A stretch of DNA of 43,854 bases from an uncultured Lachnospiraceae bacterium (GTDB lineage: Bacteria; Bacillota; Clostridia; Lachnospirales; Lachnospiraceae), in assembly GCA_947165275.1 (NCBI GenBank), contig CAMUZQ010000015.1, forward strand, positions 1 to 43,854. The letters are read 5' to 3'. Position 1 is the stretch's first letter. Every line of letters begins with the position of its first letter. Below are positions 1 through 43,854 of this stretch, piece after piece. A program made the translations under genes and the position numbers. The notes below the pieces were generated by a model. The model searched no databases and was not told where the DNA came from. It saw only the letters and a program-made list of their open reading frames with translations.

Positions 1-53
1 AGACTGTAAATCTGCTGGCAACGCCTTCGGTGGTTCGAATCCACCACCACCCA
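1..53 (+). tRNA. tRNA-Tyr (GTA), 3' part only
   Basis: The window opens inside a tRNA gene. The anticodon loop reads ctGTAaa, so the anticodon is GTA (Tyr). A long variable arm, as expected for a class II tRNA-Tyr, follows, then a T arm (stem at 29-33 and 41-45, loop ttcgaat at 34-40), the 3' acceptor strand at 46-52 and discriminator A at 53. The next bases are gca, so CCA is not encoded and must be added by the CCA-adding enzyme (cca at 37020). The 5' half lies outside the window. Confidence 0.9.
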
Positions 54-99
54 GCATCGCACATAAGAGTGAAAATCGCTCGCTAAGTGCTCATAGCGA
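54..99. repeat. tRNA-spacer repeat, copy 1
   Basis: This 46-base element begins directly after tRNA-Tyr. It recurs in slightly longer form at 166-213. Both copies start gcatcgcacataag and end gctcgctaagtgctcatagcga. The core can fold on itself through agcgag-like and ctcgct segments, better in copy 2. It encodes no recognisable protein or RNA. It may be a processing or spacer element of the tRNA transcript, or a dispersed repeat. Confidence 0.7.
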
Positions 100-165
100 T
101 ACCGAGCTACTAAGCTCAGCGGCGAAATGCGTAAATGCGTTCTTGCTTCGCTAAGGGCTCGGCAT

Positions 166-213
166 GCATCGCACATAAGCGAGCAAAATACGCTCGCTAA
201 GTGCTCATAGCGA
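166..213. repeat. tRNA-spacer repeat, copy 2
   Basis: This is the second copy of the spacer element, 48 bases long, ending one base before the initiator tRNA. It contains a clean inverted repeat (agcgag near 178-183 and ctcgct near 192-197). The stretch between the copies (100-165) carries a partial third likeness, tcgctaagggctc near 148-160, which suggests repeated duplication of one unit within the cluster. Confidence 0.7.
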
Positions 214-287
<74 letters not shown>

Positions 288-334
288 CTTATGTACCGGG
301 TTTAATGTTTTAAGTAATTCAATCAGGTACGGAT

Positions 335-407
335 GCCTTGATAGCTCAGTTGGTAGAGCAAGGGACTGAAAATCCCTGTGTCGCCGGTTCGATTCCTGCT
401 CAAGGCA
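335..407 (+). tRNA. tRNA-Phe (GAA)
   Basis: A full cloverleaf can be drawn. The acceptor is gccttga (335-341) with tcaaggc (400-406), the anticodon stem is aggga/tccct, and the loop ctGAAaa gives anticodon GAA (Phe). The T loop is ttcgatt (388-394). The T stem gccgg/cctgc has one C:T mismatch at its third pair (385 with 397). Discriminator A407 is followed by caa, so CCA is not encoded. A strong terminator follows within ten bases, making this the last tRNA of the cluster. Confidence 0.93.
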
Positions 408-412
408 CAAAG

Positions 413-450
413 AGAAAAATACAGGCCTTAAAACCTGTATTTTTCTTTAT
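413..450 (+). terminator. Terminator of the tRNA cluster
   Basis: A perfect 13-bp inverted repeat (413-425 and 434-446) with an 8-base loop sits six bases after tRNA-Phe. The 3' arm is itself T-rich and runs on into ctttat. The flanking poly-A and poly-T arms make it possibly bidirectional. Confidence 0.9.
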
Positions 451-508
451 CCATTACCTCCTGCAGTGTTCTTATGTTTTACACGAATTCCTTCATGCTT
501 TTCTGATT

Positions 509-536
509 TTGCACGCTTAAGGTCCTGTGATATTAT
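509..536 (+). promoter_or_regulatory. Promoter candidate for the aldo/keto reductase
   Basis: TTGCAC (509-514), a 16-base spacer and TATTAT (531-536) with an extended TGA directly before the -10. It lies about 90 bases upstream of the reductase start, in the only gap between the tRNA terminator and the gene. Confidence 0.5.
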
Positions 537-627
537 GTATATATAGATTTTTGCGGATGATTTCCGATTTTGTTTGCAAAAAGTCTTGAAATCCTGAGTG
601 GAGTTAGAATGAATAAGGGGGGTATCT

Positions 628-1617
628 ATGTATATCGCATCAGAAAAAAGATATGAGAGCATGAAATATCAGCGTTGTGGAAAAAGCGGTCTTAAGCTTC
701 CGGTCGTATCTCTTGGTTTATGGCATAATTTTGGTGATACAGGCGTATATTCCAATATGGAACAGCTCATATTTACATCCTTTGACAACGGTATCACTCA
801 TTTTGATCTTGCAAATAATTACGGTCCGAAATATGGAAGTGCAGAATCAAATTTCGGAAAAATACTGAATGAACATCTGAAACCGTACAGGGATGAGCTT
901 ATAGTATCCACAAAGGCCGGATATGATATGTGGGAGGGTCCTTACGGCAACTGGGGATCCAGAAAATACCTCATAGCAAGTCTTGATCAGTCATTACAGA
1001 GAATGGGGCTTGAATATGTGGATATTTTCTATCATCACAGAATGGACCCGGAAACACCTTTGGAGGAGACCTGCGGGGCATTGGAACAGATAATCCGGAG
1101 CGGTAAGGCATTGTATGCAGGATTATCAAACTATGACGGTCCGACACTGGAAAAAGCATGTGATATCCTTACAGAAAGACATGTACCCTTCGTGATCAAT
1201 CAGAACCGTTATAATATCCTGGATCGCGCAGTAGAAGCGAATGGGCTGCTGAATATGACAAAAAAACTTGGAAAGGGACTGATAACCTTTTCACCTCTCG
1301 CCCAGGGAAGACTGTCCGACAGGTATCTGGATGGCATACCGGAGGACAGCCGGCTTAAAAAGGACGGAAGGTTCTTAAAGGAGGATATGATCAATGAGGA
1401 GATCCTTTCCCGCATAAGAAAGCTGAATGAGATCGCAAAACGGAGAGGACAGACACTGGCTGAGATGGCTCTTTCGTGGCTCCTGTTTCATGATGAGGTA
1501 ACCAGTGTGCTTATAGGAGCATCAAAGCCTGCACAGATACTGGATAATATAAAGGCAGCGGAGAATACCGATTTTTCACAGGAGGAGCTGGATGAGATAG
1601 ATCAGACAGCTGTCTGA
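628..1617 (+). CDS. Aldo/keto reductase, YghZ/GpsA-like (L-glyceraldehyde 3-phosphate reductase type)
   Basis: This is a cytosolic NADPH-dependent reductase with an (alpha/beta)8 barrel; relatives of E. coli YghZ reduce L-glyceraldehyde 3-phosphate and methylglyoxal. The AKR tetrad is readable: Asp60 and Tyr65 in HFDLANNYG, Lys96 in STKAGYD and His137 in YHHR. The C-terminal SVLIGAS cofactor-phosphate motif is present. The ATG at 628 has a strong aaggggggt site, and the short N-terminal extension ending KRYESMKY resembles that of E. coli YghZ, so I prefer it to the inner ATG at 661. The C-terminus stops about 15 residues earlier than in E. coli. The gene stands alone between its own promoter and the next intergenic gap. 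Exact substrate is inferred. Confidence 0.9.
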   Translation: MYIASEKRYESMKYQRCGKSGLKLPVVSLGLWHNFGDTGVYSNMEQLIFTSFDNGITHFDLANNYGPKYGSAESNFGKILNEHLKPYRDELIVSTKAGYDMWEGPYGNWGSRKYLIASLDQSLQRMGLEYVDIFYHHRMDPETPLEETCGALEQIIRSGKALYAGLSNYDGPTLEKACDILTERHVPFVINQNRYNILDRAVEANGLLNMTKKLGKGLITFSPLAQGRLSDRYLDGIPEDSRLKKDGRFLKEDMINEEILSRIRKLNEIAKRRGQTLAEMALSWLLFHDEVTSVLIGASKPAQILDNIKAAENTDFSQEELDEIDQTAV

Positions 1618-1724
1618 ATATCCGTGTCCGGCAGAAGCTGAAGAATTACAGACTGGTTCATATGTTTGTATTGTGATAAAATACCTCTGTATGTCTGATT
1701 GAAAGAAAAGGATGAGATAAGAAT

Positions 1725-2666
1725 ATGAGAGTATTGGTTACCGGCGGTACCGGCATGGTCGGTTCGCATTTTATGAAAAGCTTCATAAATGACGGAGATG
1801 AGGTCATAGGGATTGCAAGAAATTCTGCGGCAAGCCGCATGGCTGCTATCCAGGATGACAGGATAAAGCGTTGCGATATAATGGAAAGAGATTCTCTGAT
1901 GCGTATCTTCAGGGAATTTAAGCCCGATGTAGTGATACATATGGCAGCGCAGGCATTCAACGGTGATTCCTGGAATCTGGAATATGTAACTCATGACACA
2001 AATTATATCGGCACACTGAATGTACTCTATTGCTGCAGGGAAGCTGTTCCGGAGGCAAAGATACTGCTTGCATGTTCAAGCGCCGAATATGGAAATATCA
2101 AAGAGGAGGACTGTCCCTTAAAGGAGGACCGGCTGCTGACTCCCCATACACCCTACGGAGTATCAAAAGCGGGTGTAGAGAATCTGGGAAGACAGTATGC
2201 TCTGAATTTCAATATGAAGGTGTTTCTTCCCAGGATGTTCATTCATGTCGGTACAGGACATCCTCCTGCTACAGCCATACAGAATTTTGCAAGACAGCTG
2301 GCGCTTATAAAAGCCGGAAAGCTGCCGCCTGAGATCCATGTGGGAAATCTGACGACATACAGGGATTATATAGATGTAAGAGACGGTGTGAAGGCCATGC
2401 GTCTCGTCATGGACAAGGGAAATCCTGCGGAGCCCTATAATATCTGTAATGGAAAAGCATATCAGATACAGGAGATCCTGGATATGCTCGTAGATATATC
2501 AGGAACCGAGGCCAGGGTAATAAGTGATAAATCTCTTTTCAGAGTGGCAGATGAGCCTCTGCTGCTGGGAGACGGCAGTAAGATAAATGCTCTTGGCTAT
2601 ACAAGGGGCTATACTATGAGACAGACACTGGAGGACGTCTTTGCAGACTGGGAGAGCAGAATATGA
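1725..2666 (+). CDS. NAD(P)-dependent nucleotide-sugar epimerase/dehydratase (extended SDR)
   Basis: This is a 313-residue extended short-chain dehydrogenase. The Rossmann motif GGTGMVG is at residues 7-13, a Ser lies in CSSAEYG (about 118-119), and the catalytic YxxxK is Tyr144/Lys148 in YGVSKAG. The overall pattern (DVVIHMAAQ, a YIGTLN-type segment, RDYIDVRD) is closest to GDP-mannose 4,6-dehydratase and GDP-6-deoxy-4-keto-hexose reductases, so a GDP- or dTDP-sugar is the likely substrate. The stop overlaps the next start by 4 bp (ATGA), so it is translationally coupled to a GT2 glycosyltransferase and an AftB-like transferase. The group probably makes and attaches a cell-surface sugar. The specific sugar cannot be read from the sequence. 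Confidence 0.85.
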   Translation: MRVLVTGGTGMVGSHFMKSFINDGDEVIGIARNSAASRMAAIQDDRIKRCDIMERDSLMRIFREFKPDVVIHMAAQAFNGDSWNLEYVTHDTNYIGTLNVLYCCREAVPEAKILLACSSAEYGNIKEEDCPLKEDRLLTPHTPYGVSKAGVENLGRQYALNFNMKVFLPRMFIHVGTGHPPATAIQNFARQLALIKAGKLPPEIHVGNLTTYRDYIDVRDGVKAMRLVMDKGNPAEPYNICNGKAYQIQEILDMLVDISGTEARVISDKSLFRVADEPLLLGDGSKINALGYTRGYTMRQTLEDVFADWESRI

Positions 2667-3394
2667 GTTATAAAAACGTTACAATATTATTACCGGCAAT
2701 GGATGAGACCTACAGCATGAGGCAGACGGTGGAGACGATCTTACACACCTGCCGCAGAAAGGATCTATGCGAAATGATCTTTCTGCTCTGCAGTAAAACC
2801 ACAGAAGAATCCAGAAAAACGGCAGAGCAGATCATAGCCGATTATGAAAGATATATTCCCATGTACATACATGAGCAGGAGCTGCCGGGCGTCGGAGGCG
2901 CGATAAGAGAAGGCATTGAGCTGGCAAAGGGAAGTCATGTGGTAATGATGTCTACAGATCTGGAAACTGATCCCAATGTCATAAAGACCTTTATCGCTGC
3001 GGCAAAGAAATATCCAAACAGGATAATAACAGCCTCCAGATGGAGAAAAGGCGGCGGATTTGAAAACTATGACAAAGTAAAGCTGGTATGCAATCTTATA
3101 TTTGAGAGAAGTATAGGAATTCTTTACGGCGTAGGTCTTTCGGATCTTACTTATGCGTACCGAATATTTCCCACAGAGCTTATGCAGTCGATAAAGTGGG
3201 AAGAGCTGAAGCATCCTTTCTTTTTGGAGACGGCATTGAAGCCGCTCAGACTGGGGGTAAAGTTTATAGAAGTACCCGGACACTGGGCAGCGCGCACCGA
3301 GGGCGAGAGCCAGAATGGCTTTTTTGATAATTTCAAATACTTTAAAACGGCCTTTCACATAAGAGTCCTTAAAGAAGAAGATATACTTAAATGA
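2663..3394 (+). CDS. Glycosyltransferase family 2 (polyprenyl-phosphate sugar synthase-like)
   Basis: This is a 243-residue soluble GT-A protein. It opens with VTILLPAMDE, has the GVGGAIREGI segment typical of nucleotide-sugar binding, and has the metal-binding acidic motif STDLETDP (Asp99, Asp103). ASRWRKGGG resembles the GSRYxxGG segment of dolichol-/polyprenyl-phosphate mannose synthases. No membrane segment is present. It overlaps the epimerase before it and the AftB-like transferase after it, both by 4 bp. A reasonable model is that it charges polyprenyl phosphate with a sugar that the GT-C enzyme transfers outside the membrane. That division of labour is inferred. Confidence 0.85.
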   Translation: MSYKNVTILLPAMDETYSMRQTVETILHTCRRKDLCEMIFLLCSKTTEESRKTAEQIIADYERYIPMYIHEQELPGVGGAIREGIELAKGSHVVMMSTDLETDPNVIKTFIAAAKKYPNRIITASRWRKGGGFENYDKVKLVCNLIFERSIGILYGVGLSDLTYAYRIFPTELMQSIKWEELKHPFFLETALKPLRLGVKFIEVPGHWAARTEGESQNGFFDNFKYFKTAFHIRVLKEEDILK

Positions 3395-5019
3395 AAAAAC
3401 TCAAAATAAAGAAGCCGGATCTGGCATCCGATCTGGGACGAAGCAGATTTTTAACATTTATATTTTTTATTCTGACAGCATTGCTGCTCGGGTGGCAGTC
3501 GGATGATTCCTTCCACGGATATGTAATGGTAAAGCATCTGCTGGAAGGAAACGGCTTTGTATACAATATAGGAGAGAGGGTCTGTGCCACCACGGGACCG
3601 CTCTACACTCTTTCCTGTGCGATACCCTGTGCCCTGACTCACGAGATGTACTTTACGACCATAGTACTGGATGTTTTTTACAGCGCTGCAGCATATTATG
3701 TATTTGCCTATAAGATATGCAGGACACGCGAGCAGGTGTTGATCGGTTTTTTTTCATTCATCGGTTCTAAAGCTTTTGTATCCTATACAACCTCAGGACT
3801 TGAAAACAGCCTGCTCTTTTTATTTATGGCTTTATTCATATGGCAGTATATGAAAAGGGATTTTTTTGACAGCAGGAATTTACTGCTTCTGGCACTTACC
3901 TTTTCCGGAATAGCCCTGACAAGGATGGACAATGTTCTGCTCTTTATCCCGGCCATAGTATATGTTTTTCTTGCAAAACGCGAGAATACAGGCTTCATAA
4001 AATGTGTGTTCCTCGGGATAGCGGGACTTATTCCTTTCTTTATATGGGAGCTGTTTTCCTTTATTTATTATGGATCCTTCGTTCCCAATACAGCATATGT
4101 AAAGATAGGAACCGGTATCACTCTGACAGACTATGTCAAGCACGGTATATTGTATTACTGGTATACCCTGCTGAATGATGCGGTTGTCCTGGTAATACCC
4201 ATGGTTTTTATTGTGATGACCCTGCTTTTGAGAAAGATAAAATATCTGCTGATATCTGCGGGTTTGGCAGCATACGGGCTGTATCTTCTTTCCGTAGGAG
4301 GGGATTTTATGATGGGAAGGCATTTCACGGGGATGCTTTTTATTTCCGTTTTGTCTGCTACAATGATGTTTAACAGGGAAAAGGACTATTTTGATACCAT
4401 CAGGAAGATGCGGATAGTCTTTTCATTGTTTGTGATAGGAACCATGTGCTGGTCCTTTACCTTTGGATCAGCTATTGGATCACAGTATCTTTTCGGACAC
4501 AGCTTTGCAAGCAGTATCTCAGATGAAAGAGAGTATTATTTCGGCACTACGGGCTTTTATAACAATATCAGAAGCCTGATAAAGACAGGGAGGACCTGCT
4601 GGCAGGATACCTGGAACAATGAGTCTCCCGACCGCCTGAGGAAGGAAGGCTTCAGAGGAGATATACTTGATAATGCGGCAGGAATACTTGTATATAATAA
4701 TTCGGACCTGTATCTGAATGATACATATTGTCTGGGAGACCCTTTGATGTCAAGACTTCCGGCAGTATATCAGGAATCCTGGAGGGTAGGACATCTTAAA
4801 AGAGTTTGTCCTGAAGGATACAGGGAGTCTGTATATGAAAATGAAAACCTGATAGAAGACAAGGATCTGAGGGAATTTTATGATAAGATATTGCTTATAA
4901 CAAGAGGAAATATCTGGTCTGCAGACAGGATCCGCACAATAATCGATATGTATATGGGAAAGTATGATGGACTGATAGAGGGATATATAAGCAGACATCC
5001 CGAAGCAACAGGTAAATGA
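3391..5019 (+). CDS. AftB-like GT-C polyprenyl-phosphate-sugar transferase (membrane)
   Basis: This 542-residue protein has roughly nine to eleven hydrophobic segments in its first 350 residues and a soluble C-terminal part (about 370-542). Motifs match the GT-C fold of the mycobacterial arabinofuranosyltransferase AftB/LphB group: DD at 38-39 in the first outer loop, NIGERVCATTGPLYTL, SGLENS (135-140), TRMD (177-180), YYGSFVPNTAYVK (226-238) and GGDFMMGRH (303-311). Such enzymes use a polyprenyl-phosphate sugar and act on the outer face of the membrane. The 4-bp overlaps with the GT2 gene upstream and the L,D-transpeptidase gene downstream tie it to envelope assembly. The donor and acceptor are unknown. 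Confidence 0.7.
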   Translation: MKKLKIKKPDLASDLGRSRFLTFIFFILTALLLGWQSDDSFHGYVMVKHLLEGNGFVYNIGERVCATTGPLYTLSCAIPCALTHEMYFTTIVLDVFYSAAAYYVFAYKICRTREQVLIGFFSFIGSKAFVSYTTSGLENSLLFLFMALFIWQYMKRDFFDSRNLLLLALTFSGIALTRMDNVLLFIPAIVYVFLAKRENTGFIKCVFLGIAGLIPFFIWELFSFIYYGSFVPNTAYVKIGTGITLTDYVKHGILYYWYTLLNDAVVLVIPMVFIVMTLLLRKIKYLLISAGLAAYGLYLLSVGGDFMMGRHFTGMLFISVLSATMMFNREKDYFDTIRKMRIVFSLFVIGTMCWSFTFGSAIGSQYLFGHSFASSISDEREYYFGTTGFYNNIRSLIKTGRTCWQDTWNNESPDRLRKEGFRGDILDNAAGILVYNNSDLYLNDTYCLGDPLMSRLPAVYQESWRVGHLKRVCPEGYRESVYENENLIEDKDLREFYDKILLITRGNIWSADRIRTIIDMYMGKYDGLIEGYISRHPEATGK

Positions 5020-6356
5020 TAATGAAAAAAAGATTTTTTAACAGAACCACAAAGATCATCATAGCAGTGTTATGTCTGCTGATGTTTACAGGCTGTGGGG
5101 AAACAGAAGAAACAGAAGCCACAGAAGAACCGGAAAAAACAATAGAGACCGGGGAAACTGAAAACCGGATGGAAGTGCCTGAAAAGACCTCTAATGTGAT
5201 AGTCATGGGTAATGACGGCGAAGGAGAGGCCAAGGGGAAGGATGCTTCGCTTAAAGAAAAAGCAGCTTCAATGAAGATAACCTACAGGTTTGATGAAAAT
5301 ACAGAGATCCTTGACGGGGCAACTATATCCGGCTGGCTTGAAACCCTTGCAGACGGATCCGTATCCGTCAATGAAGCAGCTGCAAAGGAATATGTAGCCG
5401 GACTGGCATCAAGGTATGACACATTCGGCAGAAACAGAAGCTTTAAAACTCACAGCGGAGAGCAGATAACGGTTGCAGGCGGTGACTACGGATACTGGAT
5501 GGACAGGGTTTCCACCAGAAAGGAGCTTATCGCTCAGATACTGAAAGGCGAAAGCGCCGAGCTGACGCCGGTATATTACTGCACAGCGCCAAGCTATGAT
5601 GTGAATGATATTGGGGATTCATATGTGGAGGTTAATATCGGAGATCAGCATTTATGGGTATATAAGAACGGTCAGCTTGTAAATGAAACTGATTTTGTAT
5701 CGGGAGGGCTGTTTAAGGGGAACAGTACACCGGAGGGTACATATTCCATAACATATAAGGAAAGAGATGCAACACTTGTAGGAGAGGGATATCAGTCCTC
5801 GGTGAAATACTGGATGCCCTTTAACGGCAACATAGGACTGCATGATGCGTCCTGGAGGGACAGCTTCGGCGGGCATATATATTATATGAGCGGCTCTCAC
5901 GGATGTGTGAATCTTCCTACGGCAAAAGCAGCGGAAATATTCGATCAGGTGGAAAAGGGAGAAGCTGTGGTGGTTTATGGCAGTATCTCCAAGGAGCAGG
6001 CTATGAGCAGCCTGAATATGGATGATAAGGCAAAAGCAGCGCAGAAGGGATATATCTCAATGACCCCTGAAATACAGGCATATATTTTGCAGCAGCAGGG
6101 CTTTGATGCACAGACAGCGGCAGCCCTGGCTGCGGCACAGCAGGTATCCGCCAATACCGCGCCTGTGGCGCAGACCCCTGTCGATCAGACTGCTCAGCAG
6201 GCGGAGGCAGTACAGCCGGCACAGACAGAGCAGACAACAGATCAGCAGGCAGTACAGCCGGCGGAACAACAGCCGGAACAGCAGCCCGAGCAGCCGGCGG
6301 AGGCACAGCCGGAGCAGCAGGAGCAACAGGCGGAACAACAGCCGGCCGCAGAATGA
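5016..6356 (+). CDS. L,D-transpeptidase (YkuD) lipoprotein with Gln/Pro-rich tail
   Basis: This 446-residue peptidoglycan cross-linking enzyme probably acts outside the membrane. The N-terminus is a signal peptide with lipobox LMFTGC (Cys27). A Glu/Thr-rich spacer follows, then a peptidoglycan-binding-like domain (about 85-190) and a YkuD catalytic domain (about 203-323) with His276, His295 and nucleophile Cys297 in SGSHGCVNLP. From about residue 375 the protein is a low-complexity Ala/Gln/Pro/Glu tail, possibly a wall spacer. Two in-frame ATGs (5016 and 5022) fit; the first overlaps the upstream stop by 4 bp. It is the last gene coupled to the sugar-transfer group. Confidence 0.92.
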   Translation: MIMKKRFFNRTTKIIIAVLCLLMFTGCGETEETEATEEPEKTIETGETENRMEVPEKTSNVIVMGNDGEGEAKGKDASLKEKAASMKITYRFDENTEILDGATISGWLETLADGSVSVNEAAAKEYVAGLASRYDTFGRNRSFKTHSGEQITVAGGDYGYWMDRVSTRKELIAQILKGESAELTPVYYCTAPSYDVNDIGDSYVEVNIGDQHLWVYKNGQLVNETDFVSGGLFKGNSTPEGTYSITYKERDATLVGEGYQSSVKYWMPFNGNIGLHDASWRDSFGGHIYYMSGSHGCVNLPTAKAAEIFDQVEKGEAVVVYGSISKEQAMSSLNMDDKAKAAQKGYISMTPEIQAYILQQQGFDAQTAAALAAAQQVSANTAPVAQTPVDQTAQQAEAVQPAQTEQTTDQQAVQPAEQQPEQQPEQPAEAQPEQQEQQAEQQPAAE

Positions 6357-6362
6357 TAAAAC

Positions 6363-7469
6363 ATGATAGAAGAGCTTGACAGACTGGCGGGGTCGGATAT
6401 CTATCCCTTTCATATGCCGGGGCATAAAAGACAGCGGACAGATACATGGCTTGATGAAGCATATCTACACGATATAACGGAGATAGACGGATTTGACGAT
6501 CTGCAGGATCCAAAGGATCTGATAGCCTATATAGAAAGAAGTCTGGCAGAGTATTATGGAGCAGACAGAGCCTTTCTTTCCGTTAACGGAAGCACCTGCG
6601 GCAATCTGGCTGCAATAACAGCGTTAGTGCCGCATGGAGACTGCTTCATGATGGACAGAGGAGCGCACCGGAGTGTATATAACGCTTCGATTTTAGGGGA
6701 TTTCAGTGTTACCTTTCTCGAAAGACAGGTGATCGAGGAGAACGGTCTTGCATCATGCATCTCTCCCGGGGAAGTAGATGAGAGATTATCCGGGATAATA
6801 AAAAAAGGTGATCTGCCGAAGGCAGTACTTATTACTTCTCCCACGTATGAGGGCTTCATTACAGATATAGACAGTATTGCAGATATGCTTCATGATCACG
6901 GGATACCGCTTATTTTGGACAGCGCCCACGGGGCTCATCTGCCGGCATATAAAAAGGCGGATGTGGCGGTTGTGAGTCTTCACAAAACACTCCCTGCCAT
7001 GACACAGGTGTCAGCGATACTGGTGAACGGTCCTTTGGCTGATCCGGAGAGAATAAAAAGATATATCAATATATTTCAGACTACGAGCCCTTCCTACATC
7101 CTGATGTCTTCTGCCGAGAAATGTCTGGGCATAATGAAGGAAAGGGGGATCGGATTAAAGCGTTCACTGGAGGAGAGACTGGACAGAACATATTCCTTGA
7201 ACGGATCCTTAATGAATCTGTATCTTACAGGACCGGAGGTTACAGGAAGATACGGAATATATGATTTTGACAGAAGCAAGATCAATATAATGGACCGGAC
7301 AGGCAGAAAAGGCGGAAAGGAGCTGTATAGCATCTTCCGGGAGAGATACCGTCTCCAGCCGGAAAAATATACAGAACGTACCTGTCTGATGATGTCCGGT
7401 GTCATGGATACGGAGGAAGGCTTTGAAAGGCTTTGGCAGGCTTTAAAAGAAACAGACAGAGACCTATGA
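6363..7469 (+). CDS. Orn/Lys/Arg decarboxylase-family PLP enzyme (YaaO-like, short form)
   Basis: This 368-residue fold-type I PLP enzyme begins with the characteristic YPFHMPGHKR. The cofactor Asp is in LILDSAHGAH (about 186) and the Schiff-base lysine is Lys208 in SLHKTLPAMTQ. It has the major domain and a short C-terminal domain, and lacks the wing domain of E. coli decarboxylases, as in Bacillus YaaO. The substrate (arginine, lysine or ornithine) cannot be assigned. It heads a block that corresponds to B. subtilis yaaO-tmk-yaaQ-yaaR-holB-ricT-yabA-trmN6-rsmI. It starts 7 bp after the L,D-transpeptidase stop and overlaps the next gene by 4 bp. Confidence 0.88.
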   Translation: MIEELDRLAGSDIYPFHMPGHKRQRTDTWLDEAYLHDITEIDGFDDLQDPKDLIAYIERSLAEYYGADRAFLSVNGSTCGNLAAITALVPHGDCFMMDRGAHRSVYNASILGDFSVTFLERQVIEENGLASCISPGEVDERLSGIIKKGDLPKAVLITSPTYEGFITDIDSIADMLHDHGIPLILDSAHGAHLPAYKKADVAVVSLHKTLPAMTQVSAILVNGPLADPERIKRYINIFQTTSPSYILMSSAEKCLGIMKERGIGLKRSLEERLDRTYSLNGSLMNLYLTGPEVTGRYGIYDFDRSKINIMDRTGRKGGKELYSIFRERYRLQPEKYTERTCLMMSGVMDTEEGFERLWQALKETDRDL

Positions 7470-8065
7470 GGTATATTTTTTATATAACGGGAAAAAGCGC
7501 ATCCGGAAAGGACAGCATTTACAAAGCTCTGCTGGAGGATAAGGAGCTCCGTTTGAATCCGATGGTACTGTATACGACCAGACCTATGCGGGACGGGGAG
7601 AGAGAGGGCAAAGAGTATTTTTTTGTTGATGAAAATACCTATAAGAAACTGGAAGAGGAAAACAAAGTCATAGAATGCCGCACATATAACACGGTTCACG
7701 GTCCGTGGAGATATTTCACGGTCTCCACGGCAATAGACGAGGACCGGGAGGAGTATTATCTCGGTATAGGGACTTTGGAATCATTCATCCACCTGAAGGA
7801 GTATTACGGAAGCGGCCGTATGCTGCCTTTATATATAGAGGTGGAGGATGGAGACAGGCTTATACGGGCGATCAGAAGGGAAAAAGCCAGCGGGCACCCT
7901 GATTATAAGGAAATGTGCCGCAGATATATAGCGGATGACATGGATTTTTCTGAAGAAATGCTTTCAAAGGCAGGTATAATAAATGAACTGCGTTTTGAAA
8001 ACAAAGACCTTAAGGAATGTATAGAAGCTGTCAGGAGTACGATAATTGGATATCAGAGTAAATAA
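7466..8065 (+). CDS. Guanylate kinase-like P-loop nucleotide kinase
   Basis: This is a 199-residue P-loop kinase. The phosphate loop is GKSASGKDS, with Asp where canonical guanylate kinase has Ser or Thr. The GMP-binding stretch YTTRPMRDGEREGKEYFFV is clearly of guanylate-kinase type, but the lid and C-terminal half are divergent. I chose ATG 7466 (ATGA overlap with the decarboxylase) over an upstream in-frame ATG at 7433, which lies deep in the previous gene. In Bacillus the equivalent slot holds thymidylate kinase (tmk). Function as GMP/dGMP kinase is plausible but unproven, and the housekeeping gmk may lie elsewhere. Confidence 0.75.
   Translation: MRYIFYITGKSASGKDSIYKALLEDKELRLNPMVLYTTRPMRDGEREGKEYFFVDENTYKKLEEENKVIECRTYNTVHGPWRYFTVSTAIDEDREEYYLGIGTLESFIHLKEYYGSGRMLPLYIEVEDGDRLIRAIRREKASGHPDYKEMCRRYIADDMDFSEEMLSKAGIINELRFENKDLKECIEAVRSTIIGYQSK
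8033..8048 (+). promoter_or_regulatory. RBS and TTG start of the yaaR gene
   Basis: AGGAG at 8033-8037 lies 8 bases before TTG at 8046. No ATG or GTG is available near the conserved N-terminus, so this site decides the start. It lies inside the 3' end of the kinase gene. Confidence 0.75.
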
Positions 8066-8489
8066 CCTGGAACAGACAGTTCAGCCTGAAGCGGCGAAGC
8101 AGGTACAGGAGACCGGCGGCGACGCTTTTAAGTTTATGCTGATGTCCAATATTGAGGAATCAGAGCTTCAGGAAAAGCTGTCTAACCTTATGAGTGAGAT
8201 CACTGCAGAGGGTGAGATAATAGCAAAAAGAAAAAACATAAAGGACATGCGCCGGTACAGAGGCCTGGTAAAGGACTTCATGAATGAGATACTGAACAGA
8301 TCCCATCAGTTTTCAAGACAGAATTTCCTGGACAGGAAAGGACGGCACAGGGTATACGGGATCATAAAACTGGTGGATCAGAATCTGGATGATCTGGCAG
8401 CGGAGCTGCTGAAGGAAGAAAGTGATAATCTGTCGATCCTGGCGAAGATAGGTGAGATACGGGGTCTTTTGATCGATCTGCTGATGTGA
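8046..8489 (+). CDS. YaaR family protein (DUF327)
   Basis: This 147-residue, mostly helical acidic protein starts at a TTG and overlaps the kinase gene by 20 bp. The family resemblance rests on the pattern ending FMNEILNRS, the central FLDRKGRHRVYGIIKLVDQNLDDLA and the IGEIRGLLIDLLM tail, and on its place directly before holB, exactly as in Bacillus. The family is of unknown function. No membrane segment or enzyme motif is seen. The holB start lies 3 bp downstream of its stop. Confidence 0.82.
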   Translation: MDIRVNNLEQTVQPEAAKQVQETGGDAFKFMLMSNIEESELQEKLSNLMSEITAEGEIIAKRKNIKDMRRYRGLVKDFMNEILNRSHQFSRQNFLDRKGRHRVYGIIKLVDQNLDDLAAELLKEESDNLSILAKIGEIRGLLIDLLM

Positions 8490-8492
8490 AAA

Positions 8493-9374
8493 ATGACTGA
8501 GGATTTTATTAAAAACTATATAGATACTGCCATAAGAAAAGGAACCCTGGCTCCCTCCTACATAATCGAAGGGGCAGATAAGGAGGCTATATTTGAGCTT
8601 GCAAAAAAAACAGCTGCTGCCCTTCTCTGTAAAGGAGACGCGGATAAGGAAAAACCCTGCGGAGCCTGTCATTCATGTAAATTGATCGCATCCGGCAATC
8701 ATCCGGACTGTACGGTTGTCACGCATGAAAAACCAACTGTTCTGTCAGTGGATGAGATCAGGGAGCAGGTTGTCAGAGATGTGGCTGTACGACCCTATTA
8801 TGGCGGCAGGAAGATCTATATCATTCCGGATTCAGAGCTTATGGGACCTGGAAGCCAGAATGCTCTGCTGAAGACCATAGAGGAACCGCCGGAATATGTG
8901 CTTATCCTTCTCCTGGTAGAAAACCGGCAAAGACTGCTCGAGACTATAAGATCCAGATGCGTAAAGCTTTCTTTCAGTGCAGAGCCGGAATTCCATACTG
9001 ATGATGAAGCAGTTGCGTTGCAGTTTACAAGGATCGAGGAATTCATTTCGGATCAGGAGAGGTTCGGCATGGCTGATGCGATCAGTTTTGCAAAGGAGCT
9101 GGCAAATAATTATAAATCATATCTCCCGGATCTTCTGACCCATATAGAGGTCATATGCAGAGATGCTCTTTTTGAAAAATCCGGCATGGATTTGACAGCC
9201 GCGGGTAAGGCAGGATATATTAAAAAAACTGCGGAAATACCGTATGAAGGACTGGAGCAGATACTTAAGGCAGTACAAAGTGCCAGGCATGATCTTCTGA
9301 TCAATGTGACGGCAGAGGCTGTTTTGGATTCGCTTTTGCTGCATATAAAACAGGCTGCAGCGACAAAGACGTAA
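8493..9374 (+). CDS. holB: DNA polymerase III subunit delta' (clamp-loader)
   Basis: This 293-residue clamp-loader subunit loads the beta clamp at replication forks. The N-terminal AAA+ fold keeps the four-cysteine zinc module (Cys46, Cys56, Cys59, Cys62) and the strong signature SQNALLKTIEEPP (121-133), followed by RSRC. The Walker A region (about 24-34) lacks GKT, which is normal for delta' because it does not bind ATP. The ATG at 8493 has no clear ribosome binding site; coupling to yaaR is likely. Genes ricT and trmN6 follow, the standard Firmicutes order. Confidence 0.93.
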   Translation: MTEDFIKNYIDTAIRKGTLAPSYIIEGADKEAIFELAKKTAAALLCKGDADKEKPCGACHSCKLIASGNHPDCTVVTHEKPTVLSVDEIREQVVRDVAVRPYYGGRKIYIIPDSELMGPGSQNALLKTIEEPPEYVLILLLVENRQRLLETIRSRCVKLSFSAEPEFHTDDEAVALQFTRIEEFISDQERFGMADAISFAKELANNYKSYLPDLLTHIEVICRDALFEKSGMDLTAAGKAGYIKKTAEIPYEGLEQILKAVQSARHDLLINVTAEAVLDSLLLHIKQAAATKT

Positions 9375-9398
9375 GGTCTGTATACAGAAAGGATACAT

Positions 9399-10337
9399 AT
9401 GTCAGATGTAATTTGTGTAAGGTTTCGTACCGCAGGGAAGATATACTATTTCGACCCCGGTGACCTTGAAATAAAAAGAGGAATGAATGTCATTGTGGAA
9501 ACAGCCCGCGGCAAGGAATACGGCCGGGTTGTCTCTGACATAAAGCAGGTGGATGAGGAGAGTCTCAAATCTCCATTAAAACCGGTCATCCGGATAGCTA
9601 CCGAAGAGGATGCGGACAGAGAAACGGTCAACCGGCTGAAGGAAAAGGACGCATTTAAGATATGCAAGGAAAGAATAGCGGCCCACGGGCTGGAAATGAA
9701 GCTGATAGATGCGGAATATACCTTTGACGGGAGCAAGCTGCTCTTTTATTTCACAGCTGACGGAAGAGTAGATTTCAGGGAGCTGGTAAAGGATCTGGCA
9801 GGACAGTTCAGAACCCGTATAGAATTAAGACAGATCGGCGTCCGTGATGAAACCAAGATAATAGGCGGGATAGGAATATGCGGAAGGGAGCTCTGCTGTC
9901 ATGCTTATCTTTCTGATTTTGCTCCGGTTTCCATCCGTATGGCCAAGGAACAGAACCTGTCCCTTAATCCCACCAAGATATCAGGGGTCTGCGGCAGGCT
10001 CATGTGCTGCCTGAGGAATGAACAGGAGACCTATGAATATCTGAATAAAAAGCTTCCGGGACTTGGAGACTATGTAACGGCGCCTGACGGAACCAGAGGT
10101 GTCGTAGAATCAGTCAACGTACTCAGACAAAAGGTTAAGGTCATCATAGATGAAGGTGATGAAAAGGAAATAAAGGAATATCCCGTGGAGGAGCTCTACT
10201 TTAAGCCCCGCAGATCACGCGGACACGGTAAGGGCGGAAAGAAGAACGAAAACGAAGAGCCGGCGGATGAGAAGGAGCTGGAGGAGCTTGAAACCCTGGA
10301 GGAAAAGGAGGGGGCTAGCTCCAAGCTGGATGAATAA
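9399..10337 (+). CDS. ricT: PSP1 domain protein RicT/YaaT (Y-complex Fe-S subunit)
   Basis: This 312-residue PSP1 domain protein has the family cysteine set Cys161, Cys166-167, Cys198 and Cys203-204 in GICGRELCC and GVCGRLMCC. In Bacillus, RicT joins RicA and RicF in a complex that carries Fe-S clusters and stimulates RNase Y-dependent mRNA processing. The family and position (holB-ricT-trmN6) support the symbol. The last 45 residues are lysine-rich and then strongly acidic, a likely disordered tail. The start has aaagga at the right distance. It overlaps trmN6 by 8 bp. Confidence 0.92.
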   Translation: MSDVICVRFRTAGKIYYFDPGDLEIKRGMNVIVETARGKEYGRVVSDIKQVDEESLKSPLKPVIRIATEEDADRETVNRLKEKDAFKICKERIAAHGLEMKLIDAEYTFDGSKLLFYFTADGRVDFRELVKDLAGQFRTRIELRQIGVRDETKIIGGIGICGRELCCHAYLSDFAPVSIRMAKEQNLSLNPTKISGVCGRLMCCLRNEQETYEYLNKKLPGLGDYVTAPDGTRGVVESVNVLRQKVKVIIDEGDEKEIKEYPVEELYFKPRRSRGHGKGGKKNENEEPADEKELEELETLEEKEGASSKLDE

Positions 10338-11088
10338 GGAGACAGCAGGCTGTATAAAAGAAGGTGAAAGGCTTGACGATCTTCAAAGGAATAATCTTTT
10401 TATAATACAGAACCCGGAGAAGTTCTGTTTCGGCATGGATGCGGTATTATTGTCCGGATTTGCTGCAGCCCATGCAGCTCCCTCCTGCAGACAGATACTG
10501 GATCTGTGCACGGGAAACGGTATAATACCCCTGCTGCTTTCAGCAAAAACAAAGGCAGATAAGATCACCGGGATCGAAATCCAGACGGAAATAGCGGAAA
10601 TGGCGGTCAGGAGTGTTTCCATGAACTCTCTGGAGGATAAGATAGCTATTCTGAACTGCGATATAAAAGAGGCATCTGATCACATAAGGATGGCCTCTTT
10701 TGATATGATAACAGTAAATCCGCCGTATTTTAAAGCAGGGCACGGTATAACCAATCCTGAGGATTCAAAAACGATATCCAGACATGAGGTGGCATGTACC
10801 TTAAATGATGTACTTGCAGTATCTGCATCAGCCCTGAAAAACGGCGGATATTTCTATATGGTGCATAAGCCGCAAAGAACGGCAGATGTAATCTATGAGA
10901 TGAGGAGGGCGGGGATCGAGCCGAAAACATTAAAGCTTGTTCATCCGTACATATCATCCGAGGCGTCCATGATACTTATAGAAGGGCGCAAGGGGGCAGG
11001 TGCCGAAATGAGAATAGAACCGCCTCTGATAATATACGGGGAAGATGGAAAATACACCGGAGAAATGTATACGATATATGGATATTAA
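10330..11088 (+). CDS. trmN6: tRNA1(Val) (adenine37-N6)-methyltransferase family (YabB/TrmN6)
   Basis: This is a 252-residue Class I SAM methyltransferase. It has the SAM-binding motif ILDLCTGNGI and the N6-adenine methyltransferase motif NPPYF (starting Asn130). The N-terminal EGERLDDLQ and FCFGMDAVLLS segments are typical of the YabB/TrmN6 family, which methylates A37 of tRNA-Val in E. coli. I chose ATG 10330, which precedes the family N-terminus, over one at 10267 inside ricT. Ribosome entry is probably through coupling, since the nearest purine-rich site (10305-10312) is rather far. Target RNA in Clostridia is inferred from the family. Confidence 0.88.
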   Translation: MNKETAGCIKEGERLDDLQRNNLFIIQNPEKFCFGMDAVLLSGFAAAHAAPSCRQILDLCTGNGIIPLLLSAKTKADKITGIEIQTEIAEMAVRSVSMNSLEDKIAILNCDIKEASDHIRMASFDMITVNPPYFKAGHGITNPEDSKTISRHEVACTLNDVLAVSASALKNGGYFYMVHKPQRTADVIYEMRRAGIEPKTLKLVHPYISSEASMILIEGRKGAGAEMRIEPPLIIYGEDGKYTGEMYTIYGY

Positions 11089-11917
11089 GCTTTTTCTTTG
11101 TCCTACCCCAATCGGTAATCTGGGGGATATCACTGAGAGAACTCTTGAAGTATTAAAGGATGTGGATATCATAGCAGCAGAGGATACCAGAAATACCCTG
11201 CGTCTTCTAAATCATTTCGATATACACTCGAAGCTGACGAGCTACCATGAGCATAATAAATATGAAAAGGCATCGGAGCTGGTGGATATGATGCTCGCCG
11301 GAAAAACAGTTGCATGTGTCACAGATGCCGGAACGCCGGGAATATCCGATCCCGGTGAGATCCTTGTCCGGAAGGCCATAGATGCAGGGATAGGAGTGAC
11401 CTCCCTTCCCGGAGCCACTGCTTTTGTGTCCGCGCTTACGGTTTCCGGTCTTTCCACAGGAAGATTTGTATTTGAGGGGTTTTTACCTAAGGAAAAAAAG
11501 GAAAGAAGATGCATCCTCGAAAGCGTGAAGGATGAAGCAAGGACAATTATCTTCTATGAAGCTCCGCATCGCCTCAGGGATACGCTTTCCGTCCTGGCCT
11601 CGGTTTTTGGCGGAGGAAGGCGCATTGCACTGTGCCGGGAGCTTACCAAGGTGCATGAAGAGGTATTGAGATCCACTTTGGAGGAAGCGGTCTCATACTA
11701 TACCCAAAATGAACCCAGAGGAGAGTATGTCCTTGTTATTGAAGGCAGGCCGTTTCATGAGATCGAAGAAGAAAAACGTGAAGCTTACGCAGACATAAGC
11801 ATAGAAGAGCATGTCAGTATGTATGAAGCAAAGGGCTTCGGACGCAAGGAAGCAATGAAAAAAGCAGCAGCGGACCGGGGTGTATCGAAGAGGGATATAT
11901 ACAATGCTCTGCTGTAG
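11078..11917 (+). CDS. rsmI: 16S rRNA (cytidine1402-2'-O)-methyltransferase
   Basis: This 279-residue tetrapyrrole-methylase-fold enzyme modifies C1402 in the ribosomal P-site. Motifs are LFLCPTPIGNLGDIT at the N-terminus, AEDTRNTLRLLNHF, VTDAGTPGISDPG and SLPGATAFVSAL, all diagnostic of RsmI. I chose ATG 11078, which starts at the family N-terminus and overlaps trmN6 by 11 bp; an ATG at 11045 would add 11 unconserved residues. Length matches the family (about 280-290). It closes the conserved yaaO-rsmI block. Confidence 0.95.
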   Translation: MDIKLFLCPTPIGNLGDITERTLEVLKDVDIIAAEDTRNTLRLLNHFDIHSKLTSYHEHNKYEKASELVDMMLAGKTVACVTDAGTPGISDPGEILVRKAIDAGIGVTSLPGATAFVSALTVSGLSTGRFVFEGFLPKEKKERRCILESVKDEARTIIFYEAPHRLRDTLSVLASVFGGGRRIALCRELTKVHEEVLRSTLEEAVSYYTQNEPRGEYVLVIEGRPFHEIEEEKREAYADISIEEHVSMYEAKGFGRKEAMKKAAADRGVSKRDIYNALL

Positions 11918-11920
11918 TCT

Positions 11921-11956
11921 TTTATTTTCCCGCCATATAAGCTATACTGTATACAG
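11921..11956 (+). promoter_or_regulatory. Possible promoter with palindrome before the GGDEF-EAL gene
   Basis: A -10-like TATACT (11943-11948) overlaps a perfect 10-base palindrome, CTGTATACAG (11947-11956). The -35 region is poor (TTTATT about 17 bases upstream). The palindrome sits where transcription would start and could be an operator. The gap between rsmI and the next gene is only 63 bases. Confidence 0.3.
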
Positions 11957-11980
11957 CGTTTTTTGGGGGATCCTGATTAT

Positions 11981-13633
11981 ATGAAATCAGACAATAAGGA
12001 GTTTCATTTACAGTTTCTACATGAATTATCTGTCGGACCGGTTTCTCTTGCACACTTTAACGAGGCATTGGGGGCTGTTGCCTATTATACGCATATATAC
12101 GGGATAGAAGCAGAGTATATAGGTGAATTCAACCTGCCGTCCGGGAAAAGGAATCTTGTTCTTTTCCAGAGGGAGAGGGGTGTGCCGGCTGATGAACCCC
12201 TGAGCTTTGCTTTTGACGTCGCTCCCAAAAGGACTCTGGTCATATATATATATCCGGCGGACAGACCCTTTGAAGCATCTGAACGCAGCACTATGGAGAT
12301 GTATGCGACAGAATGCATGTTCTATCTTGCGAGAATGCGCCTGAATGATGAGAGGAGCTTCTCCAATCAGCAGCAGACCACCGGATTATCGAATGCTTCC
12401 GGTTATCTTCAAAACGTCACCGATCTTATAAAAAAGGGTATTTCGCTGAAGGATTACTGCGCCTTTTATTTTAACCTGAAGGATTTCGGGGAGATAAGCA
12501 GAAAATACGGCTGTGAAAAGGGAGATGAGGTTCTTTGGCAGTATGCTTCTTATCTGAGGGATGTTATTGAGAATGATGAGGTGCTGGGACACCTGGGCGG
12601 AGATAATTTCATGGCCCTCATCAAAAAAACTAACAAGGACAGATTCATCCGGATCATATCCGATGTTACCATCATGCTGGATGTAAACGATAAAAGCGAG
12701 GATATTCAGATCTCCTCCACCATAGGCATATGGGAGATCATCTCGGAAGTATCCGATCCCGGAGATGTGATAAGCAAACCGTCCATAGCCCTGAATCAGG
12801 CAAGGAATGTGCTGCATCAGAATATAGCGTATGCATCAGATTCGCTGATAAACCGGATAAACCAGCAGAAAAATGTGCTGAAGGACTACGAAGAAGCTCT
12901 GGCCAAGGAGGAATTTGCTGTATTTTATCAGCCAAAGGTAGATTCAAGAACAAAAACGCTTGTAGGGGCGGAAGCGCTTGTCAGATGGATACACGATGAT
13001 AAAACCGTGGGTGTATTTATTCCGGCATTGGAGGAGAACGGACAGACGCTTGCGTTGGACCTGTATGTGCTTCGTCATGTATGCAGAGATATAGTGAAAT
13101 GGATGCTCATGGGTTATGATCCTGTTCCCGTATCTGTTAATTTTTCCAGAAAGGATCTTAAGGATAAAAGGCTTGCTGAAAAGATAAATCAGATCATAGA
13201 AGAGTCTAAGCTGGATAAAAGATATATAGAAGTAGAACTTACAGAAACCGTTGATGAGGCAGAACACGGGATTTTATCAGGCTTTATAAAGGATCTGTAC
13301 GACAAGAAGATCATGACGGCTATAGATGATTTCGGATCCGGATATTCTGCCCTTGCCACTCTCAGGGAATTCCAGATACATACGCTCAAGATAGACAGAT
13401 CGTTTGTAAACGGAGATGACTTTTCATGGAAGGACGAGATCATACTAAAGGATATCATCCATATGGCCAGAGAGCTTGGAATGGAGGTACTGATCGAAGG
13501 AGTGGAAAGAGAAGATCAGCTGTTTTTTGTAAATAATGCCGGATGCTATGTGATCCAGGGATTCTATTTCGACAGGCCTCTTCCCAAGATCGAATTTGAG
13601 GAGCGGCTGCAGAACAAATCATACAAAAAATGA
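11981..13633 (+). CDS. GGDEF-EAL protein, probable c-di-GMP phosphodiesterase
   Basis: This 550-residue cytosolic signalling protein has three parts. Residues 1-135 are a sensor-like region without a clear family. About 135-290 is a degenerate GGDEF domain whose active-site motif is GGDNF (206-210), so cyclase activity is doubtful. About 305-545 is an EAL domain that looks active: EALVRW (Glu331), the NFSRKDL and ELTET motifs, IDDFGSGYS (Asp449-450), LKIDRSF, EGVE and IQGFYFDRPLP. It should hydrolyse c-di-GMP to pGpG, with the GGDEF part possibly a GTP-binding regulator. ATG 11981 is preceded by GGGGGA; an in-frame TTG at 11963 is the alternative. It overlaps the next gene by 4 bp. Confidence 0.9.
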   Translation: MKSDNKEFHLQFLHELSVGPVSLAHFNEALGAVAYYTHIYGIEAEYIGEFNLPSGKRNLVLFQRERGVPADEPLSFAFDVAPKRTLVIYIYPADRPFEASERSTMEMYATECMFYLARMRLNDERSFSNQQQTTGLSNASGYLQNVTDLIKKGISLKDYCAFYFNLKDFGEISRKYGCEKGDEVLWQYASYLRDVIENDEVLGHLGGDNFMALIKKTNKDRFIRIISDVTIMLDVNDKSEDIQISSTIGIWEIISEVSDPGDVISKPSIALNQARNVLHQNIAYASDSLINRINQQKNVLKDYEEALAKEEFAVFYQPKVDSRTKTLVGAEALVRWIHDDKTVGVFIPALEENGQTLALDLYVLRHVCRDIVKWMLMGYDPVPVSVNFSRKDLKDKRLAEKINQIIEESKLDKRYIEVELTETVDEAEHGILSGFIKDLYDKKIMTAIDDFGSGYSALATLREFQIHTLKIDRSFVNGDDFSWKDEIILKDIIHMARELGMEVLIEGVEREDQLFFVNNAGCYVIQGFYFDRPLPKIEFEERLQNKSYKK

Positions 13634-14970
13634 AATACAAAAGATATATTCCTTATTTTTCTGCCGTTCTATGCACGGCAGTCTATCTGAGTCTGGTTTT
13701 CAATGATAATATCTGGCTTGATGAAGCATTTTCAGCATCCATAATCAGATGCGGCTATAAGGAGATGCTGTCCCGGACCTTTGCCGATACACTGCCTCCC
13801 TTTTATAATCTCTCAGCCTGGCTTTTTACACGCATATTCGGCTTTTCTACCATAGGTCTGAAGATTTTTTCAGTCCTGCCTGTGTTTTTGCTGATGCTTG
13901 TGTCAGCACGGTTTTTAACCAGGGTTTCATCTGTGAGAGCTTCGTGCATATATATGGCACTGGTCACCGGAATGCCGCATTTCCTGGAGCACGGAGTGGA
14001 GATACGCATGTACAGCTGGGCGGTTTTCTTTGCATCATCAGCTGCGATATTTGCCCTCTGTGTGACACGTAAAATAAGATATGCCGGGATCGGTCTGACA
14101 GCCTGTACTATCTTAGGGGCATATACCCATCAGTATGCCCTGATAGCAGAAGCCTTTATATGGCTGATGCTGCTGGCTGTAATGTACAGGAATAAGGAGA
14201 TCTCAGCGTGGCTTAAGATGTCAGCGGTATGTTTTATCCTTTATATTCCGTGCGCGGCCCTCACATTGCATCAGATGAAGGCGGCATCATCGTATTTTTC
14301 CGCTGCTCCGGCAACACTTGGAAGTCTTTTTGCGTCCTTAAGATATCCTTATGTGACAAATATCACTGTATTGTCGGCGATACTCATGCTGTCGGTTCTC
14401 TCATTGCTTATATATTCCTGTAAAAGAAGAGATGCATCATCGGCATATTATATGCTCATCTATGTTTTTGTTACATTTATGTCATTTGGCATAATGTGGT
14501 CGACAGGCTCCACTTTTTTCACCTCCAGATATCTGATGCCCTCAATAGGGATCCTCTGGCTCGGAGTATCTATAACCCTGGAAAACGTGATCATGGAAAA
14601 AAAGCAGGCAGGGATATTTGCACTGCTGATCCTTTCTGCCGTCTGTATCGTAGTATATGTCCGGCAATACAGAACAGAATATGTGGATATGTCCGGATTC
14701 GAGGAATTCATAGCTGCTACAGGTCCGGAGGACGGATATATCATTTATGAAGACTTTCCGGAGATAGAAATATGCTTAGGTTATTACGCACCCTGGCTCA
14801 GAAAATGCGAGCCTGAGGAGCTGGATGGGGTTGCAGGGCATAAATATCTGATTGTTAACAGGGATATACATATTAATGATGTGGAAAAAATAAAAAAATA
14901 TGAATTAAAGTATATAGGAAACCTGAGTTTTGACCGATATACCTTTAAAGCATACGAATTATCGGAATGA
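13630..14970 (+). CDS. GT39-like membrane glycosyltransferase (ArnT/PMT superfamily)
   Basis: This 446-residue integral membrane protein has about ten to twelve hydrophobic segments and a short soluble C-terminal domain (about 355-446). The first outer loop carries WLDEAFS (Asp31-Glu32), the catalytic acidic pair of the GT-C/PMT_2 superfamily, followed by DTLPPFYNL (53-61). This family transfers sugars from polyprenyl-phosphate donors on the outer face of the membrane. Its 4-bp overlap with the c-di-GMP phosphodiesterase gene suggests co-transcription, which may link surface glycan to c-di-GMP status, but no direct evidence of that is visible. Substrates are unknown. Confidence 0.78.
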   Translation: MKYKRYIPYFSAVLCTAVYLSLVFNDNIWLDEAFSASIIRCGYKEMLSRTFADTLPPFYNLSAWLFTRIFGFSTIGLKIFSVLPVFLLMLVSARFLTRVSSVRASCIYMALVTGMPHFLEHGVEIRMYSWAVFFASSAAIFALCVTRKIRYAGIGLTACTILGAYTHQYALIAEAFIWLMLLAVMYRNKEISAWLKMSAVCFILYIPCAALTLHQMKAASSYFSAAPATLGSLFASLRYPYVTNITVLSAILMLSVLSLLIYSCKRRDASSAYYMLIYVFVTFMSFGIMWSTGSTFFTSRYLMPSIGILWLGVSITLENVIMEKKQAGIFALLILSAVCIVVYVRQYRTEYVDMSGFEEFIAATGPEDGYIIYEDFPEIEICLGYYAPWLRKCEPEELDGVAGHKYLIVNRDIHINDVEKIKKYELKYIGNLSFDRYTFKAYELSE

Positions 14971-15016
14971 TCCGTATGCGGTACACATCTTACTTTTAAT
15001 GAAGGGAGAGATCACA

Positions 15017-15223
15017 ATGGATGCTTTAGGCATGGTTGCACCGACAGGCTTGATCCAGGATATGTCAGTATCATTAGCTTCGGCTAAGGCGGGCAATGAA
15101 ACTGGTGTTGCGATGTTGTCAAAGGCTCTGGATACACAGGACTCTATGGGGGCATCGATGATCCACATGATGGAGCAGTCCGTAAATCCCGCAGTAGGCG
15201 GAAATTTCGATATGTCGGTCTGA
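15017..15223 (+). CDS. YjfB-like putative motility protein
   Basis: This is a 68-residue, Met- and Ser-rich helical protein without signal peptide or membrane segment. The pattern MSVSLASAKAGNETGVAMLSKALD with a C-terminal hydrophobic MMEQSVNP resembles the small YjfB family, annotated as putative motility proteins in Firmicutes. An aagggag site at 15002-15008 fixes the start. A candidate flagellar-type -10 (ACCGATAT, 14933-14940) lies upstream inside the previous gene, and a terminator follows, so it may be expressed alone. Function is unproven. Confidence 0.75.
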   Translation: MDALGMVAPTGLIQDMSVSLASAKAGNETGVAMLSKALDTQDSMGASMIHMMEQSVNPAVGGNFDMSV

Positions 15224-15254
15224 ACACATCTAAGTAGGATGAAAGCCAGAACAG

Positions 15255-15283
15255 AGACTCCCCCTAAAGGGAGTCTTTGTTTT
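15255..15283 (+). terminator. Terminator after the YjfB-like gene
   Basis: An 8-bp perfect inverted repeat (15255-15262 and 15269-15276) with a 6-base loop is followed by ttgtttt. It sits between the convergent YjfB-like gene and rqcP. The T run is on the + side only, so it serves the + strand gene mainly. Confidence 0.85.
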
Positions 15284-15284
15284 A

Positions 15285-15524
15285 TCAGATATATTCGTAC
15301 AAACCCTGAGCTTCTTCTTTTTTTACAGTCTCGGCAACAGAGAGGACCCTTACGGAAACAGTCTTATCACCGAAAAGTATTGAAATCTCGTCTCCCGGTC
15401 TGATATCAGTCCCGGCTTTTGCCACTCTTCCGTTTACTGTCACACGTCCCGCATCGCAGGCTTCATTTGCTATAGTCCGTCTTTTGATGATACGTGATAC
15501 TTTAAGATATTTATCCAGTCTCAT
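15285..15524 (-). CDS. rqcP: RqcP/Hsp15-type S4 RNA-binding protein
   Basis: This 79-residue protein is a single S4 RNA-binding domain (MRLDKYLKVSRIIKRR ... GRVTVNGRVAKAGTDIRPGDEI). In Bacillus, RqcP (YabO) binds stalled 50S subunits and works with RqcH in adding C-terminal alanine tails for ribosome quality control. The position next to HU is a common clostridial arrangement. I chose the ATG at 15524, with GAGGAAG just upstream; a longer reading frame to 15578 would start inside a terminator hairpin. Read-through from the HU promoter past that hairpin, or an unseen promoter, must express it. Confidence 0.88.
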   Translation of the reverse strand: MRLDKYLKVSRIIKRRTIANEACDAGRVTVNGRVAKAGTDIRPGDEISILFGDKTVSVRVLSVAETVKKEEAQGLYEYI

Positions 15525-15530
15525 ATGCTT

Positions 15531-15568
15531 CCTCAAAAAAAGCATCCGCCGTAGTGGCAGACGCTTTT
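15531..15568 (-). terminator. Terminator/attenuator between HU and rqcP
   Basis: On the - strand the arms at 15556-15568 and 15538-15550 form a 13-bp stem that includes two G:U pairs, with a 5-base loop, followed by a run of Ts. On the + strand those two pairs become A:C mismatches, so the element is strand-specific. The T run reaches the ribosome binding site of rqcP, leaving almost no leader. Confidence 0.8.
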
Positions 15569-15593
15569 TAATAAACAAAATGCTAAGAAATAT

Positions 15594-15872
15594 TTATTTC
15601 TTGTTTATAAGATCCTTAAGAGCCTTGCCGGGCTTAAACTTAGGTGACTTGGATGCTGCGATCTTCATCGTCTCGCCTGTCTGAGGGTTCCTGCCTTCAC
15701 GAGCTGCTCTCTTGGATACCTCGAATGTACCAAAGCCTACAAGCTGAACCTTGTCACCCTTCTTAAGCTGTGCTCCAACTGTATCTGTGAAAGCTGTAAG
15801 TGCCTTCTCTGCGTCCTTCTTCGAAATGTCAGCCTTGCTGGCAATTGCTGCGATCAACTCTGTCTTGTTCAT
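15594..15872 (-). CDS. HU family DNA-binding protein
   Basis: This 92-residue nucleoid protein bends and compacts DNA as a dimer. The full family signature is present: [27 protein letters not shown], the DNA-contacting arm [13 protein letters not shown] and the C-terminal [16 protein letters not shown] chose the ATG at 15872, which gives the standard HU length and has a strong gaggaggag site; upstream in-frame codons to 16103 would add residues with no HU likeness. Expression is from the strong - strand promoter at 15936-15964. Base composition and codon use fit a highly expressed gene. Confidence 0.97.
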
Positions 15873-15935
15873 TTTATGAACTCCTCCTCTGAAAAAGAAT
15901 ATAAATACTAATGTTTCATTGCAACCACACAATAC

Positions 15936-15964
15936 GTTATAACTGCAAAATGCCGCATTGTCAA
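15936..15964 (-). promoter_or_regulatory. Promoter of the HU gene
   Basis: Read on the - strand: TTGACA (15964-15959), a 17-base spacer and TATAAC (15941-15936). This near-consensus vegetative promoter is about 65 bases upstream of the HU start. Confidence 0.85.
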
Positions 15965-16016
15965 GCTTTCCGGCAAAAAACGTAACAATTATGTAAGATT
16001 TACACGGCTGTTCGAG

Positions 16017-16046
16017 TTGACATAAAAATAACAAGTATGCTAGAAT
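16017..16046 (+). promoter_or_regulatory. Promoter of the leader/WecG-like/ftsEX group
   Basis: TTGACA (16017-16022), an 18-base spacer and TAGAAT (16041-16046), with an extended TGC before the -10. It points away from the HU promoter, 53 bases apart. Transcription should start near 16053, at the edge of the structured leader. Confidence 0.8.
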
Positions 16047-16056
16047 ACTATATCTT

Positions 16057-16146
16057 GTGCAAAATGAGCGAAATATGGCGCAAAGCAGGTACTGGTTGGT
16101 CAAAAGCTTCGGCGCAGCCCGCTATGCCTGCATGATGGTATTTGCC
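16057..16146 (+). ncRNA. Structured 5' leader, candidate c-di-GMP-I (GEMM-I) riboswitch
   Basis: The leader starts within a few bases of the expected transcript start. An outer helix pairs GCAAA (16059-16063) with TTTGC (16141-16145). Inside are a GAAA segment (16070-16073), the sequence GGCGCAAAGC (16077-16086), a 7-bp helix (16085-16091 with 16125-16131, one G:U pair) capped by a longer hairpin, and CATGATGG before the closing TTTGCC. These elements occur in the order I recall for the GEMM-I consensus (GCAAA, GAAA tetraloop, ACGCAAAGC, ATGAT-GC, TTGCC). The first hairpin is weak as drawn, so the class is uncertain; an unclassified structured leader is the alternative. GGGA (16147-16150), the only Shine-Dalgarno-like site of the next gene, abuts the outer helix. 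Confidence 0.45.
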
Positions 16147-16159
16147 GGGATGTATTGTA

Positions 16160-16825
16160 ATGAAAACTTATGAGATTTTAGGCATAAAGATAAAGGATTA
16201 TTCCGTAAGAGAAGCACTCCATAAAACGCGGGAGTTTCTTTCATATAATGTACCCTCTGTCGTGTTTTTTCTTACGAGAGAGGTACTTTTGGCGTCATCA
16301 GACTCCGAGCTGCACAAGGCATTTATTGAGGAGGATGCCGAGGTTACAATGGTAGCCTCATCGGATATCTTCAAGGCAGCGGAGGTAACGGAAAAAAGCA
16401 GGGAAAGGGAGATAGACAGAAACCTTTATCTGAAGGGGCTGCTTCGCATGCTGTCAAAGGAGCATCAGAGGATATATCTTGTTTCGCAGACCCCGGCCCA
16501 GATGACGGAATTAAAAACCCTGCTGGGCACCTTTGAGAATTCTCTCCAGATAGCGGGAGTCTGTGATCATGCAGACGATCTGTCGGTGGAGGATATTACT
16601 AACGATATCAATACCGTCACTCCTTATGTTGTATTTACGGTATTACCGGGAAATGAAAGCATAGATTTTGTGATCGCCGGCAAGAAATATATGAATGCCA
16701 GACTTCTGGTATCGCTTCAGCCGGAGATGCTCAGGGTAAAGGAGGATGGTTCAGTCAAAAAAGGCTTTATGACAAAGCTTTCGGAAAAGCTATTCACCCG
16801 TATAGCGGGGAAATATAAACAGTAA
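16160..16825 (+). CDS. Divergent WecG/TagA/CpsF-like protein
   Basis: This is a 221-residue soluble protein. The N-terminal half recalls the WecG/TagA/CpsF family (VPSVVFFLTREVLLASSDSELHKAF ... DAEVTMV), and the IYLVSQTPAQMTELKTLL and VVFTVLPGNES segments match the second half of that fold. The usual PDG motif with the catalytic aspartate is not recognisable, replaced near VASSDIF, so activity as a UDP-ManNAc-type transferase is doubtful. ATG 16160 is preferred; TTG 16142 is an in-frame alternative. It lies alone between the structured leader and ftsE (44-bp gap), the only obvious candidate for direct control by that leader. Confidence 0.6.
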   Translation: MKTYEILGIKIKDYSVREALHKTREFLSYNVPSVVFFLTREVLLASSDSELHKAFIEEDAEVTMVASSDIFKAAEVTEKSREREIDRNLYLKGLLRMLSKEHQRIYLVSQTPAQMTELKTLLGTFENSLQIAGVCDHADDLSVEDITNDINTVTPYVVFTVLPGNESIDFVIAGKKYMNARLLVSLQPEMLRVKEDGSVKKGFMTKLSEKLFTRIAGKYKQ

Positions 16826-16869
16826 CGGGAAAGGACGCTGAAGCGCCCTGCATAAGAGGAGTCAGATTT

Positions 16870-17556
16870 ATGATATTGTTGGAAGACGTAGTAAAGACAT
16901 ACAGCTCGGGATCGCCGGCATTGAACGGTATCAGCCTGAATATCGATGCCGGAGAGTTTGTGTTCATAGTCGGAGACTCCGGCAGCGGAAAAAGCACATT
17001 GATAAAGCTTCTTTTAAGGGAGCTGAAGCCGACATCGGGGCATATCATAGTAAACAATACCGATGTGACAAGATTAAGGCATGGGCGCATACCGAAGTAC
17101 AGAAGGAACATAGGCTGTGTATTTCAGGATTTCCGGCTGCTCAAGGACAGGAATGTATATGAGAATGTAGCCTTTGCCCAGAGAGTGGTATCTGTACCGG
17201 GACGGGAGATAAAAAGAAACGTGCCCCAGGTGCTTTCCACAGTAGGACTGGCTGAGAAATACAGTTCAAAACCCAGAGAATTATCCGGAGGAGAGCAGCA
17301 GAGAGTTGCGGTGGCAAGAGCCATAATCAACAAGCCGCCAATCCTTCTTGCAGATGAGCCTACGGGAAATCTGGATCCCAAAAATTCATGGGATATAATG
17401 AAGCTTTTGGAAAAAATAAACAGAAACGGCACAACGGTCCTTGTCGTGACACATAACCGTGAGATCGTGAATGCGATGCAGAAAAGGGTCATAACCATGA
17501 AGAAGGGTGTGATACTTGCCGATCAGGAGAGGGGAGAGTATATCGATGAGGATTAG
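16870..17556 (+). CDS. ftsE: Cell-division ATP-binding protein FtsE
   Basis: This 228-residue ABC ATPase has Walker A GDSGSGKST (35-43), Q-loop VFQDFRLL, signature LSGGEQQR, Walker B ILLADEP and an H-loop in VVTHNREIV. The N-terminal pattern (VVKTYSSGSPALNGISL) and the FtsX gene directly downstream identify it as FtsE. FtsEX uses ATP hydrolysis to switch on peptidoglycan hydrolases at the septum or side wall. An aagaggag site lies upstream. It overlaps ftsX by 11 bp. Confidence 0.96.
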   Translation: MILLEDVVKTYSSGSPALNGISLNIDAGEFVFIVGDSGSGKSTLIKLLLRELKPTSGHIIVNNTDVTRLRHGRIPKYRRNIGCVFQDFRLLKDRNVYENVAFAQRVVSVPGREIKRNVPQVLSTVGLAEKYSSKPRELSGGEQQRVAVARAIINKPPILLADEPTGNLDPKNSWDIMKLLEKINRNGTTVLVVTHNREIVNAMQKRVITMKKGVILADQERGEYIDED

Positions 17557-18445
17557 TACTTTAATTTATGTCCTTCACCAGGGTATCAAATCTATATTCA
17601 GAAATAAGGTCTTCTCTCTTGCAACGATAGCCACAATATCAGCATGTATATTTCTGTTCGGGATTTTTTATTCGGTCATGGTAAATTTCCAGAATATCAT
17701 CCACCAGGCAGAGTCGGGAGTAGCTGTCACGGTTTTTTTTGACAAGGATATATCGGATGCGCGAATACAGGAGATAGGCGAGGAAATAAGCAGGAGAGCC
17801 GAGGTCTCACGTGTTGTATTTGTTTCCGCAGAGCAGGCTTGGGCTGATTTCAAGGATGAGTATCTTGGAGAATACGCTGATACCTTCGGTGATGATAATC
17901 CCCTGGAGGATGATGCGAACTATGAAGTATATCTGAGTGATGTCTCCATGCAGGAGCAGCTGGTAGAATATATCGCGGGTCTGTCCGGGGTAAAAGAGAT
18001 CCATAAATCGGCCAATGTGGCAAATACGCTGAGTGTGGCCAATAATCTGGTAAGCTATGTATCACTTGCGATAATCATCATCCTTTTCGCAGTATCCATT
18101 TTCCTTATAAGCAATACGGTAGCCATAGGTATCTCGGTCAGACGAGAAGAGATAGCCATCATGAAGCTTATAGGAGCGACAGATTTTGTTGTCCGCTCGC
18201 CGTTTCTTTTTGAGGGTATAATACTCGGGCTTATCGGCGCGGCGATACCTCTCGTGATCATATATTATATTTACAACAAGGCTATAGGATATGTCATACA
18301 GGAATTTGCGGTTCTGAATTCCATACTTGCATTTCTTCCCGTCGAGCAGATCTTCTATACTCTGGTTCCCATTGCGCTGATCCTGGGAGTGGGGATCGGT
18401 TTTCTGGGAAGCGCGATAACAGTTCGCAGACACCTAAGGGTATGA
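17546..18445 (+). CDS. ftsX: Cell-division membrane protein FtsX
   Basis: This 299-residue type VII ABC permease-like protein has four transmembrane segments. One is near the N-terminus (about 25-48), followed by a large outer domain (about 50-165). Three are near the C-terminus (about 170-195, 220-245 and 268-290), and the SVRREEIAIMKLIGAT coupling segment is typical. I chose ATG 17546, which has an aggagagggg site and starts at the family N-terminus. The outer domain contacts the coiled-coil hydrolase encoded immediately downstream, to which it is coupled by an ATGA overlap. Confidence 0.95.
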   Translation: MRISTLIYVLHQGIKSIFRNKVFSLATIATISACIFLFGIFYSVMVNFQNIIHQAESGVAVTVFFDKDISDARIQEIGEEISRRAEVSRVVFVSAEQAWADFKDEYLGEYADTFGDDNPLEDDANYEVYLSDVSMQEQLVEYIAGLSGVKEIHKSANVANTLSVANNLVSYVSLAIIIILFAVSIFLISNTVAIGISVRREEIAIMKLIGATDFVVRSPFLFEGIILGLIGAAIPLVIIYYIYNKAIGYVIQEFAVLNSILAFLPVEQIFYTLVPIALILGVGIGFLGSAITVRRHLRV

Positions 18446-19761
18446 CAAAAGGAAAGAGGTTAATAAAAAAAACCTGCGTAATTGTGCTGTGCATATCTCT
18501 GTGCATGGCACAATTTATATTGTTTCCGTCCGTAAATGCCTATGCCGATGAGGATACGGAGGAAAAAGACTCCTCCGGTACATCCTCCGAGATAGATGAC
18601 CTGAAAAAACAGATAGAGGAGTCAAAGGCAGCGAAGGAAAAAGCTAATGTCACCAAAAGCCAGCTGGCTTCCGGCATGGCGGACGTACAGCAGGTGATCG
18701 GCTCGCTTCAGACCGAAAAGGATAATGTTGTGACCTATGTGGCTACGCTCGATGCGGCCATGGAACAGATACAGGATGATCTGGACGCCGTGAATCAGTC
18801 CATCTCCGAAAATGAGATCCAGATAAAGGAAGCTGAAGAATCAATAGTTGTCGCTGAAGAGGCTGTCGAGGAAGCAGAACAGGTCAGGCTGGAGGAATAT
18901 GAAAATATAAAGAAACAGGTCAAATTCATGTATCTTGCCGCTAAGACCACCTTTCTGGACATACTTGTGACGTCAAGCAGTATGACTGATCTGCTGAACA
19001 GGGCGCATAACATATCTGAAATAATGGACTATGATAAGGAAAAACTGGCAAAGTATGCCAAAGCGGTAGAGCAGGCCGATGAGGCCAAAGCGGCGCTTGA
19101 GGAGAACAAGGCCTTACTTGAGGAAAAACAGGAAGAGCTTGAAGAAAAACAGGAAGAAGCGCAAAATAAGAAAGATGATATGTCCCTGCTCATTTCTGCA
19201 AAGGAAGCGGAGATCGGAGAATACAATGCCGCTATAGGCAGCAAAGAGGAGCAGGTCCGGGAATATCAGCAGATGATAGCCCAGCAGGATGCTGAGATCG
19301 CAGCAATAGAAGCTGCCATAAAGCAGCAGCAGGCAGCGCTTGCGGAGGCGAGCCGAAGGGTATACGGCGGAGGCCAGTTTGTATGGCCGGCTCCGGGTTA
19401 TACAAGGATTTCCGATGATTATGGAATGCGAACGCATCCGACTCTTGGTGTCAAGATGATGCATAACGGAGTGGATATGGCAGCTCCGTCGGGTTCTCCG
19501 ATACTTGCAGCTGCGGATGGAACTGTCATAGCAGCTTCATACTCCGGTTCCATGGGAAACTATATCATGATAGATCACGGGTCTGATATAATAACGGTAT
19601 ATATGCACGCCTCCTCCCTTAATGTATCAGCCGGACAGGAGGTATCGGCAGGTGACAGGATCGGTTCTGTAGGATCAACAGGGAGAAGCACCGGACCGCA
19701 TCTGCATTTCGGTGTAAGAAAGAACGGGTCATATGTGAATCCCTGGTCATATTTGAAGTAA
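18442..19761 (+). CDS. Coiled-coil M23 peptidoglycan hydrolase (EnvC/PcsB-like FtsEX partner)
   Basis: This 439-residue secreted protein has a signal peptide (1-35, ending VNAYA), a long coiled-coil region (about 48-300, heptad-rich, Lys/Glu/Gln) and a LytM/M23 zinc peptidase domain (about 310-439). The zinc ligands are visible: His341 and Asp345 in HNGVDMA, His389 in YMHA, and His420/His422 in GPHLHF. All key residues are present, so it is predicted to be a true endopeptidase and not an EnvC-type inactive activator. FtsEX-dependent activation is inferred from domain order and the 4-bp overlap with ftsX. Confidence 0.92.
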   Translation: MTKGKRLIKKTCVIVLCISLCMAQFILFPSVNAYADEDTEEKDSSGTSSEIDDLKKQIEESKAAKEKANVTKSQLASGMADVQQVIGSLQTEKDNVVTYVATLDAAMEQIQDDLDAVNQSISENEIQIKEAEESIVVAEEAVEEAEQVRLEEYENIKKQVKFMYLAAKTTFLDILVTSSSMTDLLNRAHNISEIMDYDKEKLAKYAKAVEQADEAKAALEENKALLEEKQEELEEKQEEAQNKKDDMSLLISAKEAEIGEYNAAIGSKEEQVREYQQMIAQQDAEIAAIEAAIKQQQAALAEASRRVYGGGQFVWPAPGYTRISDDYGMRTHPTLGVKMMHNGVDMAAPSGSPILAAADGTVIAASYSGSMGNYIMIDHGSDIITVYMHASSLNVSAGQEVSAGDRIGSVGSTGRSTGPHLHFGVRKNGSYVNPWSYLK

Positions 19762-19794
19762 GGATATAAAACTAAGCTATACAGAGGAGTGATA

Positions 19795-21048
19795 ATGGAC
19801 AACAAAACATGGGAGCATACGGGCAAGGGACAATACGTATTGAAAGACATCCCATATGCCGGATATATGGACGGACCGCAGAAGTATGAAAAGAAAGGCA
19901 AAAGAGCGCCGTCTTTCATAGCCGGCTTTATTGCAGGCATAGCGCTTGTGCTGATCATATATTTCGCTGCATTCAGGTTTTCAAATTCTCTTTCAATGGA
20001 GACTCAGAAGAAGATCGGAAAGCTTGAATCTACCATTGACAGATATTTTATGGGCGAAAGGGAAGCCGAGGCTGAAGCAGATGGCATATACAAAGGTATA
20101 GTCAGCTCTCTTGGTGATAAGTATGCGCAGTACTATACGATTGATGAGCTGACAAGAAACCGTGAGGACAGTGCAGGCGAGTTTTCGGGAATAGGCTGCA
20201 CCATCGCTTTGGATCAGGAGGTAAATGTCTGCTATATCGCATCCGTCATGGAGGGGTATTCGGCAGCGGAGGCAGGTCTTCAGGAAGGAGATTATTTCCT
20301 GGAGGTAGACGGAGAGGACGCGACCAACTGGACGGCAGCTGAGGTTGCAAGTCACGTAAAGGGAGAGACCGGGACTACTGTCGAGCTTACGATGCTCCGT
20401 GACACTGAAGAGCTGCAATTTACTGTTGAACGGGTCAAGGTTGAATCAAAAACCGTTGATTTCAGGATGGAGGATGAAGAAAAAAAGATAGGCTATATCC
20501 GTATTGCCGAGTTTGATGCCATTACTGTCTCTCAGTTCAGGGAGGCAAAGGAAAGCCTGGAAAAAGACGGCATGAAGGCCATGATACTGGATCTGAGGAG
20601 CAATCCCGGAGGTCTGGTGGATTCCTGTGCCGATATAGGTTCGCAGATGCTTCCCAAAGGGATCATCGCTTATTCGGAGACCAAGGACGGCAGAAGATTT
20701 GAATGGAGCTCGGACGGTAAGAATGAGATCGATATCCCGGTGGTCATTCTCGTAAATCAGAATACAGCTTCTGCTGCAGAGATCCTGACCGGGGCAATGA
20801 AGGATTATGATAAAGCCACTGTTATCGGAATCAAAACCTATGGAAAAGGCATCATACAGAATACGTACAGTCTGGGTGACGGAACAGCAGTGGAGTTTAC
20901 CGTAGGGCAGTATTATCTGCCGAATGATGAAACAATACATGAGATAGGCATAGAGCCTGACATAGAGGTGGAGCTTGACACAGAGGCTTATCTGAAGGAT
21001 GGTACGGACAATCAGCTGGATGCCGCGCTGAAGGAATTGGGAAAGTGA
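19795..21048 (+). CDS. Carboxyl-terminal processing protease (S41, CtpA/CtpB-like)
   Basis: This 417-residue serine protease has a cytoplasmic N-terminus, one membrane anchor (about 40-62), a PDZ domain (about 125-205) and an S41 catalytic domain. The catalytic pair is Ser326 in NTASAAE and Lys351 in TYGKG. Relatives cleave regulatory or cell-wall proteins outside the membrane, such as B. subtilis CtpB, encoded beside ftsEX. ATG 19795 follows a gaggag site; a GTG two codons earlier is also possible. It follows the M23 hydrolase gene by 33 bp and may control turnover of that hydrolase, which is inferred. Confidence 0.92.
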   Translation: MDNKTWEHTGKGQYVLKDIPYAGYMDGPQKYEKKGKRAPSFIAGFIAGIALVLIIYFAAFRFSNSLSMETQKKIGKLESTIDRYFMGEREAEAEADGIYKGIVSSLGDKYAQYYTIDELTRNREDSAGEFSGIGCTIALDQEVNVCYIASVMEGYSAAEAGLQEGDYFLEVDGEDATNWTAAEVASHVKGETGTTVELTMLRDTEELQFTVERVKVESKTVDFRMEDEEKKIGYIRIAEFDAITVSQFREAKESLEKDGMKAMILDLRSNPGGLVDSCADIGSQMLPKGIIAYSETKDGRRFEWSSDGKNEIDIPVVILVNQNTASAAEILTGAMKDYDKATVIGIKTYGKGIIQNTYSLGDGTAVEFTVGQYYLPNDETIHEIGIEPDIEVELDTEAYLKDGTDNQLDAALKELGK

Positions 21049-21064
21049 GGTGTGATCACCGCAG

Positions 21065-21538
21065 ATGTCAAGTCAACTCAGGCGATATCAGGATTATCTG
21101 GCGGTAAGCGGAACAGGGGTTATAGTTTTCAGCTTCTGGTCATTGATCAAAACCCTGGTATATTACATACGTCCGGCTGCGATCATGAAAATGTTGGAGA
21201 GTATGGATCTGACCTACAGTAAAAAGGATATGGCCAGGTATATGCTCTTTATGCTGGCTTATATGGTCGTGATCACTGCTGTACGGATTTATGTCGGGAG
21301 ATGTGCCATAATCGAAGGGAGAGCGGGAAAAAAGGGGATCATATATGTGTTTCTGGCCTTTTGTCTGCTTGCGGAATCGATATATACAATAACAGGATAC
21401 ATAGATATAGAGGAAGGTATAGGAACAGATATAATTATTTCATCATTTCTGGAGGAGCTGGTATCCTTTTTGATAAACTGTGATCTCCTGTTTTCTTTAT
21501 GGAAGGTCAGGAGTATAGAGAGGAGACAAAAACAGTAG
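21065..21538 (+). CDS. Membrane protein of unknown function (4 TM)
   Basis: I do not recognise this 157-residue protein. It has four predicted membrane segments, at about 15-35, 58-80, 92-112 and 122-145. The segment between the third and fourth is acidic (DIEEGIGTD) and the C-terminus is basic. The start is at an ATG within 20 bp of the protease stop. The next gene begins 3 bp after its stop, so the two are probably co-expressed with the ftsEX group. Confidence 0.7.
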   Translation: MSSQLRRYQDYLAVSGTGVIVFSFWSLIKTLVYYIRPAAIMKMLESMDLTYSKKDMARYMLFMLAYMVVITAVRIYVGRCAIIEGRAGKKGIIYVFLAFCLLAESIYTITGYIDIEEGIGTDIIISSFLEELVSFLINCDLLFSLWKVRSIERRQKQ

Positions 21539-21541
21539 GGA

Positions 21542-22702
21542 ATGCAGGAGGATTTTCATTATTACGCAACCTATTGTGCGGCATATCTGGCCGGGTATGA
21601 TCACGAGGAGTGCCTGGATATATCCCGCAGCGCACAGTTTGTCGATTTTTGTTCCAAAACCTTCCTGCAGAAGATAAAGGCTCCTTTATCTGCAGCTACT
21701 ACACAGACACAGACAGAGCTTATGGATGCAAGAGTTGATCCGATAGGTCTGCAGGATATAACGCGTATATGGTCTTCATTTCATTTTCTTCCTTATGATC
21801 TTTACGCAAAAAAAGAGAGAAGCTGCAAGGCATATCTCGATAAATACAGGCTGATATGTGATACCAACAGCGATCTGCTTGTAGAAACGGTAAAGCTGGC
21901 AAAGGGCAAGGGCTGTCAGGCTGCCGGCGTTGCCATGCATGTACTGGCAGACACATGGTCGCACAGGTATTTTGCAGGCACTCCGTCGCTCGTGATAAAC
22001 AATACAAACTATTATTTCTTTGAGCTGCTCCCGGACGGGGATTCCTTTATGGAAAGGAAGATAAGATTCAGGCATAAGGCTTCTGAACCGGACGATCCTG
22101 ATAAGGGGCTGTACAATAATACCGTATATCAGAACAGCGAGATCTCAATAATGAATCTGGGACATGGCCGGGCAGGTCATCTGCCGGATTACAGCTTCAT
22201 CCGATATAAATATCTGCCGGCCTGGGGAGAGTATGAAGAGGTAATAAAGGACAATCCCAAAGACTATATGAAGGCATTCTGCCAGATGGTGTATGCAATG
22301 AGATATCTGAGGGGAGCGATACCGGAATTTGAAAAAGACACATATGATAATGAGACAGTAGCTCCCTGGAGAGAACGTATAAATACAATACTTCTGAAAC
22401 GCCAGCCGAATGCAGCCGCTGACTGGAAGGCACTGGGAGAAGAGCTCTCCGGTCAGGAAATAGCTGCATATGATATAAACTATTATGAGCAGGAATACAG
22501 GGATGCCCATAAGGTCGATAAGGACGATACCTTTTTAGGCAGATTCATACTTGCGGCTATGGAGCAGAAAAGCATGATAACAAACAGGATATACAAATCC
22601 GGAAATATGCTGGCCGGCTTTTCTGTTGATTATGATATCAAGGGCTTTAAGGGGATAAAGGATTTCAGGAAGCTGTTATTGAATTACGGAAAGAGACATT
22701 AG
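21542..22702 (+). CDS. DUF6765-like protein of unknown function
   Basis: This is a 386-residue soluble protein with no signal peptide. The opening DFHYYATYCAAYLAGYDHEECLDI followed by SAQFVDFC, and the later MHVLADTWSHRYFAGTPS, match what I recall of the DUF6765 family. The spaced His and Asp residues (HxxxDxxxH) recall zinc-binding helices of the phospholipase C/P1 nuclease fold, so a metal-dependent lipase or nuclease is possible. No experimental function is known to me. It is sandwiched between two small membrane proteins with gaps of 2-3 bp, which suggests a membrane-associated role. Confidence 0.65.
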   Translation: MQEDFHYYATYCAAYLAGYDHEECLDISRSAQFVDFCSKTFLQKIKAPLSAATTQTQTELMDARVDPIGLQDITRIWSSFHFLPYDLYAKKERSCKAYLDKYRLICDTNSDLLVETVKLAKGKGCQAAGVAMHVLADTWSHRYFAGTPSLVINNTNYYFFELLPDGDSFMERKIRFRHKASEPDDPDKGLYNNTVYQNSEISIMNLGHGRAGHLPDYSFIRYKYLPAWGEYEEVIKDNPKDYMKAFCQMVYAMRYLRGAIPEFEKDTYDNETVAPWRERINTILLKRQPNAAADWKALGEELSGQEIAAYDINYYEQEYRDAHKVDKDDTFLGRFILAAMEQKSMITNRIYKSGNMLAGFSVDYDIKGFKGIKDFRKLLLNYGKRH

Positions 22703-22704
22703 TT

Positions 22705-23235
22705 ATGGGAAAGGCTAAAAGGATAGGCAATTTCATAACAGGTCTTATGGTCTTTATCTTGGGGGTATTATTCTTCTTATTTCCGGAAGACGGTTATGAG
22801 GGGGTTACCTTTTTGCTTGGCTGCGTGTATCTTTTCAGAGGCATTCATTCACTGATCTATTATTTTATGATGGCAAGGCATATGGTCGGGGGAAGAATGG
22901 TATTTTATCTGGGCCTGATCCTGTTCGATCTGGGTATCTTTACTATATCGATCTCAGATGTGCCGCGCTTTTATGTCATGTTATATTTGTTTATAATACG
23001 GCTGATAACGGGAGTCATAGATATATTGAGGGCAATGGAAGCGAAAAACATGTCATCAGCCTGGATCAGCAAGATGTTTCACGGGGTCGTAAATATACTT
23101 CTGGCCCTGTACTGCATTATATCGATAAAGGATCTGAATACTGTAGTAATGGTTTTCAGTATAGGTTTGATCTACAGCGGATATGTTACTATGCGTACAG
23201 CTTTCCGCAAAACGGCTATAGTTTATATATCGTAG
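22705..23235 (+). CDS. DUF308/HdeD-like membrane protein
   Basis: This 176-residue protein has six short hydrophobic segments, arranged as two sets of three, as in the HdeD/DUF308 family (GLMVFILGVLFFLFPEDGYEG ... LGCVYLFRGIHSLIYY). Family members are linked with stress or acid responses in enterobacteria, but most are uncharacterised. It starts 2 bp after the DUF6765-like gene and ends 12 bp before the AI-2E family transporter, so it is part of the same run. Confidence 0.7.
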   Translation: MGKAKRIGNFITGLMVFILGVLFFLFPEDGYEGVTFLLGCVYLFRGIHSLIYYFMMARHMVGGRMVFYLGLILFDLGIFTISISDVPRFYVMLYLFIIRLITGVIDILRAMEAKNMSSAWISKMFHGVVNILLALYCIISIKDLNTVVMVFSIGLIYSGYVTMRTAFRKTAIVYIS

Positions 23236-23247
23236 GGGAGGATTTAT

Positions 23248-24522
23248 ATGAATATCAACAGGTTTTTCAAAGACAACAGATGGATACCGTATGCTTTGGC
23301 AGGATGTGTCGTAGTCCTGTTCTATCTTCTTGCAAGTCATTTTTATTATATTTTTATCGCACTGCGGTATTGTCTGGGATTTATTTCCCCGGTTCTGATA
23401 GGAGTCATAATGGCATATATCCTTGATCCTATGGTCAGGATACTGGAGGAAAAACCATTTCAAAGATACGGAGACAGACCACAGCTCAGACGTTTGTTAT
23501 GTGTATGGATAACCATAATCTTTGTTGTTCTGATGCTGATAATATTCATGGTCGCCCTTGTTCCGCAGATAGTTAAGTCTCTTGGAACTTTTTTCTCGAA
23601 CTTTGATTCATATGCGCAGAGTCTGCAGAATCTGATAAACAGTTTCAGTGCCAGCTTTGCGGAAAACTCGTATGATATATCAACGATCACCCGTATACTG
23701 GATAATGCGATCGGAAAGCTTGCTGATTATATTCAGGATAATCTGGGTAATATCGTAAATAAATCCATAAATCTGGGAAAGACGATATTTAATGTGGTCA
23801 TTTCCTTTATCCTTGCCATATATATGCTGTGTGACAAGGAAAGGCTTCTGTTTGCCTGGAGAAGACTGTTAAAAGCTCTGCTCCCGGAAAAAAGCTATCA
23901 TGAAATTTCCTATTTCTGGAAAAGATGCAATGATATCCTCGTAAGATATATGGCCGGTGATCTGCTGGACGGTCTGATCGTGGGCGTCATAAATTTCCTC
24001 TTCATGTCATTGGCAGGAATGGACTATGCCGCCCTGATATCGGTAATAGTCGGTCTCACTAATCTGGCACCGACATTCGGCCCGCTGGTAGGCGCCTTAG
24101 TAGGATCCTTGTTTCTGGTTTTTGTCAATCCGTGGTATGCCTTGTGGTTCTTAATATTTACGATCGTTCTTCAGACGATAGACGGCTATGTGATAAAGCC
24201 AAAGCTTTTCGGAAACACCCTTGGTGTATCATCTCTCTGGATCCTCATTTCGATAATAGTTCTTGGAAGGATATTGGGTATACCCGGGATCCTTATAGCC
24301 ATTCCTTTTGCCGCGATATCGGATATCATATACAAGGAATTTCTGCTGAATAAACTCGAATCAAGAAAAGAGGAAAAAAAGGCAGCGATGATAAATGAGG
24401 AGGCGCAGAAGCTGGCGGAGGAGGCTGCCAGAAAGGCGGCTGCAGAGGCAATAAAAACAGTAGTGGAAAAAGACAGTACGGCTGCAAAGGCCATGGATGA
24501 TCAGGAAAAAGAACAGAAATGA
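23248..24522 (+). CDS. AI-2E family transporter
   Basis: This 424-residue integral membrane protein has about eight transmembrane segments. It shows the family pattern: paired N-terminal segments ending SPVLIGVIMAYILDP, a polar central region (about 110-190), and the C-terminal GLTNLAPTFGPLVGALVG and GFVIKPKLFG-type motif (VIKPKLFGNTLGVSSLWILISI). The last 60 residues are an Ala/Glu/Lys-rich helix. Members include the E. coli AI-2 exporter TqsA and sodium/proton antiporters; substrate cannot be told here. The start has a ggggagga site. It overlaps tatD by 4 bp. Confidence 0.9.
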   Translation: MNINRFFKDNRWIPYALAGCVVVLFYLLASHFYYIFIALRYCLGFISPVLIGVIMAYILDPMVRILEEKPFQRYGDRPQLRRLLCVWITIIFVVLMLIIFMVALVPQIVKSLGTFFSNFDSYAQSLQNLINSFSASFAENSYDISTITRILDNAIGKLADYIQDNLGNIVNKSINLGKTIFNVVISFILAIYMLCDKERLLFAWRRLLKALLPEKSYHEISYFWKRCNDILVRYMAGDLLDGLIVGVINFLFMSLAGMDYAALISVIVGLTNLAPTFGPLVGALVGSLFLVFVNPWYALWFLIFTIVLQTIDGYVIKPKLFGNTLGVSSLWILISIIVLGRILGIPGILIAIPFAAISDIIYKEFLLNKLESRKEEKKAAMINEEAQKLAEEAARKAAAEAIKTVVEKDSTAAKAMDDQEKEQK

Positions 24523-25319
24523 TATTTGAAACCCATGCACATTATGATGACGACAGATTTTCCGCTGATCAGAGCGAGCTCCTGAGCTCAAAGCTGGAGT
24601 CTGCCGGTATAGTAAAAATAATGAATGTAGCCGCGGATATCAGATCCGTGGATACCACAAACGAGCTGTCCCTGAAATATGATAATGTCTATGCCGCTCT
24701 CGGCATACACCCCTCAGATATTGAGGGCCTTGATGAAGCTGATATGGAGCATATAAGGAAGCTGGCGGAAGGTAATAAAAAAGTAAGAGCCATCGGCGAG
24801 ACAGGACTTGATTACCATTATGACGGATATGACAGGAAGGAGCAGGAGAAATGGTTTGTCCGTCAGATAAAACTGGCAAAGGAGATGTCTCTCCCGGTCA
24901 TCGTGCATTCGAGAGATGCGGCTGCGGATACGATGAGGATAATCAGGGAATATTATGAAGCAGACAGAGCAGAGATCAACGGTGTGATCCACTGCTTTTC
25001 ATATTCGGCCGAGGAGGCTCTGAGATACACGGAGCTGGGATTTATGATAGGCGTAGGCGGAGTAGTTACCTACAGGAACGGCAGGAAGCTGAAGGAGGCA
25101 GTGGAAAAGATACCTCTCGAAAGGATAGTGCTTGAAACAGATTCTCCATATCTGGCGCCTGAACCGCACAGGGGAGAGAGAAATTCTTCTCTGAATCTGC
25201 CTTACATAGTCAAGGCGGTGTCTGATATCAAGGGTATATCTATAGAAGAAACCGAACGTATAACCTATGAGAATGCCACCAGGCTGTACAGGACAGATCA
25301 ATATGGCATACCTGGTTGA
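24519..25319 (+). CDS. tatD: TatD family metal-dependent DNase
   Basis: This 266-residue TIM-barrel hydrolase carries all metal-binding motifs: THAHYDD, ALGIHPSD, GETGLDYH, HSRDA, HCFS and ETDSPYLAPEPHRG. TatD proteins are 3'-5' exonucleases and DNases in DNA repair and turnover. The gene overlaps the transporter by 4 bp and rsmA by 17 bp. In many Firmicutes rnmV (ribonuclease M5) lies between tatD and rsmA; it is absent here. Confidence 0.95.
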   Translation: MIFETHAHYDDDRFSADQSELLSSKLESAGIVKIMNVAADIRSVDTTNELSLKYDNVYAALGIHPSDIEGLDEADMEHIRKLAEGNKKVRAIGETGLDYHYDGYDRKEQEKWFVRQIKLAKEMSLPVIVHSRDAAADTMRIIREYYEADRAEINGVIHCFSYSAEEALRYTELGFMIGVGGVVTYRNGRKLKEAVEKIPLERIVLETDSPYLAPEPHRGERNSSLNLPYIVKAVSDIKGISIEETERITYENATRLYRTDQYGIPG

Positions 25320-26142
25320 TAATACAAAAGCCGTAATGGACAGATACGGCTTCACTGCAAGTAAGCGCTTTGGTCAGAACTTCATCAAGGAGAGGTCTGT
25401 TCTTGAGGATATAGTAAAGGCATCCGGCCTCACAAAGGATGAATCCGCAGTGGAAATAGGGCCGGGAGTGGGAGTTCTGACTGAATTTCTTGCAGAGGCG
25501 GCAGGGAAGGTTTATGCCGTGGAGGTTGATAAAAAACTGATCCCCATACTGCAGGATACACTCAGCGGATACGATAATATAGAGATAATAAATCAGGACA
25601 TAATGAAGACGGATCCGGCCTCTTTGACAGGCGGCCGTCCCTTCAGGATCGTAGCAAATCTGCCATATTACATTACCACACCCATAATAATGTCCTTGCT
25701 TGAAGCACGTGTACCATGCAGATCCCTTACGGTCATGGTGCAAAAAGAGGTGGGAGAGAGGATGACAGCGTCACCGGGCAATAAAAACTACGGCGCTCTG
25801 ACACTGGCTGTTGAATACTATACCAGAGCAAAGGTGGTTCGTAAGGTTTCCTCCGGCTGCTTTATCCCTGCGCCAAAGGTTTACTCCGTTGTTGTGCATA
25901 TGGATGTATATGATACTCCTCCTGTAAAGGTGAAGGATGAGAAGCTGCTGTTTGCCCTTATAAGAGGCGCATTCAACCAGAGAAGGAAAACCCTTGTGAA
26001 TGCTCTGAGCGGATATGCAGGTCTTGATCTTACAAAGGATGAGATAACAAAAGCCTGTGCCGGCGCAGGGATAAAACCAACAGTACGTGGAGAGGAGCTT
26101 TCTCTCACAGACTTCGCCGTTCTGGCTGATATTCTCGCCTGA
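25303..26142 (+). CDS. rsmA: 16S rRNA (adenine1518/1519-N6)-dimethyltransferase KsgA
   Basis: This 279-residue SAM-dependent enzyme dimethylates two adenines near the 3' end of 16S rRNA. Motifs are KRFGQNFI at the N-terminus, VEIGPGVGVLTEFL (SAM site), VDKKLIP, NLPYYITTP (the catalytic N-L-P-Y of the family) and FNQRRKTLVNAL in the C-terminal domain. I chose ATG 25303, which is at the family start and lies within the end of tatD; an upstream ATG at 25267 is deep inside tatD. Length is standard. Confidence 0.95.
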   Translation: MAYLVDNTKAVMDRYGFTASKRFGQNFIKERSVLEDIVKASGLTKDESAVEIGPGVGVLTEFLAEAAGKVYAVEVDKKLIPILQDTLSGYDNIEIINQDIMKTDPASLTGGRPFRIVANLPYYITTPIIMSLLEARVPCRSLTVMVQKEVGERMTASPGNKNYGALTLAVEYYTRAKVVRKVSSGCFIPAPKVYSVVVHMDVYDTPPVKVKDEKLLFALIRGAFNQRRKTLVNALSGYAGLDLTKDEITKACAGAGIKPTVRGEELSLTDFAVLADILA

Positions 26143-26197
26143 AATCTGCATATACGCGAAAAAGCATTTCGTCCGCGTAAAAGTGTTACACTAATTC

Positions 26198-26227
26198 TTG
26201 TAGTATTATAGTATTTTGTAGTACAAT
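26198..26227 (+). promoter_or_regulatory. Promoter candidate for the TPR/AAA-like gene
   Basis: TTGTAG (26198-26203), an 18-base spacer and TACAAT (26222-26227). It lies 58 bases before the start in the 142-base gap after rsmA. The rest of the gap is AT-rich, with a weak 6-bp inverted repeat (26153-26158 and 26174-26179) and no T run. Confidence 0.45.
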
Positions 26228-26284
26228 ATGTAGGATATTGATTTTTAAGATTATAAAAGCCGATAGAGTTTAAGGGGCATTATT

Positions 26285-29182
26285 TTGGATAAGTACGAGA
26301 AAAAGGTACGGGTTAATCAGATAATATCCTGCATTAAGAACGGGGAATATCAGGAAGCGCAGGAGATAGCCGATACCATAGACTGGAGACAGGAAAAAAG
26401 TATACGAACTCTCAGAATGGTGAGCGAGGTATACAAAATAAACCGCCGATACGAGGATTCTCTTACCGTATTAAATCTGGCATACGAAAAGAACCCGGAA
26501 GATCCCATAAAAAGAAAAATAGTATTTGATCTGTGTGAGCTGGCCATCAAGATGGGTCAGTTCGGACTGGCAGTACGGTACATGAAGGAATTTTCAAAGC
26601 TTGCACCCAGGGATCCCGGCAGATATATACTTCAGTACAGACTGCTCAAAGCCACAGATGCGGATTATGGAGAGAGGATAGAGCTCCTTGAGGAATTTAA
26701 GAGCAGGCATTTCGGTGATTTTGACGGCAAATGGGCTTTCGAGCTCGCATATATGTATCATCTGACAGGCAAAGGCGAGAAATGCGTAGAGTGCTGTAAT
26801 GAAATAGTATTATGGTTTGTAACAGGACCCGTCGTTGCAAAAGCCCTCAGGCTTAAACGCGAGCATGAACCCCTTACATACGAAGAGGAGCAGAAAATAA
26901 TAAGCGAGGATGACGGTACTGCTGAGGAGGTACTCTATCAGAAGAGACATCAGACAGATACGGCTCCCGTTTATATGGATACCACTCCCGTGATAGGGGA
27001 CGGATACAGCATGACCGGGAATGAAGAACGGATCATGCAGCCTCAGCCGCAGCCCGTGCCAGAGCCCTTACCGCAGGACATCCGGTATGATATGTACAAT
27101 GTTCAGCCGGAACAGCCGGAATTCAATATAGAGGTAAAGAAGGTGGATCCCTCATCCGAGCCTACCATAAGGATGGCCGAGAGGAAGACGGGACCTTCGA
27201 TACTGGCCAAGGACACAACTATCCTTCCGAATATAAACAAATCTTTACCGCCGCAGTACGGACAGATGGTGCCTGAACCGCCGGCCGGGCAGTATATGCA
27301 GGATTTTCCGCCTGAACAGTATGTTCCCGAACAGATGGCGGAGACTCAGCCCGTGATGGAGCAGCAGGTTTCGTCCGCGGTGCTTCCCGGGGTAAAGGAT
27401 GCTCTGATGCAGACCGGAACCATTGCCCAGCAGGAGATATCGATAAATCTTGATAAATACAGCACAATGAACCTCCAGGCAGAGCTTCGCCAGAATATGG
27501 AGAGGCTTCAGGAGGAAACAGGGGAGCCTCTGCGTGAGAAGGAGGAGAAGCTTCCCGAGAGGGTTGCGGAGCCTGACAGAGATCTCACCGAGCTCAAGGC
27601 AGGAGCTGAGGATACAGTTTTTGCAGAATATGAGACTCCTGCCGGAGAATCAGAGATCGTCCGGGCAGCGGGTATCACGGAAGAGCCGGATATAGATATC
27701 GGGATGGATACGGTTCAGAACGGTCCCGGGAATCCTTCCGGTATGACGGACAGAGAGGTGGCTTCCAGGATCTCAAGTGTGCCTGTCCAGACACAGATCA
27801 GCAATATGATATCTCAGGAGTATGACGGACAGCTGCAGCTGAATGTGCCTGCTGAGGAGCCCCCTGATGAAAAGCAGATCACAGGGCAGATGGATATAGA
27901 AAGTGTTCTTGCTGAATGGGACAAGCTCCAGGAAGAGGCAAGGGAGCGGCGGATCCATGCAGCAAAAAAGAAGTCTTTAGATCAGACAAACGAACTTTCA
28001 AAGCAGCTGAAGGGGGTTTTGCCGGGCTATCAGCTGCCCAAACTCGAGGACGAGATAAAGAAAGAGCCGGAACCGAAGGCGGAGCCGGAGGAAGTCCGCA
28101 AGCCGCTGCCGGAGCCTGAGATGGAGGAGGAACCGGCTGCAGAGCAGCCTGTACCTGCACCCTATACCGCTCCGCCGGCAATAACGGAGTATGAGACCGG
28201 AAATATGGATGTTTCCGAAATAGAGGAAGCACTTGAAGCCGGAACGGAGATCATTCCGGAAGATAATGATGAAGGCGCCGGGGAACCTGAGGAACCTGAT
28301 TACGAGGAAGAGTATGAGGAAGAGTTTGAGGAAGAGGAAGAGGATGAGGATGAGGTTTCCGGCCCTGAGAGAGAAAATGTAAGAGCAGATGGGGGCGTGA
28401 GAAATCCTGAGCCCGCCAGGAAGAATCCTCATTTTGTTTCGCTTGATACAGTGGAGCTTCCGTCAGTATTTGACAGCTTCCGTCATATAAAGGGCCTTCC
28501 CATGCAGCTTAAGCAGGCCGAGGACAGGATGTCCATGGATTCTTCTCACGGCAATGTGATCATAGTCGGAAGTGAGCATGCAGCGCGGATGGAGCTCATA
28601 CAGGCTATTGTCAGGGATGTGACCGAGCGTGAAACAAGGAGTAATATAAAGGCTGCCTCGATCGACTCGGATACGTTTAATAATAAGGACGTGGTCAGGT
28701 CATTAAAGGCTCTTTCCGGAAATATCCTTGTCATAGAGGGAGCAGGAAGGCTGTCGGATGATTCGGTCAATACCATGCTGTCAGTACTCTCTAACGGAGA
28801 TATTCAGATCCTTGTCATCCTGGAGGATTCCAGAGGGGGAGCGAAGAATCTTAATGAATACGACGGGTTCAGTGAGATTTTCGATGTATCGGTTGATATC
28901 CCGACTCTCAGTAATGACTATCTTGTAGAGCATGCAAAAAATTATGCAATGGATAAAGGCTATACACTTGATGACATGGCCATACTTGCGCTTTATCAGA
29001 GGATCGACGAGAGACAGACTGCTGATCATGTCGTGACAACTGACGAAGTAGAGCATATAATGGATGAAGCAATAAAAAAAGCTAATAAGAAAAATCTTAA
29101 GCATTTGGGAGACGTACTGCTTGGAAAGCGGTATAATGATGATGATCTCATAGTTTTGAGAGAGAAGGATTTTGCAAAGTGA
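26285..29182 (+). CDS. Large TPR protein with disordered middle and degenerate AAA+ domain
   Basis: This 965-residue protein is of unknown function. Residues 1-215 are helical TPR-like repeats (CIKNGEYQEAQEIAD, YEDSLTVLNLAYEKNPEDP, GQFGLAVRYMKEFSKLAPRDP). About 230-715 is a Pro/Glu/Gln-rich, probably disordered stretch ending in a run of acidic residues. About 720-965 looks like an AAA+ domain of CbxX/CfqX type: DTVELPSVFDSFRHIKGL, a Walker A position reading IIVGSEHAARME without GKT, a Walker B-like ILVIEGAGRL, sensor-like VILEDSRG and helical lid. ATP hydrolysis is therefore doubtful. The start is TTG 26285 with AAGGGG 7 bases upstream. The branching-enzyme gene starts 22 bp after its stop. 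Confidence 0.8.
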   Translation: MDKYEKKVRVNQIISCIKNGEYQEAQEIADTIDWRQEKSIRTLRMVSEVYKINRRYEDSLTVLNLAYEKNPEDPIKRKIVFDLCELAIKMGQFGLAVRYMKEFSKLAPRDPGRYILQYRLLKATDADYGERIELLEEFKSRHFGDFDGKWAFELAYMYHLTGKGEKCVECCNEIVLWFVTGPVVAKALRLKREHEPLTYEEEQKIISEDDGTAEEVLYQKRHQTDTAPVYMDTTPVIGDGYSMTGNEERIMQPQPQPVPEPLPQDIRYDMYNVQPEQPEFNIEVKKVDPSSEPTIRMAERKTGPSILAKDTTILPNINKSLPPQYGQMVPEPPAGQYMQDFPPEQYVPEQMAETQPVMEQQVSSAVLPGVKDALMQTGTIAQQEISINLDKYSTMNLQAELRQNMERLQEETGEPLREKEEKLPERVAEPDRDLTELKAGAEDTVFAEYETPAGESEIVRAAGITEEPDIDIGMDTVQNGPGNPSGMTDREVASRISSVPVQTQISNMISQEYDGQLQLNVPAEEPPDEKQITGQMDIESVLAEWDKLQEEARERRIHAAKKKSLDQTNELSKQLKGVLPGYQLPKLEDEIKKEPEPKAEPEEVRKPLPEPEMEEEPAAEQPVPAPYTAPPAITEYETGNMDVSEIEEALEAGTEIIPEDNDEGAGEPEEPDYEEEYEEEFEEEEEDEDEVSGPERENVRADGGVRNPEPARKNPHFVSLDTVELPSVFDSFRHIKGLPMQLKQAEDRMSMDSSHGNVIIVGSEHAARMELIQAIVRDVTERETRSNIKAASIDSDTFNNKDVVRSLKALSGNILVIEGAGRLSDDSVNTMLSVLSNGDIQILVILEDSRGGAKNLNEYDGFSEIFDVSVDIPTLSNDYLVEHAKNYAMDKGYTLDDMAILALYQRIDERQTADHVVTTDEVEHIMDEAIKKANKKNLKHLGDVLLGKRYNDDDLIVLREKDFAK

Positions 29183-29204
29183 CAGATCCACACGGAGGGG
29201 CGTA

Positions 29205-31187
29205 ATGGCGGAAAAAAAGGTAAAGGCTGCACCCGATGCAAAGACGGGGATATTAAAGACAACAAAGAAGGTCAAAGCAGAAAAGACAAAAACAGAAAAA
29301 GTATTCTTCAGTAAAGATGATGCATACTTATTTGGTCAGGGTGTTCATTATGATATATATAAGAAGCTTGGCTCCCATCCTTCCGAGGAAGACGGAAAAC
29401 AGGGATATTTCTTTGGTGTATGGGCCCCTCATGCAAAATATGTTGCCGTGACAGGTGAGTTTAACGGCTGGGATACCGGAGCAAATCCTTTGTCGTGTGA
29501 CAATGAGGTCGGTGTATGGACCGGATTCATACCCGGGATCGGGGAAGGCGCAATGTATAAATACTATATCGTCTCCGAGGCCGGTGAGGGATTATATAAG
29601 GCGGATCCGTATGCTGCATATGCCGAAGAGAGGCCGGGTACGGCTTCGAGGACTTTTGACATCAACCGTTTCAAGTGGAAAGACAGCAAATGGATGACCG
29701 CGCGGGCAAAGAAGGATGTGAAAAAAGAGCCCATGGCGATCTATGAATGTCATATCGGCTCCTGGATGAAGCATCCGACCGGAGAAAATGACGGTTTCTA
29801 TACATACAGGGAGTTTGCCGACAGGATCTGCGATTATTTAAAGGAAATGCCCTATACGCATATCGAGCTTATGGGCATAGCAGAGCATCCTTTTGACGGA
29901 TCATGGGGATATCAGGTTACCGGATATTATGCACCGACATCAAGATATGGAGATCCGGATGACTTCAGATATCTGGTAAATAAGCTTCATGAGCAGGGCA
30001 AGGGTGTGATACTGGACTGGGTTCCTGCGCATTTCCCGAGGGACGCGCACGGTCTGGCAAACTTTGACGGAGCTGCATGCTATGAATATGCCGATCCCAA
30101 AAAGGGAGAGCATCCGGACTGGGGGACAAAGATATTTGACTATGGAAAGAGCGAGGTTAAGAATTTCCTTATAGGAAATGCGATCTACTGGATGCAGGAA
30201 TTCCATATTGACGGTCTCCGGGTCGATGCTGTCGCATCCATGCTCTATCTTGATTACGGAAAGAGAGACGGACAGTGGGTTGCAAATAAATACGGCGGCA
30301 ATAAAAACCTGGAGGCTATAGAATTTTTCAAGCATCTTAATTCGTGTGTGCTTGGTAAATTCCCCGGCGCCATGATGATAGCCGAAGAATCCACGGCATG
30401 GCCGAAGGTAACCGGAAAGGTGGAGGATGACGGATTGGGCTTCACCTTTAAGTGGAATATGGGCTGGATGCATGATTTTTGCGATTATATGAAGCTGGAT
30501 CCGTATTTCAGAAAAAACAGCCATTATAAGATGACCTTTGCGATGAGTTATAATGCAGCAGAGGATTATATCCTGGTGCTTTCTCATGATGAGGTAGTCC
30601 ATCTGAAATGTTCAATGCTCGGGAAAATGCCCGGATATACTGTGGATAAATTTGCAAATCTCAGGACCGGATATGCATTTATGATGGGGCATGCCGGCAA
30701 AAAGCTTCTTTTCATGGGCCAGGAATTCGGACAGGAGAGAGAATGGAGTGAGGCAAGGGAGATTGACTGGTTCTCTTTAGAGGATCCGCTTCACAAGGGT
30801 ATGCAGACCTGGTACAGCGATCTGCTCAAGCTTTATAATAAATACCCCAGCATGTATGAGCTTGACGGCGGATTTGAGGGCTTCCGCTGGATAAATGCCG
30901 ATGATACCGAGAAGAGCATCTATTCCTTCTACAGGCAGGATCATACCGGAAAAAATAATATTCTCTTTGTTATGAATTTCACACCCATGGAGCGGGGTGA
31001 TTACAGAGTAGGGGTTCCGAATGAAGGAAAATATACCCTTCTGCTTAATTCTGATGAGACCAGATACGGCGGAAACGGCGCAGAGATACCGAAGACATTA
31101 AAGGCAGAAGCCATACCGTGGGATGGTCAGCCGTACTCGATAGGATTTAAGCTTCCGCCCTTCGGATCTGCCATATTCAGGTTCTGA
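29205..31187 (+). CDS. glgB: 1,4-alpha-glucan branching enzyme (GH13)
   Basis: This 660-residue enzyme makes alpha-1,6 branches in glycogen. The first 35 residues are a Lys-rich extension. A CBM48-type domain (about 45-150, FGVWAPHAKYVAVTGEFNGW) and a GH13 barrel follow. The nucleophile Asp341 is in GLRVDAVASM, the acid/base Glu in IAEEST, and the third Asp in LSHDEVVH. The C-terminal beta domain is complete. The ATG at 29205 has a perfect GGAGGGG site, preferred over an upstream codon at 29172 inside the TPR gene. No other glycogen gene is nearby, but a phosphoglucomutase lies at 40021. Confidence 0.9.
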   Translation: MAEKKVKAAPDAKTGILKTTKKVKAEKTKTEKVFFSKDDAYLFGQGVHYDIYKKLGSHPSEEDGKQGYFFGVWAPHAKYVAVTGEFNGWDTGANPLSCDNEVGVWTGFIPGIGEGAMYKYYIVSEAGEGLYKADPYAAYAEERPGTASRTFDINRFKWKDSKWMTARAKKDVKKEPMAIYECHIGSWMKHPTGENDGFYTYREFADRICDYLKEMPYTHIELMGIAEHPFDGSWGYQVTGYYAPTSRYGDPDDFRYLVNKLHEQGKGVILDWVPAHFPRDAHGLANFDGAACYEYADPKKGEHPDWGTKIFDYGKSEVKNFLIGNAIYWMQEFHIDGLRVDAVASMLYLDYGKRDGQWVANKYGGNKNLEAIEFFKHLNSCVLGKFPGAMMIAEESTAWPKVTGKVEDDGLGFTFKWNMGWMHDFCDYMKLDPYFRKNSHYKMTFAMSYNAAEDYILVLSHDEVVHLKCSMLGKMPGYTVDKFANLRTGYAFMMGHAGKKLLFMGQEFGQEREWSEAREIDWFSLEDPLHKGMQTWYSDLLKLYNKYPSMYELDGGFEGFRWINADDTEKSIYSFYRQDHTGKNNILFVMNFTPMERGDYRVGVPNEGKYTLLLNSDETRYGGNGAEIPKTLKAEAIPWDGQPYSIGFKLPPFGSAIFRF

Positions 31188-31238
31188 TCCGTTATATTGT
31201 ACCGCAAGGGCGGGGACTGACCATATAAAGGGGTTGAG

Positions 31239-31267
31239 AGATGGTCCGCTTTTGTCGATATTATAAT
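31239..31267 (+). promoter_or_regulatory. Promoter candidate for the 220-residue protein
   Basis: A consensus TATAAT (31262-31267) overlaps a flagellar-sigma-like GTCGATAT (31254-31261). No good -35 for the housekeeping sigma is visible at 16-18 bases. The 151-base gap also holds a gaccat/atggtc inverted repeat (31219-31224 and 31241-31246) followed by ccgctttt, possibly a weak terminator of glgB. Confidence 0.35.
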
Positions 31268-31338
31268 TAAAGAATGCGGAAACGGCATTAAAAGGATTTA
31301 TGCCTGGATCATTGTGATTTAAACAAGGAGGTAAAGGT

Positions 31339-32001
31339 ATGGCAGTAGACGGAATTGGAGCAGGCGGCAGCGTAAATACAGCTGATTTTTACACAAGCAA
31401 AGCAAAATCCGCTTCAGAGACAGCAGCAGCTGATGCAGCTGCCAGGTCATCGGATGAAGGCGCAGGAGTTGTTTATGAAAAGTCATCCGAAAGTGATGCT
31501 GCAGGAGCGGTGGTACCTAAAAAGACTAACGCAGTGGATCATGAAGCCATAGTAGCAAAGATGAAGGCGGACGCAGAGCAGCAGACAGCGAATCTGAGAT
31601 CCATAGTCGAAAAGCTTATGCTTGGACAGAGCAAATCCTCAAGCATAGCCGGAGCAGAGGTCGGACAAAACACCCTTGAGAATGATGACGATATGTGGAA
31701 ATTCCTTGCAAAAGGAGATTTCACTGTTGATGAAGCAACTAAGGCCCAGGCCCAGGCAGATATAGCGGATGATGGTTACTGGGGAGTAGAGAAGACATCT
31801 GACAGGATCCTTGATTTCGCAAAGGCTCTGGCCGGAAACGATCCCGGCAAGGCGCAGCAGCTTTTGGATGCTTTTAAGGAAGGCTATAAAAAAGCAGAAG
31901 AGACATGGGGAGATAAGCTGCCGGATATTTCACAGAGAACCTATGAAGCTGTAGAGAAAAAATTCAATGACTGGATGGGAAATCCCGAGGTAGAAGCCTG
32001 A
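31339..32001 (+). CDS. Unknown 220-residue helical protein
   Basis: I do not recognise a named family. The N-terminal 70 residues are Ala/Ser-rich and low in structure (SASETAAADAAARSS). About 70-110 is a charged helix ending at IVEKLML. The C-terminal 90 residues look folded: DDGYWGVEKTSDRILDFAKAL, NDPGKAQQLLDAFKEGYKKAEETWG and SQRTYEAVEKKFNDWMG. There is no signal peptide, membrane segment or cysteine. It has a perfect aaggaggt site and its own promoter and terminator, so it is an independent, probably well expressed unit. Confidence 0.75.
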   Translation: MAVDGIGAGGSVNTADFYTSKAKSASETAAADAAARSSDEGAGVVYEKSSESDAAGAVVPKKTNAVDHEAIVAKMKADAEQQTANLRSIVEKLMLGQSKSSSIAGAEVGQNTLENDDDMWKFLAKGDFTVDEATKAQAQADIADDGYWGVEKTSDRILDFAKALAGNDPGKAQQLLDAFKEGYKKAEETWGDKLPDISQRTYEAVEKKFNDWMGNPEVEA

Positions 32002-32051
32002 TGCATTGATAAGAAAACCGACAATATTTTATTGATCAGAGTTAAAAGATC

Positions 32052-32090
32052 CGGCTGCCGTGAAAATATTTACGGTAGCCGTCTTTATTT
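32052..32090 (+). terminator. Terminator after the 220-residue protein gene
   Basis: A 10-bp stem with one G:U pair (32052-32061 and 32072-32081) and a 10-base loop is followed by tctttattt. It lies about 50 bases past the stop. Confidence 0.85.
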
Positions 32091-32148
32091 ATAATTCAGC
32101 CGGAAGAAAACCGGTGCAGCAAAAGGGAGGATATCCCGGCGCTGTGAT

Positions 32149-32177
32149 TTGTATACAATGAGAGGGTATGTTATACT
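32149..32177 (+). promoter_or_regulatory. Promoter of the ispE run
   Basis: TTGTAT (32149-32154), a 17-base spacer and TATACT (32172-32177). It lies about 40 bases before the ispE start and just after a terminator, so it should begin the long run from ispE onwards. Confidence 0.55.
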
Positions 32178-32219
32178 TAGTGAAAGTTGTACAAAAATCT
32201 ATACAAAGGGGTAAACCAA

Positions 32220-33134
32220 TTGGGTAACAGAGAGCCATCCTTGGAATTAAGAGCGTATGCAAAGATAAATCTCGGACTTGATATCACAGGTAAAAGAGAA
32301 GACGGTTATCACGATCTTAAGACCATAATGCAGCAGATAGATCTCTATGATACGATCCGGCTTTATGCGGAGGCGGAGAGCGGGGGAAGCGGGGAAAAAG
32401 GACAGATACTGATATCCTGCAGTGATTCTCTGGTTCCATCAGATGAAAGAAATCTGGCATACAAGGCGGCCAGGTTTTTATTTGATGAATTCGAGATCAC
32501 GGATTCACTGCTCATCGAGATAGACAAGGCTATACCGGTATCAGCGGGACTGGCAGGAGGATCGACAGACGCGGCGGCTGTATTGATGGGTGTGAATGAT
32601 CATTTCGGACTGGGGCTTTCCCGGGAGGAGCTTATATCCAGAGGAGTAAAGCTGGGAGCCGATGTGCCTTTTTGCATAATGGGAGGCACAGCCTATGCCG
32701 GTGGTGTCGGAGAAGAGCTGGTACCGCTGGGTGCTATGGATGATTACATCGTGTTGGTCGCAGTGCCTGATACCAGAGTGTCAACAAAGTGGGCATATAA
32801 CGCATATGATGAGATGGCTGCCAATGGAAACATCAGACATCCTGATATAGATCAGATGAGGGCGGCTATAGAAATGGAGGATTTCGGCTGTATACCGGAG
32901 TTTCTGGGAAATGTACTGGAATATGCGACTATTCCCGAATATCCCATCATATCCAAGGTAAAGAATACGATGATGCAGAATGGAGCTGCCGGGGCGCTGA
33001 TGAGCGGTTCGGGTCCGAGTGTATACGGACTGTTCATGGATGAGGATAAGGCGGCCAAAGCATATGATGTACTGGACATGTTTGATCTGGTACCGGAGGA
33101 GAGGATTTTTCTTACAGGCTTTCACAATCAATGA
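32220..33134 (+). CDS. ispE: 4-diphosphocytidyl-2-C-methyl-D-erythritol kinase
   Basis: This 304-residue GHMP kinase is the fourth step of the MEP isoprenoid pathway and phosphorylates CDP-methylerythritol. Motifs are RAYAKINLGLDI (substrate-binding Lys15), PVSAGLAGGSTDAA (ATP loop, about 106-119), LGADVPFCIMGG and the C-terminal GALMSGSGPSVYGLF. The start is read as TTG 32220, with AAGGGG at 32206-32211, 8 bases upstream. A TTG at 32187 is possible but has no site. A GntR regulator gene follows after 8 bp. Confidence 0.93.
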   Translation: MGNREPSLELRAYAKINLGLDITGKREDGYHDLKTIMQQIDLYDTIRLYAEAESGGSGEKGQILISCSDSLVPSDERNLAYKAARFLFDEFEITDSLLIEIDKAIPVSAGLAGGSTDAAAVLMGVNDHFGLGLSREELISRGVKLGADVPFCIMGGTAYAGGVGEELVPLGAMDDYIVLVAVPDTRVSTKWAYNAYDEMAANGNIRHPDIDQMRAAIEMEDFGCIPEFLGNVLEYATIPEYPIISKVKNTMMQNGAAGALMSGSGPSVYGLFMDEDKAAKAYDVLDMFDLVPEERIFLTGFHNQ

Positions 33135-33142
33135 GGTGAAAT

Positions 33143-33805
33143 ATGGGGTTTTACGAAAATGACGAGGATGCCTTTCTCCCGCTGAGAGATGTTGTATTCA
33201 AGCAGCTGCGGGAGGAGATTCTCTACGGTAAACTGAAGCCCGGAGAGAGACTGATGGAGATAGCACTTTCAGAGCGTCTGGGAGTCAGCCGTACACCTAT
33301 AAGAGAGGGAATAAGGCTTCTGGAAAAGGAAGGCCTTGTTGTGATGCTCCCGCGCAGGGGAGCTCATGTGGCAAGCATCACGGCCAAGCAGCTGGAGGAT
33401 GTACTGGAGGCAAGAAGAACACTGGAGACCTTTGCCGTAAATGTATGCTGTGCCAGGATCACACAGAAACGGTTTGAAGAGCTCGAGGATGCCAACAGGA
33501 AATTTGCCAGGGCCGTAGACAGCCGGGATCTGAGAAAGATGGCAGACACCGATACGGCTTTTCATAATATAATCATAGATACGGCAGGAAACGAAAAGGT
33601 AAAGGAGCTGCTGATCAGCCTTAAGGAGCAGATCTTCAGGTATAAGTATGAATTTATGAAGGAAATGGAAGATCCCACAAGGCTTGTAAGAGAACATGAA
33701 CAGATAATAAAAGCTATAGGAGAGAGCCGGGCAGATAAGGCAGTGGAGCTTTTGAGGATGCATATAGACTCTCAGGCCATAGCCATATACAGGAAGATAA
33801 AATGA
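33143..33805 (+). CDS. GntR family transcriptional regulator (FCD domain)
   Basis: This 220-residue repressor or activator has an N-terminal winged helix-turn-helix (about 15-75, LSERLGVSRTPIREGIRLLEKEGLV) and a helical FCD ligand domain (about 85-215) with the Asp/His metal-site pattern (DTAFHNIIID ... HEQIIKAI ... LLRMHID). FCD regulators usually sense small carboxylates. The signal is unknown. It is inserted between ispE and murI and overlaps murI by 4 bp, so it could control this operon. Confidence 0.92.
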   Translation: MGFYENDEDAFLPLRDVVFKQLREEILYGKLKPGERLMEIALSERLGVSRTPIREGIRLLEKEGLVVMLPRRGAHVASITAKQLEDVLEARRTLETFAVNVCCARITQKRFEELEDANRKFARAVDSRDLRKMADTDTAFHNIIIDTAGNEKVKELLISLKEQIFRYKYEFMKEMEDPTRLVREHEQIIKAIGESRADKAVELLRMHIDSQAIAIYRKIK

Positions 33806-34617
33806 GTGAAAGACCTATAGGAGTTTTTGATTCGGGAGTTGGCGGTCTGACTGTGTTAAAGGAGCTGATAAGACGCCTGCCCAATGAGAGATATGTATAT
33901 TTCGGGGATATGGCCAGAGCTCCCTACGGAACGAAATCCAAAGCAACAGTAACGAGATATTCCAAACAGATCGTGAGATTTTTATTAAGCCGTAATGTAA
34001 AGGCGCTTGTAGTGGCCTGTAATACGGCATCGGCCATAGCCTTGGATGCCATAGAAGAGAATTTCGACCTTCCTGTTATAGGAGTTGTGAAGCCCGGTGC
34101 AAAGGCAGCTGCGGATACTACCAAGACCGGACACATAGGGCTTATCGGAACAGAAGCCACCATCGCATCCGGCATATATGAGAGCTACCTTCAGGGATAC
34201 CGGCCGGATATACAGCTTGTAGGCAAGGCGTGCCCTTTATTTGTTTCTCTTGTGGAGGAGGGCTGTATAGAGGATCCCGTAACGACAGAGATAGCAAGGC
34301 GTTATATTTCTGCATTCAGAGATTCGGATGTGGATACACTGATCATGGGATGTACGCATTTTCCCATGATAGAGGATACGATACAGAGGATCGCAGGGGA
34401 GCATGTGCATCTGGTAAATCCTGCATTTGAGACTGCGAAGTCGACACAGGAGCTGCTGAAGGAAAAGGATCTGCTTAATACTGAAGATATACATGTAAGT
34501 GAAGAAGCCTATAAATTCTACGTTTCAGACGCTCCGGAGAGATTCCGCAGGATCGCAAATATTTTTCTTCCCCTCAGTATAGGCGGTGCGAAACAGATAC
34601 CTATAGAGGAGTTCTGA
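33802..34617 (+). CDS. murI: Glutamate racemase
   Basis: This 271-residue enzyme supplies D-glutamate for peptidoglycan. The two catalytic cysteines are visible, Cys73 in ACNTASA and Cys184 in MGCTHFP, with the conserved GVFDSGVGGLTVL (Asp10, Ser11) and YFGDMARAPYG. Length is normal. It overlaps the GntR gene by 4 bp and is followed after 1 bp by a DUF1934 gene. Confidence 0.96.
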   Translation: MSERPIGVFDSGVGGLTVLKELIRRLPNERYVYFGDMARAPYGTKSKATVTRYSKQIVRFLLSRNVKALVVACNTASAIALDAIEENFDLPVIGVVKPGAKAAADTTKTGHIGLIGTEATIASGIYESYLQGYRPDIQLVGKACPLFVSLVEEGCIEDPVTTEIARRYISAFRDSDVDTLIMGCTHFPMIEDTIQRIAGEHVHLVNPAFETAKSTQELLKEKDLLNTEDIHVSEEAYKFYVSDAPERFRRIANIFLPLSIGGAKQIPIEEF

Positions 34618-34621
34618 CTTG
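34605..34621 (+). promoter_or_regulatory. RBS and TTG start of the DUF1934 gene
   Basis: AGGAG at 34607-34611 is 7 bases before TTG 34619, inside the end of murI. No ATG occurs before the conserved N-terminus, so this site decides the start. Confidence 0.65.
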
Positions 34622-35038
34622 ACAGGGGAGAGCATACTGAGGATAGAAAGCAGGACCACGGGAGGCGGGACTTCTGCAGCCGAGGCAGGCGGCCGCTGTT
34701 ATGAAAAAAACGGCTTCCATTATGTGCTTTTTGAAGTGGAGGGTGACAGCTGCAGGATAAAATTCAATGCGAAAAGCCTTGAATACCGCAGAAGCGGAGA
34801 GCTCTCTTACAGATTAAGATTCGTACCAGGCGAGGAAACTGCGGCAGATATGACCACTGCCTACGGGGTAACCGGTATTACCTGCAGGACGCATATGTAT
34901 AATGAGATCATAAAAGAAGATGAAATGGTTCTGAATTTAAGCTATAATGTCGCAGATGAGGATTGCGACATGAGGATAACGATCAGAAAGAAGGATCCGG
35001 ATCAGAGAGTTGTCCCGGAAAGTGGTCCGGATGCATAA
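34619..35038 (+). CDS. DUF1934 family beta-barrel protein (YwiB-like)
   Basis: This is a 139-residue soluble protein. The strand-rich pattern (GGRCYEKNGFHYVLFEVEG, a KSLEYRRSGELSYRLRF stretch, TAYGVTGITCRTHMYNEII and LNLSYNVADED) matches the DUF1934/YwiB family, a small calycin-like barrel of unknown function common in Firmicutes. It begins at a TTG directly after murI. The last residues (KKDPDQRVVPESGPDA) look disordered. Confidence 0.78.
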   Translation: MTGESILRIESRTTGGGTSAAEAGGRCYEKNGFHYVLFEVEGDSCRIKFNAKSLEYRRSGELSYRLRFVPGEETAADMTTAYGVTGITCRTHMYNEIIKEDEMVLNLSYNVADEDCDMRITIRKKDPDQRVVPESGPDA

Positions 35039-35063
35039 AAGTAAGTAGTGTGAGGAGACAGAA

Positions 35064-35546
35064 ATGAGTACTGGATGGATAGTAACGATAGTTATACTTG
35101 TAATACTTATAGCGGTCGCGGTAGCCCTGTATTTTTTCGGCAAGAAGGCGCAGAAAAAGCAGGAAGAGCAGCAGGCACAGATCGAAGCGGCAGCTCAGAC
35201 TGTACAGATGCTTGTCATAGATAAAAAGAAGATGAGGCTCAATGAGGCAGGACTGCCTGATATAGTCATACAGCAGACGCCGAAGCTCATGAGACGGTCA
35301 AAGGTACCTGTAGTCAAGGCAAAGGTCGGACCACAAGTCATGTCCTTTATAGCAGATGCAGCCATCTTTGATGACATACCGGTAAAGAAGGAAGTAAAGG
35401 CCACGGTAAGCGGAATATATATCTCCAAGGTGAGAGGCGTAAGAGGTTCTTTGAATAAGGGGGCAGAGCCTGTAAAGAAGAGCCGTTTCCAGAAGTTTAA
35501 GGAAACCCTGCAGGAAAAAGCCGGGGCAACACCCAGGAAATCATAA
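35064..35546 (+). CDS. Unknown protein with N-terminal membrane anchor
   Basis: This 160-residue protein has one membrane segment (about 5-25, WIVTIVILVILIAVAVALYFF) followed by a short Lys/Gln-rich coiled stretch. The compact cytoplasmic domain (about 45-125) contains MLVIDKKKMRLNEAGLPD, KLMRRSKVPVVKAKVGPQV and VKATVSGIYISKVRG. The C-terminus is basic. I do not recognise the family. It has a tgaggagac site and sits between the DUF1934 gene and proS without a promoter that I can see. Confidence 0.7.
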   Translation: MSTGWIVTIVILVILIAVAVALYFFGKKAQKKQEEQQAQIEAAAQTVQMLVIDKKKMRLNEAGLPDIVIQQTPKLMRRSKVPVVKAKVGPQVMSFIADAAIFDDIPVKKEVKATVSGIYISKVRGVRGSLNKGAEPVKKSRFQKFKETLQEKAGATPRKS

Positions 35547-35572
35547 GGAAAGGGATATAGAGGAGAAAAGAG

Positions 35573-37009
35573 ATGGCGGATAAGAAAATGGTGGAGCAGG
35601 TAACATCCATGGATGAGGATTTTGCCAAATGGTACACCGATGTAGTGAAAAAAGCTGAATTAATGGATTATTCCAGTGTTAAGGGATGCATGATCTTCCT
35701 TCCCGCAGGCTATGCTTTATGGGAAAATATCCAGGGCCTCCTGGACAAAAGGTTTAAGGCTACCGGGGTTGAAAACGTCTATATGCCTTTATTCATACCG
35801 GAAAGCCTGCTTCAGAAGGAGAAGGATCATGTGGAGGGATTTGCTCCGGAGGTTGCCTGGGTTACAGAGGGCGGCGGGGAAAAGCTGGAGGAGCGCATCT
35901 GCGTGAGACCTACCTCCGAGACCTTATTCTGCGATCTGTACAGGAACCTTATCCATTCATACAGGGATCTTCCCAGGATATATAATCAGTGGTGCTCTGT
36001 GGTGAGATGGGAAAAGACGACCAGGCCCTTCCTGAGATCCAGGGAGTTTTTGTGGCAGGAGGGCCATACGGTACATGAAACACTTGAGGATGCGGAAGAG
36101 CGCACCAAACAGATGCTTAATGTCTATGCCGATTTCCTTAAGGAGGATCTTGCCATACCCACGATAAAGGGAAAGAAGACAGAAAAGGAAAGATTTGCCG
36201 GAGCGGTATCCACCTATACCATAGAGGCCATGATGCATGACGGCAAGGCACTGCAGAGCGGGACGTCGCATAATTTCGGGGACGGATTCGCAAAGGCTTA
36301 CGGCATCGAGTATACGGGAAGGGATAATAAACAGCATAATGCCTTCCAGACCTCGTGGGGAGTTTCTACAAGACTGATAGGTGCTCTCATAATGGTACAC
36401 GGAGATAATGACGGACTGGTACTTCCTCCTCATATTGCACCTGTACAGGCAGTTATAGTTCCCATACAGCAGCAGAAGGAGGGCGTGCTGGATACCTGCA
36501 GAAAAACAGCAGAGGAAAGTCTGGCGGGGATCAGGGTAAAGATCGATGATTCCGAAAGATCTCCCGGATTCAAATTTGCAGAGCAGGAGATGAGGGGCTT
36601 CCCTTTACGTATTGAGATCGGACCCAGAGATATAGCAAACGGAGAATGTGTCGTCGTCCGCAGGGATACTCACGAAAAAGAGACGGTGAAGCTTGATGCG
36701 CTGAAAAGCTACATACCGGAGCTGCTGGAAAGGATCCAGGGCGATATGTATGACAGGGCAAAGAAGCATCTGGACAGCTCAATATATGAAGCTGTCGAAT
36801 ACGAAGAGTTTAAGAAGATACTGGATGAGAAGCCCGGATTTGTCCGTGCAATGTGGTGCGGTGAGCAGGAATGTGAGGATATCATAAAGGCGGATACAAC
36901 TGCAACATCAAGGTGTATGCCTTTTGAAGGAAGTGATCCGATATCCGATAAATGCATATGCTGCGGAAAACCTGCAAAGCATCTTGTTATATGGGGGAAA
37001 GCATATTAA
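35573..37009 (+). CDS. proS: Prolyl-tRNA synthetase, archaeal/eukaryote-like short type
   Basis: This 478-residue class II synthetase charges tRNA-Pro. It has the catalytic core motifs ([27 protein letters not shown]-like and [16 protein letters not shown]), an anticodon-binding domain (about 285-390) and a zinc-binding C-terminal domain. Cysteines 429, 434, 461, 463 and 464 are there, ending in the conserved aromatic VIWGKAY. It lacks the editing insertion of the bacterial type. This ProRS class is found in archaea, eukaryotes and some bacteria including many Clostridia. Confidence 0.95.
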
Positions 37010-37019
37010 TAAAATAAAA

Positions 37020-38375
37020 ATGCTCATACCGGAAAATGTAAAATATATAATAAGCACTCTTCAGGGCGCAGGCTTCGAGGCATATGCCGTCGGGGGCTGC
37101 GTCCGTGACGTATTATTGGACAGAAAACCGGCGGACTGGGATGTTACGACAAATGCCGAGCCGCAGCAGGTGAAGAGGATATTCCGCAGGACCATAGATA
37201 CCGGTATAAAGCACGGCACCGTCACGGTCATGATGAATGATGAGGATCATGTATACAGGGGATATGAGATCACAACCTACCGGATAGACGGGGAATATGA
37301 GGATGGACGTCATCCCAGAGAGGTTACCTTCACAAAAAGCCTGCGGGAGGATCTGGAACGCCGTGATTTCACGATAAATGCCATGGCCTATAATGAGGAC
37401 AGCGGTCTGGTGGATGAATTCGACGGATGCGGGGATCTGAAAAAACGGGTGATAAGGGCAGTCGGGGATCCTTATGAGAGGTTTTCAGAGGATGCACTGC
37501 GTATCCTCAGGGCGTACAGATTTGCAGCCCAGCTTGGATTTGGCATAGATGCCCGGACGGAGGAGGCAGCGGTAAGTCTTCGTGAGAATCTGAAAAAGAT
37601 ATCTGCGGAGCGGATACAGGCGGAGTTTACAAAGCTTCTTTGTTCTCCTCATCCGGAAGTGATACTGGATATGTACAGAGCAGGCATAACCTCTGTTATA
37701 ATGCCGGAGTTTGACGTTTGTATGCGAATGGATCAGAAAAACAAGCACCACATTTACAATGTGGGTGAGCATACCATAAGAGCGCTTATGGTCAATGCAC
37801 AGTTTTCCGGAGTGGAATTCGAGCCGGATATTTTGAGATATATCAGATATGCTCTGTTATTCCATGATTTCGGAAAGCCTGAAGCGATGACTGAGGATGA
37901 AAACGGGGCCAGGCACTTTAAGGGCCATGCAGTCATTTCCGAGCGTATATCAAAGGAGATAATGAAACGGCTAAAGCTTGATAATGATACGATAAAAACC
38001 GTAGCCGCTCTTGTACGCTGGCATGACTACCGGCCTGAAGCCACTGAAAAAAACGTACGGCGGGCAATGAATAATATAGGACCGGAGATATACAGGCTTT
38101 TATTCCCCATAAGGATGGCAGATACTCTTGCCCAGTCTATGTACAAGCGGGAGAAGAAGCTGGCCTATGAAAAAGAGATAATGAAGCTCTACTCAAAGGT
38201 GATAGAGGCCGGAGATGCCGTAACCTTAAAGGATCTGGCCGTTACGGGAGAGGATCTTATCGGGCACGGTTACAAGCCCGGACCGGAGCTGGGAAAAAAA
38301 TTAAAGGAACTGCTGGAGCTGGTATTGGAAGATCCGGGATGCAACACGAAAGAATATCTTTTATCAAAAATATAA
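37020..38375 (+). CDS. cca: CCA-adding tRNA nucleotidyltransferase with HD domain
   Basis: This 451-residue class II CCA-adding enzyme builds or repairs the tRNA 3' CCA. The head domain has VGGCVRDVLL and the catalytic DWD (Asp39, Asp41), then DLERRDFTINAMAYN. The EDALRILRAYRFAAQLGF neck and an HD phosphohydrolase-type domain (about 255-370, HHIYNVGEHT ... LLFHDFGK) follow. I chose ATG 37020, the family start; no good ribosome binding site is visible. The three tRNAs at the window start have no encoded CCA, so this activity is essential here. Confidence 0.93.
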   Translation: MLIPENVKYIISTLQGAGFEAYAVGGCVRDVLLDRKPADWDVTTNAEPQQVKRIFRRTIDTGIKHGTVTVMMNDEDHVYRGYEITTYRIDGEYEDGRHPREVTFTKSLREDLERRDFTINAMAYNEDSGLVDEFDGCGDLKKRVIRAVGDPYERFSEDALRILRAYRFAAQLGFGIDARTEEAAVSLRENLKKISAERIQAEFTKLLCSPHPEVILDMYRAGITSVIMPEFDVCMRMDQKNKHHIYNVGEHTIRALMVNAQFSGVEFEPDILRYIRYALLFHDFGKPEAMTEDENGARHFKGHAVISERISKEIMKRLKLDNDTIKTVAALVRWHDYRPEATEKNVRRAMNNIGPEIYRLLFPIRMADTLAQSMYKREKKLAYEKEIMKLYSKVIEAGDAVTLKDLAVTGEDLIGHGYKPGPELGKKLKELLELVLEDPGCNTKEYLLSKI

Positions 38376-39988
38376 AAAAGCATCTGGCTTTGGCGGGCAT
38401 TATATGTGCGGCTTTTTTTGTCATGTCCTGCGGCAGCAGCAATGCCGGGATCCCGCAGCAGACAGTATCCGAACCTGTAGTGGAAAAGCTTGAATTCAGC
38501 GAGCCTGAAGCGCGGGATACGGCGGTCTTTCTCGAATATGAGGAAAGATTTGATGATGTAAAGCTTATGTCTGCCGACAATGGGAGGTCCTATACCGTCT
38601 CGATAAATAATCTTACGACCTTCGAGGATAACTACGGGAAGGTTTCCGTACCGGAGCTTTTTGAGACGGGAATGATCGTTGATGTGGATATTTCGGTTCA
38701 TTCAAGGACCCTTAAGTCCATGCGGCAGGATCCGGAGGCCTTTATCAGGCGTGATGTGACCGGATTCAGGATAAATCCGAACAGAGGGATTTTCAGCCTG
38801 GAGGACGGTACGAATCTGCATATCACAGAGAATACTCTGGTAATAAAAGGAGATAAAAGGGTTAAGATAACAGATATCTCTGACAGCGATGTATTATTGC
38901 TGCGCGGTATAGAACCCGAGCTTTACAGTATAAATATCCAGTCCGGCTACGGGCATCTGAGGATAAAGGGAGCTGAGTATTTCAAGGAAGGCTGGGTCAG
39001 TATAGCCGGCATGTTTAAGCCCGTATCTGAAGATATGCTGCTGGATGTGCCGGAGGGAGAATACGACCTTACGGTCACATATAAAGGCCAGGGCGGAACA
39101 AAGCATGTGGTTATAGAGCGCGGCAAAGAGGCGGTCGTTGATGTCTCTGACCTGAAGGGGGATCTGATCAAGACAGGAGAGATCATTTTCTCGATCCGTC
39201 CTCTGGAAGCAGAGGCTAAGGTAAAGATCAACGGAAAGACAGTGGATTACCTAAAGCCCGTAGAATTGGAATACGGAGTATATCAGCTTGAAGTGACAGC
39301 AGACGGTTATGTGCCCATAAAGGAGAAGATCGCAGTAGGCGCAGAGGTTGCAAATATTGAGATCGAGCTGGTGGAAAGCGAAGAATCCGCAGTATCCGCC
39401 AATAAATCATCGAGCAAGGCTCCGGCATCGTCGTCTTCATCGACATCGGCAAACAGGCTTCCGACAGACCTGACGGGAAACAGCTCTTCTTCCTCTGTCT
39501 GGGGCAGCGGTATAACTGTGCCTGCCGGAAGCTCCTCAGATATGTACGGCACGCCGGGGAGCGGTACGAGGACCGGAAGTGATATCGGCACAGGAACCGG
39601 TACAGGCACGGGCACAGGTACAGGTATAGGTACAGGTACAGGAACCGGCAGCTCAGGAAGCTCAACAAGCTCGAGCGCAAGATCGTCAAGCTCATCTGAC
39701 AGAGCTTCATCGGGCAGTATACCTGACAGTACGTCAGAGGCAGGACCGGTCCCATACGACTCATCCATAGTCTATGGAAGCCGCATATACATTGATGCAC
39801 CGGAAACAGCCGAGGTTTATTTTGACGGTATATATAAGGGCATAATCCCATGTTCTTTTGTTAAGGAGAGCGGCACACATGTGATCACCTTAAGAAAAGA
39901 CGGGTATGAAACAAGGACATTTACGATCACACTTGATACGAGCAAAGAAAATGAAACCTATTCCTTCTCGGCATTGCAGGAGGAGTAA
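38339..39988 (+). CDS. PEGA-domain lipoprotein with Gly-Thr repeat
   Basis: This 549-residue surface protein has a lipoprotein signal with lipobox FVMSC (Cys31). A beta-rich N-terminal domain (about 50-190) is followed by PEGA-type repeats (about 218-275, PEGEYDLTVTYKGQG; about 282-340, YGVYQLEVTADGYVPIKE). A Ser-rich linker (345-475) contains a Gly-Thr dipeptide run, and a last PEGA repeat (about 480-545, SGTHVITLRKDGYET) ends it. PEGA domains are found in surface-layer or wall-binding proteins of bacteria and archaea. ATG 38339 is inside the end of cca (37-bp overlap). Function is unknown. Confidence 0.85.
   Translation: MQHERISFIKNIKKHLALAGIICAAFFVMSCGSSNAGIPQQTVSEPVVEKLEFSEPEARDTAVFLEYEERFDDVKLMSADNGRSYTVSINNLTTFEDNYGKVSVPELFETGMIVDVDISVHSRTLKSMRQDPEAFIRRDVTGFRINPNRGIFSLEDGTNLHITENTLVIKGDKRVKITDISDSDVLLLRGIEPELYSINIQSGYGHLRIKGAEYFKEGWVSIAGMFKPVSEDMLLDVPEGEYDLTVTYKGQGGTKHVVIERGKEAVVDVSDLKGDLIKTGEIIFSIRPLEAEAKVKINGKTVDYLKPVELEYGVYQLEVTADGYVPIKEKIAVGAEVANIEIELVESEESAVSANKSSSKAPASSSSSTSANRLPTDLTGNSSSSSVWGSGITVPAGSSSDMYGTPGSGTRTGSDIGTGTGTGTGTGTGIGTGTGTGSSGSSTSSSARSSSSSDRASSGSIPDSTSEAGPVPYDSSIVYGSRIYIDAPETAEVYFDGIYKGIIPCSFVKESGTHVITLRKDGYETRTFTITLDTSKENETYSFSALQEE
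39585..39650 (+). repeat. Imperfect hexamer repeat coding for (Gly-Thr)n
   Basis: About eleven 6-base units of the form ggNacN (ggcaca, ggaacc, ggtaca) encode Gly-Thr pairs, with one Gly-Ile. Units vary at synonymous positions. Being a multiple of three, changes in copy number would alter linker length without frameshift. Confidence 0.85.
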
Positions 39989-40020
39989 GGGATTTGATTG
40001 AACAGAGGGGGTACAGGATC

Positions 40021-41715
40021 ATGTCATATATGGATGAATATAAAAAATGGATAAGTGAACTCGATGAGGCTGATCCGCTCTATGAGGAGCTTATTGGTAT
40101 AGAAGAGGATAAAGCTGATATTGAGGACAGATTTTACAGGGATCTGGGCTTTGGGACGGCGGGTCTTCGTGGAAAGACCGGAGCCGGAACAAACCGTATG
40201 AACCGCCTGACTGTAGGCCGGGCTACCCAAGGAATAGCTGATCTTATAAGAGAAGAGGGGGAGGAGGCCTGCGGCAGAGGTGTAGTCATAGCGCATGATC
40301 CGAGGCATTTTTCCAGGGAGTTTTCGAAGCTCACGGCCTGTATCCTTGCCGCAAACGGGATCAGGGCCTATATTTTTGATGATCTCAGACCCACTCCGCA
40401 GCTGGCATATGTTATAAGACAGCTGGGCGCCATATCAGGCATAAATATCACGGCATCTCATAATCCAAAGGAATATAACGGATACAAGGCATACTGGTCA
40501 GACGGCTGCCAGGTAAGTGCTGATATTGCAGAGAAGATGACGGAAAGGATCCTTGCAGTGGATATGTTTCACGGAGTCAATGCTGCCGACTATGATCTTG
40601 CTGTGAGTGACGGCCTTATTACCGTACTGTCACATGAATGGGACAGGAAATATCTGGATGAGATAGAATCCTTATCCATCCATGGGGGTGAGGAGCTGGA
40701 TCTTTCCATACCTGTGGTATATACACCGCTGAACGGAGCAGGTCATATCCCCTTTACAACAATGCTTACCGATCTGGGATATACAAACTGGCATGAGGTT
40801 GAGGAGCAGTCCATGCCCGATCCTGATTTCACCACGGTCGGGTATCCGAATCCGGAGGATACCAAAGCCTTTGCTTTGGCGGAAAAGCTCGGGAAAAAGA
40901 CAGGGGCGGAGCTTCTCATGGCTACGGATCCCGATGCTGACAGATTTGCCGTAGAGATAGCGAAGCCGGATGGGGATTACCTTCCTCTGAACGGCAATCA
41001 GACCGGCTATATCCTTGTCAATTATGTGCTTGAAGGAAGGAAGAGCGCCGGAACCCTGCCGGAGAACGGAGCCATGGTAAAATCCATCGTGACAAGCTCT
41101 CTCAGCACCATCATAGCTGAAAGCTATGGTGTAAAGATGTATGAAACCCTTACCGGATTCAAGAATATCTGCGGTAAGATACCTTTTCTTGAAGAGAATG
41201 GCATGCAGTATCTTTTCGGTTATGAGGAGTCGGTAGGATATGCCCTGTCTGCCAATATCAGAGACAAGGATGGCATATCCGCGGGGATGCTTCTGGCGGA
41301 GGCAGCGGCTTATTATAAAAATCAGGGAAAGACTCTGCTGGATGTCCTGACCGGTATATATGAGAAATACGGGTACTTCGCTGAGGATGAGCCGAATATC
41401 GTACTTGAGGGCATCGAGGGAGCAGAACGCATAGGCCGCATGATGGCTGTCACGAGAGCAGAGCTGCCGGCCGATGTGGCGGGCCTTAAGGTTGACAGGG
41501 TCATAGATTACAAGGACGGATATGAGGATATGCCTCCGTCAGATGTGCTCAGATTTTTCCTGGAGGACGGCTCCTGGTTTGCTGTAAGGCCTTCCGGAAC
41601 CGAGCCTAAGATAAAATTTTATTTCTACTCAAAGGCTGATACAAGGGAAGCCGCTCTGGAAAAAAATGAAAGGATCCGGAATGAGGTCTTCAACCGGATC
41701 GGGGAGATAGAATGA
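40021..41715 (+). CDS. Phosphoglucomutase/phosphomannomutase (alpha-PGM, PgcA-like)
   Basis: This 564-residue alpha-D-phosphohexomutase converts glucose 1-phosphate to glucose 6-phosphate or the mannose equivalents. The four family motifs are there: phosphoserine loop ITASHNPKEYNGY (Ser146), metal loop TDPDADRF (Asp303, 305, 307), sugar loop GYEESVGY and phosphate loop RPSGTEPKIKFY. ATG 40021 is preferred (gaggggg upstream), with TTG 39994 as an alternative start. The enzyme could feed both glycogen (glgB) and nucleotide-sugar synthesis for the envelope genes. Confidence 0.92.
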   Translation: MSYMDEYKKWISELDEADPLYEELIGIEEDKADIEDRFYRDLGFGTAGLRGKTGAGTNRMNRLTVGRATQGIADLIREEGEEACGRGVVIAHDPRHFSREFSKLTACILAANGIRAYIFDDLRPTPQLAYVIRQLGAISGINITASHNPKEYNGYKAYWSDGCQVSADIAEKMTERILAVDMFHGVNAADYDLAVSDGLITVLSHEWDRKYLDEIESLSIHGGEELDLSIPVVYTPLNGAGHIPFTTMLTDLGYTNWHEVEEQSMPDPDFTTVGYPNPEDTKAFALAEKLGKKTGAELLMATDPDADRFAVEIAKPDGDYLPLNGNQTGYILVNYVLEGRKSAGTLPENGAMVKSIVTSSLSTIIAESYGVKMYETLTGFKNICGKIPFLEENGMQYLFGYEESVGYALSANIRDKDGISAGMLLAEAAAYYKNQGKTLLDVLTGIYEKYGYFAEDEPNIVLEGIEGAERIGRMMAVTRAELPADVAGLKVDRVIDYKDGYEDMPPSDVLRFFLEDGSWFAVRPSGTEPKIKFYFYSKADTREAALEKNERIRNEVFNRIGEIE

Positions 41716-41814
41716 GCAGGAAGAAGCAACAGGCTTACCCTGTAAGGATATGACCGCTCAAGGATCAGATTTGAAGCAGATAACCTGAATAAAAAAAGGA
41801 GAAGGGAGCTTATC

Positions 41815-42570
41815 ATGAAATATATATCCTGGAATGTGAACGGACTCAGAGCCTGCATCGATAAGGGCTTCATGGATTTTGCAAAAGCCTCCGGTGCAGA
41901 TGCCATAGGGCTGCAGGAGATCAAGCTTTCAGAGGGACAGTTAAAGGATTTTGACCTTCCCGGATATCATATATATTGGAACTATGCGGAGAAAAAGGGG
42001 TACTCAGGCACGGCTCTCTTCACAAAAAATGAGCCCTTAAATGTTACCTTTGGTCTGGGAATAGAAGAGCATGATCATGAAGGACGCGTTATCACGGCAG
42101 AATATGAGGATCATTTCTTTGTTGTATGCTATACACCGAATTCAAAGCAGGATCTTTCCAGACTTTCATACAGGATGGTATGGGAGGATGCCATGCGGGA
42201 TCATCTGATGAAGCTTGATAAGGAAAAGCCTGTGATCTATTGCGGTGATCTGAATGTGGCACATAAGGAGATCGATCTGAAAAATCCATCCACCAATCAT
42301 CATAATGCCGGCTTCACAGACGAAGAAAGAGAAAAAATGACAGAGCTGCTTGATTCCGGCTTCACGGATTCCTACCGTTTTCTTCATCCGGACGAGACAG
42401 GGGTATATTCCTGGTGGTCCTACCGATTCCATGCCAGAGAGAAAAACGCAGGGTGGCGTATAGATTACTTCATCACATCCGACAGAATACAGGATAAGAT
42501 AAAGGGCACCGGTATCCTGACTGACGTATTTGGCTCCGATCACTGCCCGGTAGCGCTGGAATTTAAGTAA
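41815..42570 (+). CDS. xth: Exodeoxyribonuclease III / AP endonuclease
   Basis: This 251-residue EEP-fold base-excision repair enzyme cuts DNA at abasic sites. Motifs are ISWNVNGLRA (Asn7), GLQEIK (Glu35), YCGDLNVAH, a WR(I)DYF segment and the C-terminal SDHCPV (catalytic Asp-His). The aaaaaaaggagaaggg site precedes ATG 41815. A 99-base gap separates it from the phosphoglucomutase gene, and I see no clear promoter there. Confidence 0.95.
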   Translation: MKYISWNVNGLRACIDKGFMDFAKASGADAIGLQEIKLSEGQLKDFDLPGYHIYWNYAEKKGYSGTALFTKNEPLNVTFGLGIEEHDHEGRVITAEYEDHFFVVCYTPNSKQDLSRLSYRMVWEDAMRDHLMKLDKEKPVIYCGDLNVAHKEIDLKNPSTNHHNAGFTDEEREKMTELLDSGFTDSYRFLHPDETGVYSWWSYRFHAREKNAGWRIDYFITSDRIQDKIKGTGILTDVFGSDHCPVALEFK

Positions 42571-42628
42571 AATCTGTATCGTCACGATATACGGGCTTAT
42601 TATCCATAAACCGGGTCAATATGGTACT

Positions 42629-42656
42629 TTGACTTGAGTATATAAAAGTATATAAT
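42629..42656 (+). promoter_or_regulatory. Promoter of the 52-codon ORF, overlapped by phased repeats
   Basis: TTGACT (42629-42634), a 16-base spacer and consensus TATAAT (42651-42656). The first two AGTATATA repeats lie in the spacer and -10. Transcription would start near 42663, giving a leader of about 30 bases with three more repeats and no Shine-Dalgarno site. Confidence 0.7.
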
Positions 42657-42693
42657 AAAACAAAAAGTATATAAGAGTATATAGAAGTATATA
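42637..42693 (+). repeat. Five AGTATATA repeats in helical phase
   Basis: Exact copies of AGTATATA start at 42637, 42647, 42666, 42676 and 42686. Spacings are 10, 19, 10 and 10 bases, so all lie on about the same face of the DNA. The array covers the promoter and runs to the base before the ATG at 42694. It looks like an operator for a cooperatively binding protein, perhaps the product of the full-length version of the ORF behind it. Confidence 0.85.
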
Positions 42694-42852
42694 ATGGATA
42701 AAAACCCGTTTGCCATTAACTTCGGTAAGGTGCCTTCCCAATATATAAGCCGGGATATAATCATCGGAGAGATCACACAGGATATGCTGGCTGATGAGAT
42801 CCAGAATCAGTGCTTACAGATGGCTGCAAGCCCTGAAAAGCCAGCCGGCTAA
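42694..42852 (+). pseudogene. 52-codon ORF, N-terminal remnant of a P-loop ATPase gene
   Basis: The product begins MDKNPFAINFGKVPSQYISR. The pattern NPF-x-INFGK-x-P-x-xYISR is the start I recall for a family of clostridial ATP-binding proteins of about 380-400 residues, in which a Walker A segment (GVRGSGKT) follows some 25 residues later. Here the likeness ends at about residue 26. The reading frame runs on with GEITQDMLADEIQNQ to a stop, with no Walker A. It is probably a deletion remnant, though a genuine short protein is possible. No ribosome binding site is present. Confidence 0.55.
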
Positions 42853-42882
42853 AACGGATAATTAAATCTATCGTCCTTCTAC

Positions 42883-42919
42883 ATACGCTTGCAAAAGTAT
42901 TTTTGCAGGCGTATTCTTT
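42883..42919 (+). terminator. Terminator after the 52-codon ORF
   Basis: A 14-bp stem with one G:U pair (42883-42896 and 42901-42914) and a 4-base loop is followed by a short T-rich tctttac stretch. It lies about 30 bases past the stop. Confidence 0.75.
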
Positions 42920-43013
42920 ACATAAGCAGAAAATCTAAAGATCTGTTCATTCTATATTATTCTATTTCACGATTCGGCAGTTTCCTGCTTAATACATCTC
43001 TTTATTATTTACA

Positions 43014-43036
43014 GCAGGAGACGAAAACACTCCTGC
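43014..43036 (+). other. Hairpin in the leader of the Uma2 gene
   Basis: A 7-bp perfect inverted repeat (gcaggag at 43014-43020, ctcctgc at 43030-43036) with a 9-base loop sits 30 bases before the Uma2 start. No T run follows, so it is not a terminator. The rest of the region 42920-43065 is AT-rich without a clear promoter. The hairpin arm contains an AGGAG-like sequence that could compete with the true site at 43050. Confidence 0.5.
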
Positions 43037-43065
43037 GGAATTAACTATCCAAAGGAGGACAAAAT

Positions 43066-43770
43066 ATGGATAATGCACTTGCTACAAATTTGAATGGAGA
43101 TCACGGTATGGAAAATGAAGACAAATATTATTATGCGGCCGGCATAAGATTTGAAAAGGACAAGGAATATACAGTGGAGGATTATGATGCTCTGCCGGAG
43201 GGTGCCAGGGTAGAGCTTATAAACGGTGTATTCTATGAAATGTATCCTGACCCGGAGGCAGATCCGACAGAACGCTATGTTGTTTATCCGGAGTTTGACG
43301 GGTATGATGAGCTGTTGAAAGGGATGGCTGCGCCTTCAACAAGACATCAGAAAATACTGTTTCAGATATCAAGGAGAATAGGTAATTATATTGAGGAGAA
43401 AGGTGGAGATTGTGAGATATACCCCGCTCCTTTCGACGTGTGGCTGAAAAAGGAATCAAAAAACAAAGTACAACCGGACATATCCGTTATCTGCGATCCG
43501 GATAAGATAACAGATAAAGGCTGTGAAGGGGCTCCCGACTGGATCATAGAGATCGTATCCCCCGGACATCCTGAGAATGATTATATCCGAAAGCTCAATC
43601 TTTATCTTGATTCAGGAGTAAAGGAATATTGGATAGTAGATCCGATCAAGGATCATATAACCGTTTACAACTTTGAAGAAATCGGTATCTCTCCCGCTTA
43701 TTACACATTTGATGACACCGTCAAAGCAGGGATATATGATGATCTTGTCATAGATTTCAAGGAAATATAG
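43066..43770 (+). CDS. Uma2 family (DUF820) PD-(D/E)XK nuclease-like protein
   Basis: This is a 234-residue protein. The Uma2 restriction-endonuclease-like core is clear: Glu49 in ARVELINGVFYEM, STRHQKILFQISRRIGNYI, Asp138 in VQPDISVIC, Glu162 in IIEIVSPG, Lys176 in RKLNLYLDSGVKEYWIVDP. About 25 residues (60-85) are inserted between the first strand and the STRHQ helix, where relatives usually have a short loop. The biological role of Uma2 proteins is not established; they are often amplified in some genomes. ATG 43066 has a perfect aaaggagg. A second ATG at 43108 is also in frame. Confidence 0.9.
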   Translation: MDNALATNLNGDHGMENEDKYYYAAGIRFEKDKEYTVEDYDALPEGARVELINGVFYEMYPDPEADPTERYVVYPEFDGYDELLKGMAAPSTRHQKILFQISRRIGNYIEEKGGDCEIYPAPFDVWLKKESKNKVQPDISVICDPDKITDKGCEGAPDWIIEIVSPGHPENDYIRKLNLYLDSGVKEYWIVDPIKDHITVYNFEEIGISPAYYTFDDTVKAGIYDDLVIDFKEI

Positions 43771-43783
43771 AAAAGCCGTAAAC

Positions 43784-43816
43784 AAAAGGGAACGGTGTTA
43801 CCCGTTCCCTTTTGGT
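43784..43816 (+). terminator. Terminator after the Uma2 gene
   Basis: A 12-bp perfect inverted repeat (43784-43795 and 43802-43813) with a 6-base loop starts 14 bases past the stop. Its ends are AAAA and TTTT, so it could work in both directions. I see no gene in the last 40 bases. Confidence 0.85.
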
Positions 43817-43854
43817 AGTTAGTTTTCCAGCTTGTTGCTGAATTCCTTTTACGC

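Follow-up and report, generated by a model that had tools for sequence, protein, structure and literature searches.

A repeat array across the promoter of a broken gene

What reads a row of identical words that runs across a promoter and ends at the start codon of a gene too short to encode its protein? The question is raised by a locus in a 43,854-nucleotide stretch of DNA from an uncultured Lachnospiraceae bacterium, which we analysed as a whole and refer to as the window. On its forward strand the word AGTATATA is found in five exact copies, at 42637..42644, 42647..42654, 42666..42673, 42676..42683 and 42686..42693, so that the array spans 42637-42693 with steps of 10, 19, 10 and 10 bp. The fifth unit directly abuts the start codon of the short open reading frame, hereafter the stump, and no clear ribosome site is seen between this unit and the ATG. 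The array covers a promoter, TTGACT-16-TATAAT (42629..42656, forward strand), with unit 1 lying inside the spacer and unit 2 overlapping the -10 element. A preliminary description of the locus had reported five exact copies with this spacing, over this promoter and ending at the ATG, and the sequence confirms it. We call the promoter because it has 11 of 12 matches and a position typical of the relatives described below; enrichment of such sites in the stretch is absent.

Chance AT-richness is one explanation to be considered for the array. The region is indeed AT-rich, and a scan for promoters alone does not rise above chance (2 sites against 2.3 expected in shuffles). However, AGTATATA is present eight times in the whole window where 1.67 copies are expected, a count reached in none of 100 shuffles, and the array is the sole instance in the window of a non-simple 8-mer occurring five times within 60 bp. 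When the local 282 bp were shuffled 2000 times, no 8-mer came up more than three times; clusters of four were absent from 20 shuffled versions of the window, and none of 287 control ORFs has four or more copies upstream. These results agree with the earlier view that the array is not a product of base composition, an explanation whose probability we regard as negligible.

The stump (42694..42852, forward strand) comprises 52 codons. Its residues 1 to ~43 are homologous to the N-terminus of AAA-winged-helix ATPases of ~350 residues, with values of 65% for a copy at a contig edge and 51% for the best full-length protein, and the rest is unrelated. It stops ahead of the relatives' Walker A motif and has no Walker A, Walker B or winged helix, which bears out its initial reading as a truncated gene. 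It matches no Pfam model. In the alignment one relative (L039) continues through the stop of the stump at 34% identity, and a search for a gene remnant in the DNA wholly beyond the stump gave a best E of 0.075 against the family; a decayed trace of the gene may thus persist there. Within the same GTDB genus, matches to the stump occur in 25 of 61 genomes when the limit is set as loosely as E <= 1, where the weak ones are doubtful; a family profile at E <= 1e-10 has matches in 31 of 48 genus genomes, with a maximum of 11 per genome, fragments included.

In the window's own genome (assembly 96% complete, 153 contigs) no full-length copy was found at E <= 1e-10, and relaxing the limit to E <= 5 added to the stump two further places, both weak and unrelated, and nothing convincing. 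Nor was a second pair of AGTATATA within 30 bp found in this genome: four matches overlap at the window array, and the backward pattern, used as a control, gave two matches. From the lack of both a full-length copy and a second array we conclude that the window copy is a relic, in which the gene has been cut to 52 codons and the promoter and array have been retained. The suggestion that the array might serve as an active solo operator for a full-length copy elsewhere therefore has no support in this genome, as no such copy was found in the assembly.

The genome G020 has the arrangement expected of a site without the array and its gene: exoA is closely followed by a leader 69% identical to window positions 42914-43050, with no array or stump between them. 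In the window this leader precedes a Uma2-type gene (PF05685; 43066-43770), the coding part of which has matches in many genomes of the genus. An inverted repeat at 42883-42914, 87.5% self-complementary, lies between the stump and the Uma2 leader and was not called as a terminator. Elsewhere in the window, an ORF at 38339-39988 encodes a long Gly-Thr dipeptide repeat within a serine-rich stretch.

Fold and distribution of the full-length relatives

An AlphaFold model of the relative L035, built with 58 relatives (pLDDT 94.4, pTM 0.89), predicts an AAA core followed by a winged helix. The Walker A (G-x-RG-x-GKT) and Walker B (DE) motifs are invariant over 58 sequences. The C-terminal winged helix is present in the model, and the MarR and HTH_24 scores are below cut-off. 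In this winged helix, residues 306-318 form a helix, and 322-323 and 329-332 are strands; because the numbering of L035 is one below that of the relative L003, residues 307-313 fall in the recognition helix and residue 328 in the wing loop.

The top Foldseek matches of the model are archaeal Cdc6/Orc1 proteins (1fnn, E 3e-12; 2qby, 1.8e-11), at a TM of ~0.5, an rmsd of 8-10 Å and 13-16% identity. Other fold matches are a resistosome, an apoptosome, MalT (8bob) and Avs4. By sequence, the search for a solved relative returned only a doubtful ABC-transporter match (E 0.0017). The NCBIfam ORC/Cdc6 models score far below their cut-offs (NF001624, 16.3 against 354 bits; TIGR02928, 12.2 against 181.3 bits). 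As in a STAND NTPase, an NTPase domain is followed by a winged helix; however, no superstructure repeats or sensor part were found in the ~346-residue chain, which ends at the winged helix, and the Pfam model nSTAND_NTPase5 reaches 20.4 and 24.2 against a cut-off of 34 bits. One relative (L008) is above the threshold of ATPase_2 (35.6 against 33.2) and that of AAA_14, with L003 and L013 just below; the family-library searches otherwise gave weak or partial matches. Since one defining feature of each of the classes Orc1/Cdc6, STAND and iteron Rep was looked for and found wanting, we did not file the family under any of them.

Among 398 genomes across the phylum, matches at E <= 1e-40 occur in only three, all of the same family. 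Lachnospiraceae predominate among the best 80 loci listed, which also include a small number from Streptococcus, Alloscardovia, Olsenella and others. We rejected a viral origin: a search of 50,697 phage records found no family match, and the 35 pattern matches in IMG/VR include no relative and no confirmed viral contig. Distant plasmid-borne relatives were found in 20 of 72,556 records. Sixteen of them, the loci L232-L247, encode 'ATP-binding proteins' and come from Actinobacteria, Lactobacillus and Bacillus. In eight of the 16 a 7-mer is repeated at least three times at 9-10-bp steps, a result equalled by no more than 1 of 300 shuffles; the other eight have no such array.

Arrays and words before the relatives

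Our sample consisted of 144 distinct family genes from fetched loci, 139 of which are full length with at least 100 bp of upstream DNA. Within 150 bp upstream, a single 7-mer is present in at least three exact copies in 119 of these 139 genes and in at least four in 94, as against three copies in 14 and four in none of 287 other ORFs of the same loci. By this strict count 20 genes have fewer than three copies; the count omits two-letter words and thus hides several A/T-only arrays (TTATAT). No clear upstream array was seen for L066, L153, L162, L164 and L165. The 448 steps between copies include 210 at 9-11 bp, 167 at 18-20 bp and 56 at 28-30 bp. The words vary by gene (AGTATATA, AGTATATC, ATTATATA, GTTATAAA, ACAGTAAA, ATGATAAA, GCGTAAA, AGTCTAAC, CTAATTAA and more), and different copies within one genome carry different words; avoidance of equal words within a genome is not significant (identical in 1 of 69 pairs, against 1.9 expected). 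Full-length homologues without such arrays would have refuted the preliminary description, and the outcome was the opposite: most of them, the 94 with at least four copies, carry an array, but the words differ.

The overlap with the promoter recurs as well. A promoter with a good -35 was found in 76 of 126 genes, a count in which two loci, both containing two genes, were retrieved under the name of the locus; in 64 of these 76 at least one unit lies over the spacer or the -10 element, and in 46 the first unit starts 7-10 bp after the start of the -35. TTGAC is enriched immediately ahead of the array: 39 of 126 genes have it no more than 14 bp from the first unit, compared with 198 of 7321 test positions further upstream.

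We compared words with proteins gene by gene, leaving out 13 genes whose arrays were weak or whose N-termini were unusual. The word tracks the recognition helix and wing of the protein encoded behind it, and similarity of the ATPase domain has no added value once the winged helix is accounted for. Genes whose word carries A have R, H or Q as residue 328, and those whose word carries G or C have Y; this holds for 119 of the 124 genes having those residues, although the genes are related and the correction for kinship is incomplete. High-ranking positions are found outside the winged helix too, with 12 of the top 20 pairs in one ranking and columns 59, 121 and 23 in another, and word prediction is weaker below 40% identity (0.515 against 0.441 at random). 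The best reading of these sequence comparisons is that word and reading residues have diversified together, so that each copy would address itself. Most intact relatives carry an array of their own word that changes together with the DNA-reading parts of the protein.

To list the genes behind such arrays, as had been proposed, we looked for AGTATATA-NN-AGTATATA in 48 genus genomes. Of 15 sites, 14 lie before family genes (11) or at the stump (3), and the last is inside an unrelated CDS. The pattern AACAGTAAA-NN-ACAGTAAA has 10 sites, with six before family genes, two in a solo array of the genome G014 and two before another gene family. The latter are one each in G064 and G069, before orthologous genes; at these loci (L224, G064:C423; L225, G069:C367) the ACAGTAAA array serves as promoter for a small gene, behind which lies a nucleotidyltransferase-like gene. 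The small gene presumably resembles a lasso-peptide maturation gene (B2 protein). Self-address is the rule for both words tested, borrowed control being likely in one case. A regulon was considered and rejected for these words, as nearly all AGTATATA pairs stand before family genes or at the stump and 6 of 10 AACAGTAAA pairs before family genes. The 478 neighbour ORFs of the 144 genes form 397 clusters, the largest of 6, and no conserved partner gene is evident among them.

In the solo ACAGTAAA array of G014 (L223, 3286-3332; G014:C20) the gene is gone, leaving 9 bp from the array to the downstream flank. The flanks are 86-91% identical to those of L015 on both sides, and also correspond to those of L122; the known family copies of G014 have words other than that of its solo array. 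Arrays can therefore outlive their gene, as in the window.

Proposed reading, alternatives and known systems

Taking these observations together, we consider it probable that the window array is the auto-operator of the now broken gene behind it, which stood alone and encoded an Orc/Cdc6-like ATPase whose C-terminal domain is a winged helix. The preliminary description had named the ATPase itself as a possible regulator, and the promoter overlap and the covariation of the word with helix and wing make this the best reading of the sequences. Each protomer would read one word of ~8 bp by its recognition helix and wing, and protomers would lie side by side at ~10-bp steps across the promoter, from the -35 to the -10 element and on to the start codon, probably held together by their ATPase domains in an ATP-dependent manner. 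Such a row should shut off transcription of its own gene. Repeat units over the own promoter, the arrangement of tandem-operator autorepressors, are present in the window and in relatives. The array, its recurrence before relatives, its position on promoters, the covariation with helix and wing and the broken gene are observed; we infer, with support from the covariation, that the encoded protein binds the units, and also that it represses by obstructing the promoter and that protomers assemble cooperatively, with the help of ATP, every ~10 bp. Steps of 10 and 19 bp fall short of 10.5 bp per turn, so the row would wind slowly and a placement on one face of the DNA is approximate. The whole is best read as a solitary unit that addresses itself, signs of a regulon being few.

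Three other explanations accept the array as real. It might be read by a host factor, or by a protein that binds AT-rich DNA in general, in place of the encoded protein, as the AT-rich words and a few arrays without a family gene behind them would allow; since the words differ between copies of one genome and track the recognition helix and wing of the encoded protein, we consider this very improbable. The array could instead be iterons, that is the origin or loading site of a small and now chromosomal replicon whose Orc/Cdc6-like initiator is the protein, the promoter overlap then reflecting autoregulation of the kind seen in iteron plasmids. That archaeal Cdc6/Orc1 proteins are the best solved-fold matches, that iteron-like direct repeats with a word differing per copy lie beside an initiator-like gene, and that distant relatives occur on plasmids all fit this proposal. 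It is nevertheless unlikely, because the genes stand alone amid unrelated neighbours on long contigs, with no small-replicon location and no phage record, because units lie inside the promoter, and because the fold and ORC-model matches are as distant as given above.

Slightly less likely again is that array and gene together form a single-gene mobile unit, which would use the array as an end or landing site in its own movement. Several pairs of loci are similar within limits beyond which their flanks differ: L079/L082 (94% from -125 to +8), L169/L170 (90% from -82 to about the stop codon) and L081/L086 (85% from -65 to about the stop codon), close pairs being those with at least 84% DNA identity, overlaps of one contig with itself left out. 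In L048/L068 the similarity is cut upstream by a contig end and has the stop codon as its downstream limit. The L015-like locus of G014, which has lost the gene and kept the array, points the same way. However, the family-library search revealed no nuclease, integrase or transposase domain, neither a target duplication nor a clear terminal repeat was seen, the close pairs L015/L090 and L144/L145 have flanks in common, and ordinary recombination and deletion could produce the same picture.

The auto-operator reading has partial counterparts among known systems. Archaeal Cdc6/Orc1 initiators (1fnn, 2qby, 1w5t) likewise combine AAA+ and winged helix on DNA repeats, a combination known here from sequence and model; the family differs in its 13-16% identity and TM of ~0.5 and in lying outside their sequence models. 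The STAND protein MalT (8bob) is, as proposed for the family, a P-loop regulator that oligomerises and uses direct repeats at promoters. MalT has box arrays and ATP-driven assembly; it is an activator of other operons, and it differs from the family in its large sensor part and in its type of HTH. Unlike MalT, the family protein ends at the winged helix, and its units cover its own -35 to -10.

Orc1-2 of Saccharolobus islandicus (PMC9738581), with an AAA+ domain and a C-terminal winged helix like those of the family, is a transcription regulator and not an initiator, footprints on a hexanucleotide of its own promoter and acts as a global regulator of many DNA-damage genes. Archaeal Orc1-2 is the nearest working analogue; the family differs in its numerous copies, per-copy words and long ~10-bp arrays, with no regulon seen. 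RepA (PMC4492784) offers a nucleotide-binding protein with copy-specific autorepression on its own operator. Iteron Rep/RepA autorepressors belong to plasmid replication or partition genes and have palindromic operators, whereas the family consists of lone genes, mostly on chromosome-size contigs, with direct repeats.

We found no description of such an ATPase-array family in the openly accessible literature, among the matches listed. Tentatively, and with considerable doubt, we suggest a previously undescribed single-gene unit of an Orc-like ATPase and its private array that spreads and diverges as one, each copy with a protein-DNA code particular to it. Such a unit would not control a regulon but maintain itself, or have a concealed role in defence or one akin to that of a replicon. 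With more than 100 natural pairs of winged helix and word, each word present 3-11 times, the family comes close to a readable code of DNA recognition, in which a single wing residue distinguishes A words from G/C words in 119 of 124 genes. Base reading by wing and helix becomes directly testable, and many potentially orthogonal operators are on offer. It also raises the question why bacteria of the rumen and gut maintain so many solitary Orc-like ATPases whose regulation seems directed mainly at themselves. As a separate observation, the pairs L168/L135 and L128/L123 have different words and the same neighbours in two genomes, with L168 and L135 oppositely oriented; these sites are possible hot spots.
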